NCBI RefSeq assembly: GCF_045679555.1 | Contig: NC_092091.1 | Location: 66,047,291 to 66,111,290 of the forward strand | Direction: 5' to 3' | Origin: Salvelinus alpinus | Lineage: Eukaryota > Chordata > Actinopteri > Salmoniformes > Salmonidae | Length of the DNA: 64,000 bases | Shown here: positions 1 through 64,000 of the stretch, piece by piece | How the letters are laid out: every line of letters begins with the position of its first letter | How positions within the stretch are numbered: the stretch's first letter is position 1 | The notes under the pieces: model-generated | Told to the model about the DNA's origin: nothing | The model's database searches: none | Seen by the model: only the letters and a program-made list of their open reading frames with translations | Program-made: the position numbers and the translations under genes

Positions 1-3000
1 CAGCAGTTTTTACAAAGTTATTGAATACAGTAACCCGGCCGAAATCACAGAGGAGACAACTTACTCCCCCATTAATAAGTAGCTCTCATCGGTCAAAGCA
101 GCCATCTCTCCCCAAATTAACTTTCCCATTTTACCTCCTCCCTGTCCCTGAGCTAGGCTATCATTTAATAGTGACGAGTCTTGCTAAACCGGCAGAAAAG
201 CTTATTGCCACCGATATCTAGCCAAATGACAGCTTCTGTTGCTGCAATCTGTTAGCTGTTAGAAGTCAAGTCGCGGCCAAGTGATATTCACCCTCACCTT
301 GCTGCCAGGCGCTCCTGGGTAATTTTAGTGTCATTATGACTGACATTTTATGACCTTGACATCAAGACATGTCATTGGAAGAGATTCAATAGCAATTGCC
401 CAACAAAGCCTCCGAAAAAGTTTCATTTCACTTTGGAAAGATGGGCAGCCCTAGCTTAATGTGACCTATGTAGAAAGAAATGACCCTGACATTACTCTTG
501 ACGAGCTGATGATGAGAAATTGTGGACTGAGAAAAGGATGAATTTGAATAATTTAAGTGCCTTAGCGGTGTTATACCATAATGGGACTTTCCACTCTCAA
601 GAAAATGACAAGACAGCTAGGAGATTTGTCTGTTACAGTGCAATCCATACCTTTCCTGTATTAGATGAGTGAAGAGTTTAAAAAGCTTCCCTAACTTTGT
701 CCTAAGGTCAAGAGTATAGAGTAGAGTAGCTCGTGAGGGTTATTTTGTGGGGTCAGGGAATGGATTGTTGAGCGTCGGGTTGTCAGTGCAGTTGTCTTAA
801 TGTTATGGTATGTCAATATCCTGTCAATTAAGAAATGAACTAGATGACATGATGGCCTAGAAGTCATTCTAGTTCTTTTGAACGAAAGCATATGATCAGC
901 ACAAGGCCTGCCAAGCCTAGATTGTTAGAAGACTGAGTTGTCTTTCGAACCCAGCAGTCAGATTCATAGGTAATAATGTTATCGTGAGGCTACAGCTGTT
1001 TAATCCTTCCTCACAGCAGAGGTAGATTATTGATTTCAAAAGCTCCGACATGTATCCCAGGGGTGAAATCCCAGCAGGAAGCCGAAGGATTATTCCCAAA
1101 TCCCACCTCATCTTTTTTCCCCGTTGTAGATTTTCGGTCCGCTTACTGAGTGTTGCATCACCTCTCTCTTTGGGTTATGTTAAAACATGCGCTGTTGAAA
1201 CGATAGTGCCAGTTAAGATTTAAATGTTCACCATGCCCACAAGTGGTACCAATGCTTATAAATATGTTTTTGCTTATCCTGTAGACAACACTTGTGTTTT
1301 ACCAGGCCCGGGAAATAGACAGGGAATAGGGATGGATAGTAAAAGGCCTGTATTGCATAATGAATCATGCTAATGCGTTAAATTCAGTTGGGAGGGATGT
1401 TCATGCTCTCTTCATGATATGTAGAGAGAGAAAATAATAGCCATGATGAGTGAAGCATTAAGCTCTATTAAATTATTTTACTAGCAGCCTATTGAAGTAG
1501 AGAGAACGAGGACATAAAAAAACATGCATTTATTAAGAACACATATATATAGTTGTGCATTATTGATGTGTTCCATGATTTAATTTCACACAACGAACGC
1601 ACTGCTGCTCATTACATGATTTATGATGCGCTTGCCTGACCAGCAGCAGGAATGAATTGAAGTGGCGGGCAGGTGTTATAACAGCTAGCCTCTTCTTAAT
1701 AACATGCAGCTTCACACTAAGCTACTAGCGGATATGCATAATTATACTTTTCTGAAGTGTTTTCTGTGCAGACGTTATCCCTGACGACTATTTAATGACT
1801 CAAATGGATCTGTTTGTGGGACGTGGATGTGCAATAGGTAGGACTAGTTGAATCAAGGGTTGTAGAGGGGAATAGTTTGGTGCATCGAATCATGAATCCG
1901 TTGAAGGCAGCTTAGATTCAGTGAACTGAATCTGAAAACGACAAATAGCAGTCTAGTTGGAGAGAGAGCTCTCGGGTTTGGATTTACTTTCCTGAACCGG
2001 CCGAGTGCTTTAATACCAGACTGCTCATTAGGCTTTGGGGCTGGGGTGTGACTAGAAGGACCCAGAGGCTTCCAGTAGCAGTTTTTTACCACCACTGGTC
2101 TGCATTCAACTTCAGCTGCCCTTCATTATACAAAGCACCAACACCTCTTCAGTGATTATGCCGGAATTGCAAATGATCCACCATTTTGGTGGGTGCTAAG
2201 CTAACTAATGTAGCCTGTGTGTGAACAGCAATGCACACAGTATGCTAACTAGGAGGCACTTGCGCTAATGAATTACATTTGCATTGACACTGACAGAGCT
2301 CTATGAGAGAATTGATTATTCTAGAAAGGGAGGAATCAGCATCTTTTAATGCTATAATCCTGTATTTATAGTACACCGCTGATATAAAATGGAATGTCTC
2401 CCGTGGTCCATTATGCTCGTGTTGTTGCCAATGATTGATTTGTTGATCAGGTACAGTACAACACAGATGGTTACGGCTAATTCACTTTTCTCTCCTTTTT
2501 TGTTGCTCATATTTATTCCTTCCCTTTCTTTTTCTTCGTCGGCATGCCAATAAGTATGATGTATGTTTAGGCTTTTCTAGCGACGGTTGCCATGGCAACG
2601 GGACATAGTGCTACCGTACTCACTTGTGGAATAGCGGCAGCCAGCACAGTGGCACTTCAGAATAAGAGAACAGATAAAATATTCATTCAGTTCGCTTTTG
2701 TGACTTTGAACCCCTCTCAACGAAACAACAATAATATTCCAACCGCATAATAATGAGTTGGAGTAACCAGTTTTAGGGGCCTATTATCCCCCAAAAGTAA
2801 CTAACTAATGGATGAATCTTAGCTCATGTTTAATGTATGGATTGCTATTTTGTTCATAACACTATTGACCCCTTGAAATATTTAAGATTATTTCCAAGTT
2901 AATTGTAATGGTAAATCGTTGATTATGCAGGCCAAGTTTATTTCGGTATTAACCCCATGTTTTCCTATTTTGCCTATAATATAAATGACTTTATTATATA

Positions 3001-3020
3001 GTGGCTGTAATTAAATACCT
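1..3020. other. Non-coding stretch upstream of the first visible gatb exon
   Basis: I see no exon, transposon or tandem repeat here. The exons for the N-terminal part of GatB (about 125 residues in the human protein) were looked for and not found. They lie beyond the left edge or are lost. The stretch is AT-rich and repeat-poor for this window. Its one clear motif is an X-box listed separately. Confidence 0.5.
2586..2599. promoter_or_regulatory. Perfect palindromic RFX X-box
   Basis: The 14-mer GTTGCCATGGCAAC is a perfect palindrome and matches the two-half-site consensus bound by RFX-family winged-helix factors. It lies about 0.6 kb upstream of the first visible gatb exon in unique-looking DNA. 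Binding and target gene are inferred, not shown. Confidence 0.45.
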
Positions 3021-3121
3021 AAGCCTGGTCCCAGATCTGTTTGCGAGGAGTCCTCTATAGGTAATACCTATAATCGTTGTCATGCCAAATGTCAAGTTTA
3101 TACAGCATATGAGACCAGGCT
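3021..3121. mobile_element. Short fold-back MITE
   Basis: The element begins AAGCCTGGTCCCAGATCTG and ends GAGACCAGGCT, so its ends are inverted copies of AGCCTGGTC. This matches a MITE-like family I associate with salmonid genomes. It has no coding capacity. Its right end is about 90 nt upstream of a gatb 3' splice site. Confidence 0.5.
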
Positions 3122-3212
3122 ATTACATATCTGATAAATGAGACACATTTAGACTGCTGAAGCAAGCACACAAAATTTACCTTTTCTAGTTTCATGCGTT
3201 TCCTCCATCCAG

Positions 3213-3411
3213 GCGGGCTACCAGATCACCCAACAGAGGCTGCCCATCGTGGTGGACGGCACCCTGACCTAAAGTCACCTAGGGTGCCGTAAGAGGAACA
3301 CGGTGGTCACCAAGAGTGTCAGGATCAAACAGATCCAGTTAGAGCAGGACAGTGGCAAGAGCCTCCACGATGACTACAGGAGCCAGACCCTTATAGACCT
3401 CAACAGAGCAG
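3213..3411 (+). CDS. gatb: gatb exon A, with premature TAA
   Basis: The exon runs from acceptor CATCCAG to donor CAG|GTAGAT. It encodes [19 protein letters not shown], then TAA at codon 20 (3270-3272), then in the same frame [20 protein letters not shown] and on to DLNRAG. Other GatB proteins have an aromatic residue at the stop, so a single substitution in a Tyr codon explains it. The last 15 nt of the exon are repeated 28 more times downstream. Confidence 0.88.
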
Positions 3412-4643
3412 GTAGATGGAGTTTAGCTTCCCATCGGTGTACCTCAACAGAGCAGGTAGATGGAGTTTAGCTTCCCATCGGTGTACCTCAACAGAGCAGG
3501 TAGATGGAGTTTAGCTTCCCATCGGTGTACCTCAACAGAGCAGGTAGATGGAGTTTAGCTTCCCATCGGTGTACCTCAACAGAGCAGGTAGATGGAGTTT
3601 AGCTTCCCATCGGTGTACCTCAACAGAGCAGGTTGATGGAGTTTAGCTTCCCATCTGTGTACCTCAACAGAGCAGGTAGATGGAGTTTAGCTTCCCATCG
3701 GTGTACCTCAACAGAGCAGGTAGATGGAGTTTAGCTTCCCATCGGTGTACCTCAACAGAGCAGGTAGATGGAGTTTAGCTTCCCATCGGTGTACCTCAAC
3801 AGAGCAGGTTGATGGAGTTTAGCTTCCCATCTGTGTACCTCAACAGAGCAGGTAGATGGAGTTTAGCTTCCCATCGGTGTACCTCAACAGAGCAGGTAGA
3901 TGGAGTTTAGCTTCCCATCGGTGTACCTCAACAGAGCAGGTAGATGGAGTTTAGCTTCCCATCGGTGTACCTCAACAGAGCAGGTAGATGGAGTTTAGCT
4001 TCCCATCGGTGTACCTCAACAGAGCAGGTAGATGGAGTTTAGCTTCCCATCGGTGTACCTCAACAGAGCAGGTAGATGGAGTTTAGCTTCCCATCTGTGT
4101 ACCTCAACAGAGCAGGTAGATGGAGTTTAGCTTCCCATCGGTGTACCTCAACAGAGCAGGTAGATGGAGTTTAGCTTCCCATCGGTGTACCTCAACAGAG
4201 CAGGTAGATGGAGTTTAGCTTCCCATCTGTGTACCTCAACAGAGCAGGTAGATGGAGTTTAGCTTCCCATCGGTGTACCTCAACAGAGCAGGTAGATGGA
4301 GTTTAGCTTCCCATCGGTGTACCTCAACAGAGCAGGTAGATGGAGTTTAGCTTCCCATCGGTGTACCTCAACAGAGCAGGTAGATGGAGTTTAGCTTCCC
4401 ATCGGTGTACCTCAACAGAGCAGGTAGATGGAGTTTAGCTTCCCATCGGTGTACCTCAACAGAGCAGGTAGATGGAGTTTAGCTTCCCATCGGTGTACCT
4501 CAACAGAGCAGGGAGATGGAGTTTAGCTTCCCATCGGTGTACCTCAACAGAGCAGGTAGATGGAGTTTAGCTTCCCATCGGTGTACCTCAACAGAGCAGG
4601 GAGATGGAGTTTAGCTTCCCATCTGTGTACCTCAACAGAGCAG
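3397..4643 (+). repeat. Donor-spanning minisatellite 1 (44-nt unit, 29 copies of the exon end)
   Basis: Each unit starts with ACCTCAACAGAGCAG, the last 15 nt of gatb exon A, followed by GTAGATGG and 21 further intron nt. Starts at 3397, 3441 and so on to 4629 give exactly 28 steps of 44 nt, so there are 29 donor sites. Variants are few: T/G in ATCKGTG, and GGTTGATGG or GGGAGATGG after the donor. The last copy diverges after GTA (GTACCATAG), which suggests that the ancestral intron begins there. The unit is not a multiple of three and contains TAG in the exon frame. Confidence 0.95.
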
Positions 4644-4794
4644 GTACCATAGAGTTCAAACACTCATAGACTCCAAGAGGAGTCTACCACAGAGCTCCAA
4701 CTAGTATATACAGATCTAGATAGGATTTGGCTAGCCAGTCCCTGTTCTATGTAGGAATATGGGGAGTGTATGTAACATCTCTCTCTCCCTCCAG

Positions 4795-4917
4795 GCGTGG
4801 GTCTGATGGAGCTGGTGATGGAGCCAGACATGAGCTGTGGAGAGGAGGCAGCAGCAGCCGTCAGAGAGATGCAGCTCATACTGCAGGCTCTAGGGACCTG
4901 CCAGGGAAACATGGCTG
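4795..4917 (+). CDS. gatb: gatb exon B
   Basis: The exon lies between acceptor CCCTCCAG and donor GCTG|GTGGGG. It is 123 nt in phase 1-1 and encodes [18 protein letters not shown] and on to [12 protein letters not shown]. The following Glu codon is split with exon C. The exon is intact. Its last 17 nt form part of the 57-nt array that follows. Confidence 0.9.
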
Positions 4918-5460
4918 GTGGGGAGTCCTGCATTGGACACACACACTCACTGACACACCAGGGAAACATGGCTGGTGGGGAGTCCTGCATTGGACACACA
5001 CACTCACTGACACACCAGGGAAACATGGCTGGTGGGGAGGCCTGCATTGGACACACACACTCACTGACACACCAGGGAAACATGGCTGGTGGGGAGGCCT
5101 GCATTGGACACACACACTCACTGACACACCAGGGAAACATGGCTGGTGGGGAGGCCTGCATTGGACACACACACTCACTGACACACCAGGGAAACATGGC
5201 TGGTGGGGAGGCCTGCATTGGACACACACACTCACTGACACACCAGGGAAACATGGCTGGTGGGGAGGCCTGCATTGGACACACACACACTCACTAACAC
5301 ACCAGGGAAACATGGCTGGTGGGGAGGCCTGCATTGGACACACACACACACACACTCACTGACACACCAGGGAAACATGGCTGGTGGGGAGGCCTGCATT
5401 GGACACACACACACTCACTAACACACCAGAGAAACATGGCTGGTGGGGAGGCCAGTATTG
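4901..5460 (+). repeat. Donor-spanning minisatellite 2 (57-nt unit, 10 copies)
   Basis: Each unit contains CCAGGGAAACATGGCTG, the last 17 nt of gatb exon B, then donor GTGGGGAG and a CA-rich spacer. Starts step by exactly 57 nt from 4904 to 5246; the last three units are lengthened by extra CA. Because 57 is divisible by three, the exon frame stays open through about eight units, encoding repeats of [19 protein letters not shown], until about 5297. Use of a later donor would therefore add 19-residue blocks in frame. Confidence 0.95.
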
Positions 5461-5690
5461 GACACAGGGGCGCAATATGGGGGGAGTTAGAACGATTCTA
5501 AGGGCCTGTGACTGACAGGGACCCCCAAAAAATATTAGAACGTTAGGTTAAAAAATAAAAAAAAATAAACGTTTATTAACCTATCATTATTAATATAATA
5601 TTTTATTTACGATGTACTATTAAAACTAACGGTTTCTTTTTCTTTTCTTGTTTTTGGCAAAAAGTAAACATCCAGAGAGCCTCTGTATTG
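5461..5690. other. Intron core between two splice-site arrays
   Basis: This is the only non-repetitive part of the 1.4 kb intron between gatb exons B and C. It is AT-rich with no motif I recognise. Confidence 0.4.
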
Positions 5691-6345
5691 ACAGCTGTCT
5701 CATACCTTCTCTCTTTCTATAGAGGGCCAGCTGTCTCATACCTTCTCTCTTTCTATAGAGGGCCAGCTGTCTCATACCTTCTCTCTTTCTATAGAGGGCC
5801 AGCTGTCTCATACCTTCTCTCTTTCTATAGAGGGCCAGCTGTCTCATACCTTCTCTCTTGCTATAGAGGGCCAGCTGTCTCATACCTTCTCTCTTGCTAT
5901 AGAGGGCCAGCTGTCTCATACCTTCTCTCTTGCTATAGAGGGCCAGCTGTCTCATACTTTCTCCCTTGCTATAGAGGGCCAGCTGTCTCATACCTTATCT
6001 CTTCCTATAGAGGGCCAGCTGTTTCATACCTTATCTCTTGCTATAGAGGGCCAGCTGTTTCATACCTTCTGTCTTGCTATAGAGGGCCAGCTGTTTCATA
6101 CCTTCTCTCTTGCTATAGAGGACCAGCGGTCTCATACCTTCTGTCTTGCTATAGAGGGCCAGCTGTCTCATACCTTCTCTCTTGCTATAGAGGGCCAGCT
6201 GTTTCATACCTTCTCTCTTGCTATAGAGGACCAGCGGTCTCATACCTTCTGTCTTGCTATAGAGGGCCAGCTGTCTCATACCTTCTCTCTTCCTATAGAG
6301 GGCCAGCTGTCTCATACCTTCTCTCTTCCTATAGAGGGCCAGCTG
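5691..6345 (+). repeat. Acceptor-spanning minisatellite 3 (36-nt unit, 18 copies)
   Basis: The unit holds a pyrimidine tract, CTATAG, then AGGGCCAGCTG, the first 11 nt of gatb exon C. Eighteen copies run up to the exon, so there are about 18 candidate 3' splice sites. The unit is exactly 12 codons. In the exon C frame it reads [12 protein letters not shown] with no stop in any copy, so choice of an upstream acceptor would add 12-residue blocks in frame. This array and the 57-nt array close the two ends of one intron. Confidence 0.95.
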
Positions 6346-6448
6346 AGAGTGGATGCCAACGTGTCCGTCCACAGACCTGGGGATCCTTGGGGCATCAGGA
6401 CTGAGGTCAAGAACATCAACAGTGCCCGCAACCTGGCCAGGGCCATAG
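6335..6448 (+). CDS. gatb: gatb exon C
   Basis: The exon runs from the last acceptor of the 36-nt array (CTATAG|AGGGCC) to donor ATAG|GTGAGT, 114 nt. It encodes [19 protein letters not shown] and on to [12 protein letters not shown]. This is the conserved GatB stretch around RVDANxS and RTEVKNxNS. The exon is intact. Confidence 0.92.
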
Positions 6449-6701
6449 GTGAGTGCTGCAGAGGGCTTTTCACAATACTGAGCCAAACCAGAGGCGAAGC
6501 GAGAAGCTCCACTCACGTCAATCTGTCCACGCGAGAATACGGCGATAAGTTCACCAAGTGGGGATTGTTTTTGTATGGAGGTCTATGAGAGAGTGTCGGA
6601 TCTGGTAAGAAAAGAAATGTGATAGCTAATTTTCTAAGTGAAGTTTATTTGACCTAATAGAAGTTGCATAATGTTTAGGTTGTTACGAATGTACTGATAT
6701 A

Positions 6702-7850
6702 CACTACATGACCAAAAGCATGTGGACACCAGCTCGTCGAACATCTCATTCCAAAATCATGAGCATTAATATGGAGTTGGTCCCTCCTTTTGCTGCTTTA
6801 ACAGCCTCCACTCTTCTGGGAAGGCTTTCCACCAGATGTTGAAGCATTCCTGCGGGGACTTGCTTCCATTCAGCCACAACAGCATTTGTGAGGTCGGCAC
6901 TGATGTTGAGCGATTAGGCCTGGCTCACAGTCGGCTTTCCAATTCATACCAAATGTGTTCGATGAGGTTGAAGTCAGGGCTCTGTGCAGGCCATTCAAGT
7001 TCTTCCACACCAATCTCGACAAACCATTTCTGTATAGACCTCGCTTTGTGCACGGGGGAATTGTCATGCTGAAACAGGAAAGGGCCTTCCCCAAACTGTT
7101 GCCACAAAAGTGGAAGCACAGAATCATCTAGAACTAGAAGCGTTAAGATTTCCCTTCACTGGAACCGAGGGGCCTAGCCCAAACCATGAAAAAGAGCCCC
7201 AGACCATCATTCCTCTTCCAACAAACTTGACAGTTGGCACTATGCATTGGGCCAGGTTGCGTTCTCTTGGCATCCGCCAAACCCAGGTTCGTCTGTCCAG
7301 AGAATGCGTTTCCACTTCTCCAGAGTCCAATGGCAGCAAGCTTTACACCCCTCCAGCCGATGCTTAGCATTGTGCATGGTGATCTTAGGCTTGTGGGTTT
7401 CCATGGCTGTGCGGCTGCTCGGCCTGGAAACCCATTTCATGAAGTTCCTGACGAACAGTTATTGTGCTGTTGTTGCTTCCAGGGGCAGTTTGGAACTCGG
7501 TAGTGAGTGTTGCAACCGAGGACAGACGATTTATACGCGCTACAGCACTCGCCGGTCCCATTCTGTGAGCTTGTTTGGCCTACCACTTTGCGGCTGAGCC
7601 GTTGTTGCTCCTAGACATTTCCACTTCACAATAACAGCACTTACAGTTGACCGGGGCAACTCTCGCAGGGCAGAATATTGACAAACTGACTTGTTGGAAA
7701 GGTGGCATCCTATGACAGTGCCACGTTGAAAGTCACTGAGCTCTTCAGTAAGCCAGTTCTACTGCTAATGCTTGCTTGACTCTGTGCTCAATTTTATACA
7801 CCTGTCAGCAACTGGTGTCCACTAATTTGAAGGGGTTTTCCACATACTTT
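6702..7850 (-). mobile_element. Degraded Tc1-like DNA transposon
   Basis: The left end is TA followed by CACTACATGACCAAAAG, a salmonid Tc1 terminal repeat. The right end near 7815-7850 is eroded and runs into a TA-rich fold-back. Transposase fragments lie on the minus strand in several frames: [10 protein letters not shown] near 7260-7300 (first catalytic Asp region), QHDNSPVHKA near 7040-7070 (second Asp) and PDFNLIEHIWYELESRL near 6930-6980 (C-terminal acidic region). Frameshifts break the enzyme. The element sits in gatb intron C-D. Confidence 0.85.
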
Positions 7851-9245
7851 TATTTTATATATATATATATATATAAAATAAAAGTAAGTGGATGCACGTG
7901 GCATCTCAGCAACTTTGAGAAAACAATTTTATATTGGAGTTTATTGAGTATCTTGTTCACACGTGTATCTGCCTGCCTTTCCGCCTTAGCGACAACTACT
8001 CCCATTGTTAGCGCAGAGACAAGACCATCTCATCAGTATATAGACTATATTATAGAGTATCTATGGCCAAACTGAGCCGAGCCAAACCAAGCTGTATTGA
8101 GCTGGCCTGGTTAAAGCCTTCACCATAGTTGCTGGAACCGTGCTGAAAAGGACCATGTGAATAGACAATATCTGAGCCAGAACAGTTTGGTTCAGGTTGG
8201 CACAATAGTGTGTGAAGGGTAAATCCTCATTGTCATTGGTGGGGGTTAGTGGAGGTACTGAAGTGAAGCGGTCACGACCCAGTGGGTCTGGAATGAGCTA
8301 GTTGGATCAACACTCAGGGAAATATAGACACACACACACAGAGAGAGAAAAAGAGCGAACAGCATGGAATCCTTTTCATGGGCTGTCATCTTTCTGAAAC
8401 AGTCGTCTGACGGAGGGCTGTGTAATTATGCGTGCACTGCAAGTCAAACTGGGAGACAAAGATTAGAGACACCATGAGGCACAAACACACACACACAGAA
8501 ATGAGGCTCACACACACACACAACCGGTCTTATCTGTCTTCGCCTGTGTAAATGTTCTCTCAGACAACTCAGTGAAGTAACTGCCAAAACTTCCTCTTGT
8601 CTCAACTTCATACGTCTTTCCATGATTTGTTCCTTCTGAGATGTTTTATCCCTGAAGGCAGTCGTCACTCTCTCCGCCCGCAGGAATCAGAGAAACAGGC
8701 TTTCTGTTGACAGGAACTGAAGACGGAAAGTCTTCTGAAGAGACGTTTAGTGTAGAGGGATAGTTAACATTGACTAGAAAGCATGAGGCCTTTCCTACCC
8801 ACACAAACTCAGGAAGATATAGAATACAACTTTATTGACCATTTGTTTCAGTGAACAACTGAGCACACAGTCTGTATGCCTAACTTAGGCTAAATTGTCT
8901 TTCTACAGAACAATAGATTTCCCATCAACACTAATTCCACTTCTACAGAGTTTCCCATCAAACTGTTTTCTTTTCTCTCCAACTTACTGGAGACAGTGGA
9001 GAGTCATAGGGGCCATTGAAATTCTTCACCAGGAGCAGCAGGCCATTAACAGTTCGTGTGATACAAAGTGACTTGGCCGCTTGCATTATTTATCCCAAGA
9101 GTAGACTTCCATTTTAGCTTAGTGCAGAGAAGTGATAAAGAGTTTTTAAAAGTCAAAACTCCAGCTAGTCGTTTGTCACAGAGAACTAATGTAGCAGCAG
9201 TTAGGAGACTTCAGGCATGGCCAAGCTGGATGCTTGCTTCTGTTC

Positions 9246-9367
<122 letters not shown>

Positions 9368-9379
9368 TTTCATCAACAG

Positions 9380-9464
9380 ACTATGAGATCCAGAGACAGA
9401 TGTTTGTCCTAGAGAGCGGCGGCACGGTGCAGAACGAGACACGGTCGTTTGATGGCAAGACTGG
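9380..9464 (+). CDS. gatb: gatb exon D
   Basis: Acceptor CATCAACAG, donor CTGG|GTAAGA, 85 nt. It encodes DYEIQRQMFVLESGGTVQ and NETRSFDGKTG, matching the GatB segment that carries the conserved NETR motif. The exon is intact, but its acceptor tract is a long GT repeat. Confidence 0.9.
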
Positions 9465-9897
9465 GTAAGAGGCTTATAGAAGCAACCCTCGACCCAAGTC
9501 AAGCCGTCAAGTCCCATTACGTTACAGTGAGAGTGCTTCTGATAACATGTCAAAAATGTCTATTGACTAAGAATATGATGTTTCACAGGATACGGTACAA
9601 TGTACACAGGATGCGTCTCTTCAGGGTTTTAATAGTTATTTGGGTCAGATATTCACCCCCCCCCATAATTCAACACTTTATTCCCACCTCCAGTGTAATA
9701 TTTGATCTCAAGACATTCTCTCTTCTGAGGTTGATTTGAAAACGTTTTAGTAACTAAGGATGATGAATGAGGCCACTTGGAGTCAGTCAGTGTCTGGTGT
9801 TGTGGACCAGTGTGTTAGCGAGGGTTGTAAAGCCCATGAAATGAGCTGCTCTTCACACAGCTGGGGCCTACCTCTAATGCGCAAGTTAGCATTTTTC

Positions 9898-10154
9898 GTC
9901 ATGAATCTTGTTCTGGAGGCAGCTCTGCAGAGCGGTTAATAGCTGGCACAGTCACAAAGTCATAAAATCTGATTTTAAACCTAACCTTAACCACACTACT
10001 AACCCTAATGCCTAACCCTAACCTTAACCACACTGCTAATATCCTGATGACTAACCCTAACCTTAAATGAAGAACAAAAAGCCAATGTTGACTTTGCAGC
10101 TGGCCTATCTAAGGGGAAATCACTCAGTTCTGCCTCCAGGACAAGACTCATGAC
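9898..10154. mobile_element. MITE with ~27-bp inverted ends and telomere-like core
   Basis: The left end GTCATGAATCTTGTTCTGG and the inverted right end GTCATGAGTCTTGTCCTGG match at most positions. The core holds degenerate CTAACCCTAACCTTAACC blocks (9978-10066), which look telomeric but belong to the element. It lies in gatb intron D-E. Confidence 0.6.
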
Positions 10155-10428
10155 AATAAACGTCAACCTGCCTATAACACCATCCCGTGTGTGTGCGCCC
10201 GCGTGCGTTGTGCCTGATAGAGTGTGTTTGACAGCAAAGGCCCACAGCTCTGTCATGGTCCAGAAATACACAGAATGACTGGGGGCCCCTCACCTCACAC
10301 CTGTGGCCCTCGCCCATAGTTACAGCCTCTTCAACATGAACAATCTGCCGTAGTAACTGTTGTAACGAGCGAAACACTATCGTTATACAGTACCTCAAAG
10401 CCATAACACGTGTCCCTCTTTTTTACAG

Positions 10429-10473
10429 TCACACCATTCCAATGCGAGACAAGGAGGGCCTTCAGGACTACAG
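10429..10473 (+). CDS. gatb: gatb exon E
   Basis: Acceptor CTTTTTTACAG, donor ACAG|GTGAGC, 45 nt. It encodes GHTIPMRDKEGLQDYR across the splice phases and matches the conserved MRxKExxxDYRFMPEP region. The exon is intact. Confidence 0.88.
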
Positions 10474-10563
10474 GTGAGCACATCTCATATTCACTTCAGT
10501 ATGTTCTAGCAGCACAGCCTCCAGCATGGTGTGTGGTATTATACGATCACTGCTGTAGGGCCT

Positions 10564-10872
10564 GCATGGAGAGAAGAGGGGGAGCGAGACAGGAGGGAGA
10601 GGAGAGGGGGAGCGAGACAGGAGGGAGAGGAGAGGGGGAGCGAGACAGGAGGGAGAGGAGAGGGGGAGCGAGACAGGAGGGAGAGGAGAGGGGGAGCGAG
10701 ACAGGAGGGAGAGGAGAGGGGGAGCGAGACAGGAGGGAGAGGAGAGGAGAGGGGGAGCGAGACAGGAGGGAGAGGAGAGGAGAGGGGGAGCGAGACAGGA
10801 GGGAGAGGAGAGGGGGAGCGAGACAGGAGGGAGAGAAGAGGGGGAGCGAGACAGGAGGGAGAGGAGAGGGGT
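10564..10872. repeat. Purine-rich minisatellite 4, ~28-nt unit, 10 copies
   Basis: GCGAGACAGGAGGGAGAGG recurs ten times, with an extra GAGGA in two units. The array is all purine on the + strand and starts 90 nt after the exon E donor, so unlike arrays 1-3 it contains no exon bases. Confidence 0.93.
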
Positions 10873-11398
10873 CATCGTGTATAGGGACCCAGTAGATGAA
10901 CATACCGATAAACATGCGCCACCCCGCGGCCCTAACGCATCAGTTAGCAAGAATTATGACGGAGAGTAAGCGTGCGACGCAGTCACACAAGTGTATGTGT
11001 GTGTGTGTTTTGTGTGTAGAGGAGACAGCCCTTTGTCTGACCGTGTGACACTGTGTCGTCTTAAGAGGCCTGCAGAGATACAGCCAGCACTCCGCTCTAC
11101 TGCTGATAACAGCTCCCTCTCTATCTTCTCTTATCTCACTCCTGCCTCTCTTTCTTCTCTTATCTCACTCCTGCCTCTCTTTCTCGCTCCCTCTCTGTTG
11201 TCTTTAACTGTGCTCGCTCTGGGTGCTCCCTCTGTCACACATGCACTCTCATCTCTCCTCTCTCTTCTCTCTCCCCTTGCTCTCTCCTCTCTCTCTATCC
11301 CCTCGCTCTCTCCTCTCTCTCTCCCACCTCTCCTCTCTCTTCTCTCTCCCACCTTTTCTTCCCTCTCCATATTTCTCACTCCCCCCCCCCCCCTCCAG

Positions 11399-11587
11399 GT
11401 TCATGCCGGAGCCCAACCTCCTCTGATGGTGTACGAGGCGTGCTCTACAGCCCCCCCTGGTGTTGCCCCCAGCCAGGTGGTGGTTCTGGAGGAGGTGAGG
11501 GAGAGGCTGCCGGAGCTGCCCAGCGTCAGGAAGCAGAGGCTGGTGGAGACCTACGGCATCCTCCCCGAACACAGCTTCACCCTGGTG
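11399..11587 (+). CDS. gatb: gatb exon F, with frameshift
   Basis: The acceptor follows a C-rich tract (CCCTCCAG) and the donor is CTGGTG|GTGAGT. The exon opens RFMPEPNLL and then hits TGA at 11424-11426. One frame over it continues LMVYEACSTAPPG and on to RERLPELPSVRKQRL and PEHSFTLV. Family members have NLPPL at the break, so the simplest event is loss of 4 nt (or 1 nt plus a codon) in a CCTC run. The exon length (189) is one base short of the expected phase, which agrees. Confidence 0.85.
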
Positions 11588-11929
11588 GTGAGTGACTACT
11601 ACAGTATGTAGGTGTGTCTGTTAATGTCCAACTGAGCAAGTTAATTATAGGAGATGGTAGGTTTCTCACTCCATCTCTCTGGCTTTCATCTTCTGTCTTC
11701 CTGTCTGTCTCTCTCCCTCCCACTTTCTGCTCCTCCTCTCTCCCCCTCTTCCTTTATCTCTCCATTGTACTCTCTCCCTCACTGTCTCTCAATTTAAAAA
11801 CTACCCAAAGTAACCTATTCTTGCACAGCCAGTTACCCTGTCTGCACTTCTGCCTCTGTCCAGCAAGGCGCAGTAGATTGTGGTATATACAGTATTATTG
11901 AGTGTGTTTCATTGGGTCTCCTGTTGTAG

Positions 11930-12056
11930 AATGAGGACGGGCTGATGGACTACTTTGAGTCAAGGAGACCAAGGCTGGACCGAGAAAGGTGATTGGCTGG
12001 GTGATGAACGAGCTACAGGGCCTCCTCCATCAACAGAACCTGAGTGTCAGCCAGAG
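11930..12056 (+). CDS. gatb: gatb exon G, with frameshift
   Basis: Acceptor CTGTTGTAG, donor CAGAG|GTGAGA. The first frame gives NEDGLMDYFES and then out-of-frame codons to TGA at 11990. The other frame restores KETKAGPRKVIGWVMNE and LQGLLHQQNLSVSQ. GatB has VIKET after the FE/FF pair, so about 4 or 7 nt are missing near 11958-11962. The exon length is again one base short of the expected phase. Confidence 0.83.
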
Positions 12057-12929
12057 GTGAGACACTCAGTCGTCCTCTTCCTCATCCTCTTCCTCTGTGT
12101 CCTACTCTAGCCTCAATCATTCTCTTTCTCCTCTCCACCTCATCCCTATCATTCTTCCTCTACATCCCTCATCTGGTTTCGCCCTCTTCTCCCTCCCGAA
12201 CTCCTATCATGTGTCTCTCCTCCCCTTCCTCTGTTCTACTCTTTTCAGTCTTGCGTTGACTTCAAACCCCATGTTGAAGATCCTATCTCAGCATCCAACA
12301 TCTTGGCTAGACGGAGGCCTGAAATCGTTTCCATACTGGAAGCATAATTTATGTGCTTTTTCCCTGCGATGTTTCCTATCCATCTTCATGTGGATACCTT
12401 CCGGTATTACTATGGCAGGCCATGAATGTGAATAGAGAATACATCTGGGCAATAAGCTGAGTGTTTTGAGTTGTTTTTCTATAATACTGTTTTTATCCTA
12501 CACTCCAGACTGTTCTGAGACTGATCAAACAGAGTAAAGTATGATGTGTTTTGTTTTATGTCTTTGTCTGAGAACTAGTGGACGGGTGGGTGTTTGTGTG
12601 CCTTTTTGTCGTTTTGAAAAAAGTGAGAGTGGATGTTGACTATGTGTGGATTCACGTGTTTGTTGTTTGTTTAGCCATATTTCCGTTCATAACTCAGTCA
12701 GTGTGTATGTGACTGTGTCTCTGGCCCAGTGTGTGTCTGACTCGGGGATTCGTGACAGCACTGATGATCATGTGCCCTGTAGGTGGCAATGGGCTGTCAC
12801 AGAGAGAGACGGGGCCAAATAGCCTCTCATTATAAGCACAGTGACTCCGGGGTAGATAGACACCGTCACACTGTCACACAGGAGAGGATAGACTGGGTCT
12901 AATGACATCTCCTGTGCCTTCTCTCTCTT

Positions 12930-13222
12930 CCTTCTCTTCTCTCTCTCTCTCTCATATCTGTCTCTCTCTCTCTCTCTCTCTCTCTCATATCTGTCTCTCT
13001 CTCTCTCTCATATATGTCTCTCTCTCATATCTGTCTCTCTCTCTCATATCTGTCTCTCGCTCTCTCTCACATATGTCTCTCTCTCTCATATCTGTCTCTC
13101 TCTCTCTCACATATGTCTCTCTCTCTCTCACATATGTCTCTCTCTCTCTCACATATGTTTCTCTCTCATATCTGTCTCTCTCTCTCTCTTATATGTGTCT
13201 CTCTCTCTCGCTCCCTCTCTCA
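12930..13222 (+). repeat. Compound (CT)n tract with ATATCTGT interruptions
   Basis: About 290 nt of CT runs, interrupted by CATATCTGT or CATATGTCT at short intervals, lead directly into the acceptor of gatb exon H and serve as an over-long polypyrimidine tract. Confidence 0.9.
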
Positions 13223-13223
13223 G

Positions 13224-13299
13224 TCCGATCTCTCCTCAAGCTCTAGCCCAGATACTGAATCTCCAGGAGAATGGACAAATCTCTTCTATCGCCAAGCAG
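13224..13299 (+). CDS. gatb: gatb exon H
   Basis: Acceptor CTCTCTCAG, donor AAGCAG|GTGAGA, 76 nt. It encodes SPISPQALAQILNLQENGQ and ISSIAKQ, the tail-domain segment corresponding to human SPVTPSALAELLDL and ending AAKQ. The exon is intact. Confidence 0.87.
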
Positions 13300-13349
13300 G
13301 TGAGAGATAACATCCAAAACATTTAATGCAAAGTCCATATGTGTTACTA

Positions 13350-13851
13350 CACTGAGTGTACAAAATATTATTAACACTTTCCATGACACAGACTGACCAG
13401 GTGAATCCAGGTGAAAGCTTTGATCCCTTATTGAGGTCACTTGTTAAATCCACTTCAATCAGTGTAGATGAAGGGGAGGAGACGGGTTAAAGAAAGATTT
13501 TTAAGCCTTCAGAGGGTGAATGGGCAAGACAATAGATATAAGTGCCTTTGAACGGGGTATGGTAGTAGGTGCCAGGCGCACTGGTTTGAGTGTGTCAAGA
13601 AGTGCAAAGCTGCTGGGTTTTTCACACTCAACAGTTTCCCGTGTGTATTAAGAATGGTCCACCCCCCAAAGGACATCCAGCCAACTTGGCACAACTGTGG
13701 GAAGCATTGGAGTCAACATGGGCCAGCACCCCTGTGGAACGCTTCCAACACCTTGTAGTGTCCATGCCCTGATGAATTGTAGCTGTTCTGAGGGCAAAGG
13801 GGGTGCAACTCAATATTAGGAAGGTGTCCTTAATGTTTTGTAGCCTCAGCG
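13350..13851. mobile_element. Internally deleted Tc1-like element
   Basis: TA-flanked ends are related: left CACTGAGTGTACAAAATATT, and inverted right CGCTGAGGCTACAAAACATT. The + strand keeps fragments of a transposase, FERGMVVGARRTGLSVSRS (helix-turn-helix region) and QHLVVSMP (C-terminus), with the catalytic middle removed. It lies in gatb intron H-I and needs a helper to move. Confidence 0.8.
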
Positions 13852-13907
13852 TATATTATATAATTTTCAATTGGGGTTTAACCTGAGTGTTTCATTGCTC
13901 CATACAG

Positions 13908-14042
13908 GTGTTCCAGGAGCTGTGGAAGACCCCAGGTGAAACGGTCCAGCAGATCGTCAAGGAGCAGGACCTGGGGATGTTCAACGACAGCACAGAGATC
14001 CACAGGATTTGCCAGAAGGTGGTGGACTCACACCCAGACCAG
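13908..14042 (+). CDS. gatb: gatb exon I
   Basis: Acceptor CCATACAG, donor GACCAG|GTGCGG, 135 nt in phase 0-0. It encodes VFQELWKTPGETVQQIVKEQ and on to CQKVVDSHPDQ, the GatB/YqeY tail-domain helices. The exon is intact. Confidence 0.9.
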
Positions 14043-14079
14043 GTGCGGCCTCCCTGGGCAAGAGCTGCCACAATGAGGG

Positions 14080-14770
14080 CAGGTAGTTTGCCCCTGGTGA
14101 TGCGTTGGGCAGACCACACCACCCTCTGAAGAGCCCTGCGGTTAGGGGCGGTGCAGTTGCCATACCAGGTGGTGATTCAGCCCGACAGGATGCTCCTAAT
14201 GGTGCATCTGTGTAAGTTTGTGAGGGTCTTAGGGGCCAAGCAAAATGTCTTTAGCCTCCTGAGGTTGAAGAGGCGCTGTTGCACCTTCTTCACCACACTG
14301 TCTGTGTGGGTGGACCATTTCAGATTATCAGTGATGTGTACGGCGAGGAATTTGAAGCTATTCACCTTCTCCACTAAGTTCGTGTCTCCAGAAGTCCACG
14401 ATCAGCTCCTTCATTTTGTTGTCATTAGGAGAGAGAGCGGTTATTTTTCTGGCACCACTCCTCCAGGGCCCTCACCTCCTCCCTGTAGTCTCGTTGGTAA
14501 TCAGGCCTACTACTGTTGTGTTGTGATTGAGTTGGAGGTGTGCGTGGCCACGCAGTCATGGGTGAACAGGGAGTAGAGGAGGGGGCTGAGCACACACCCT
14601 TGTGGGGCCCCAGTGTTGAGGATCAGCGAAGTGGAGGTGTTGTTTCCTACCTTCACCACCTCGGGGGGCGGCCCGTCAGGGAATCCAGGACCCAGTTGCA
14701 CAGGGTGGGGTTCAGACCCAGGTCCCTGAGCTTAATGATGAGCTTGGAGTGTACAGGCTCATTGACTTTT
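14080..14770 (-). mobile_element. Antisense L2-like LINE fragment
   Basis: The minus strand encodes reverse-transcriptase pieces: LNTGAPQGCVLSPLLYSLFT near 14555-14620 and, in another frame, VNSFKFLAVHITDNLKWS followed by KKVQQRLFNLRRLK (14190-14370). These match the same family as the LINE at 62.6 kb. The fragment is 5'-truncated and frame-broken, and it fills most of gatb intron I-J. Confidence 0.82.
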
Positions 14771-14867
14771 TGCTAGTAGCCAGTCTTGATAGAATTCTGT
14801 TGATCAATAAATGATATGCAAACGTAAGTATTTGTGACTTATGCTGCTGTTACTGTTCCCCCTACAG

Positions 14868-14993
14868 GTCCAAGCCATCCGCAGTGGGAACAAGAAGGTT
14901 CTGAACAAGCTCATGGGTCTGGTCCAGAAGGAGACTAAAGGCAGGGCTGACCCAGTCCTGGTACGGGCCATCCTGGAACAGAAGACCTCCTGA
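14868..14993 (+). CDS. gatb: gatb exon J (last), stop TGA
   Basis: Acceptor CCCCTACAG. It encodes VQAIRSGNKKVLNKLMGLVQ and on to GRADPVLVRAILEQKTS, then TGA at 14991. It matches the GatB C-terminus, where the NPRAINKLIGLV and ADP motifs bind tRNA in the tail domain. The exon is intact. Confidence 0.92.
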   Translation, partial: VQAIRSGNKKVLNKLMGLVQKETKGRADPVLVRAILEQKTS

Positions 14994-15412
14994 GGACTAA
15001 CTAACACTGTCTGTGGCCACCTTGACTGCCTCAACCTTTAAATGCCTGGTGGAATATCAAACTGGTCCAAGAGGCAGCATGCATGACATCTTCATAGTTA
15101 ACATGTCCTCTGGTCAAGAGGATTATTGTTGCTAAATCAACTGTCTGTCATGTTGTCTTCTGGCACCGTAACCGCCTTTAAGTTGTTGCAGTTGTATTGT
15201 AACTTTATTTGTGTACATAAATATATTCTAATTCTCTTTGGAGTGTACACATTTATCCCCTCCCAAAAACACACACTTCATCGAAAACTGTCAAGGGAAT
15301 GGGATGGCATACACATCCTCCATGATAATCACACTTTAAGCAGAGCCATTCTTGAATCCATTTTCAGTTTGGAACACTCTGAACCCACCAATGGCAGAAC
15401 ACAGCTAATAAA
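14994..15412 (+). other. gatb: Probable gatb 3' UTR
   Basis: This stretch follows the gatb stop codon and has no coding signal. It ends at an AATAAA at 15407-15412. No transcript evidence is available from sequence alone. Confidence 0.4.
15407..15412 (+). terminator. Candidate polyadenylation signal of gatb
   Basis: This is an AATAAA hexamer about 415 nt after the gatb stop codon, and I did not see an earlier one. Confidence 0.35.
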
Positions 15413-15982
15413 GGTAAGGCCCATTACCAGGCAGTTTGGGAGTCGTCCCAGAAGTCATCTTTCTGCTTTTATCACTGTCCTCTGGCAGCACTGGAATGAA
15501 TCAGGAGCGCAACAGAGGACTGAAGTACTATACGCAATGCATCTCCTTATACTCCCTCTAAAATGGATCGGATTAGGAATGATTTAGAGGTCAGTGTTCA
15601 GAGGAAGTAGTCATGAGTAGTGAGCGCCCCCTTGTGGCTGTCAAGTGAAGGAGATCCATCTTTCGTTTAGCCTTCTATGCTTGTCTCTAGAGTTAGGCAT
15701 CTCTTTTACATTGTTTGCTTGAATATTGAGTTTTGTCAAATCACGAGGTAATTCAATACTGGTTGGCTGTGTGCATGTGACTTCAATTTGGTAACGTAGG
15801 TGGTTGCCTCCCATTCATCCCCTTTGTTTCTATTGAATGCCGTATGCAGTGACCTATATAAGAGGTATTGTACTTCTTGATAAAAAAAAAAAACAGGGTT
15901 TGTGTCTGGCTGCTGTTTTAGTGCCTGTGAAGAAGACCTAGTTTTGAACAGAAGCTGGGTCACTGGATGAATGGCTGTCAGA

Positions 15983-16150
15983 AGCCCTGTTTATACCTGC
16001 TGTTAACATTCGTCCTGATTTTGTCCGTTTACACTTAGATCTGATCACAATGCGTTTTTTAATCGTCCAAAAATGTAGCCACAATCAGAATTGATCAGGA
16101 CAAAGATCAGGACAAAGGCTGCATGTTAGAACCAGGTATGAACAGGGCTA
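15983..16150. mobile_element. Short MITE with 18-bp inverted ends
   Basis: The left end AGCCCTGTTTATACCTGC pairs with the inverted right end AGCCCTGTTCATACCTGG (two mismatches). There is no coding content. It lies in the gap between the convergent gatb and fhip1a 3' ends. Confidence 0.6.
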
Positions 16151-17523
16151 GAGGGGGGATTGTTTACTAAATGAGGCCAGAGGAGTCCACTGAACAAACC
16201 ATTGAAAACACAACCACTTCTGGGCGAAAGAAGAGGAAGGAAAAATGTGTTTTCCCTGTGTTTTGCATTTCACTTTGCCGAGGTGAAGCTAAAATGTAAA
16301 TTTGGTTAGAGAAGCTGTCAAGTCAAAACACATGACATAATATTCATCTGTTCTTCAATAAAAACGTATTATAAAGAATACACTAATACATGTCTTTATT
16401 AAAGTAATCATTCCTTGGAACCTCTGACTTTAATGACAGAAGAATACACACTGGAGTAACCTGACAAGGTCATCGCTGACATCTAAAATGGATGCTAATA
16501 GTTGTAGAAAGGGAGAAACTAGACTACTTCTCTTTGGAATGGAACCTCTACGCAACTGAAGAGAACTGTGCCTCTACATTTGGCTGAAATAAATGTGCTC
16601 CACACAACATTCTACTACAAGAAAATATGGAGTACATCACCAAATTTAGCAATGGCAAGATATGATGCATTCCATAACTGTCCATCGGTCCAATTTGTGG
16701 ACTAGTTCGAGCAGACAGTGGTATATTCTTGACTTCGCAGCTGCATCCACATTCATCCTCTGGGTCATGTTCGTTTGTATGCACCATAGGAAAAAGATTT
16801 GCAACCGAAAACAAAAAAGAGCATTTCTAAATGGATAAGCTCACTTTTATGCCTACTGAACATGACCATGCTTAGCCCAGAGTAGACACTGTAAGCAACA
16901 GGAGGAACTTCATTCAAAATTCAGGCACCAAGTAGTTCTTTCCTAACATACCGATTTAATAGGGACAGGCATTGTAACAAAATGTCTCCTTGGTTGAAAT
17001 CAAAACCTTAAATAAAATGAAGTCAATTAAAACCAAGGCTATTTATTTGTTGCTAATGGTAGACCATGTCTTAGTCTGGAATTCAAACTTAAACATTGGT
17101 GAAATGGAGCATATCACCTTGGATTTCAGGCTACCCATGTCTTCCTGTGAGAGTTGGCCAACACTCAATGCTAAAATGAATGTGCCAAATCATTATTGAA
17201 CCAACCAACAGTGACGTATTCCAATTTTCCCAACTTTCCCAACATACAAGAAACATGCATACCCTAATACAGCAACGAGAAGACAGAAGTTACAACTTCT
17301 GTGAAAAAATATGGCAATAGAACCTCTCTCTACAAAACAGTTCCATTATTGTGACATTAAGTACATTCTGTATTAAATACCCAACCCCATCAGGAAACAA
17401 AACGTCATAAAGTACTCTCATACCTCAAATATCAATAATGATTTGCATAGTGTGCTGCTTCTTTGATTATTTTTCCCAATTATATACATAAAGTACTAAA
17501 ATAAGGCTAAGTCATTGAGAGCT

Positions 17524-17630
17524 TCCCAAACGGCACCCATTACCCCATATAGTGCACTACTCTTGATTTATACGGTCAAAAGTAGTGCACTACATAGGAA
17601 ATAAGGTGTTGTTTTGGATGCCAACATTGA
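17524..17630. mobile_element. Degraded palindromic repeat (TAGTGCACTA family)
   Basis: TATAGTGCACTACTCTTGA is followed by the inverted TCAAAAGTAGTGCACTACAT. It is a decayed relative of the element at 22608-22720. Confidence 0.55.
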
Positions 17631-18154
17631 GTGCATCACCCTGATATGGAAAGCTCCTTTTAGAGAGATATCATTATAAATAACGTGCATTCAGTGGACA
17701 GGACCTGGTGCACCATGGGAAAATGGAGTTAGCCGCAGCATTGAGAACTGACGTCAGAAGAACCCAGTGTCCTTAAGTACACCCCAAAATTTTAAAAAAC
17801 AACTTCTAACTTGAATATCTAATGTGCATTGAAAACATAACATAATTGAAATAGGTCTATTGAACAAAGAAAGTCTTTGATTTAAGGTATTTAGCGAAAC
17901 ACAAACTTGTTTTGTACAGTGAGCCTGATCGTCTAAAGTTACTAGGCCTCTCCTTCAGTCAAGAGTTTTGAACAACAACGACCACCAGATACATAACATT
18001 GGGGAATGCCATGGTCTACACCAACTCAGAAAGTAAGTATGAGATGATTGGGACTCCCACTAGCATCCCACTTCTAACGCGCTAACCAGTAGTTTAGAGT
18101 GGTGCTGCTAGGGTACTTGTCACTGGTACCCCGTGTTTACAGCCAAGTTAGCGT

Positions 18155-18300
18155 TACTCATTGTGGATTTATTATTACTTTCCCACTATTTCTCTATTTT
18201 CTTTCTCTCTACATTGTTGGGAAGGGCCCGTAAGTAAGCATTTCACTGTTAGTCTACACCTGTTGTTTACGAAGCATGTGACAAATAACATTTGATTAGT
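18155..18300 (+). mobile_element. LINE 3'-tail fragment
   Basis: It ends GTAAGTAAGCATTTCACTGT, then GAAGCATGTGACAAATAACA and TTTGATT. The same tail closes the LINE at 62.6-63.8 kb and recurs at 59.5 kb. It is a 5'-truncated insertion. Confidence 0.7.
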
Positions 18301-19155
18301 GATGAATACTCCGCAGGGAGAGATCCTGACAAAATAGGCTCCTGATTATTTCCAGTACAGCATGCAACCCCAGGGTGACACCACGGCACCACCAGAGATT
18401 TCGTTAAGGCCACGTATAAGTCCCTATTGTACGGTGGCCATCACTACAAGACAACTAGAGCTGGTCACTGGAGAGGGTGTTGCTACCAGGGTATGAATGC
18501 AATATTGTAAGTCTAAAAGCCTAAAGGGACAGGTGATGTGTTCTTTGTGTATCATTAACTTCCCATTGTTCCATTCAGCCGGTTCCATTCTATTCAGTCT
18601 TTGGTCGATTAGCCCCAAGCTTCCATTTCAGCATTCCTATTGGTTGGTGCAGGGGTTCCACCAAAGGCTTGAAGTAGGTCAGTACTTTCCAGTCATTATA
18701 AATCACATGACCTGCTCCTTGGATGTGACATAGGCCTACGCATACAACTCTCTGAGGGCAGAACCATATGCATATGAGTGTGTCTGAGGGTATCAATGGC
18801 AAATGCATCAAATGGGTGAGAGATTCCTGTAAGTTATGTGTTACTGTACATCAGAGCCCGCCATTTTTATATATTGGTTTGGAAAAATATATTAGCCTCA
18901 AATATATATATATATAACCCAATTTAAAAACTACCTCAGGGAGAGAGATAAAAGATGAGTGAATCAATCCAAGAGGTATAGTCTTCTTCATCAAGTAGTG
19001 TTGGAAAACATGAAAAACTTTCAAAGAGTCTTTTTAAAACGTTTAAAATGACCCGAGTGGACACAACAGGTCAGGGACAGACACTCACTCCTTCCCTGTG
19101 AGACAATGCTACCATAACATTAGTAAAACATTATTATTACAATGTTATTGTATCG

Positions 19156-19349
19156 TTATTCCTCCATAGGGACGTGCGATAGTATCGAGTGCTCCTGCGC
19201 AATGGCCGCCAGTTCTTTGAGGAACTCCGTGAAGAGGACGGTAGCAAAGACCTCGGTCCTGGCCAGGGAAATGGTCTTGGGCTGGGGAGGAGGAGAGCTC
19301 TTCATCTTCCTTCCTGCCTCCAGGGGGGAACATTCTCGGCTGTTTGTAT
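19156..19349 (-). CDS. fhip1a: fhip1a exon 12 (last coding)
   Basis: The minus-strand acceptor is GTCCTCCACAG. The exon encodes DTNSRECSPLEAGRKMKSS and on to RTEVFATVLFTEFLKELAAI and AQEHSILSHVPMEE, then TAA at 19158-19156. Confidence 0.9.
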
Positions 19350-22300
19350 CTGTGGAGGACCAGTAAATAGAGATGAAAAATAAAACATTAGTAATAGTTG
19401 CATTTAACTGCAGTTGGACATTGTAGCAAGCTCATGTTAGTCCACTTGAAAGAAGAAATTCGCCCTTTATTATCAGTCTCATTTTCCTTTTTAAATCTCA
19501 TGCAATCTCCTACCAATACATTCCTTGCTCAGAGAGAAAGCTCGCATATAAAATGGTGGGGAGAAACCATTGGGAATGCAGTAGACTAGAGAAGTATGAG
19601 AAGAAGAACGTCAGAAGGACCTGAGTTGTTTCTCCATTGTTGCAATGCTTCATGACCAAGCTGAATATATTCTCCAAGTCCTCGAGGAGGAACCAAACAA
19701 CACAAACTAAGCACAGATACAGTTTTAATCTTTCAGTGGTGCTTCATTGCATTTCAGTGATTAGAAACAACAGTATTGCTAGGCTCATTACTGGTCTTAT
19801 GATCTAGGATATTGCCTCAAATCCTCTGGAAGCTTTGCCTGTATCCATTCTAATCTCAATGACCTGGCTATTGGCAACAAAACAGACCTAAATTACATTC
19901 TAATGATGCTCATAGGATAGCTCACAATAAAGCTCAGAATTCAACATTGAACAACGTCTATTCAAACAAAACATTTATACTACCAGTAAGTAACAGTACA
20001 CAGTTATACGGCTGTTATAAACACTATGTATCCCGGCAGGGAAGCCATTATGTTAGCTTCAGAACATCTTTACTAACATGGAACCGGATATGTAGGACAG
20101 AGCATTATGGGTACTGTAGTCAATCAAGTCTCACCTTGACCCTTGACTGAACTCTCCCTGGCCAGAAGGCAGTGCTGGGCGAAGGTGATCAGCTCTGGGA
20201 AGTCCTTCTTGGTCGAGGCCTGCTGCTCTATCTGGTTCTTAAGGGAGGCTAGTACCTGATATGGAAACACATATATAGTAACATCAGTAGCACATCAGAC
20301 AGGAAATACAGTGCCTTCAGAAAGTATTCACACCCCTTGACTTTTTTGTTGTGTTACAAAGAGGGATTAAATATGGATTTAATTGTAACGATCTACACAA
20401 AATACTCTGTCAAAGTGGAAGAAAAATGTTTTAATAAATGTTAGAATTTATGAAGAATAAAACAATAATACATCTTGATTAGATAATTATTCACCCACTG
20501 AGACAATACATGTTAGAAAAACCTTTGGCACCAATTACAGTTGTGAGTCTTTCTGGGTAAATCTCTAAGAGCTTTGCACAGCTGAATTGTACAATATTTG
20601 CCCATTATTATTCAAGATATTATTCAAGCTCTGTCAAGTTGGTTGTTGATCATTGCTAGAAAGCCATTTTCAAGTCTTAGCCATAGATTTTCAAACCGAT
20701 TTAAGTTAAAACTGTAACTCGGCCATTCAGGAGCATTCAATGTCCTCTTGGTAAGAAACGGCAGTATAAATTTGGCCTTGTGTTTTAGGTTATTTTCCTG
20801 CTGGAAGGTGAATTAGTCTCCCAGTGTCTGTTGGAAAGACTGAATCAGGTTTTCCTCTAGGACTTTGCCTGTGCTTAGCTGTATTCCATTTCTTTTTATC
20901 CTAAAAAACTCCTTAGTCCTTGCTGATGACAAGCATTCCATAACATGATGCAGCCAACACCATGTTGGAAAATATGAAGAGTGGTACTCAGTCATGTGTT
21001 GTGTTGAATTTGTCCCAAACAAAGCTTTGTATTCAGAGCAAAACGTTCCTTTCTTTGCCTCATGTTTTGCAGTATTACTTAAGTGTCTTGTTGCAAACAG
21101 AATGCATGTTTTGGAATATTTTTATTCTGTTCAGGCTTCCTTCTTTTTACTCTGTCATTTAGGTTAGTATTGTGGAGTAACTACAATGTTGTTGATCTAT
21201 TCTCAGCTTTCTCATTACACAGCCATTAAACTTTGTAACCGTTTTAAAATCATCATTGGCCTCATGGTGAAATCCCTGAGCAGTTTCCTTCCTCTCCGGC
21301 AAATGAGTTAGGAAGGATGCCTGTATCTTTGTAATGACTGGGTGTATTGATACACCATCCAAAGCCTAATTAATAACATCACCATGCTCAGAGGAATATT
21401 CAGCGTTTGCTTTTTTACATTTTATCTACCAATCAATGCCTTTCTTTGCGAGGCATTGAAAAACCTCCCTGGTCTTTGAATCTGTGCTTGAAATGTATTA
21501 TTCGATTGAGGGACCTTGCAAATAATTGTATGTTTGGGGTAGTCATTCTGAAATCCTGTTAAACACTATTATTGAACACAGAATGAGTCCATTCAATTTA
21601 TGTGATTTGTTAGGCACATTTTTACTCCTGAACTTACTTAGGCTTGCCATAACAAAGGGGTTGAATACTTAAAAAATGAAATGCTGAAATGTATTGAGTC
21701 TATCAAATTTCAAAAATGTTCTACTAACAAAATTCCACTTTGATATTATGGGGTATTTTGTGTAGATCAGTGACACAAAATCTAAATGTAATCAATTTTA
21801 AATTCAGGCTGTAACACATCAGAATGTGGAAAAAGTCAAGGGGTGTGAATACTTTCTGAAGGCACTGTAGCTGCCAGAGCACAGAAAGTACAGGATAAAT
21901 ATTGTATCAAAGCTGCAATGAGGTAGTCTCATTCGGCGATCCTGATCTCGCGAGCTTACATTGAAACAAGATGGTGGATCAATGAGATCACCATGCTGAA
22001 TTTTTTTTTTGCACACATAAAACATTGTATTGTTCTATTGAGAAAAATGAATGGAATTATTGCATTTCCACAGCGCAAGATGCCTTATCAAAGAAAGTGT
22101 ACATTTGTTTTGACTGAATTAAGCCAACAGGCTTTGCGTACTTGATGCCAAGAGTATTGCTATACACACTATCAGGTGTAAAACGGGTAGCTTTTGCATA
22201 AAAACATATCACACGATTGAAAACAAAACCAGAGGCATAAACCAGACAAAACAAGGACATTAAGCAAGACAAGACACGCTGATGATGAGAGAACCAAACC

Positions 22301-24900
22301 GTATTCATCTCCATGACAAACAATCCACCTCTTTTAATCTGGACCCTAATGAAAATGAAGTACCCAGTGTTTGTACGTCAACAACTCGCCGTCCCCTTTC
22401 ATCCCCATCCAAACATTCCCTTTAATGCGAGCTTTCAAACGGCCCCATTCCATTTTGAGTTACTTGTTTACACATCCTCTATTCAATTATGCATGAATCA
22501 GCCAGCAGGAGAGAAAAACACTGTGTTAAAGTCTCACTAGACTTGTTTCACAGCCATTTTGAACTCTGTTTTCATTGCCACGTTAAGTGTACGCCCGCTC
22601 ATAGTCTGCGTCCTAAATGGCACCCTATCCCCTATATAGTGCACTACTTTTACCCAGGGTCCATAAGGCTCTGGTTAAAAGTAGTGCACTATATAGGGAA
22701 TAAGGTTCCATTTGGGACAAAGCCATGGTATTCATAATCTCCTCTCTAATTAATACTATTCATAACGGATCCTCCTCTCTAACTTCTAACAGGTTTTCTG
22801 TTTGTTTCATGAGTCTCCAGAGGTTTAAACAGCTTAGAGCGGTGAGGGAGAAAAGCAAACAGTTGTTTTGGGGGGACGTTTTTACACCTCTAATGCTTAC
22901 TAAATGGAGCGGAGTGAAATGTTTACTAAGAGAGTTGTGTCTCTTTTGAGTAGGCGTGCATTGCAGTGTCTATGATGTGTATCTTAACAGTAGGACTGTG
23001 TCCATCTCTGGCTCAAAGTCTTTGAGAGAGAACAAAGGATACAGACAGACAGACAGACTGAAAGTCAATACATAGTCAGAGATAGATGGACAGACAGACT
23101 GACAGAATTATTGGAATCTAGGAGCGGGAGTGGACACTGGGCTGGTGACAGTCACACTCACAGTCGCGCACACACTCTCTGTACCTGATAGAGTGAGCGC
23201 ACGCTGGGCTGGAACACCATGTTGGTGTTGAGGAGGAAGGATTGCAGCAGGGGCTGGGGGTAGGCAGCCAGCTGGGCCAGTATACCAGTCAGCAGGAGGT
23301 TGACATGGAGAGAGTTATCCAGCATGTTCTCCAGACGTGACAACAGCACACTGACAAATGGCCCTACAGGAAGAGAGAAAGAGAGTCTTCACTCAGATTG
23401 TCAAACCTGGTTAAAGATCAAGAACAAGCCTTAAAGTAAGGCAGATAATACTTCAATCTACACAGGAAGAGAGAGAGACTTTACTCAGACTGAAGTTTTA
23501 TCTGTCTTACTTTAAGGCGTGTTATTTAACCAGGTTTGACAGTCTGAGTAAAGCCTCTCTCTCTCTCTCTCTCTCCATGAGCCAAATGCATTGTAAGATA
23601 ACCACGTTGTGATTCTTCAGCAAATTCTTGACACGTGTTAGAGAGCTGACCTTCAAACCTGGTGAAGTTATTGTACAAAAGTTAAGGCTTTTATTTCTGA
23701 GAGTGTTGTTTTATCTTACCTGTAAAAGGCACCGAATGGCTCCTAGTGCTCCCACTGCGGAGCTTGGTGTCAAACAGGGACGAGTGCTGCTTCTCCAGCT
23801 CTGGCGTATCCATAGAGAAGGAGCTGAAGTCCACCTCGTCCTCCTCCATGGGGGTGACAACAGGATTCCGGAACTCTTTGTCCACCGTTTTCACAGGTCT
23901 GCTCCCCCCAGTCCCGGCCTCGTCGCTGCCCAGCGTACGAATCAGCTCCTCATACTGATCCATGAGGTCGTCCCCCACCTCAGTAGCCGAGGGGCTCTGT
24001 AGGTTGGAGTTGTGGTCCGCAACATGAGCTTTGACCTCCTTTGACCCCTTTGTGACCTCCGAGCTGTTGACCTCCATGTTGGTGGGATGGAGGGGAAGAC
24101 TCAGGCCATTGCTGAGGGAGACCTCATCCTTCTCCTGCAGACTGGATTCTTTGAAATGGTCCTCCTCAAGGTTAAATTCTGAGTCCATTTCAGATTCCTC
24201 CGATTCCGGTAGTGTCTCCCTGCTGGGTCTGCGGCGATCCACAGTATCGCGGGCGTCCTTCTTTGCCACAAGGTCGTAGACCATGACATCATCCTGGAAG
24301 TCGGACTCCTCGATGTAGGAACCCTTAACCAGCATGATGGCAGTCCTCCTCATCTCCTGGATGTGTTTGGGTGGCTCGGCTGCAGTCGGCTGTGGAGGTC
24401 TACTACTCTCAGCAGCCTCGGGGGACACCACCGGACCGGCATCATAACTATCGTCCCACTCCAGCTCTAGTTGATTAGTAGGGGCTGGGTCTGTGGTCTG
24501 GGGCGGGCAGGGGGCACGAGGCCGTGGATGTGGATGTGACCTCTTGGGGTTGACCGTCTGGGCTTGGCGTCCCCTGGCCCCAGCCTCCTCCAGGGCACTG
24601 GGTTGGTACTCCTCTGGAGGGGGGGCCTCTCCATCATAGGGGGCCGACCACACCTGGCAGGCCCGGGTGCAGCTGCTGATGCCCAGGCGGGCGTTGTAAA
24701 GGTAGTGCAGGTAGTTGACGTCCAAGTAGATCTCAGAGCCGATGACGCAGGAGTAACTCGAGCCATCCTCCTCCAAAAAGGTATCCACGGTCTCTGAAAA
24801 ACAGACAGAAAGACAGGGAGCACTACAAGTCAGTAATGTATCTAACAGTGATAGACAGACAGACAAACAGAGAGACAGACAGAGACAGACAGAGACAGAC

Positions 24901-24990
<90 letters not shown>

Positions 24991-27900
24991 CAGAACAAGT
25001 CAGTGAGATGAATAATATAACTAATCCTGGCTGACACACTGCGCTGCATGCGCGCTGCATTCACGCACAGCAGAACTAATGACGTTGACAATTAACCACA
25101 GGAGGCTAAACTGATTTAATTGAGATTTCATGAGTTGATAAAAACACTTCCTAATAAGGCCTCTTATGTTATTAATCTGACAACATGAGACTTCATGTAA
25201 AGATCATACAGAACCATAACTGATGGATGTTTGAATGACTCTTAATAAGGAATAGTAAATGGTTAGGAATAATGCATTATCAATAGAACACGTTCTACTA
25301 CGGGGATAGGAATAATGCATTATCAATAGAACACGTTCTACTACGGGGATAGGAATAATGCATTATGAATAGAACACGTTCTACTACGGGGATAGGAATA
25401 ATGCATTATGAATAGAAGACGTTCTACTACGGGGATAGGAATAATGCATTATCAATAGAACACGTTCTACTACGGGGATAGGAATAATGCATTATGAATA
25501 GAAGACGTTCTACTACGGGGATAGGAATAATGCATTATCAATAGAACACGTTCTAGTACGGGGATAGGAATAATGCATTATGAATAGAACACGTTCTACT
25601 ACGGGGATAGGAATAATGCATTATCAATAGAACACGTTCTACTACGGGGATAGGAATAATGCATTATCAATAGAACACGTTCTACTACGGGGATAGGAAT
25701 AATGCATTATCAATAGAACACGTTCTACTACGGGGATAGGAATAATGCATTATCAATAGAACACGTTCTACTACGGGGATAGGAATAATGCATTATGAAT
25801 AGAACACGTTCTACTACGGGGATAGGAATAATGCATTATGAATAGAACACGTTCTACTACGGGGATAGGAATAATGCATTATCAATAGAACACGTTCTAC
25901 TACGGGGATAGGAATAATGCATTATCAATAGAACACGTTCTATAACGGGGATAGGAATAATGCATTATGAATAGCACACGTTCTACTACGGGGATAGGAA
26001 TAATGCATTATGAATAGAACACGTTCTACTACGGGGATAGGAATAATGCATTATCAATAGAACACGTTCTACTACGGGGATAGGAATAATGCATTATGAA
26101 TAGAAGACGTTCTACTACGGGGATAGGAATAATGCATTATCAATAGAACACGTTCTACTACGGGGATAGGAATAATGCATTATGAATAGAAGACGTTCTA
26201 CTACGGGGATAGGAATAATGCATTATCAATAGAACACGTTCTACTACGGGGATAGGAATAATGCATTATCAATAGAACACGTTCTACTACGGGGATAGGA
26301 ATAATGCATTATGAATAGAACACGTTCTACTACGGGGATAGGAATAATGCATTATCAATAGAACACGTTCTACTACGGGGATAGGAATAATGCATTATGA
26401 ATAGAACACGTTCTAGTACGGGGATAGGAATAATGCATTATCAATAGAACACGTTCTACTACGGGGATAGGAATAATGCATTATGAATAGAACACGTTCT
26501 ACTACGGGGATAGGAATAATGCATTATGAATAGAACACGTTCTACTACGGGGATAGGAATAATGCATTATCAATAGAACACGTTCTACTACGGGGATAGG
26601 AATAATGCATTATCAATAGAACACGTTCTATAACGGGGATAGGAATAATGCATTATGAATAGAACACGTTCTACTACGGGGATAGGAATAATGCATTATC
26701 AATAGAACACGTTCTACTACGGGGATAGGAATAATGCATTATCAATAGAACACGTTCTACTACGGGGATAGGAATAATGCATTATCAATAGAACACGTTC
26801 TACTACGGGGATAGGAATAATGCATTATCAATAGAACACGTTCTACTACGGGGATAGGAATAATGCATTATCAATAGAACACGTTCTACTACGGGGATAG
26901 GAATAATGCATTATCAATAGAACACGTTCTACTACGGGGATAGGAATAATGCATTATGAATAGAACACGTTCTACTACGGGGATAGGAATAATGCATTAT
27001 CAATAGAACATGTTCTATAACGGGGATAGGAATAATGCATTATCAATAGAACATGTTCTACTACGGGGATAGGAATAATGCATTATGAATAGAACACGTT
27101 CTACTACGGGGATAGGAATAATGCATTATCAATAGAACATGTTCTACTACGGGGATAGGAAACTACATTCAGCCACGGGACCATTTTTGTCCGAGCAAAT
27201 AGGCCGGAAATAATTGTAATAATTTGTACACTGCAAATTGACCACAACTAAGCGCGAACAGAGATTGTATCTATTTTTATTTTATTTGTGGGAATACTTG
27301 GGAACAGATTTCCTAGATTAAATCATTTATTTGGTCTTCTTGGGGAGCCCAAAAAGTTCAAACACTTTGGCTGTGTGGTTTGTGTTTTGTTGGTTTTTGG
27401 TAAATACCACCTCCACAAATTAGGTCAAAGCGCTCGCCACCAACAATGTTATGACTAGTCGCAACTCAGTGAAGGAACTTTTTGTGTGTTGGAGATTTTG
27501 GCTCAGCGTATAGCTCATTGAAGCTGCGACTGTGAATACAGAAGAGAGGGAAGTGTGAATCAGATTAGGATCAAATGTGATCTTAATTCGTTTCGCCTAC
27601 TCAGACTAAGCTGCAGCACATGGCCTAAAATCCCAAACACAAATATTCAGGCCACTTGAAACAAAGGAAACTAGATTATCTATCTCTCGACCTATAATAA
27701 TGAAACCCATTGTTAAAATCCTTCAGAAGTAACAGTTTATCCTCTGAGAATCATTGAGGCATTCAAAAGATCACCTTCAAATAGAAAGCAACTGGTTAAA
27801 TAGGGGGTTAATTCCACTTTACTTCTGCATGTGGCATGTTACACTGTCTTGTCCTAGTGATAGGCATATATAAAGTACAGAACCAGCTAGAAATCTCCAG

Positions 27901-30900
27901 TGAACCTATCTTACCCATGGTGCCAGTGTTAGGACTGTTGTCTGTACCCTTTGACCAGAGGATGGAGTCCAGCTGTCTGAGGGGTGGGGGGCTGTGTTCG
28001 GGGGAGCAGCAGGAGGGTGTGAGCGCCAGGATCTTAGCGGCCGACACAGAGTAGAAATCTCTCTCCTTCACCACGCGTCTCTGGCTCAGCATCATGTGAT
28101 TACAGGGGATCAGGTACCTGGAGAACCAGAGGAGGGGGATAGATCCTGTTAGGGAGCCCCAGTAGGGGGAACTGAGACTGGGGTTAGGAGGAGGACGGGG
28201 GGTTATGGTTGTACCAAGAAATGCAGATGGGTCGGTGTTTGGGTGTTAAGGAGTAAAAGCGGAGTAAGGGCTCATCACATGGTAAACCAATCAGCTGTAC
28301 CATGATTTATAGTAAGACAATGAGGCTTAGCTGAGAGGAGAAACTGAATTTGTAAGTGTGTGTGTGTACACCTCAACTAGGTATACAGAGAAAGACATCA
28401 TACACCCCAAATGTTCCATATAATATCATCATGAACATGCATAGAACATGGAACAGGCCCCACCCACTCACCTCAAGATGAGCTGCAGCATCACATCCTC
28501 ACAGTACAGTCCAATGAGAGTCTGGAACAGCGCCAGAGACACAGTACCCAGCTAGAAAACACCAAGAAGATAAACATCACAAGATGAAACAAAGGCCTCA
28601 GAGGACCGGAATACATCACAGGGCTGGATTAACAAGTAAGGGATTACCAAGGCTGAATTTCAAAATGGCTGCCTGTGGCACGTGGCATCATACCTGTTTA
28701 AATGTTGCAGAGTGACCATGGACAGCCTGAAGTCACAGCGTTTGATGATACTTGTTTAGTAAGTATCCCTGATGCAACTTCACTTAGTTGGCATGCAACC
28801 AGCTAATACTGCCCCTAGGTCCTTAATGAGTTATGTTTTAGGCATGGTGTATGTCTTGATTAGGTTGGATTGTGTGGAAACAGGTGTATGCCTATCTGTC
28901 GGAGTTGCTGACAGCTGAATAATGTGTAGGGAAATGTCTGTCCATTTGAGGGTTTGGACCAAGAGTGAGTCGACCTGGCCAAGGCTTTCGACTCTGTCAA
29001 TCACCGTATTCTTATCGGCAGACTCAACAGCCTTGGTTTCTCAAATGACTGCCTCGCCTGGTTCACCAACTACTTCTCAGATAGAGTTCAGTGTGTCAAA
29101 TCGGAGGGCCTGTTGTCCGAACCTCTGGCAGTCTCTATGGGGGTGCCACAGGGTTCAATTCTTGGGCCGACTCTTTTCTCTGTATATATCAACGATGTCG
29201 CTCTTGCTGCGGGTTATTCCCTGATCCACCTCTACGCAGACAACACCACTCTGTATACATCTGGCCATTCTTTGGACACTGTGTTAACAAACCTCCAAAC
29301 GAGCTTCAATGCCATACAACACTCCTTCCGTGGCCTCCAACTGCTCTTAAACGCTAGTAAAACTAAATGCATGCTTTTCAACCGATCGCTGCCCGCACTT
29401 GCCCGACTAGCATCACTACTCTGGACGGTTCTGACTTAGAATATGTGGACAACTACAACTACCTAGGTGTCTGGCTAGACTGTAAACATCTCCAATCCAA
29501 AATCAAATCTAGAATCTGCTTCCTATTTCGCAACAAAGACTCTTTCACTCACGCTGCCAAACATACCCTCGTAAATCTGACTATCCTACCGATCCTCGAC
29601 TTCGGCTATGTCATTTACAAAATAGCCTCCAACACTCTACTCAGCAAACTGGATGCAGTCTATCACAGTGCCATCCGTTTTGTCACCAAAGCCCCATATA
29701 CCACCCACCACTGCGACCTGTATGCTCTCATCGGCTGGCCCTCGCTACATATTCGTCGCCAGACCCACTGGCTCCAGGTCATCTATAAGTCTTTGCTAGG
29801 TAAAGCTCCGCCTTATCTCTGCTCACTGGTCACCATAACAACACCCACCCGTAGCACGCACTCCAGCAGGTATATCTCACTGGTCATCCCCAAAGCCAAC
29901 ACCTCCATTGGCCGCCTTTCCTTCCAGTTCTCTGCTGCTAATGACTGGAACAAATTGCAACAACAAAAAATCACTGAAGCTGGAGACTTATATCTCCCTC
30001 ACTAACTTTAAGTATCAGCTATCTGAGCAGCTTACCAATCGCTGCAGCTGTACACAGCCCATATGCAAATAGCCCATCCAATCTACCTACCTCATCCCCA
30101 TATTGTTTTTTACTCTTTTGCACACCAGCATTTCTACTTGCACATCATCATCTGCACATCTATCACTCCAGTGTTAATTTGCTAAATTATAATTACTTCG
30201 CTACTATGGCCTATTTATTGCCTTACCTCCTTACGCCATTTGCACACACTGTATATAGACTTTTTCTATTGTGTTATTGACTGTACGTTTGTTTATTCCA
30301 TGCGTAACTCTGTGTTGTCCTTTTCAAGACCATCAATGTTAAATGGGCTGCAGGTATCAGAGAAGTGTTGTTTTCTACCCTGTAGAGTACAAATCAGCCC
30401 AGGAGCGTTTTTCACAGTTGAGTAGTGTTGTGAAGAGAGCACTTGAACGTTTCAATTGACAAGCCTCTGTTTGATGTTAATGAATGAAGCCTTTCCAGCA
30501 ATTCCCCCTGTTTGAACTAGACATTACATTTCCTAATATTTACTTGCCTTGTATGATCAGTCCAAAGACTAATTAGATAGTTATTGCGCATTGCCATGGC
30601 AACAATCTGCTGTCTTTGATACTGACATTTTAAATATTCGTTTAAATTATTAGGAAACAGCCTCTGGGGAAACTATTTATCTCCAAAACAAGTCTCCGTT
30701 ATTTTAAACATGACTCACACAGCATAGCAGCAAGATTCACAGACAACTTTCTGAAGGATCTCATTTGTCAGGTTGAGACGGCCTGGCTATCTACTAAGTG
30801 TTACTAGGAGACTGTAAGTTGAAATATGCACAGCACTCAATATGTTTTGCAACTGTATGTGTGCGGTTGTGTGTATTTGTGAGTGCTAGCACGAAGGCTC

Positions 30901-33900
30901 CCGGATCTGAAAAGGGAGGTTGACACATGTGCTGAGCAGGTGCTTCAGCCTGCAGACTCTCTCCCGTACCTGGTGTGTTGATGTGGCTGACCAGCGTGTC
31001 CAGGATGTGGACGTTACCTGGGTGTGTCGATGCGGCTGACCAGCATGTCCAGGATGTGGACGTTACCTGGAAGGGTGTGTCGATGCGGCTGACCAGCGTG
31101 TCCAGGAAGTGGACGTTACCTGGGTGTGTCGATGCGGCTGACCAGCATGTCCAGGATGTGGACGTTACCTGGAAGGGTGTGTCGATGCGGCTGACCAGCG
31201 TGTCCAGGAAGTGGACGTTACCTGGTGTGTCGATGCGGCTGACCAGCGTGTCCAGGATGTGGACGTTACCTGGTGTGTTGATGTGGCTGACCAGCGTGTC
31301 CAGGAAGTGGACGTTACCTGGTGTGTCGATGCGGCTGACCAGCGTGTCCAGGAAGTGGACGTTACCTGGTGTGTCGATGCGGCTGACCAGCGTGTCCAGG
31401 ATGTGGACGTTACCTGGTGTGTCGATGCGGCTGACCAGCGTGTCCAGGAAGTGGACGTTACCTGGTGTGTCGATGCGGCTGACCAGCGTGTCCAGGATGT
31501 GGACGTTACCTGGGTGTGTCGATGCGGCTGACCAGCGTGTCCAGGATGTGGACGTTACCTGGTGTGTTGATGTGGCTGACCAGCGTGTCCAGGAAGTGGA
31601 CGTTACCTGGTGTGTCGATGCGGCTGACCAGCGTGTCCAGGAAGTGGACGTTACCTGGTGTGTCGATGCGGCTGACCAGCGTGTCCAGGATGTGGACGTT
31701 ACCTGGTGTGTCGATGCGGCTGACCAGCGTGTCCAGGAAGTGGACGTTACCTGGTGTGTCGATGCGGCTGACCAGCGTGTCCAGGATGTGGACGTTACCT
31801 GGTGTGTCGATGCGGCTGACCAGCATGTCCAGGATGTGGACGTTACCTGGAAGGGTGTGTTGATGCGGCTGACCAGCGTGTCCAGGAAGTGGACGTTACC
31901 TGGAAGGGTGTGTTGATGTGGCTGACCAGCGTGTCCAGGATGTGGACGTTACCTGGTGTGTCGATGCGGCTGACCAGCGTGTCCAGGATGTGGACGTTAC
32001 CTGGGTGTGTCGATGCGGCTGACCAGCGTGTCCAGGATGTGGACGTTACCTGGTGTGTTGATGTGGCTGACCAGCGTGTCCAGGAAGTGGACGTTACCTG
32101 GTGTGTCGATGCGGCTGACCAGCGTGTCCAGGAAGTGGACGTTACCTGGTGTGTCGATGCGGCTGACCAGCGTGTCCAGGATGTGGACGTTACCTGGTGT
32201 GTCGATGCGGCTGACCAGCATGTCCAGGATGTGGACGTTACCTGGAAGGGTGTGTTGATGCGGCTGACCAGCGTGTCCAGGATGTGGACGTTACCTGGGT
32301 GTGTTGATGCGGCTGACCAGCGTGTCCAGGATGTGGACGTTACCTGGGTGTGTTGATGCGGCTGACCAGCGTGTCCAGGATGTGGACGTTACCTGGAAGG
32401 GTGTGTTGATGCGGCTGACCAGCGTGTCCAGGATGTGGACGTTCTCGTGGCGGTGGAGGAGGATGAAGGAGAGGAAGGTCTGCAGCAGGACCGGCTCTGA
32501 CACCGACCGCACAAACAGGTCCAGATAGGCCGTGGTAGTCATCACCTCCTCCAGGGTCAGCTAGAGAGAAACACACAACCATCAGTAGGCTGGATACAAA
32601 TACGCTGCATCCTTCCTTCCAATCTTCCTGGAAGTAGTGACTGATCTGACATTGATCTGGAATGGTGGATGTAATACTGTGCGATCCATGCTGTGTTTAT
32701 ACTGACCTTGTGGAGGGCCGGTGCCAACACAGGCACCAGAAAGCCATTGTAGATGTAGCTGACCAGCTGGTCCCTGATGCTGGGGTGAGCCACCTGAATG
32801 ACTGCATTGCAGAACTCCAGTGAGTTGAGGAACTGGACCAGGGTGGGCATATGTAGCCAGTCCTCTCTGTGGAGGCAGTGCCACTCCTCACTGGGCACCT
32901 CCAGCTTGGTGGGCAGAGACGAGTAGAGACCGCTCAGCCCCGTGGCCAGCACCTAGAGGAGGGGGAGAGAGGAGAGAGAGACACATTTAGTGGAACCCCT
33001 TCAAGTAGGCTATTGCTTACTTACACCATATAAACTGTACACTGTGGTCTGGTATCACGAGTACGCAACCAAGTTGCTGGGAATAACTAGGATCTGATAT
33101 TATTGTGTTTCCTTTCATCTTTGCATGAGTTTCCTTTTGTGCATGTGAAAGATAACTATCCATGACTTTGCACAAAGGGCTCAAATGCCTTGGCAGGATA
33201 GAGCGATGCATCTGAACCAGGGAACTGAATGGGCCTCTGTTCTGTCTTCCTGGTACAGGTATATCCCGGTCTCTCCATTGGCTTATACAGACAGTAGAAA
33301 GCTAGGCAGGTAATCCTGTGACAAAGAGGTATTGTAGCCTGCTCCTGCTGTGCAATTACGTCAAATACTATTACATAACTGGTTATCATCCATGCAGTCT
33401 GTACAGTCTCTCCACGGTACAGGTGAGATTGAAAAAAATTCTGTTGACACTGCCAAGCTAGATAGTCAGTTCATAACGGCTTAACAGAAGTGTTTGATAG
33501 TGAAGATACTAGTCGCAACAGGACAAGTGTTCTGTGAGGGATACTGTAAAAACTTTCAGATGTGCTGACTGGTGCGTTGAGGATTACACTTTAGAGAGTT
33601 ATAGCTAATGATTTACAGTATATATTAAATATGAGCATTGAGCAACATACATTAATTATGAGTGGGGAAGTGTGTGGCACAAATGACTTTTATGCATTGA
33701 TGTGTTCACTCTGGCTTCACTCTTAGTGGTTTTTATGGCGCAGATATAAATGATGTTTTCCCCTTCCATGCTTTGAGCTGTACTGTATGTTATAAATCTA
33801 CCAAGTCCCTTCTCTTCATGGTCTCACACGCAAACGACTAGTGTGTGAATCTATGCATGTGATAGGTCAGCTTCTTTGAGACCTTAACGCACAAGAAGCC

Positions 33901-36900
33901 TCATCCCCCCCCCCCCCCCTCCATCAAAGCTGAAAGCGAGTGGAGAAAGGCAGCATTACTAAAATGACCTCTAGTTATTATATTTTTTTAAACCTTTATT
34001 TAACTAGGCAAGTCAGTTAAGAACAAATTCTTATTTACAATGACGGCCTACCGGGGAACAGTGGGTTAACTGCCTTGTTCAGGGGCAGAACGACAGATTT
34101 TTACCTTGTCAGCTCGGGGATTCGATCCAGCAACCTTTCGGTTACTGGCCCAACGCTCTAACCATTAGGTTAACCGCTGATTTACCTCTAGTTGATTTAC
34201 CGGTTGCCCGGCTTCATCAATAACAATGGGCATTGACATATGGCTGTGTGATTTTAGAGTTACCATCCAAAAGCAAGTGATTTCCCTGGTGAGCTAATGC
34301 ATCAAGATGGTGGCATGGTTTGATAAGTATTCTCATCAACAACACAGGTCAAAGTTACTACATCAGTCTAGCGCAAATCGGTTAATAACATCATTTATAA
34401 TCATGGACTTAAGTGTTCATCCATTTTGTTTCATCAAACTAATATTTTTTAAATAGTTTACATTTTAAATATACAGTCTAAGATGTGTATAAATTATTTT
34501 TACAGCTGGGCTGAGTTTAGCCTTTTAATAACATGGGTGTGTTGCCTGTTACATTATCAAAACCATATGAATACCACACGTTTAACATACAACAGCTCCA
34601 CTCTCCCTCGACCTGCTTTATTATGCATACAGTAGGCTAAGCATATTTGGGCTATGAATATCATACGCCTATCAGGGGACAAAGAGAGGTCAGGGATATT
34701 AACTTATCTGGTAGTTGGTACAATGAGTTAATAGAACATTTAGTCAAGGGCAGAACAATCATCCATATGACATGTATACAGAGGAGATAGAGAGAGGAGA
34801 GAGGGAGGGGGGGACAAAGTCTAAACAAAGAGAACAAGAGAAGGGCAAAGGGACAGTGAGACCTAAGAAACCGAAATACAGAGCCATAAAACGAGTCACA
34901 AATCACAGACAGAACGTGAACGAGACCAAAAGGAGCAAGACAACAGTATCATAAAGACAGACACATCTCCTCACCGGACAAAAGTAGGTGTTCTCTGCGA
35001 TGTGCTGGGCCACGCGCTGGTTCTCTGCAGACAGTGACATGATGAGGAGCAGGGCGTCCCGGGCCTGCTGGCCCACCAGGCCCTCCCGGTGGATGAAGGG
35101 GATCAGCAGGGAGAAGATCAGGAAGTTGGCCGCCCCCTGGTCCTCGCTGTAACAATAATCATCCTCATAATTGATGGGATTTCTATAGAGCTTTTCCAGT
35201 ATCTCAAAGCGCTTTATATTGTAAGGCGAGAAACTCACCTGGTATGGAAGAAGAGCTCCAGAACAGACTGGTCCTTGGCCAGGACACAGCACAGTTGGTT
35301 GAGTAATGACACCAGCTCAGCCTCCACCTCCGGGCCAGCTGTCCCCGAGCACGACGACAGGAGCATCATTAAGGGTCGTAACACAGGTTTGTGGTGCAGT
35401 AAGGGCTGCCGCGCCTGGCCCACAATCATCTCGTACATCTTAGAAAAAGGAGATTACTTTATTGTCAGTTGTCACTGAGATGTGTCTTTTTCCTTAATCC
35501 CAACCCCCCCGACACCCTCCTCACCCTCTGCCAGATTTCCCTGTCAGACCAGGGATTCAACCCCCCCCAACCCTCCAGTTACCGACCACCATCTCTAACA
35601 TCTACACCTACCTTGAGCTGCTCCAGTTTCATTTCATCAGTAAACTGTCGCCTCAGGCTCCACAGGAAGAGCCTCTCCATGACGTTCTCCATCACCACAA
35701 ACTCCAGGATGGGTCCCATGGCTCCCGCCTGGCCGGCGTCCTCCTCCATGAGCAGGAACAGCATGTGTTCCACGTAGTTCTGCACCGCGCTGGCCTCGTC
35801 CCCCGGGATGGGCCCGCCGAAACGCATGGGGCCGCCGCTGGAGAGGCCGATGACACCAAGGGCAGCCATGTTGCTGCTGGTGTTGCTGCGGAGAGGATCA
35901 TGCTTCTCCAGGATCTTTACCACCTGAAGGGACAACGGGGAAGGTATGTCCATAGAAATGAATATAGTACCTGTAAATATGTGGTAATTTCACCTTCATT
36001 TTACAAGGAAGAAGATCAAATAAGATGAGATAGTTCTCACAGTGAACTGAATATTGTCTTTGGTCAACTTGAAGTTTATTTGATAACCTCGATAGAATAA
36101 GGTTAAATAAATCAACTAACAATAGAGACACAAAGCTATTACAGTATGCCATTGCTACTGTCATCGTAACAGTTGAAATCAAATTAGCAAGTTATTTCAT
36201 CGCGTGTACACCAGAGTATAAGACAAACTCTCTCAAACTCTGCCAAAGTGCTTACAATGATGTTCAGGCTAAATTAGATTGAGTGAAACATGTTGGTTTG
36301 TTATGTTGGTAATATTCTCTCGGGAGGACTCATAAGTGACAGTTAATAATCATCATCAGACAGCCTGCTGCTGCCATTATTGATCTAGATGAACACAACA
36401 GTCTCTATCACAAGAGGAAGATCTGAGAGAGAATACAACTCAAGTCCTACGGGAAATAAATCGGGGAAAGCTGATGCATCGTTTGTGATTTTACGAAGAT
36501 TACATTTGCCTGAGTCATGTCAATATAATATCTCAAGCCCAGGCAGTTACAATTGTGTATAAATTGGGTTTGTGGTGTTCCAATTCCACTGTTGCCTGCG
36601 GAATTCTGTACTGAAATGTAAATGGACAACCACAAATCAAGTGACATCGCATTTATATTGAACCATAAACAAAATTAACCCTGACAGCGACATGCACATA
36701 ATATAAATATATTGATGGTAAATCAGCTTGATATGAAAGTGTATAAGGCTGTTTTGTCCTCTATATGCATGTGTCTTAGTGTGCAGATAGTCAGTCCCTC
36801 TCTAGTAGGACCTCCCTACATAAGCCTCACTAATGAATATAGGACTGTGTTCAGTTGGCCACAATGCATGAAAAAAGTTCTGTTGCCTGGGAAAAACAAA

Positions 36901-38810
36901 AATCTGTCTTCTCATTGGACAGGTTCAGGTAGTACCTCCCTGTTTCACTAAGTTTCAAAACATTCCTTTAATGAACACAACCCAGACATGGGAGGAACCA
37001 TTCATAGAGCCACAACAATGAGCTCACTGTCCCCACCAGGCCCTGCTACCATGGCGATGGGAAGTCCACTGAGAGCAGAGGGAGAGCCAGACTGGCTGAC
37101 TGAGACAGAGCCCCCAGGTGACTGATTGATCCAGGCATGATAGCGCGATAACCGCACAGGATGAGTGAAGAGAGGGAAGGAAGAGGGAGGGGAGTAGTGA
37201 TGGGTGTCTTATTAAAGTTACCACTTCCTTCACTCATGTCTGTCTACAATCTTGTCGGGTATTTCTGGTGTAACAAATAGCTTTGAGGACATAGCTGGGT
37301 AACACAGTAGGACTATAGATGATCAAGTGGCCTTTTCTAACCACTGACTGGACTGACTAATAATACATGGAGGTGATGGAGGCATGGAGCCGTCAGGATA
37401 ATGGATAACATGTACTGGTACATAGAGATACATCAATATAGTTCCCTTTGTGCACTGGTATCTGTATAGAACCATAGTGAGATGAAACAAACTGTTGCCC
37501 AGAACATATTATGCTGTCCTGGGCAACCCACTACACTGAGTGGATAACATCCAGCTCTCTCAGACATCCTAACAAAAGGACAGTGATTTCACAGGGGTCT
37601 GGAGAGGGAGAGATAAGGCTGAAGCCATTGACTGTCAATGAAAGTCTACCTATTTTTCTGAAATGTTTTCCTCAATACAGGGTCCCGGGGGGTGCCTACT
37701 TAGCAGGCTGGGCTTTTCCAGGAATTCTAAGACCCAAACTCAATAGCACTCCTATCAGGCTATTAATTAGCCAAAATGTAGGCAATTAAGACTCAGCTGG
37801 AGCCGTATTGTAGTGCCAACTTGCCTGCAGAGAGGGTCAAAGATCTATAAAATGTCCTATATTTCAGAATATGATTCTGTTGAAACCCTTAACAGTGAAC
37901 TTCACAGGCCTAACATTTATATTATCCCATAGAGCGGCGCACATTTGGCCCAGAGTCGTCCTGGTTAGGGTTTGGCCGGTGTAGGCCGTAATTGTAAATA
38001 AGAATTTGTTCTTAACTGACTTGCCTAGTTAAATAGGTTAAAAATAAAGGTTAAAAATAAATAAAAATGATAAATGCTGAGAATGATACACAAAAATGAA
38101 ACAGATTGAACATAATAATTTCAGGCCTCTTGGTGTTACTGTGTTGTTACTGTGTTATTACTGTTCTACGTCCAGCAACGTGAGCTCCGACCCCATTTTA
38201 CAGTAAATTATGTTTGTGTTTCCAGGCCTTACTGTATTCTATTCTCTGTAGCTGAGAGGGGTGGAGACTCCTGCCAACTCCCTCCCACTGGGGTGAACTG
38301 AGGCTGAATAGAGAAGGGAGGAGCTAGTAGACAGTCATTATTTCAGTTACATACTGTAGCCGTTCAGTTACCACAATGAGGTCTGGGGCTGAGAGGGTTC
38401 ACGTTCATGGGCGGGATTGTAGGAATTTAGGTTGTAGGATTTAGGAAATGTTTGTATTATAGGTTCTGCGGTGGGGTTTGGAGTTATGGTTCCAATTATA
38501 AGAGTTTGTGTTTTAAGAGTTTGAGGAAGAGCTTCTGGGTTAAAGTGATTGGGCTACAATGATATGCATTTAGTGTTCTGAGGGTTTGAGTTAGGGCCTG
38601 GGTTCTACGAGATTGAGCTATACAAGTTAAACAAGGGTTTTGAGCTGAAGTTATATCTAAGGTTACAGACAGAGTTGTGGTTTTGTTTACCTGTGCCCAG
38701 TGGTTCTTGAACACGATCATGCAGGTCTCTGGGTCCACCCCTTTCAGGACCAGGGCCTCCCCCTGTCTGCCATCCCTGTTTCCGTTGGCAACCATGGAGG
38801 CCATCATCAT
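19156..38810 (-). CDS. fhip1a: fhip1a (FAM160A1): FHF complex subunit HOOK-interacting protein 1A, complete coding region in 12 exons
   Basis: FHIP proteins join AKTIP/FTS and a Hook adaptor in the FHF complex, which links dynein to endosomal Rab-positive membranes. Twelve minus-strand exons join in phase: 38810-38691, 35923-35612, 35438-35239, 35146-34975, 32952-32707, 32560-32393, 28551-28472, 28117-27915, 24793-23720, 23363-23185, 20255-20135 and 19349-19156. They sum to 3,069 nt, or 1,022 residues plus TAA, close to the human length (about 1,040). The N-terminal ~500 residues form the helical RAI16-like part (KGVDPETCMIVFKNHWAQ at the start). The 1,074-nt exon (about residues 501-858) is acidic and low in order. 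The end is helical again and finishes LSHVPMEE. The start uses three ATGs in a row behind GTCACC. No lesion was seen. Introns hold a Tc1 element, a LINE, a 43-nt array and a donor-spanning array. Confidence 0.93.
20135..20255 (-). CDS. fhip1a: fhip1a exon 11
   Basis: 121 nt, acceptor ATATCAG, donor CAAG|GTGAGA. It encodes VLASLKNQIEQQASTKKDFP and ELITFAQHCLLARESSVKGQ. A Tc1-like element ends only about 53 nt upstream of the acceptor. Confidence 0.92.
20309..21867. mobile_element. Tc1-like transposon, complete ends, dead transposase
   Basis: Both ends read CAGTGCCTTCAGAAAGTATT inward and continue identical for about 38 nt. Each is flanked by TA, the Tc1/mariner target. The 1.56 kb interior has only short broken reading frames and no recognisable DDE triad. 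The sequence resembles a family common in salmonids and pike. It sits in fhip1a intron 10, about 53 nt from the 3' splice site of exon 11. Confidence 0.88.
22608..22720. mobile_element. Palindromic MITE (TAGTGCACTA family)
   Basis: The arms CTATATAGTGCACTACTTTT and AAAAGTAGTGCACTATATAG are perfect inverted copies around CCAGGGTCCATAAGGCTCTGG. The outer ends TCCTAAATGG and CCATTTGGGA also pair. It can fold into a long hairpin. Confidence 0.75.
23185..23363 (-). CDS. fhip1a: fhip1a exon 10
   Basis: 179 nt, acceptor CTTCCTGTAG, donor TATCAG|GTACAG. It encodes GPFVSVLLSRLENMLDNSLH and on to FLLNTNMVFQPSVRSLYQ, the best-conserved C-terminal block of FHIP1 proteins. Confidence 0.94.
23720..24793 (-). 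CDS. fhip1a: fhip1a exon 9 (large, acidic)
   Basis: 1,074 nt, acceptor TTTTTCAG, donor TTTACAG|GTAAGA. It begins ETVDTFLEEDGSSYSCVIGS then EIYLDVNYLHYLYNARLGIS, followed by a Pro-, Glu- and Ser-rich stretch (DSEFNLEEDHFKES, MEEDEVDFSSFSMDTPE). The long single exon with a disordered middle is typical of the family. Confidence 0.94.
24899..24985. repeat. (GA)n microsatellite
   Basis: A GA run of about 40 units, preceded by GACA repeats (24845-24898), is read as CT on the fhip1a strand. It lies about 110-190 nt upstream of the exon 9 acceptor. Confidence 0.95.
25261..27163. repeat. 43-nt minisatellite, about 44 copies, in fhip1a intron 8
   Basis: The unit is GGGGATAGGAATAATGCATT followed by ATCAATAGAACACGTTCTAC and TAC. 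Units are nearly identical. The commonest difference is ATCAATAG against ATGAATAG; rarer ones are AGACGTT, CTATAAC and CATGTT. Steps are a constant 43 nt. It holds no exon bases. Confidence 0.95.
27915..28117 (-). CDS. fhip1a: fhip1a exon 8
   Basis: 203 nt, acceptor GTTCTCCAG, donor CCATGG|GTAAGA. It encodes RYLIPCNHMMLSQRRVVKER and on to DFYSVSAAKILALTPSCCS and KGTDNSPNTGTM. Confidence 0.93.
28472..28551 (-). CDS. fhip1a: fhip1a exon 7
   Basis: 80 nt, acceptor GTTTTCTAG, donor TTGAG|GTGAGT. It encodes LGTVSLALFQTLIGLYCEDV and MLQLILR. Confidence 0.93.
28960..30260 (+). mobile_element. 5'-truncated non-LTR retrotransposon (reverse transcriptase pseudogene)
   Basis: The + strand encodes DLAKAFDSVNHRILIGRLNS, then MGVPQGSILGPTLFSVYIND (RT block 4), then LYADNTTLYTSG. 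The catalytic block, normally ADD, reads ADN, so the active site is lost. A frameshift near 29390-29410 moves the frame to DGSDLEYVDNYNYLGVWLD and the C-terminal part, which stops at 30003. A LINE 3' UTR follows (ATTTGCACACACTGTATATA near 30240). It lies antisense in fhip1a intron 6. Confidence 0.9.
30440..30870. promoter_or_regulatory. Candidate intronic enhancer with near-perfect X-box
   Basis: This is a repeat-free AT-rich block with homeodomain-like AATTAGATAG (30571-30580) and ATTGCCATGGCAACAAT (30590-30606). The core is one base from the RFX palindrome GTTGCCATGGCAAC. Function is inferred from motif and context only. Confidence 0.3.
30964..32441 (-). repeat. Donor-spanning minisatellite of fhip1a (48/49/53-nt units, 30 copies)
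   Basis: On the gene strand the 53-nt unit is GT plus the last 51 nt of exon 6 (codons for NVHILDTLVSRINTPFQ), so it is almost wholly coding sequence. GCTGACCAGC (plus strand) occurs 30 times; 29 copies are intronic and one is exon 6 itself. Shorter units lack 5 or 4 nt near the donor. Every copy keeps CAG|GTAACG or CAG|GTAC. Substitutions are few (GGATG/GGAAG, GCGTG/GCATG, GATGCGG/GATGTGG). The copy furthest from the exon ends CAG|GTACGGG, probably the ancestral intron start. Confidence 0.95.
32393..32560 (-). CDS. fhip1a: fhip1a exon 6
   Basis: 168 nt, acceptor TTTCTCTCTAG, donor TTCCAG|GTAACG. It encodes LTLEEVMTTTAYLDLFVRSV and on to FILLHRHENVHILDTL and VSRINTPFQ, in phase with exon 7 (LGTVSLALFQ). 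The donor nearest the exon gives the family-like join; 29 further donor copies follow. Confidence 0.92.
32707..32952 (-). CDS. fhip1a: fhip1a exon 5
   Basis: 246 nt (82 codons), acceptor CCTCCTCTAG, donor CACAAG|GTCAGT. It encodes VLATGLSGLYSSLPTKLEVP and on to DWLHMPTLVQFLNSLEFCNA and FLVPVLAPALHK. Confidence 0.94.
32953..34974. other. fhip1a intron 4
   Basis: There are no exons or tandem arrays apart from a short poly-C run (33906-33919) and one SINE (33985-34183). The rest looks unique and AT-rich. Confidence 0.5.
33985..34183 (-). mobile_element. tRNA-derived SINE, minus orientation
   Basis: Read on the minus strand it has an A-box-like TAATGGTTAGAGCGTTGG, a B-box GGATCGAATCC, the core CAAGGCAGTTAACCCACTG and the tail TTAAATAAAGGTTT. 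ACCTCTAGTT at 33967-33976 and 34184-34193 looks like a 10-bp target-site duplication. Confidence 0.85.
34975..35146 (-). CDS. fhip1a: fhip1a exon 4
   Basis: 172 nt, acceptor TTGTTACAG, donor GTCCG|GTGAGG. It encodes SEDQGAANFLIFSLLIPFIH and on to ALLLIMSLSAENQRVAQHIA and ENTYFCP, a core FHIP helical repeat. Confidence 0.95.
35239..35438 (-). CDS. fhip1a: fhip1a exon 3
   Basis: 200 nt, acceptor TTTTTCTAAG, donor ACCAG|GTGAGT. It encodes MYEMIVGQARQPLLHHKPVL and on to LLNQLCCVLAKDQSVLELFF and HT. Confidence 0.95.
35612..35923 (-). CDS. fhip1a: fhip1a exon 2
   Basis: 312 nt (104 codons), acceptor TCCCTTCAG, donor CTCAAG|GTAGGT. It encodes VVKILEKHDPLRSNTSSNMA and on to NYVEHMLFLLMEEDAGQAGA and FLWSLRRQFTDEMKLEQLK. 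Confidence 0.95.
35924..38690. other. fhip1a intron 1 (between coding exons 1 and 2)
   Basis: No exon is visible. A SINE remnant lies near its upstream end (37921-38065). The rest appears unique. Confidence 0.5.
37921..38065 (+). mobile_element. SINE 3' portion
   Basis: GTTTGGCCGGTGTAGGCCGT is followed by AAGAATTTGTTCTTAACTGA, CTTGCCTAGTTAAATAGG and an AAAATAAAGG tail. This is the 3' half of a tRNA-derived SINE related to the copy at 33985. Confidence 0.75.
38691..38810 (-). CDS. fhip1a: fhip1a exon 1 (first coding)
   Basis: Coding starts at the first of three tandem ATGs (38810, 38807, 38804) behind GGTCACC. It encodes MMMASMVANGNRDGRQGEAL and VLKGVDPETCMIVFKNHWAQ, donor CACAG|GTAAAC. The conserved VDPETC motif is 25-30 residues from the start, as in the family. 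Which of the ATGs is used is uncertain. Confidence 0.9.
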
Positions 38811-38934
38811 GGTGACCAGATCTAGTGTGGGTTAAACCATTACGCAGGACGGAGGGGGGTAGAGGGGGAGAGTCCTCACTGGAGACCGGCTGAGACCACT
38901 TGCACAGGGGTGTGAGGGAACACTGGGGATCTGC
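38811..38934 (-). other. fhip1a: Probable fhip1a 5' UTR part of the first coding exon
   Basis: Upstream of the ATG, candidate acceptors are CACACTAG at 38822 and TTCTGCAG near 38933 on the minus strand. The exon probably begins at one of them and further non-coding exons lie to the right. I could not fix the transcription start. Confidence 0.3.
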
Positions 38935-39399
38935 AGAACACAGAAAACATCATGTCATCATCCTGTACATGCAGATGGAGAATCAGTAGTTTGTCATTGT
39001 TCAAACCTATAACAATACATACTATGGCATACTGTAGTAGTAGCTGACAGATTAAGACTACTGTTAGCACAGGACAGATTAAGACTACTGTAGCCATAGG
39101 ACAGATTCAGGGTGATTGATTGGGACATACTGTACAGTTGACCACTAGCCAAATAAACCACACAAACACTGCAGCAGCCTGCAACACGGTCTTCTCTCCC
39201 CCTGGATTCACAGCAGCTAGGCATGCGAGAGACAAGAGGGGGAAAACAATGACAGGGCACAGGCAGAGAGGAAGAGAGCGAGCGAGAGGGGGAGACACTC
39301 AGCCGGTGGCACAACCCATGCCCTCTATTCCTCAGCTCGACAAGTGCCTGCCAAAATGCTTACCCAGGGAAAAGTGGTGATCGCTTTGTAATAATAGAA

Positions 39400-39545
39400 G
39401 CCATTTAGCAGACGCTTTTTCCCAAAGCGACGTACAGTCGTGCTCGCATACATTTGTAAGTATGGGCGGTCCCGGGAATTGAACCCACTATGCTGGCGTT
39501 GCAAGCTCCATGCTCTAGCAACTGAGCTACAGAGGACCACAGAGT
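39400..39545 (-). mobile_element. HpaI-like tRNA-derived SINE, minus orientation
   Basis: On the minus strand: GTAGCTCAGTTGCTAGAGCA (A-box region), GGGTTCAATTCCCGGG (B-box region) and the LINE-related tail AAAAGCGTCTGCTAAATGGC. Confidence 0.8.
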
Positions 39546-42500
39546 TACAGACGTAACGCCTCGCTAGGACGCTACAATGCACAGTGAATTCCATAAGGTC
39601 CCAGTGACACCACTTTCATCACTCACTCATCTTGTGACACCAGAAGAGATTATGACGTATGACAATAGAGTGTGTATTACCAGCTAGTGGGCCCGTGAGA
39701 ACTAATAAAACACCATTCTTTCCATGAATTTTCTGGAACTGTTTTGGTATGTAAAATATGTTGACTTTGTCTGTAGCCTAAAGTTATGTTGATTCTGTTG
39801 GTTCTAGCTCTGTCCAGAAGCGCCTGAGAAAATGTGTGTCCCTCACATATCTAGAGAGTGAGGTCAGGTGTTCGTTTCTCACACTGCTCGTCAGTCGGGA
39901 ACCAAAATAATGATTAAAAGTACTAAAAATAACTTGTCTGTCAAGACACTGCAGAACTATTCCAGCCTTAGAGTTTAACTGCTACACACTTAGACCTGTA
40001 TCCCCACAGATTGAAATAAAACCCAAATACACTCTCTATGCTTATACCAGCACCGATGGAATTTGCAATGCACAGAGCCACTGGGAACTTAATTATGTGT
40101 CTGTGACAGTCAGATAACAATAGGTGCAAGCCAGGGTTATTTGTTGCTTCCCTTGTAAAGGAGGTGATTGTACAGGAAAGAGGACCATTGCTGCAAACAA
40201 AAGCTAGGCTATCTGCTAACATGGTGTAGTGCAACAGGCCATCTCCCTCCCCGCCCCAGTCCCTGCTCAGGTCAGTTATAAATAGGACTATAACTCAGGA
40301 CGGAGGATATTTGGATTCTATTATCTTCCTAGAATCCCATGTTTCCGTTCCTCCGGGGACAGTGAACGGAGACTATGGCGGTTCTGAGAATCAGATGATT
40401 TTCATTCTAGATTCTAGTACCATGTGATGTCATTGGCCAAGTACCCACATCGGATGGGTGTATTTCTGAGAACAACTGATGGCATGGATATAATCTGTTG
40501 AACAACAGATCAAACTTTGAAGACTTGATAACAGACTAACAATTGGGACTGACTAGACAGTAAATTAAAAAAACTGGGCTACCGACTCAACCTGACAACA
40601 ATGCAAACAAACGCACAATACCTAGTTAGCCGTTGCTCGGTACTAGCATATAATCAACCAGGTCAGTAAACAACATTTTAGGACAATGTCTTCTATTGAA
40701 GACGTCTGCTTCCTACAGCGTACAATAACAACACATGAATTGCAGCCATGCACTGCAGGAGTTCAACTGTAACCCTCCTGCTGGAAGCAGAAGCAGCTGC
40801 AGACCACAATGACCAATTAGAGATCAGAAAGGCTGCCCCTCAAACGGCCTCTCAACCAATCACGGCCAAGTCAAACTTTTTTTTGAATGGTTTCGACCCA
40901 CTTGAAGAGGAGAGACTCAACAACCAACCACAGAGCTTGGCCCAACAGAGAGACACTGAAACACTCATGCTAAAGCTAAACACATCTGTTTTTAGTTAAC
41001 ACAGGGAACGTGCCTTATAGGAATGCATGGAGCAGGGTCACCCAGGACAGAAATCGCTGAAATTCCTACCTCTGTTTCACCATGGTTGCTCGTCCTGTAT
41101 CGACAATACAGAATGTCCCCTCTTTACATCCAGACACACCCAGTCCTGTGGAGATAGAGAGAGAGGGAAAAGTCTAACTTTGACACAAAAGTAATGTGGT
41201 ACGGAGCAGTGGAATGACTGGAGACTAGAGCTATGTGAGGAAGTGACTGGGCGATGTGAGTAAGAGGCTCAGAACACCACTGACTGTAGAGAGAGAGGGG
41301 GAGTAACATACAGAGAGAGAAAGAGGGAGTAACACAGAGAGAAAGAGAGCAATCCAACAACCCCCGCCACATCCACACACACTAAACAAGCATGGAGACA
41401 AAGGTGCCAAACTACAAACTAACATCTTCTGAAAGAACATAATAAATGTCATCATCATTTGTTGAATAATCATGCTACTGTTCACTCCAATTAGAGTTGT
41501 GATATAATTGGCGTCCCTGGTCAACCATGAGTCCCCCTCTCCTCCCTTTACATGCTATGACCTCTGACACGGTCACACTGAGGCACCATGGGAAACCTGT
41601 CACAACATCTTACAGCGCGCAGAAAGACTTGACTTCTACGATGTAACCACTGACCACACTCTTAGAGGGAGGCGCGATCACGGAAGTCCACACACGTCAA
41701 ATAAAACACAAGCTAAAACATTCTAGGCATTCTCGACCCCACCAACAACCATACAAAATGCACTGCACACCAGTCATGTCCAAGTCGACTTACTCTGTAG
41801 CGACAACTCTGAAATGTTTCCCAGAAGATCATATCGGCATGATGTATTGTAAACATTAACCGCAGTCGGAGCTCAGTGTTTTTGTGTGTGCCCCCCACCC
41901 AGCCATAAAACACCCATTCCGCTGCCCAGACTGTGGCTGTAGTTCCACAAGGGACCTGCTCCACCTATGGAGGGGAAGTGGGGGTCCAGGTCCAGCTGGG
42001 TCAACGCAAACAGAGAGGGGAGGGGAAAGGAGGAGAGAGGGTGTTCTCTAAAGGAATCCACACCTCCATTCGTTCTCACACCCTCTACTCTCCCATATAG
42101 AGAAGCCATAAAGCACTAAACCTCTCAAGTACAGATTTGTAACAAGTTCTTAGTTTCACACTAAAAAGCCCCACTATAGTCCTGCACTGCTACCAACAAG
42201 ACCCTTGGTCTGGACACAAACAACTCACCAAATACCACCAAATACCACATTCTCAAAGCTCAGCTTCTTCCTATAACAAGCACTCTTCTCATGGAGTCTG
42301 TTGTGAAGACACAACATACTGGAGACAGTGGGAGATATTTTTACAGTCCTCTGCTTAGTGTCCCAGCCAGATGCATGACCCCCAATTATAGGGTGGAGAG
42401 AGAGACAGTAGTAGCAGTCTGTCGGGTTCCTCCAGTTGGCTGCGTCTCTGTCTTAATGCCACAGTAATACATCCTCTCCTTCCACAGACAGACACATTAC

Positions 42501-43404
42501 CTCCCCAGAGTCTGTGTCCTCAACCTCATGGGGTCAAAACAGGCCTGGTGGTAGATTAGTGTTGTACTTTTATAGTGGTTAACCTACCTAACCTGGACTC
42601 AGACAACAATGCACTGGCAACTACTGTGTCCTGGAATCAAACTGAAGATTATGTTTGTATCTTGGTTTCCTCTTAATATGGTTGGAGTATGACTGAGTGC
42701 CTTTTAAACTTCACTACAGGGCTAATGTGTCCCTGTATAGCTCAGTACTGTCTGTAGCTTAACACTCCTACATATTATATACAGGCTGTATCACAACCGG
42801 CTGTCGTTCAGAGTCCCATAGGGTGGCACACAATTGACCCAGCGTTGTCCGGGTTTGGCCGGTGTAGGCCATCATTGTAAATTGTTCTTAACTGCCTAGC
42901 TACATAACGGTTCCATTTAAAAAAAAAAAATTATATCCTCCCAGTCCCAGTACATTAAGAGGTAACTCTACAGTGTGCCAAGCCTTCAGACTGTGAGCGA
43001 CCTCGAAAATAGAGTCAGTCAGTGATGAGCAATGTTGACCTCTTTAACCTATCCTAAATTCGTTTTTCATTCCTGTTATAGGAAGCTACTTTTTTGTATT
43101 AAATTATGCTGGGATTGACACTGAGTCATTCTAAAAACAAATTATAATCCCAGGAAATTAGAGGTCAAAAATGTATGACTACAGACTCCACACCAGTTGC
43201 CGAAAACACCAACAACTAGTAACTAATCTGAGACACTGGAGACAGAAATGTAGCTACTCCCCTCAGTACTTCCTTTCTATGAGAAAAACATGACCTAAAT
43301 TACACACACGCCCCTACTGTAACCTCACTGCATAGTGCACTGCAGTTGGAAGACATATTGACGATACTACTGTATTGCCTGGAGAGGAGATGCTCCACTT
43401 GCTC
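39546..43404. other. Stretch upstream of fhip1a without recognised genes
   Basis: I see no conserved coding exon. It may be a 5' non-coding intron of fhip1a. Contents are short GA-rich tracts (41155-41350) and a SINE remnant (42815-42935). Confidence 0.4.
42815..42935 (+). mobile_element. SINE 3' remnant
   Basis: GGGTTTGGCCGGTGTAGGCC, then TTGTAAATTGTTCTTAACTG and a poly-A run at 42919-42930. It is a decayed relative of the 37921 copy. Confidence 0.65.
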
Positions 43405-44208
43405 AAAATAGAGCCCAGCAACATACTGTCAAGTCTGAAATAGAGCCCAGCAGCATACTGTCAAGTCTGAAATAGAGCCCAGCAGCATACTGTCAAGTCT
43501 GAAATAGAGCCCAGCAACACACTGTCAAGTCTGAAATAGAGCCCAGCAACACACTGTCAAGTCTGAAATAGAGCCCAGCAACACACTGTCAAGTCTGAAA
43601 TAGAGCCCAGCAGCATACTGTCAAGTCTGAAATAGAGCCCAGCAACACACTGTCAAGTCTGAAATAGAGCCCAGCAACACACTGTCAAGTCTGAAATAGA
43701 GCCCAGCAACACACTGTCAAGTCTGAAATAGAGCCCAGCAACACACTGTCAAGTCTGAAATAGAGCCCAGATACACACTGTCAAGTCTGAAATAGAGCCC
43801 AGCAACACACTGTCAAGTCTGAAATAGAGCCCAGCAACACACTGTCAAGTCTGAAATAGAGCCCAGCAACACACTATCAAGTCTGAAATAGAGCCCAGCA
43901 ACATACTGTCAAGTCTGAAATAGAGCCCAGCAACATACTGTCAAGTCTGAAATAGAGCCCAGCAACATACTGTCAAGTCTGAAATAGAGCCCAGCAACAT
44001 ACTGTCAAGTCTGAAAGAGCCCAGCAACATACTGTCAAGTCTGAAATAGAGCCCAGCAACATACTGTCAAGTCTGAAATAGAGCCCAGCAACATACTGTC
44101 AAGCCTGAAATAGAGCCCAGCAACACACTGTCAAGTCTGAAATAGAGCCCAGCAACATACTGTCAAGTCTGAAATAGAGCCCAGCAACATACTGTCAAGT
44201 CTGAAATA
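43405..44208. repeat. 32-nt minisatellite, about 25 copies
   Basis: The unit is AATAGAGCCCAGCAACACAC followed by TGTCAAGTCTGA, stepping by 32 nt with CACAC/CATAC and AACA/AGCA variants. One unit lacks four bases (near 44016). It runs straight into the next array. Confidence 0.95.
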
Positions 44209-45838
44209 GGGCACTACTTCTATAAAGAGGAGCACCAGGGAGATGGGGCACTACTTCTATAAAGAGGAACACCAAGGAGATGGGGCACTACTTCTATAAA
44301 GAGGAGCACCAAGGAGATGGGGCACCACTTCTATAAAGAGGAGCACCAAGGAGATGGGGCACCACTTCTATAAAGAGGAGCACCAGGGAGATGGGGCACC
44401 ACTTCTATAAAGAGGAGCACCAGGGAGATGGGGCACCACTTCTATAAAGAGGAGCACCAGGGAGATGGGGCACCACTTCTATAAAGAGGAGCACCAGGGA
44501 GATGGGGCACCACTTCTATAAAGAGGAGCACCAAGGAGATGGGGCACCACTTCTATAAAGAGGAGCACCAAGGAGATGGGGCACCACTTCTATAAAGAGG
44601 GGCACCACTTCTATAAAGAGGAGCACCAAGGAGATGGGGCACCACTTCTATAAAAGAGGAGCACCAAGGAGATGGGGCACCACTTCTATAAAAGAGGAGC
44701 ACCAAGGAGATGGGGCACCACTTCTATAAAGAGGGGCACCACTTCTATAAAGAGGAGCACCAAGGAGATGGGGCACCACTTCTATAAAAGAGGAGCACCA
44801 AGGAGATGGGGCACCACTTCTATAAAGAGGAGCACCAAGGAGATGGGGCACCACTTCTATAAAGAGGGGCACCACTTCTATAAAGAGGAGCACCAAGGAG
44901 ATGGGGCACCACTTCTATAAAAGAGGAGCACCAAGGAGATGGGGCACCACTTCTATATAAGAGGAGCACCAGGGAGATGGGGCACCACTTCTATAAAAGA
45001 GGAGCACCAAGGAGATGGGGCACCACTTCTATAAAAGAGGAGCACCAAGGAGATGGGGCACCACTTCTATAAAGAGGAGCACCAGGGAGATGGGGCACCA
45101 CTTCTATATAAGAGGAGCACCAGGGAGATGGAGCACCACTTCTATAAAAGAGGAGCACCAAGGAGATGGGGCACCACTTCTATAAAGAGGAGCACCAGGG
45201 AGATGGGGCACCACTTCTATATAAGAGGAGCACCAGGGAGATGGAGCACCACTTCTATAAAGAGGAGCACCAGGGAGATGGGGCACCACTTCTATATAAG
45301 AGGAGCACCAGGGAGATGGAGCACCACTTCTATAAAGAGGAGCACCAGGGAGATGGGGCACCACTTCTATATAAGAGGAGCACCAGGGAGATGGAGCACC
45401 ACTTCTATAAAGAGGAGCACCAAGGAGATGGGGCACCACTTCTATATAAGAGGAGCACCAGGGAGATGGAGCACCACTTCTATAAAGAGGAGCACCAAGG
45501 AGATGGGGCACCACTTCTATAAAGAGGAGCACCAGGGAGATGGGGCACCACTTCTATATAAGAGGAGCACCAGGGAGATGGGGCACCACTTCTATAAAGA
45601 GGAGCACCAGGGAGATGGAGCACCACTTCTATAAAAGAGGAGCACCAGGGAGATGGAGCACCACTTCTATAAAAGAGGAGCACCAAGGAGATGGGGCACC
45701 ACTTCTATAAAGAGGAGCACCAAGGAGATGGGGCACCACTTCTATAAAAGAGGAGCACCAAGGAGATAGGGCACCACTTCTATAAAAGAGGAGCACCAAG
45801 GAGATAGGGCACCACTTCTATAAAGAGGAGCACCATGG
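44209..45838. repeat. 37/38-nt minisatellite, about 43 copies
   Basis: The unit is GAGGAGCACCAAGGAGATGG followed by GGCACCACTTCTATAAA. Variants are AAGG/AGGG, TATAAAGA/TATAAAAGA/TATATAAGA and GGGGC/GGAGC. Three copies have a nested short duplication GAGGGGCACCACTTCTATAA. It begins where the 32-nt array ends. Confidence 0.95.
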
Positions 45839-48148
45839 AGATGGTGCTTTGCTTTCACACAATGAATGTAGTCACCTTTATTATTTTCGATGCCTGTGTA
45901 AACAACTCAATTTATAATGTCTCTGGGAGAGCATGTGACCCAGAAAAGTGTGTGTGTGTCTGTGTGTTTGTGCGTGCCTCTTTCCCAGGGGGGGCTAAAA
46001 CCCAATCTCTCCTGTACACAACCCTGCATGCCTCTCCACTCAGTTTCACAGTCATTATCCAATTATACCAATCAGGTAATTATGTTAATGTGTTGCTTAC
46101 ACGTCTCTGGGCTGGATAAACAGAAAAGCTCTGAAGAAGTCTTGAAGTCAGCATCTCTCTTTGAAAACAGGAGTGTTGACTAAGGACCCCTGTTGCGAAC
46201 CTCAGCCAGACACACACACACTTTGGAGGCAGTTGAACAGAGTTGAAAAGGGAATTAAAGGCATGCTGCTTTAAGCAGGGAGCGCTGTAAACATCCAGGC
46301 GTTTTTTTTCTGTTTTGGAGCGAGTCAGTGACTAATCTGGATCAATAATGAATATATAGTCTCATTGATCATGAGGACGTATGTAGTAGCACACTACTTG
46401 TGGCGCATTTATTCTAAAAGGAGGAATGAGGTGAAATGGAACAGACCTCCTGCTGTGATCGGGCACAGTGAAGAACCCCTGTTGGGATCAGAGACCTGAG
46501 TCACTGATGAAAGATTACGATGTAGCCTAGATGGTGATGAAACTGAATGATGACAACTGCAAGGGATGATGATGATCTCATTCTGTCATTATCTTTCTCC
46601 ATCCCCACTCTCACAAGTACAAAGGAAAGACAAACCTCCACACTGCTCTTGCTCATTACCCACTCCTACCGGCACACATAGAGGACATGAATCCACTACA
46701 GGAGCTTCCACCGTTTCAAAACACATCCGTTACCTAGCAGCACTATCGAATCTAGTTCCATCCCCCTCTCGCCCACAGACCTAGTGCCATCCTCTAACCA
46801 TGGTTTCTACCATTCATGACTAGATGTTATTTCTGAAGGGTTTGGGTCAGAGTACAGGGGTGAGATGATTTCCCCTTGGGGTGGAGGTTAACTCCTCAGA
46901 GAGCTTTGTGTGAGTGAGGGAATACGGAACAGCAACACCAGGAGAACATCAAACCTGCTTTGAAGCCTAGTAGAGATGATAAGGAACATGGAGAATTGAG
47001 AGGAAGAAATAGGCCAACTGTAGCAGTGTTTTAAAGCCATACCACCACAGTCAAACTAGACTGATGATAAATTAAATATAGCAGCATACCACCATATTGA
47101 TTTTGCTAAGGAAGCGCAGGGGGAAAGGGAAAGAGAGATGGAGAGAATGAGAGAGAACAAGAGATACAGAGAGAGAGAATGACAGAATGAGATAGAGAGA
47201 ATGAGAGAGCGAGAGATACAGAGAGAGAGAGAGAGAGAGAGAGAAAGAGGGACAGAGAAGAGATCAACAACACATTCCCCATGCTACTGTTAAATTCATT
47301 CTAAGAACCTGTTAGACTAGAGGACACTGACCTGCTGACAGTGTTCTCTGTCAACATTGTGTTAGTTTCGCCTTGGGTTTAGAAACATCACTGCATTGAC
47401 ATTTGCCTATGTCCCCTTGACATAACAATGCTATGACACATAGCATGTATAGCATAGGCCTACCAGTCACTGAATGTGTATAAGTGTCTCCTGAGTAATG
47501 AAAGTAGCCAAGTACAAAAGACACAGTAGTACCACAGTAGCCTACATCCCTATTCAACCAGTGCATGCCATGTACGTCTACACCAGACAGCGTCCCCAAA
47601 ATGGCCGTGGCTGGCATCTCCACCAGGTTCCAGACCCCCTGCTGTTAAAATAATATTCTCCAGGTTACAGCAAACGTGTTGGGCTCATCAGTCTGTGTAC
47701 AGGGAATTAGGAGAGGTAGCTTCTAAACAATACGATTTCTACACAGAGAGAAGAATAACTGAATGATACACTATAGCTCCACCTGAAACTGGAATGGTTT
47801 GAACTGAAGTTCAACACTGAATTCTACCAGACCAAAAGACCATGCATCTTTGTAAAGTTGGTTACTGGTTGACTATACACAGAGCAACAAGTCCTGGTCT
47901 GGGTTAGGTAGAGAGACCTAGCTAACTGCCAAGGTAAATACATTGAGATAAAGCTATAGAAAGTGAAGTGAGGTCTATTTTGTTATGTCATCCTTTGAAC
48001 GTGTTATTCAATGGATGGGCTGGGAGGGAGAGAGAGAGGCTTCACAGGTAACAAAAGATGAAGAGCTTTTCACAGGAGATAACACAGACAGAGCCACCGA
48101 TGACAGGATAGAATGTCTGCCTAAGGACAGAGGCTTTGTAAGCATCAT

Positions 48149-48150
<2 letters not shown>
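45839..48150. other. Stretch without recognised genes
   Basis: I see GA-rich simple sequence at 47120-47260 and otherwise unique-looking DNA with no coding signal. Confidence 0.4.

Positions 48151-48220
<70 letters not shown>
48151..48220. repeat. (GT)n microsatellite, 35 units
   Basis: An uninterrupted GT run. Confidence 0.97.
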
Positions 48221-48221
<1 letters not shown>

Positions 48222-48675
48222 CTGACAGAGTGGCTCCGGTTTCTAAAGCTGTGAGATGTAAAATGCGTCTCTCTCTCGGCAGGTGTATCACACACTAGGG
48301 CGAGGTCATGATAGATAGCTGAAAAGACAGCTAGCCACACCTACAGTAGCACTCACAAGGCTGTCCTAACTTGCAGTACACTGGCTTTTTTTTTTTACAC
48401 TTGCTGAACATGTTGCTGTGTGTGATTCCTACCTCTGAAGCCAGACATTTAACTCTAATGAATTCTAGGTACACATATTGTTACACCCACCCAGCAATGA
48501 GAACTCTTTTTCACAATATTAATTAGTAGTCTGAACGAGTGTCTGCTTCTTAAATTAGCTAAATGTATGCATGGCATTTTTCAATACTGTCGACTGAACC
48601 ACCAACCAATGCATTAGTCCACCACACTCCCACAGCCTGTGCATCTGGACTCTGTGACTGATGTAAGATCATTAA

Positions 48676-48708
48676 GTTCTATCAGGAAGAGCGACTTCCT
48701 GATAGAAC
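48676..48708. repeat. Perfect 14-bp hairpin
   Basis: GTTCTATCAGGAAG, a 5-nt loop AGCGA, then CTTCCTGATAGAAC. The arms are exact. No T-run or neighbouring gene suggests a function. Confidence 0.7.
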
Positions 48709-48744
48709 TGTCTCTCTTCAGACAAAGCCCATAATTATGTCCTG

Positions 48745-48860
48745 GTCAGTGGCAGGGCCTGGTCTAGGACTAATGGAAGGGCCTGGTCCAGGACAAACGG
48801 ACCAATGGCAGGGCCTGGTCCAGGACAAACGGATCAACAATAGGGTCTGTCCAGGACGAA
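48745..48860. repeat. Short imperfect tandem repeat (GGGCCTGGTCCAGGAC)
   Basis: Three or four degenerate copies of GGCAGGGCCTGGTCCAGGAC followed by AAACGGA-CAA. This looks like the early or decayed state of a minisatellite. Confidence 0.6.
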
Positions 48861-49177
48861 TGGGCTCTTACATTGGCCCCCACCAGTGATAGACCAATGG
48901 GTGATAGACAGAGGACATTTACAGTGGCTTGGTGGCCGTGGCAACCCCAGTGATAGATGGGCCCCATTAAAAAGTGATGGTACCTTGTTGAAATATTTAC
49001 AGGTGGGCCACAACTGGGGCCACAGAGGGAGAGCCTGGCTATATATAGTTTATATGCCCCCTTCTCCAATGAACAACACAGACATTTACAATAGGAGGAC
49101 AACATCCAGTGTCATCTAGGCGTCCGTTCTCCTGTAGCCGAGGGGACGTTGCCCACTGTCTGCACTACAGTTAGTCT

Positions 49178-49240
49178 CTATGACATTTACATTTAAGTCA
49201 TTTAGCAGACGCTCTTATCCAGAGCGACTTACAAATTTGA
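49178..49240 (+). mobile_element. SINE/LINE 3' tail fragment
   Basis: ACATTTACATTTAAGTCATT, then TAGCAGACGCTCTTATCCAG and AGCGACTTAC. This is the conserved tail shared by HpaI-type SINEs and their partner LINE. Confidence 0.75.
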
Positions 49241-50069
49241 AACAGTTAGGCGTACTGCATTCAGACTAGGAACGCTCATAACATCACAAATATACATCTC
49301 GCTGAAACTCATCTGTGTTGGCTACATTAAAACAGAGCACCAATCAACAAATCATTCTGAGGCAACTTCCAATACATCAACAGTCAGTCGTATTTCTGAA
49401 ATGAAACATCAACATGAAGGAGACTCAACAGCTGTGCCCATTAACAACCTAATACAACAGGGTAAAAGCCATAAAGGACCTTATCAGATAGGACTGTGAT
49501 TCTGTGTTAAAGACCAGCTGAAGGTTATAGCCTGAGGTGTAGGTTGGGCTCAGTGGGGGAGGTTGATTAACATGTTCAAACACATCAGCTCACCTTCTCA
49601 TTACCTGCTAGGGAGGGAGGAGGCCCGGGTGGGGGGAAGGGAGAGACTGGTAACCAGGGAAAGGTCAACAAGCTGAGTGGATTAGAGCCAAACTCCCCAG
49701 AGGATCAACACATATTATAAAATGCATACCCAGGCTGAGACACCCAGTGTTCTCTTCCCCACAGCATTAGGTACAGCACATAATGGCACAGCAACATGCT
49801 GCCTGCATTTAGAGTGGCTAAAACAATCCCTTGAGCCACTGCGTAATAATGACTGCCATGAGACTCTGAGACAGGGATACAGAGAGCTGTACAGCCTGCT
49901 ACGGTGAGATAAGGCTAGTTGGAATGGTTCAATAATACTGAGACAGGTGAGTAGTAGATAACACAGGAGACAATGGTACAAAATACAGCCTTCAAGTGCA
50001 TGTTAGCTTGTCAGTGATCCAGGGAGTGTGTGAAGTGATTCTTGCAGTATGTGTGTATGTGTGTGTAAC
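49241..50069. other. Stretch without recognised genes
   Basis: No coding exon or tandem repeat is evident. Confidence 0.4.
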
Positions 50070-50315
50070 TATACTTGTGGGGTCCCCACAAGAATAGTAA
50101 ATTAACAGAAATTTGACCAACTGGGGACATTTCGTTAGTCCCCACAAGGTCAAATGCTATTTCTAGGAGGTTTAGAGTTAAGGTAGAATTAGTGGTAGAA
50201 TTAGGTTCAGGAGTTAGGGTTGAGGTTAGGTTTTTGGGTTAAGGTTAGAGGTTAGGGAAAATAGGATTTGAATGTTTATAAATTGTGTGTCCTCACAAGG
50301 TTAGTTAAACAATAC
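50070..50315. mobile_element. Dispersed repeat with telomere-like GGTTAG core
   Basis: It begins ACTTGTGGGGTCCCCACAAG (itself an inverted repeat), carries degenerate GGTTAGGG/GGTTAAGG blocks (50165-50270) and closes with TGTCCTCACAAGGTTAG. This resembles a non-autonomous element frequent in salmonids; the exact family is not certain. Confidence 0.5.
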
Positions 50316-50821
50316 TGTGTGTGTACGTTCAGTAGAACAGTACCACAGCAGAACTTCCACATACTTTTCCACAGACGTCATCCCCATGTAGCTGTACACA
50401 ACAAAGGCCAGGAGTCAGGAGGGGAGTAGGTAGATCTCTGATGGCAACATGGATAAATGGGTTTAGTGTGGGAACATCAATCCATATCTCTGCTGCTGCT
50501 TCCTCTCTCCCTTGTTTGCATGCTGCCGCATGTTTGCATGAAGGAGAGACGGCGGGGGGATAGCGAGGTGGAGGGATAAATTAATGGAGAAATGGAGGAA
50601 GAAGTTTCAAGTTTTATTCATCTTATGTAAAGGATACACATTGTATACACTACTCTGTCCAATGAAACGCTTACTTTCAGGTTCCTTCTCGACAACGCAA
50701 CAATAAAAGATAAGAATACGACCATAAAATAAATGGCTCAGTAGAATATATGGCAAATGTTTAAATTGTGCAGTATTAGCAATAGTAAATAAGAGTCTGG
50801 TAGCAGCAGAGATGCAGCGAT

Positions 50822-51701
50822 GAATAGCAGAGCATTGCTGTGATGTTGGTAGGGCCCTTCTCAGAAGGGATGAATAGCATAGCATTGCTGTGATGTTGGT
50901 AGGGCCCTTCTCAGAAGGGATGAATAGCATAGCATAGCTGTGATGTTGGTAGGGCCCTTCTCAGAAGGGATGAATAGCATAGCTGTGATGTTGGTAGGGC
51001 CCTTCTCAGAAGGGATGAATAGCATAGCTGTGATGTTGGTAGGGCCCTTCTCAGAAGGGATGAATAGCATAGCTGTGATGTTGGTAGGGCCCTTCTCAGA
51101 AGGGATGAATAGCATAGCTGTGATGTTGGTAGGGCCCTTCTCAGAAGGGATGAATAGCATAGCTGTGATGTTGGTAGGGCCCTTCTCAGAAGGGATGAAT
51201 AGCATAGCTGTGATGTTGGTAGGGCCCTTCTCAGAAGGGATGAATAGCATAGCTTTGATGTTGGTAGGGCCCTTCTCAGAAGGGATGAATAGCATAGCTG
51301 TGATGTTGGTAGGGCCCTTCTCAGAAGGGATGAATAGCATAGCTGTGATGTTGGTAGGGCCCTTCTCAGAAGGGATGAATAGCATAGCTGTGATGTTGGT
51401 AGGGCCCTTCTCAGAAGGGATGAATAGCATAGCTGTGATGTTGGTAGGGCCCTTCTCAGAAGGGATGAATAGCATAGCTGTGATGTTGGTAGGGCCCTTC
51501 TCAGAAGGGATGAATAGCATAGCTGTGATGTTGGTAGGGCCCTTCTCAGAAGGGATGAATAGCATAGCTGTGATGTTGGTAGGGCCCTTCTCAGAAGGGA
51601 TGAATAGCATAGCTGTGATGTTGGTAGGGCCCTTCTCAGAAGGGATGAATAGCATAGCATAGCTGTGATGTTGGTAGGGCCCTTCTCAGAAGGGATAAAT
51701 A
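50822..51701. repeat. 45-nt minisatellite, about 19 copies
   Basis: The unit is TGATGTTGGTAGGGCCCTTC followed by TCAGAAGGGATGAATAGCAT and AGCTG. The core CCCTTCTCAGAAGGG is a 7-bp hairpin. The first and last units carry an extra AGCAT. The unit is 15 codons and stop-free in several frames on both strands, which makes long spurious reading frames. Confidence 0.95.
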
Positions 51702-51895
51702 GCGCTAGGCCTCGCCACGCTCTCATCCTATCATTAACCAGATCAGAGGAGATAATAGGCTCCATTGGTTTGGAGTCAACAGGCACACACTACTGCTGTT
51801 GCGCCTGATTTTGAACTGCCGTAGTGTTAAGATATGAATCTTCCCTCTACAGTCAGTCTCCTCACTAGACACCATGCTGTTCTATAGATGGAGAG

Positions 51896-52052
51896 CAGTG
51901 GAGGCTACTGAGGGGAGGATGGCTCATAATAATAGCTGGAATGGAGTAAATGGAATGGTATCAAAAACATGTTTTTCATGGGCTTGATACCATTGCAATC
52001 ACTCCATTCCAGACATTATTAAGAGCCGTCCTCCCCTCAGCAACATCCACTG
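51896..52052. mobile_element. Fold-back MITE
   Basis: The arms CAGTGGAGGCTACTGAGGGG and, inverted at the right, CAGTGGATGTTGCTGAGGGG pair along about 70 nt with several mismatches, around a short centre near 51970. Confidence 0.75.
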
Positions 52053-52324
52053 ACGGTGAGTATGCTTTAGGTCATTGGAGGTCATTTTAGGTTGTTGGAG
52101 GTCCTGCAATTTGTGATGTATCCTGAGACAAAAACAAGCTACGGTGTCTCAGCTTAGTCAAAGAGAAGCAACTTCAAGAAAAAGCAAACAGGTAGAAGTA
52201 AACGTGACGTGACTGTAAAAATCTACCTTTAAGGAACATGCCATGTCAAATACGAGACAAAGACACGAAGAAGCTTGACAGCTTCTTCATACTTCTCAAT
52301 AAGTGGTAATCAACAGTAGACAAT

Positions 52325-52600
52325 AAGAGGTACTTAACCGAAAGATCGCTGGTTCGAATCCCCAAGTCGTCAAGGTGGAAAAATCTGCCGTTCTGCCCTT
52401 AAGCAAAGCAGTTAACCCCCAACAACAACTGCTCCCCGGGCGCCGATGACGTGGATGTCGATTAAGGCAGCCCCCTGCACCTCTCTGATTCAGAGGGGTT
52501 GAGTTAAATGCGGAAGACACATTTCAGTTGAATGCATTCAGTTGTGAAACTTACTAGGTATCCCCCTTTCCCTTTACTTAGTGGAGACTATCAGTTCAAT
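52325..52600 (+). mobile_element. tRNA-derived SINE with long target duplication
   Basis: It contains CGCTGGTTCGAATCCCCAAG (B-box), TGCACCTCTCTGATTCAGAG and TTTCAGTTGAATGCATTCAG, a core I associate with salmonid SINEs. The flanks 52311-52336 and 52601-52623 share CAACAGTAGA and TAAGAGGTACTTA, a target duplication of about 22 nt. Confidence 0.8.
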
Positions 52601-52624
52601 CAACAGTAGATAAGAGGTACTTAG

Positions 52625-53862
52625 TGTAGACTTTCAGTCTAAAAAGTTACATAACAGTTGTGTTAAGGTTCAGAGGTATGGGCAACAGTCAGTCATCCCC
52701 AGCGGATTAGGTTAAGACTATGTTAACAACTCCAGCAAGTGGTCCTCTACACAGCTACCTTGGGTAGACAGGGAGGTAAGGGGGGATGTAATCCCAAACA
52801 CGGGACAATGCTGAGCCTGAGCCGGGCTGAGGCCATGGCCAGTGTGAGAAACTGGGAGAAAGGGAGACCGTTCGGTCAGTGGGCCGGTGAGATGTCACAG
52901 CCACCGCTGTTGGCATGGTGGCTGTCCCAGACACCTGTTCCTTCCCTGTTCCAGTCACACGGTGGCCTGGGTTTATGCTACCTCATGCTGCCCTGCATGG
53001 CTGGTCACTTTGTTCCCTGGCCTAGTCAGAGAGATGATTTTCAAAACAAACTTAACCGAGCATGCCCTCTGTGCTTGTTGAAAAAGCAGCACATTCTGCA
53101 ACGTTAACAACAGCCTGTCAGGATAATCGGAAGGACCTCAAGCTCAAGGATCACCAGTTAGCGGCACTCTCAGCTGCTTGTGCCTTCTGATTGACAACCA
53201 TCTATGACGTAGAGAGAACACCAACTGTTCACTGACACACACATAGCTTATGAAGTGTTGCACCATATGTTAGAAATAGCCAATGGGAGTTGATGAGTAC
53301 ACGATTATATTCATATCTCAGTGCCCTGGGTAAACGGTGTTACATGATACTCTGTCCTCAATAGCTTGGGTTAGCCCTACAGGTCTCACTGTAGACTGAA
53401 GTGGTCAAACCAGACATTCCACTATGTGAAATTAAACCAGCTAGCCTGTGTAATGCTCCATTGACATGCATGTCAGGGATTTAAAAGGGACAACCCTTCA
53501 CATTGCCTCCTCACTTGACTTGATCACACACATGTGGTTACTTAGCAGAAAAACTCCTTACTTTTCCAGTGCATTCACGTGTTACAAAGCCAATATCTTG
53601 CTATATAAAGTCTCCGTCCCCTGCTATGTTGACATGGTGATATGAATTATTTGTTTACGTTAGGTATAGGCCCTATATCACAGCCCTTTCTCAATGCAAG
53701 GTGCCTCAGTTGGAGCGATGAGACTTGTGGGATATGACCTCACTAGTCTGTGTGGTTAAAGATCACGAGGCAGAGCATCTTAAAGCTGTTTACTACTAGG
53801 TCAGTATGTGGGTAAACTAGAATTCTGGAAAGGCCATATGAAGGCGAGGTGTGTGTCAAGTG
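52625..53862. other. Stretch without recognised genes
   Basis: No tandem repeat or transposon is evident. Short open frames (for example 52739-53107) show no family resemblance. Confidence 0.4.
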
Positions 53863-54035
53863 CAGGGGAGGCTGGTGTGAGGAGCTATAGGAGGACGGGC
53901 TCATTGTAATGGCTGGAATGGAATAATTGGAACAGAGTCAAACATGGTTTCCATGTTTGATAGTGTTCCATTTATTCCATTCCAGCCATTACAATGAGCC
54001 CGTCCTCCTATAGCTCATCACACCAGCCTCCACTG
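53863..54035. mobile_element. Fold-back MITE with near-perfect arms
   Basis: GGAGGACGGGCTCATTGTAA and its inverse TTACAATGAGCCCGTCCTCC lie in arms of about 80 nt. The palindrome centre is near 53950 (CATGGTTTCCATG). The ends read CAGGGGAGGCTGGTGTGA and TCACACCAGCCTCCACTG. Confidence 0.85.
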
Positions 54036-55797
54036 GTCAAGAGGGGCTCGCTACATTCTCTCTTTAGGTTCTGTGTGGGTAGGAACAGACTGCCATTCTC
54101 ATTGGCCTGGAAATCCACATGGAAAATGCACACAGATGTAAACACAAGTACACAAGTACACAAACAGACACTACTGTACATACTGTAAAATCCCAATTAC
54201 AACAAGTCCACAATTCAGATTTTCCTAGTTATTCAGCACATACTGTACTTTCATGACATCAACCCTAATATTTACACTAATCAGGACAACTGAGCCTGGA
54301 ATCAACTCTTCCTACTATTATACAGAAACAACACCTGAGCAGGAAATCAGATCAATTTAGTCAGTGTGCTAGAATTAAACACTGTAACATCCACTGACAG
54401 TTCCCAGGAGTAAATGAAAGGACTTCAAAAAGCTGCCCTCTGTGTGCATTTTCTGGTGCCAACTCCCAACTTCCACAGTGAGTGTGCTGACAGTATGCTG
54501 ACAGCAAAATTCAACATTTCTCAAAAAAGTTCACTTCAAATACACTGCATATAGCAAACAGTTTTGACTGAGTTTTATTACACAGAGTAGGGTTTTTGCA
54601 TCAAGTAAAATTGTGTTAAAATCAATTTCTATCAACACTGATTTTCCTATAACAACTTTGATGTAAAACAATCCCTGTATAGTTCACACCATTGAGGTAT
54701 AAAGAACGGTCCACACCCAACCAGACTGTAAATAAAATATGGCCAACCATGAAACATTGATGGGTGTCTGTTTGAATGTGATCCCATGAGGTAGTAACCC
54801 AATACCCTGACCTCTTCATCACAGAAAGATGATAAAGAGTACCAGTCCGGTCCAAAACTCATTTAAAAAATACCCTTCATACTACCATGTTTTGTTTCCC
54901 AAGTTTGCTGAAGTTGGAAGAGTGTGTGTGTGTGTGTCACATATCTGTTAACCTCTGCAGAATGAATAGCAGGAAGCCTACAAATAATTATGACTTATGT
55001 TACAGTAGATGCCAAATGTACTTTATGTTCGTGGCTCTGATTAAACACCTTCGTCTGGGCTCCATAGCATTAACATGTGGATAACTTCAGCAATAAACCT
55101 TGGCAAAATGTCACGTGAGGCACAATAAAGGTGAATGAAAGGTGACAGATTGTGTCCAGGCATTTACAAGAATCAAGCTGTATAGACAGATACTTTAAAA
55201 CTTATTCTGAGAAATGTGCCCAGGACAGATGACAAGTCACTCTGATATACATGTTTTTAAAAAGACAACCCCGTGATAACAACCGACATGTAAACGTGTC
55301 ACATTATGCCTTGACAGAGTCAGACAGTCCCTGTCACTTGACAAGCAGCGAAATACATTAACAATGTCTTGCCAAGTTATTTACTTTCTAAAATCCGTAA
55401 CTTACAAACAATACATTAGCTGTAGTCTACTTATGTGTAAGAAGACCAACTGAAATATCGTACCGTATGCTGAGTCTCAGAAGTGCAAGTAGCCGACTTC
55501 GTGTAACAACACCGCACAGCTTCAAGATGTGGAGCAAAATCAACCTTTTACCCTACTTTCCTATGAGCGTCTTTCCAACACCAAAGTGCATAACCCTCTT
55601 GAAAATCACTAATTCTCCAGCAGAACGCTGTTCAATTTCCCTGGTTTAATGTCGCCTTCTATTAGAAAAGTAAAGATATAAGCTACTTAGCTAACAATAT
55701 CGCCAACCAGTCAGTCTGCTTACTGTACGTAGTGTATACATAGGTGTGCGTTACGAGCACACTAAGCTCAGGCTCCTCCCTCTTTGTGCCCACAGCA
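54036..55797. other. Stretch without recognised genes
   Basis: No coding exon recognised. It may include the distal promoter or first non-coding exon of fhip1a, but no signal fixes it. Confidence 0.35.
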
Positions 55798-56499
55798 GTT
55801 TGTGATAGTGATGGGCATTCTGGTTCTTTTCAGTGAGCCGGCTCGTTCGGCTCAGCTCACCAAAAAGAGCCGGCTCTTTTGGCTCCCAAACGGCTCTTTA
55901 AAAAAAATATGTTTTGTATTACTTCAAGTCAAACAGTTTGCGATAGTTTGACTATGATTGGTGTTAAAACAATTCGAATTAAATGATTAAATGAAATCAT
56001 ACTCTACCTTAACCACAATGTATTTAAAAATGCATTGGTTTGTTTTGAAAAATAATGCTATTAAACATTTGAATTTAAAGTATAACTTTTTTAATGTATA
56101 TAAACAAAGTGCATATCAATCTAACCATTCAAAACGAATAGAATCTGAACAGCATAATAAAATATTGCACCATAACAAAGAAAAATAAATAACAATTTGC
56201 AAAACAGCAGCAAAACAGCAACCCACAAATTGAAATAAATGTAAAAAAGAAGGATGCTATTACACATGTGCATTTAAAGTAAAACTTTTAAAATGTATAT
56301 AAACAAAGAGCATATAAATGTAACAATTCAAAACGAATACAATCTGAACAACATAATAATAGAATATTGCACCATATAAAATAAAAATAAATAACAACGT
56401 GCAAAACTGCAGCATCCCACTTAAATATTAAACTAGTCCCTCTTTTCTCTCTTTTTTATTGCCATGTTATAACCAGCAGCACACAGCAATGCTGACCAT

Positions 56500-58121
56500 A
56501 TTTTGCTTTTATGAGATATTTGCATTCAGAAATGCAAGCTGCCTCACTTTCGAGTGGCTGATGTGGTTTCTTCTTTCAGTAATTATTTGTTTCGTTTTCG
56601 AGAAGACCCTCTCAGAGGGAACGGAAGTGGCAACTATGCAGATTCTCCCGGTCATGACTTTAGTAAGCCTTGTTCTTCCACCAGCTCAGAGGATCTGCAG
56701 ATCTTTGGAGGAGGGGATCCTCCAAATAGGATCGGACCTCCATTATGGCATCTGCTGAGGGATTCCTTCGTGCTGCATCCCCAGTTGCTCTCTCGTCAAA
56801 CAGCAGACGTTTGTGGCACTACTGCTGGTGCTTCTGCTCCATCGGATCCCTCTTCTTCCTGTTGCCCTGGTGCCTGAGCCAGCTGACTGCTGGGGCTGTC
56901 CCTCCCTGCTGCTGAGGTTATTCTTTGAAGAGCCTCATCAATCGCTCTGGCATCACTGAAGGCTAACTTCTTAAACCTGGGGTCAAGTGCAGCGGTTTCT
57001 GAAAGCACGTGATTATATTCCATTCTGTGGAACTTTCTGTCCATTGATGAACATAGGGTGTCCATCAACTCTGTCACATGTCCTATGGTTACATTTACTT
57101 CTCTCTGGCGGCTGGCTGTGATTCGCTGCAGACCCTTACACAGGAGTATCATTTTTGAGGCTGTCACATAGCTGAAAAGAGAGAACAGTAACTTATTAGT
57201 TCAGGTTCATGTTTTGTCTACTGATACTACATTCTCATCTACTGCTCATATACATATATAATACTAGATTAAATAATAACTGCTTACTGTACCTCTCTCC
57301 ACTGATCTCCACAGTGACCTGCTCAAAGGGTTCCAGGACTCTGCACACCTCCTCTGCCACCTCCCATTCCTCTTGGGTCAGAGCATCAACAGGTGCATTG
57401 ACAATGGCCAGGGTAGAGATGATGGCATCCTTTGACTCAAGAAACCGTTTCAACATATATAATGACCACCTTGTAGTGCAGTCTTGTTTAGGCCTCAGCT
57501 CAGGCATCCCAATCTGGTGTTGTGTAGACTTTAGTTTTTCAGAACCTACTGTGCTCCTGTGGAAGTATTCCACAGCTGCTTTCACTTTGTCCACGGTGGG
57601 CTTCATCACCTTCAAAGCATCTCTTACAATCAGGTTGACATTTAAACATTTTCATGGCTTTGGTTATGTTAGCTGCATTGTCGCTAACACAACAGACCAC
57701 TTTTCCATCTACTTGCCATACTCAACAGTTCCTCTGCCAAGATCTCTGAGGTGTGTCTTTCGCTGAACTCAAAGCAGTCCAGAAGACAGCTAGACATCAA
57801 AAAATCTTCAATGAAGTGACATGTAACCGACATTTAAGAAGTGGTTACCCTTGATGTCCAGCAGTCAGCGGTAAGGCAAACTGCAGTAGCTTTTTGGACT
57901 CTTTCCCACACTGAAGCCTGTGTGCTCTCGTACAGTTGTGGAATAAGTGATTTTGAAAGGGTTTTCCTGCTTGGAATTGTGTACATTGGATTTAGACTAT
58001 TGCTATAATTTCTAAAACCTCTGTCCTCCACAATCAAAAATGGCTGGAAATCGGTGGCAATCATTTTAGCCAATGCAATATCAATTTGGCCTTGTTTTGC
58101 TACAGACATAGACTTTGGCAT
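56500..58121 (-). pseudogene. hAT transposase (ZBED-like), broken
   Basis: The minus-strand pieces are in order. Near 57834-58121: DIALAKMIATDFQPFLIVED, KTLSKSLIPQLYE and CLTADCWTSR (hAT motif before the first catalytic region). Near 57235-57615: KQDCTTRWSLYMLKRFLESK and EEWEVAEEVCRVLEPFEQVT. Near 56796-57167: HVLSETAALDPRFKKLAFSD. Finally, near 56500-56650, the dimerisation tail VATSVPSERVFSKTKQIITE and VRQLAFLNANIS. Stops and frame changes separate the blocks, and the N-terminal BED finger is not visible. The element cannot encode an active enzyme. Confidence 0.85.
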
Positions 58122-58130
58122 AAACTGGTG

Positions 58131-58597
58131 TAACGGATGTGAAATGGCTAGCTAGTTAGCGGTGGTGCGCGCTAATAGCGTTTCAATCGGTTACGTCACT
58201 CGCTTTGAGACCTTGAAGTAGTGGTTCCCATTGCTCTGCAAGGGCCGTGGCCTTTGTGGAGCGATGGGTAACGACGCCTCGTGGGTGACTGTTGTTGATG
58301 TGTGCAGAGGGTCCCTGGTTCGAGCCCGGGTATGGGCGAGGGGACGGACTAAAGTTATACTGTTACATTGATGCTGTTGACCCGGATCACTGGTTGCTGC
58401 GGGAAAGGGGGGTAAGTGTAACGGATGTGAAATGGCTAGCTAGTTAGCGGTGGTGTGCGCTAATAGCGTTTCAATCGGTTACTTCACTCGCTTTGAGACC
58501 TTGAAGTAGTGGTTCCCCTTTCTCTGCAAGGGCCGCGGCTTTTGTGGAGCGAACAATGCTTCGTGGGTGACTGTTGTTGATGTGTGCAGATTGGCTC
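58131..58597 (+). repeat. Dispersed repeat, one full (288 nt) and one truncated copy in tandem
   Basis: Both copies start TAACGGATGTGAAATGGCTA (58131 and 58419). The first contains CCCTGGTTCGAGCCCGGGTA, a B-box-like motif, suggesting tRNA-derived ancestry. The second stops after GTTGATGTGTGCAGA. They are about 95% alike. Both are nested in the hAT element. Confidence 0.75.
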
Positions 58598-58926
58598 GAC
58601 CCTCCCTCACGCATCTTTGGTTCATTGGTTGACACTGCGTGTCTGATTGACAGGAACAACAGGTGAGGCTGAGCAGACAGTCAGAACGAATGTGTGTGTG
58701 CGCTTGAGCATTTAGGGCTATATTATTTTATAAATTTTTTTGTTCTTTGAATTAGTTCATTCTATTAATTTAAATCTTTTGATTATTCATATCTTAATTT
58801 TTTAATATTTTTATAAATAGATTCGGCTCTTCTGATAAGCGAGCGGGCTCCCAACATTCACCTACAAGAGCTACAAGAGCTATTAGAGACGACTCGTTTC
58901 GCGAACGACCCATTACTAGTTTGTGA

Positions 58927-61110
58927 ATGTGAGAGCAGTGTGAGAAGTCAATGCACTGTGAATGATTGCCCTTCACACAATTGTTTTCTATACAAAACAA
59001 GGATTTTAGTCCTGTATTTCAAAACCTCTTTTTATCCTGCCTAGCCCATATGATCAAAGGACTAGGCTATTCCATCCTAAACAATAATAATTGAATGGCA
59101 ATGTAAAACCATACAAACATAGACAACTGTGTCCACCCAAATCCTGTTAGTAGATCAACAACCATGACTGAACAGGACTGTTAACAGTGTCACCTGTTTT
59201 AAGGAGCTCTGTGCCAGCTGTTATTCTCGTCACAGGGCCCGAGTTGGAGCAGCTATTTGCCGTGTTATTAGTCTCTGTTGTAAAAACAAGGTAAACCTGT
59301 GTTCTTGGTCATGGCAGACTAAGTAGACTTCTCATAGCAGATGAGGAATTTACATTTTAGAAAATGTTTATTTGCACATTGTGTATTGTGAAAAGTATAT
59401 GCACACATGTATCATTTCTACTTTTTTTTTTACATAAAAATATTGTCTATCCTGAACTTTATGGTTACCTGATACCTTTGTAAACAACCAACTCATTGTG
59501 TATTTAATATTACTTGTATTATTACGTATTATTATTTCTCTACTTTCTTTCTCTCTGCATTGTTGGGAAGGGCTGTAGTATGCATTTTCCTGTTAGTCTA
59601 CACCTGTTGTTTACGAAGCATGTGACAACATTTGATTTGAACTGTGGCAGGTGCTGGCTAGTATAAATAAACAAGGTAGATGGGGACATCTAGTGCTTAT
59701 AATTTGAAGTACACCTCCTGAGAAATTGCTCAGTTTACTATGAATCTTTCAGACAGTCTCGGTGGTATTTCTCTGTCTCTATGCTGTAGAGAACATATGT
59801 GTTTGGACTGTGTGCCAATATTCAAATATAAAACTTGGGGATTAATTAATAGATGTGAAACATCCAAAATAGGATTCAAAATACTACCTCAGCCATATGA
59901 TTTCCTAGATGCAATGGTAGACTATACTGTAATAAAGATAGTATTAAATGTATGAGCTTTTTTGTCTATGCTTCACAATAGATATAAAAGTCAGTCTTTA
60001 TGCTTTTACTCATGATCAAAAGTGTGATGAAGACTTGTCCACTGGAGGTCGACTTTAGGCAGCCATGTCAAAGCCAAACTATCATCGTCAAACACACGGT
60101 CAGAGGCTGGTTGTGGTGAGTCAGACCATTCTGCTGTAAATGAGTGGTCTTTACTGGCTAACTGTTCTTTGTCTAACAAGATAATACCTGTGGAACTACC
60201 ATGCCCCAAGGAGACGAGGTGGGAGACTGTCTTGTCTTCACCCGAGTCAGGTGCAAGTCACACACTGGTAGTGCAACAGGGTGGGAGGGAAGAGTTCGTA
60301 CAGTATGGAAATCAGATTACCTTGAAGGGGAAATATACATTTGTATACATAATCATTACTACTAGCTTAAATAACTACACCATTTGTTTTTACACAACTC
60401 AACACAGTTAGTAGGCTAATATGTAAAGTAGTAGGCTGCCTTTTAATTTGTATGTGATTCAACAACAAAAAACAGCTTCTGCCTGTCTCTGCAAGCCGTA
60501 ACATGTATTGAATGACAGGTGAACTAGCATCATCACTATGGGCGGCTGTCTGGGTATTTATGGGCAAATAGCGGTGCTTTGGATGTTGTTTTTAAAAATG
60601 TTTTATGGATAACAGCTTCCCAAATACGCACAAGAGAACACTGTGACCACTCACTCCGTTAGGCTACAATTATTTGTTCGGGTCGCAGTGGTTTTACTCA
60701 GACACTGTGGTGAGGAGAGAAACTTTTGTTGCGGTCTGTCATCTCCACTCAGTTGTTCTCAATCCCGGGGCACTATCTCCATTTGTGATACTGCTTTTGC
60801 CAGACAATTCAGTTCCTGTTGTTGACATTCGGCTCGGGCTACCGTCGGTGCGGACAAGGTAGGGAGCTATAGCCTAACTACCCCTCCTATTCTGCAAAAT
60901 TACATTAACACAAACACAGTTGTAGAAAGTTATACTCTGTGGCCGGCGTAGGTCTACTTCGGGTTTTCTCAACTCGAAAAGACCCCTCTTTACGCACCAG
61001 CCGAGACTGTTTACAAGGCAAATTAATTTCCCACCTCAGTCAATACTTTTTTTAATGACACGGTTCTAATTTGCCGGAAATTACCAGGCGCCGCAGTGTT
61101 CTCATCTCCG
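58927..61110. other. Stretch without recognised genes; possible promoter of the 61.1 kb gene
   Basis: It contains one LINE tail (59490-59640). The last 300 nt before 61111 have more CpG (GGCCGGCGTAGG, TTTGCCGGAAATTACC, GGCGCCGCAG) than the rest and may be the promoter and 5' UTR of the + strand gene. Confidence 0.35.
59490..59640 (+). mobile_element. LINE 3'-tail fragment
   Basis: GCATTGTTGGGAAGGGCTGT, then TAGTCTACACCTGTTGTTTA and ACATTTGATTTG. Same family as the fragment at 18155. Confidence 0.7.
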
Positions 61111-61180
61111 ATGGCTGAAGCCAGAAGAGAAGAGGAGGAGGAGCAGTTGAGGGATATACGGAACCGAAATCAAGTAACAG
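61111..61180 (+). CDS. First coding exon of an unidentified + strand gene (candidate sh3d19 by synteny)
   Basis: The sequence CATCTCCG-ATGG opens 23 codons, MAEARREEEEEQLRDIRNRN then QVT, and ends ACAG|GTATGT, a good donor in phase 1. It is a short, Glu- and Arg-rich N-terminus preceded by locally CpG-richer DNA. I do not recognise the protein from this piece. Its position, divergent from fhip1a, is that of SH3D19 in human 4q31.3, which encodes a multi-SH3 adaptor. No second exon was identified before 64000, so the identity is an inference. Confidence 0.45.
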
Positions 61181-62576
61181 GTATGTCCACTTGTCAATCT
61201 CTTGTAATTTTGATACAGCGTCTCCTGAAGTAGGCTACATGTGTTTGACACTTTGGGGCAATATAATTTCAAAACGTGGACTTTTACCTTTTAACCCATG
61301 AACATGACAACTTGGAACAGTGTTCCATCATGAAACATATGGTGAAGTGTGTAGGAAATGATACAATGTCATTCATATAACTTATTGTTGTGAAGCAAAT
61401 GTTATGCAATTCTACAAATTGTTCCATTCCATTGAGCTGAGATATTTTTTGTTGCAGTTTTGAAGCTAATTTCCAGCAATTCTATGCATTTTGCCTTGGC
61501 TAATGTTGTGTTCCTCTGCTCAAACGTTATAACAAAATCAATGGGCATGTAACCTGAATGCCCAGTTGTTAAAATATGATATTCTCCCTGACTGTCTAGC
61601 TTCTATTTGATTGTTAGTTCTCAAATAGGATATTATTCAAAAATATAAATAGTAAAATATATTTTCTGCCTGCTTTCTATCTGGTTTTGATCGTTTAAGT
61701 TGACACTGAAACTATTTTTCCATCTGAAAATTACTACTTCAGATGGTCGAGTCCAATCAACAAGAACAGCTAGCATGCTAACTGTTCTTGTAGACTTCCA
61801 GTCATTGCGCTAACACTAGTTAGCATTGGCTCGTAAAACTACCTTTAACTTCCTTCATACTTGATGCAGAGACATACAATGGTATCAACGATTGTATTCT
61901 GTTGCAGCTAGCGATTTTCCTAAAATAATAATTGTTCACATAAAAAAAATTCAAGAAGTTTCTATATAAAAAAATTATAATAATAGTACGCAAACCCAAA
62001 GTTTGAAAACCCTTGCTCCATCTCACTTCTCTCATGCCTTCTAGTAACTCCAAATCAGTTTCTAGTGATATATAGAAATAATCCCTAGTTCTGTTCTGTA
62101 CCAGTACAGTATCCAGCTGCTATGGTTGACACAATGCTCTCACTGTGTCATTCAGTGAAAGTATACTTTTATACAGCAGCTGGTAGCAACTACCTGTGTG
62201 TATCAGATACAGCAGTCAGTAAACAGTGCTACAACCATAAGGAAATGGTCTGGAAAACCCTGAAACTCTGTCAGCCAGACAGGAAGGATGACACAACAAA
62301 TTGTACATGTCCCGACACTTAAAATATTCCACATCTCATGCCAGCCAAGCTGTGTCATTTGGTGCTAACTGTGTTGCTGGAAATGCATCTGGAAAACCAC
62401 TGGCACTTGGCAGACAGGTTGATCCTGTTCATTTTGGCTCTGTATATTTTTGCTTTTGTCGTTTTATTTCCTGATGAAATCACTTCTAAAATGTGTTCAT
62501 ATTCATATATTTTATGCCACACAATCTTCATGTATATCAAGAGAAAGGGTTGTAAATGAATACATGTATGTAGGCT
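61181..62576. other. Presumed first intron of the 61.1 kb gene
   Basis: AT-rich and without a recognised repeat or exon. Confidence 0.4.
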
Positions 62577-63805
62577 TTATCCTGGACTACCTGACGGGCT
62601 GCCCCCCATGTGGTAAGAATATGCAACAACACGTCTGCCAAGGCTGATCCTTAACACTGGGGCCCCTCAGGGGTGTGTACTTAGTCCCCTCCTGTATTCC
62701 CTGTTCACCCACAACTGCGTGGCCAAACACGACTCCAACACCATCATTAAGTTTGTTGATGACACAACATTGGTAGGCCTAATCACTGACAACAATGAGG
62801 CAGCCTATAGGGATGAGGTCAGAGAACTGTCAGTGTGGTGCCAGGACAACAACCTCTCCCTCAATGTGAGCAAGAGAAAGGAGCTGATCGTGGACTACAG
62901 GAAAAGGCGGACCATACAGGCCCCCATTAACATTGACGGGGCTGTAGTGGAGTGGGTCGAGAGTTTCAAGTTCCTTGGTGTCCACATCATTAACGAACTA
63001 TCATAGTCCAAACATACCAAGACAGTCGTGAAGAGGGCACGACAAAACCTTTTCCCCCTCAGGAGACTGAAAAGATTTGGCATGGGTCCCCAGATTCTCA
63101 AGGTTCTACAGCTGCACCATCGGAAGCATCCTGACCGGTTGCATCACCGCCTGGTATGGCAACTGCTTGGCATCTGACCGTAAGCGCAACAGAGGGTAAT
63201 GCGAACGGCCTAGTACATCACTGGGGCTGGTAGAGGCTGTTGAGGAGCCTTTTGGTCCTAGACTTGGCGTTCCGGGACCGCTTCCTGCCATCCAGGACCT
63301 ATATAATAGGTGGTGTCAGAGGAAAGCCCATAATATTGTCAGAGACTCCAGTCAACCAAGTTATAGACTGTTTCCTCTGCTACCGCACGGCAAGCGGTCC
63401 CGGAACGCCAAGTCTAGGCCCAAAAGGCTCCTCAACAGCCTCTACCCCCAAGCCATTAGGCTGCTGAACAATTCATAAAAATCACCACCAGACAATTTAC
63501 ATTGACCCCCCCCCCCCCCCCCCCTACACTGCTGCTACTCACTGTTTGTTTGTTACCTATGCATGGTCTCTTCGCCCCCACCTACATGTACAGATTACCT
63601 CAACTAGCCTGTACCCCTGCACACTGACTTGGTACCGGTGCCCCCTGTATATAGCCTCGTTATTCTTATTGTGTTAGCCTACTTGGTAAATCTTTTCTTC
63701 TTCTTGAACTGCACTGTTGGTTAAGGCCGTGTAAGTAAGCATTTCACGGTAAAGTCTACACTTGTTGTATTCGGCGCATGTGGCAAATAAAGTTTGATTT
63801 GAATT
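62577..63805 (+). mobile_element. 5'-truncated L2-like LINE with its 3' end
   Basis: It starts inside the reverse transcriptase: GAPQGCVLSPLLYSLFTHNC, then IIKFVDDTTLVGLITDNNEA (catalytic FVDD intact), NNLSLNVSKRKELIVDYRK and VESFKFLGVHI. A stop follows at 63003 and further frame breaks. The 3' UTR has poly-C (63508-63524) and ends GCATTTCACGGTAAAGTCTA, then GGCAAATAAAGTTTGATTTG. It carries an internal inverted duplication (63229-63446). Confidence 0.9.
63229..63446. repeat. 55-nt inverted duplication inside the LINE
   Basis: The left arm 63229-63283 (GGTAGAGGCTGTTGAGGAGC and on to GGACCGCTT) is the inverse of the right arm 63392-63446 with one mismatch, separated by 108 nt. The right arm lies in the normal LINE order, so the left arm is the added copy. 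Confidence 0.9.
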
Positions 63806-64000
63806 TAGTCATTGCGTTTGGTTTACTATTTTACATTTCAATGGCTGTTGGTATATTGAACTTTCCCTCGCCTTTGAATTCTGGTTCTAAACATGGTTCT
63901 ATGCCGAGCAATTTACAATCTAACAATGTGTTTGGACCCATAGAATGGTTAGACCTTCCTAGTGTAGTTAGGGGAGAATTAAGCAGCAACACCTGTTGAG
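63806..64000. other. Right edge, nothing recognised
   Basis: Unique-looking DNA with one short open frame and no family resemblance. Confidence 0.4.

Follow-up and report, generated by a model that had tools for sequence, protein, structure and literature searches.

Minisatellites spanning exon-intron junctions of GATB and FHIP1A in the char Salvelinus alpinus

Tandem repeats that span the boundary between exon and intron have been described in amphioxus under the name of 'mirages'. The name was introduced for the Adh3 gene, and further examples come from the globin genes BflGb6 and BflGb9, troponin C and PGBD5 (PMC3087553, PMC3902484). The units measure 10-160 bp, many of them contain AG/GT, the arrays are unstable in length, and splicing is reported to be undisturbed. 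Somatic instability has been described for the Adh3 mirage (PMC3087553, PMC3902484). The first-pass annotation of the DNA studied here knew of no named class for arrays of this kind; the mirages of amphioxus are such a class (PMC3087553).

Two other systems are related. Human internal tandem repeats at exon-intron boundaries, located in segmental duplications, have an average of 4 units of 30 bp and are reported to make novel introns (PMC2812944). Tandem duplication of exon segments bearing AGGT has been linked to intron gain (PMC3443670). The printed mirages that we found come from a few amphioxus genes only. Among the titles and starts of abstracts listed by our literature search, mostly from outside the subscription journals, we recognised no report of such arrays in salmonids or char. 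What is new here is the vertebrate host, the copy numbers, the presence of four arrays in one window that are common to two gene copies, and the recurrence of such arrays elsewhere in this genome, in other genes.

Four arrays at exon edges of GATB and FHIP1A

The window is the whole stretch of 64,000 nucleotides that was analysed (contig C6, positions 66047291-66111290). Tandem arrays and their copy numbers were located by TRF, and exon edges were placed by translation and fish homologs. The plus-strand gene is GATB, which encodes the mitochondrial glutamyl-tRNA(Gln) amidotransferase subunit B, and salmonid homologs align through its exon borders. Exon A of GATB (3213..3411, 199 nt) ends in array 1 (3397..4646), with 28.4 copies of a 44-nt unit composed of the final 15 exon nucleotides, GT and 27 intron nucleotides. 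Exon B (4795..4917, 123 nt), the skipping of which keeps the frame, ends in array 2 (4901..5466), with 9.7 copies of a 57-nt unit that joins the final 17 exon nucleotides to the GT donor and intron. Exon C (6335..6448, 114 nt) begins within array 3 (5692..6345), with 18.2 copies of a 36-nt unit comprising the polypyrimidine tract, AG and the initial 11 exon nucleotides. The units at these three consecutive exon edges had been read from the sequence as holding 15, 17 and 11 exon nucleotides plus GT or AG, and the TRF arrays and the exon edges at 3411, 4917 and 6335 agree with this.

The splice-site motif is present in 27 of the 29 copies of array 1 (the other two carry GG), in all 10 copies of array 2 and, as TATAG, in 18 of 18 copies of array 3. 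Array 1 breaks off at its far end after the exon end plus GTA, and the unit of array 3 is flanked by CAGCTG direct repeats. A single unit of array 2 is in frame, open and encodes 19 amino acids, and reading through array 1 meets stops in all frames. Diverged unit variants are interspersed inside the window arrays.

A fourth junction array had been proposed for the neighbouring gene on the minus strand. It is confirmed, and the gene is FHIP1A. Array 4 (30967..32443, minus strand) consists of 30 copies (TRF) of a 48-53-nt unit, which is the final 50 nt of an FHIP1A exon plus GTA, and the array overlaps the exon by 51 nt. GT(A) is kept in every copy among those listed. Salmonid homologs place this exon, intact, at 32393..32560 on the minus strand; it ends in DTLVSRINTPFQ at 32393. 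Across the junction, the homologs read INTPFQ/LGTV free of any insert. The 12 coding exons of FHIP1A placed in the window are open, with 97% identity to the S. alpinus protein P0121, which is likely the product of a second copy on contig C41. P0121 spans the array-bearing junction without an insert, which means that splicing in its gene model starts from the donor next to the exon.

Other arrays of the window lie off the exons. The intronic array previously noted as not touching any exon (10568-10871 by TRF) indeed touches none, and for the arrays starting at 10568, 25264, 43406, 44209 and 50831 there is no overlap with any placed coding exon, coding exons being the only ones considered. Two unrelated minisatellites (units of 32 and 37-38 nt) stand head to tail at 43406-45844 without a gap. 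Broken open reading frames at about 56500-58150 on the minus strand resemble a hAT-type transposase.

The GATB copy of the window carries several lesions. Exon A has an in-frame TAA at 3270-3272, where Tyr stands in every one of the 16 aligned fish proteins that are not gapped at this position. Homolog alignment reveals a frameshift in PEPNLPPLMV (PEPN-LPPLMV) of exon F (11399..11588, plus strand) and a second frameshift in exon G (11930-12057, plus strand), and one Ser codon is lost. The S. alpinus GATB protein P0001, labelled 'LOW QUALITY PROTEIN', has a gap at the position of the TAA and is without the same residues as the window copy; two aligned residues differ from the window. The stop, two frameshifts and one lost codon give GATB on C6 the appearance of a duplicate in decay.

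We also notice that exon B is absent from the UniRef GATB models of O. mykiss, O. tshawytscha, O. kisutch and S. trutta (P0010, P0012, P0015, P0016, P0104), and exon C from the Hucho model P0011. The exons skipped in these salmonid models are those flanked by arrays in char.

A second gene copy and a second species

Among the best candidates scored, the sole other place for the array-1 unit is contig C41. GATB exons A-C are intact there, with TAC at the position of the window's TAA. Arrays are present on C41 at all four window junctions, with 5.4 copies in array 1, 71 in array 2, about 60 in array 3 and 7.8 in the FHIP1A array, that is, 5, 71, 60 and 8 copies versus 28, 10, 18 and 30 in the window. 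The aligned flanking and intron stretches of C6 and C41 diverge by 4-9%, which is above the level expected of alleles. The two copies look like paralogs, and they probably descend from the salmonid genome doubling. For arrays 1 and 4, both ends sit at identical places in C6 and C41. The same junctions and ends in both copies, combined with differing counts, indicate that the position of an array is fixed and its copy number drifts.

Array 3 of C41 splits into 51 pieces, of which 45 carry CTATAG, four carry CTACAG and two are flanks; seven pieces exceed one unit, and AG is kept in all unit ends listed. The FHIP1A array shows a pattern of its own. On C41 (piece L031, 1719-2121), the full CC(C/T)TTCCAG is found in the four exon-nearest copies, and the far ones are shorter by 4-5 nt. 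In the window (30967-32443), full and shortened copies are mixed, and the exon-nearest one is full.

The GATB protein of S. namaycush, P0017, contains exactly one array-2 unit (57 nt) translated in frame, which places array 2 in a second species. The P0017 model uses an array-2 copy other than the exon-nearest one. P0017 has SHLGC in common with the window copy but Tyr at the stop position, and the model ends early, past the start of exon I. It is probably the ortholog of the window GATB copy, minus the stop.

Junction arrays in other pieces of the genome

We sampled the same genome at round coordinates, in two sets of 20 and 8 pieces that measure 10 kb each, 280 kb altogether, of which piece L002 includes 2,696 N. 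Arrays with a unit of 15 nt or more and 4 or more copies were counted, giving 53 arrays in 45 blocks. These minisatellites occupy 101,488 of the 280,000 sampled bases (36%), and L006, L013 and L022 are each one array throughout. Exons were spotted by eye at the printed block ends, with 250 nt or more printed for 70 of the 90 flanks, so misses are likely.

A strict rule, which demands that the TRF block cross a junction and include at least 8 exon nucleotides, leaves 3 of the 45 blocks as junction arrays. The first, in L007, lies at the donor CATCAG/GTAAAAG with 12 exon nucleotides and 32 copies counted. The second, L011b, includes 16 exon nucleotides at the donor of an EGF exon; GTAA is lost in 9 of its 11 copies, and GT is left only in the two end copies. 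The third, L028a, covers the acceptor of the last ARHGEF4 exon with 9 exon nucleotides in about 34 copies. Two more blocks come close. In L028b, the first 36 nt of another ARHGEF4 exon recur about 8 times together with the intron end; the final copy, set at a wider spacing some 64 nt past the TRF block, is the real exon. L011a, with a 37-nt unit on the acceptor side, adjoins an EGF exon with 0-1 exon nucleotides. Donor junctions are thus represented by arrays 1, 2 and 4, L007 and L011b, and acceptor junctions by array 3, L028a, L028b and the abutting L011a.

The sampled exons are backed by Pfam matches to EGF, RhoGEF/PH and DUF4693. We take the gene in L011, which has the EGF match, to be stabilin-like. 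Structures of ARHGEF4 span one sampled junction, and the O. tshawytscha ARHGEF4 protein (98% identity) crosses both ARHGEF4 junctions insert-free. In a search of unit consensuses that used no annotation and covered the first 200 kb plus the window, the strong donor NAGGTRAG was found only in L007, and the arrays are too few to decide on this basis.

In the L028 array at 3837-5423 (minus strand), most internal copies (26 of 34 pieces) carry CGGTGACCC, with the Ala that other salmonids have, and the start of the real exon carries TGGTGACCC, with Val. These intronic copies may preserve an older exon sequence.

Origin of the arrays and comparison with known systems

We consider it probable that the arrays are junction-spanning minisatellites, or mirages, which arose where a short stretch straddling an exon edge was duplicated in tandem and which are predicted to be harmless, with the exon-nearest copy being spliced and the rest removed with the intron. 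This reading builds on the unit content, the exon edges, the second gene copy with the same four junctions and the similar arrays in three other genes, all of which were observed directly. In the proposed mechanism, a local duplication across the exon edge, accompanied either by a 3-6-nt match between the edges of the unit or by a short filler, would give the first two copies, and unequal exchange or slippage would then alter the copy number. The spliceosome would use the exon-proximal site, as in the P0121 gene model but not in that of P0017, and the other copies would leave with the intron. Duplications lying wholly within exons would be purged, which would make those at exon edges stand out. 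No function of the arrays is implied.

The ends of the units and arrays bear on the founding step. By our own reading, direct repeats stand at the unit edges, namely CAGCTG in array 3, CAGGG in array 2, ACC in array 1 and ACG in array 4. Meanwhile, 4 of the 5 donor arrays (array 1, array 4, L007 and L011b) finish at the far end in a partial copy that stops at the exon end plus GT or GTA, and unique intron follows. Repair of staggered breaks gives local duplication with short filler. The partial far ends appear to fit duplication with filler better than plain slippage, and the microhomology reading of the donor arrays is ambiguous. Clean slippage between direct repeats, which suits array 3 well and the donor arrays only ambiguously, was rejected as the sole origin. 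Intron gain was rejected as well: the exon borders are gapless in fish homologs and the intron positions are old.

The same far ends could be viewed as the trace of a duplication process directed to junctions, with breakage or template switching at the exon ends themselves, so that founders begin at the splice site. The far end lies 2-3 nt past the copied exon end in the four donor arrays just named, and the suggestive excess of junction arrays over random placement, described below, points the same way. However, array 2 stops 24 nt in, the acceptor arrays have assorted end points, and the common GT(A) could merely mirror the donor consensus; we regard such a process as unlikely. Duplication of DNA across exon borders had been suggested as one possible process at this locus, and the data fit either biased seeding or biased survival. 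The excess, if real, would reflect survival together with a seeding preference that is unexplained.

It might also be asked whether chance alone accounts for the arrays, as some arrays must hit exon edges in a genome so rich in minisatellites, and the window was picked as odd. In the window, 4 junction overlaps are seen and 0.29 expected (P 2e-4), a post hoc value for a window selected for its oddity, and a window at this P is expected somewhere among the roughly 37,000 such windows of 2.37 Gb. The 36% of sampled bases in arrays favours chance too. In contrast, among the 45 blocks of the pieces at round coordinates, 3 cases satisfy the strict rule where 0.57 would be expected and 5 the loose one where 0.76 would be, and 5 of the 6 blocks in L007, L011 and L028 lie at exon edges, these pieces having been noticed for that reason. 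The expectations depend on the number of junctions. An ab initio exon finder, used only to scale this number, made 9 calls in the window, where 22 exons are known and 8 of the calls are right, and another 17 across the 28 pieces, giving a crude estimate of 84 junctions in the pieces and an alternative of 168. With 84 junctions, P is 0.02 for the three strict blocks; adding L028b makes four (P 0.003 under the strict expectation or 0.0075 for any overlap), and adding L011a makes five, with P 0.001 for any contact. With 168 junctions, P rises to 0.11 for the three strict blocks and 0.02 for the five loose ones. The five blocks represent three genes and are possibly non-independent. The excess over random placement is suggestive. 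In line with the earlier view that chance is hard to credit, such arrays recur in this genome at a rate that looks above random (3 of 45 blocks versus 0.57). Chance alone strikes us as a rather improbable explanation.

Selection for spare splice sites, by which arrays are kept since each copy is an extra donor or acceptor, is very unlikely. The retention of GT or AG in 27/29, 10/10 and 18/18 copies of arrays 1 to 3 speaks for it, but near-identical young copies retain any motif unselected. The first-pass annotation had proposed, as one option, that arrays are tolerated only if every copy has a usable splice site; this is not supported, in view of the two GG copies of array 1, the loss of GT from 9 of the 11 copies of L011b and the persistence of arrays in the window's GATB with its stop codon and its two frameshifts. 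Splice-site selection on every copy is thus rejected, as GT-less copies exist. What is needed seems to be just one working splice site beside the exon. A simple donor score gave 6.8, 6.4, 7.4 and 7.8 for the exon-nearest copies of arrays 1, 2, 4 and L007, and 4.0, 6.4, 8.3 and 6.1 for the far ends; the strongest donor is thus not in every case the one closest to the exon, which is the first met. The idea that the arrays are tolerated only through the pseudogene status of GATB was also rejected: exons A-C of C41 are intact with the same three arrays, and the placed exons of FHIP1A and ARHGEF4 are open.

False expansion of repeats during assembly is the least credible explanation, for although copy numbers of long arrays are often wrong, C6 and C41 have the same units at the same junctions, the S. 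namaycush protein has one array-2 unit, and diverged variants are interspersed in the arrays.

Beyond the reading of the arrays as mirages formed by short tandem duplication, the minisatellite-rich char genome may hold many mirages. A bolder proposal, which we put forward as doubtful, is that minisatellites in char arise preferentially at splice junctions, from founders seeded no more than a few bases away from where the exon ends, with tens of thousands of junction arrays genome-wide, as scaled from three to five per 280 kb. If it were true, mirages would reflect a mutation process that is common in vertebrates and would keep supplying new exons, new introns and length-variable splice sites. 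If many vertebrate junctions have mirages, the origin of exon-edge duplications, the choice of the spliceosome among dozens of identical sites and the rate of conversion into new exon or intron sequence all become directly testable. The GATB-FHIP1A pair offers a ready comparison, in which a decayed GATB and one that looks intact in exons A-C have arrays in common.

Like the duplications of AGGT-bearing segments, those proposed for char would be short and tandem and would take along a splice-like motif, and splicing could mask them; unlike in the former, the char junctions match other fish proteins, with no new intron. The human boundary repeats, which change splicing and protein length, resemble the char minisatellites in that the latter lie at boundaries of duplicated paralogs with counts differing between C6 and C41, whereas in char the old introns stay in place.

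The likeness to the amphioxus mirages is closest. In char, too, the units are tandem and span the exon-intron boundary, at the four window junctions, in L007, L011b and L028a and, by unit content, in L028b, and both donor and acceptor boundaries are involved. Splicing is reported to be undisturbed in amphioxus; among the char gene models, P0121 has no insert and P0017 has one unit. As for length, which is unstable between alleles in amphioxus mirages, the counts of C6 and C41 differ strongly, but in copies that are paralog-like rather than allelic. Unlike amphioxus, the host is a vertebrate, and the copies reach about 71, compared with 3-6 units in BflGb6. The char arrays differ further in occupying consecutive junctions of one gene, in being common to two gene copies, and in recurring in further genes of one genome.
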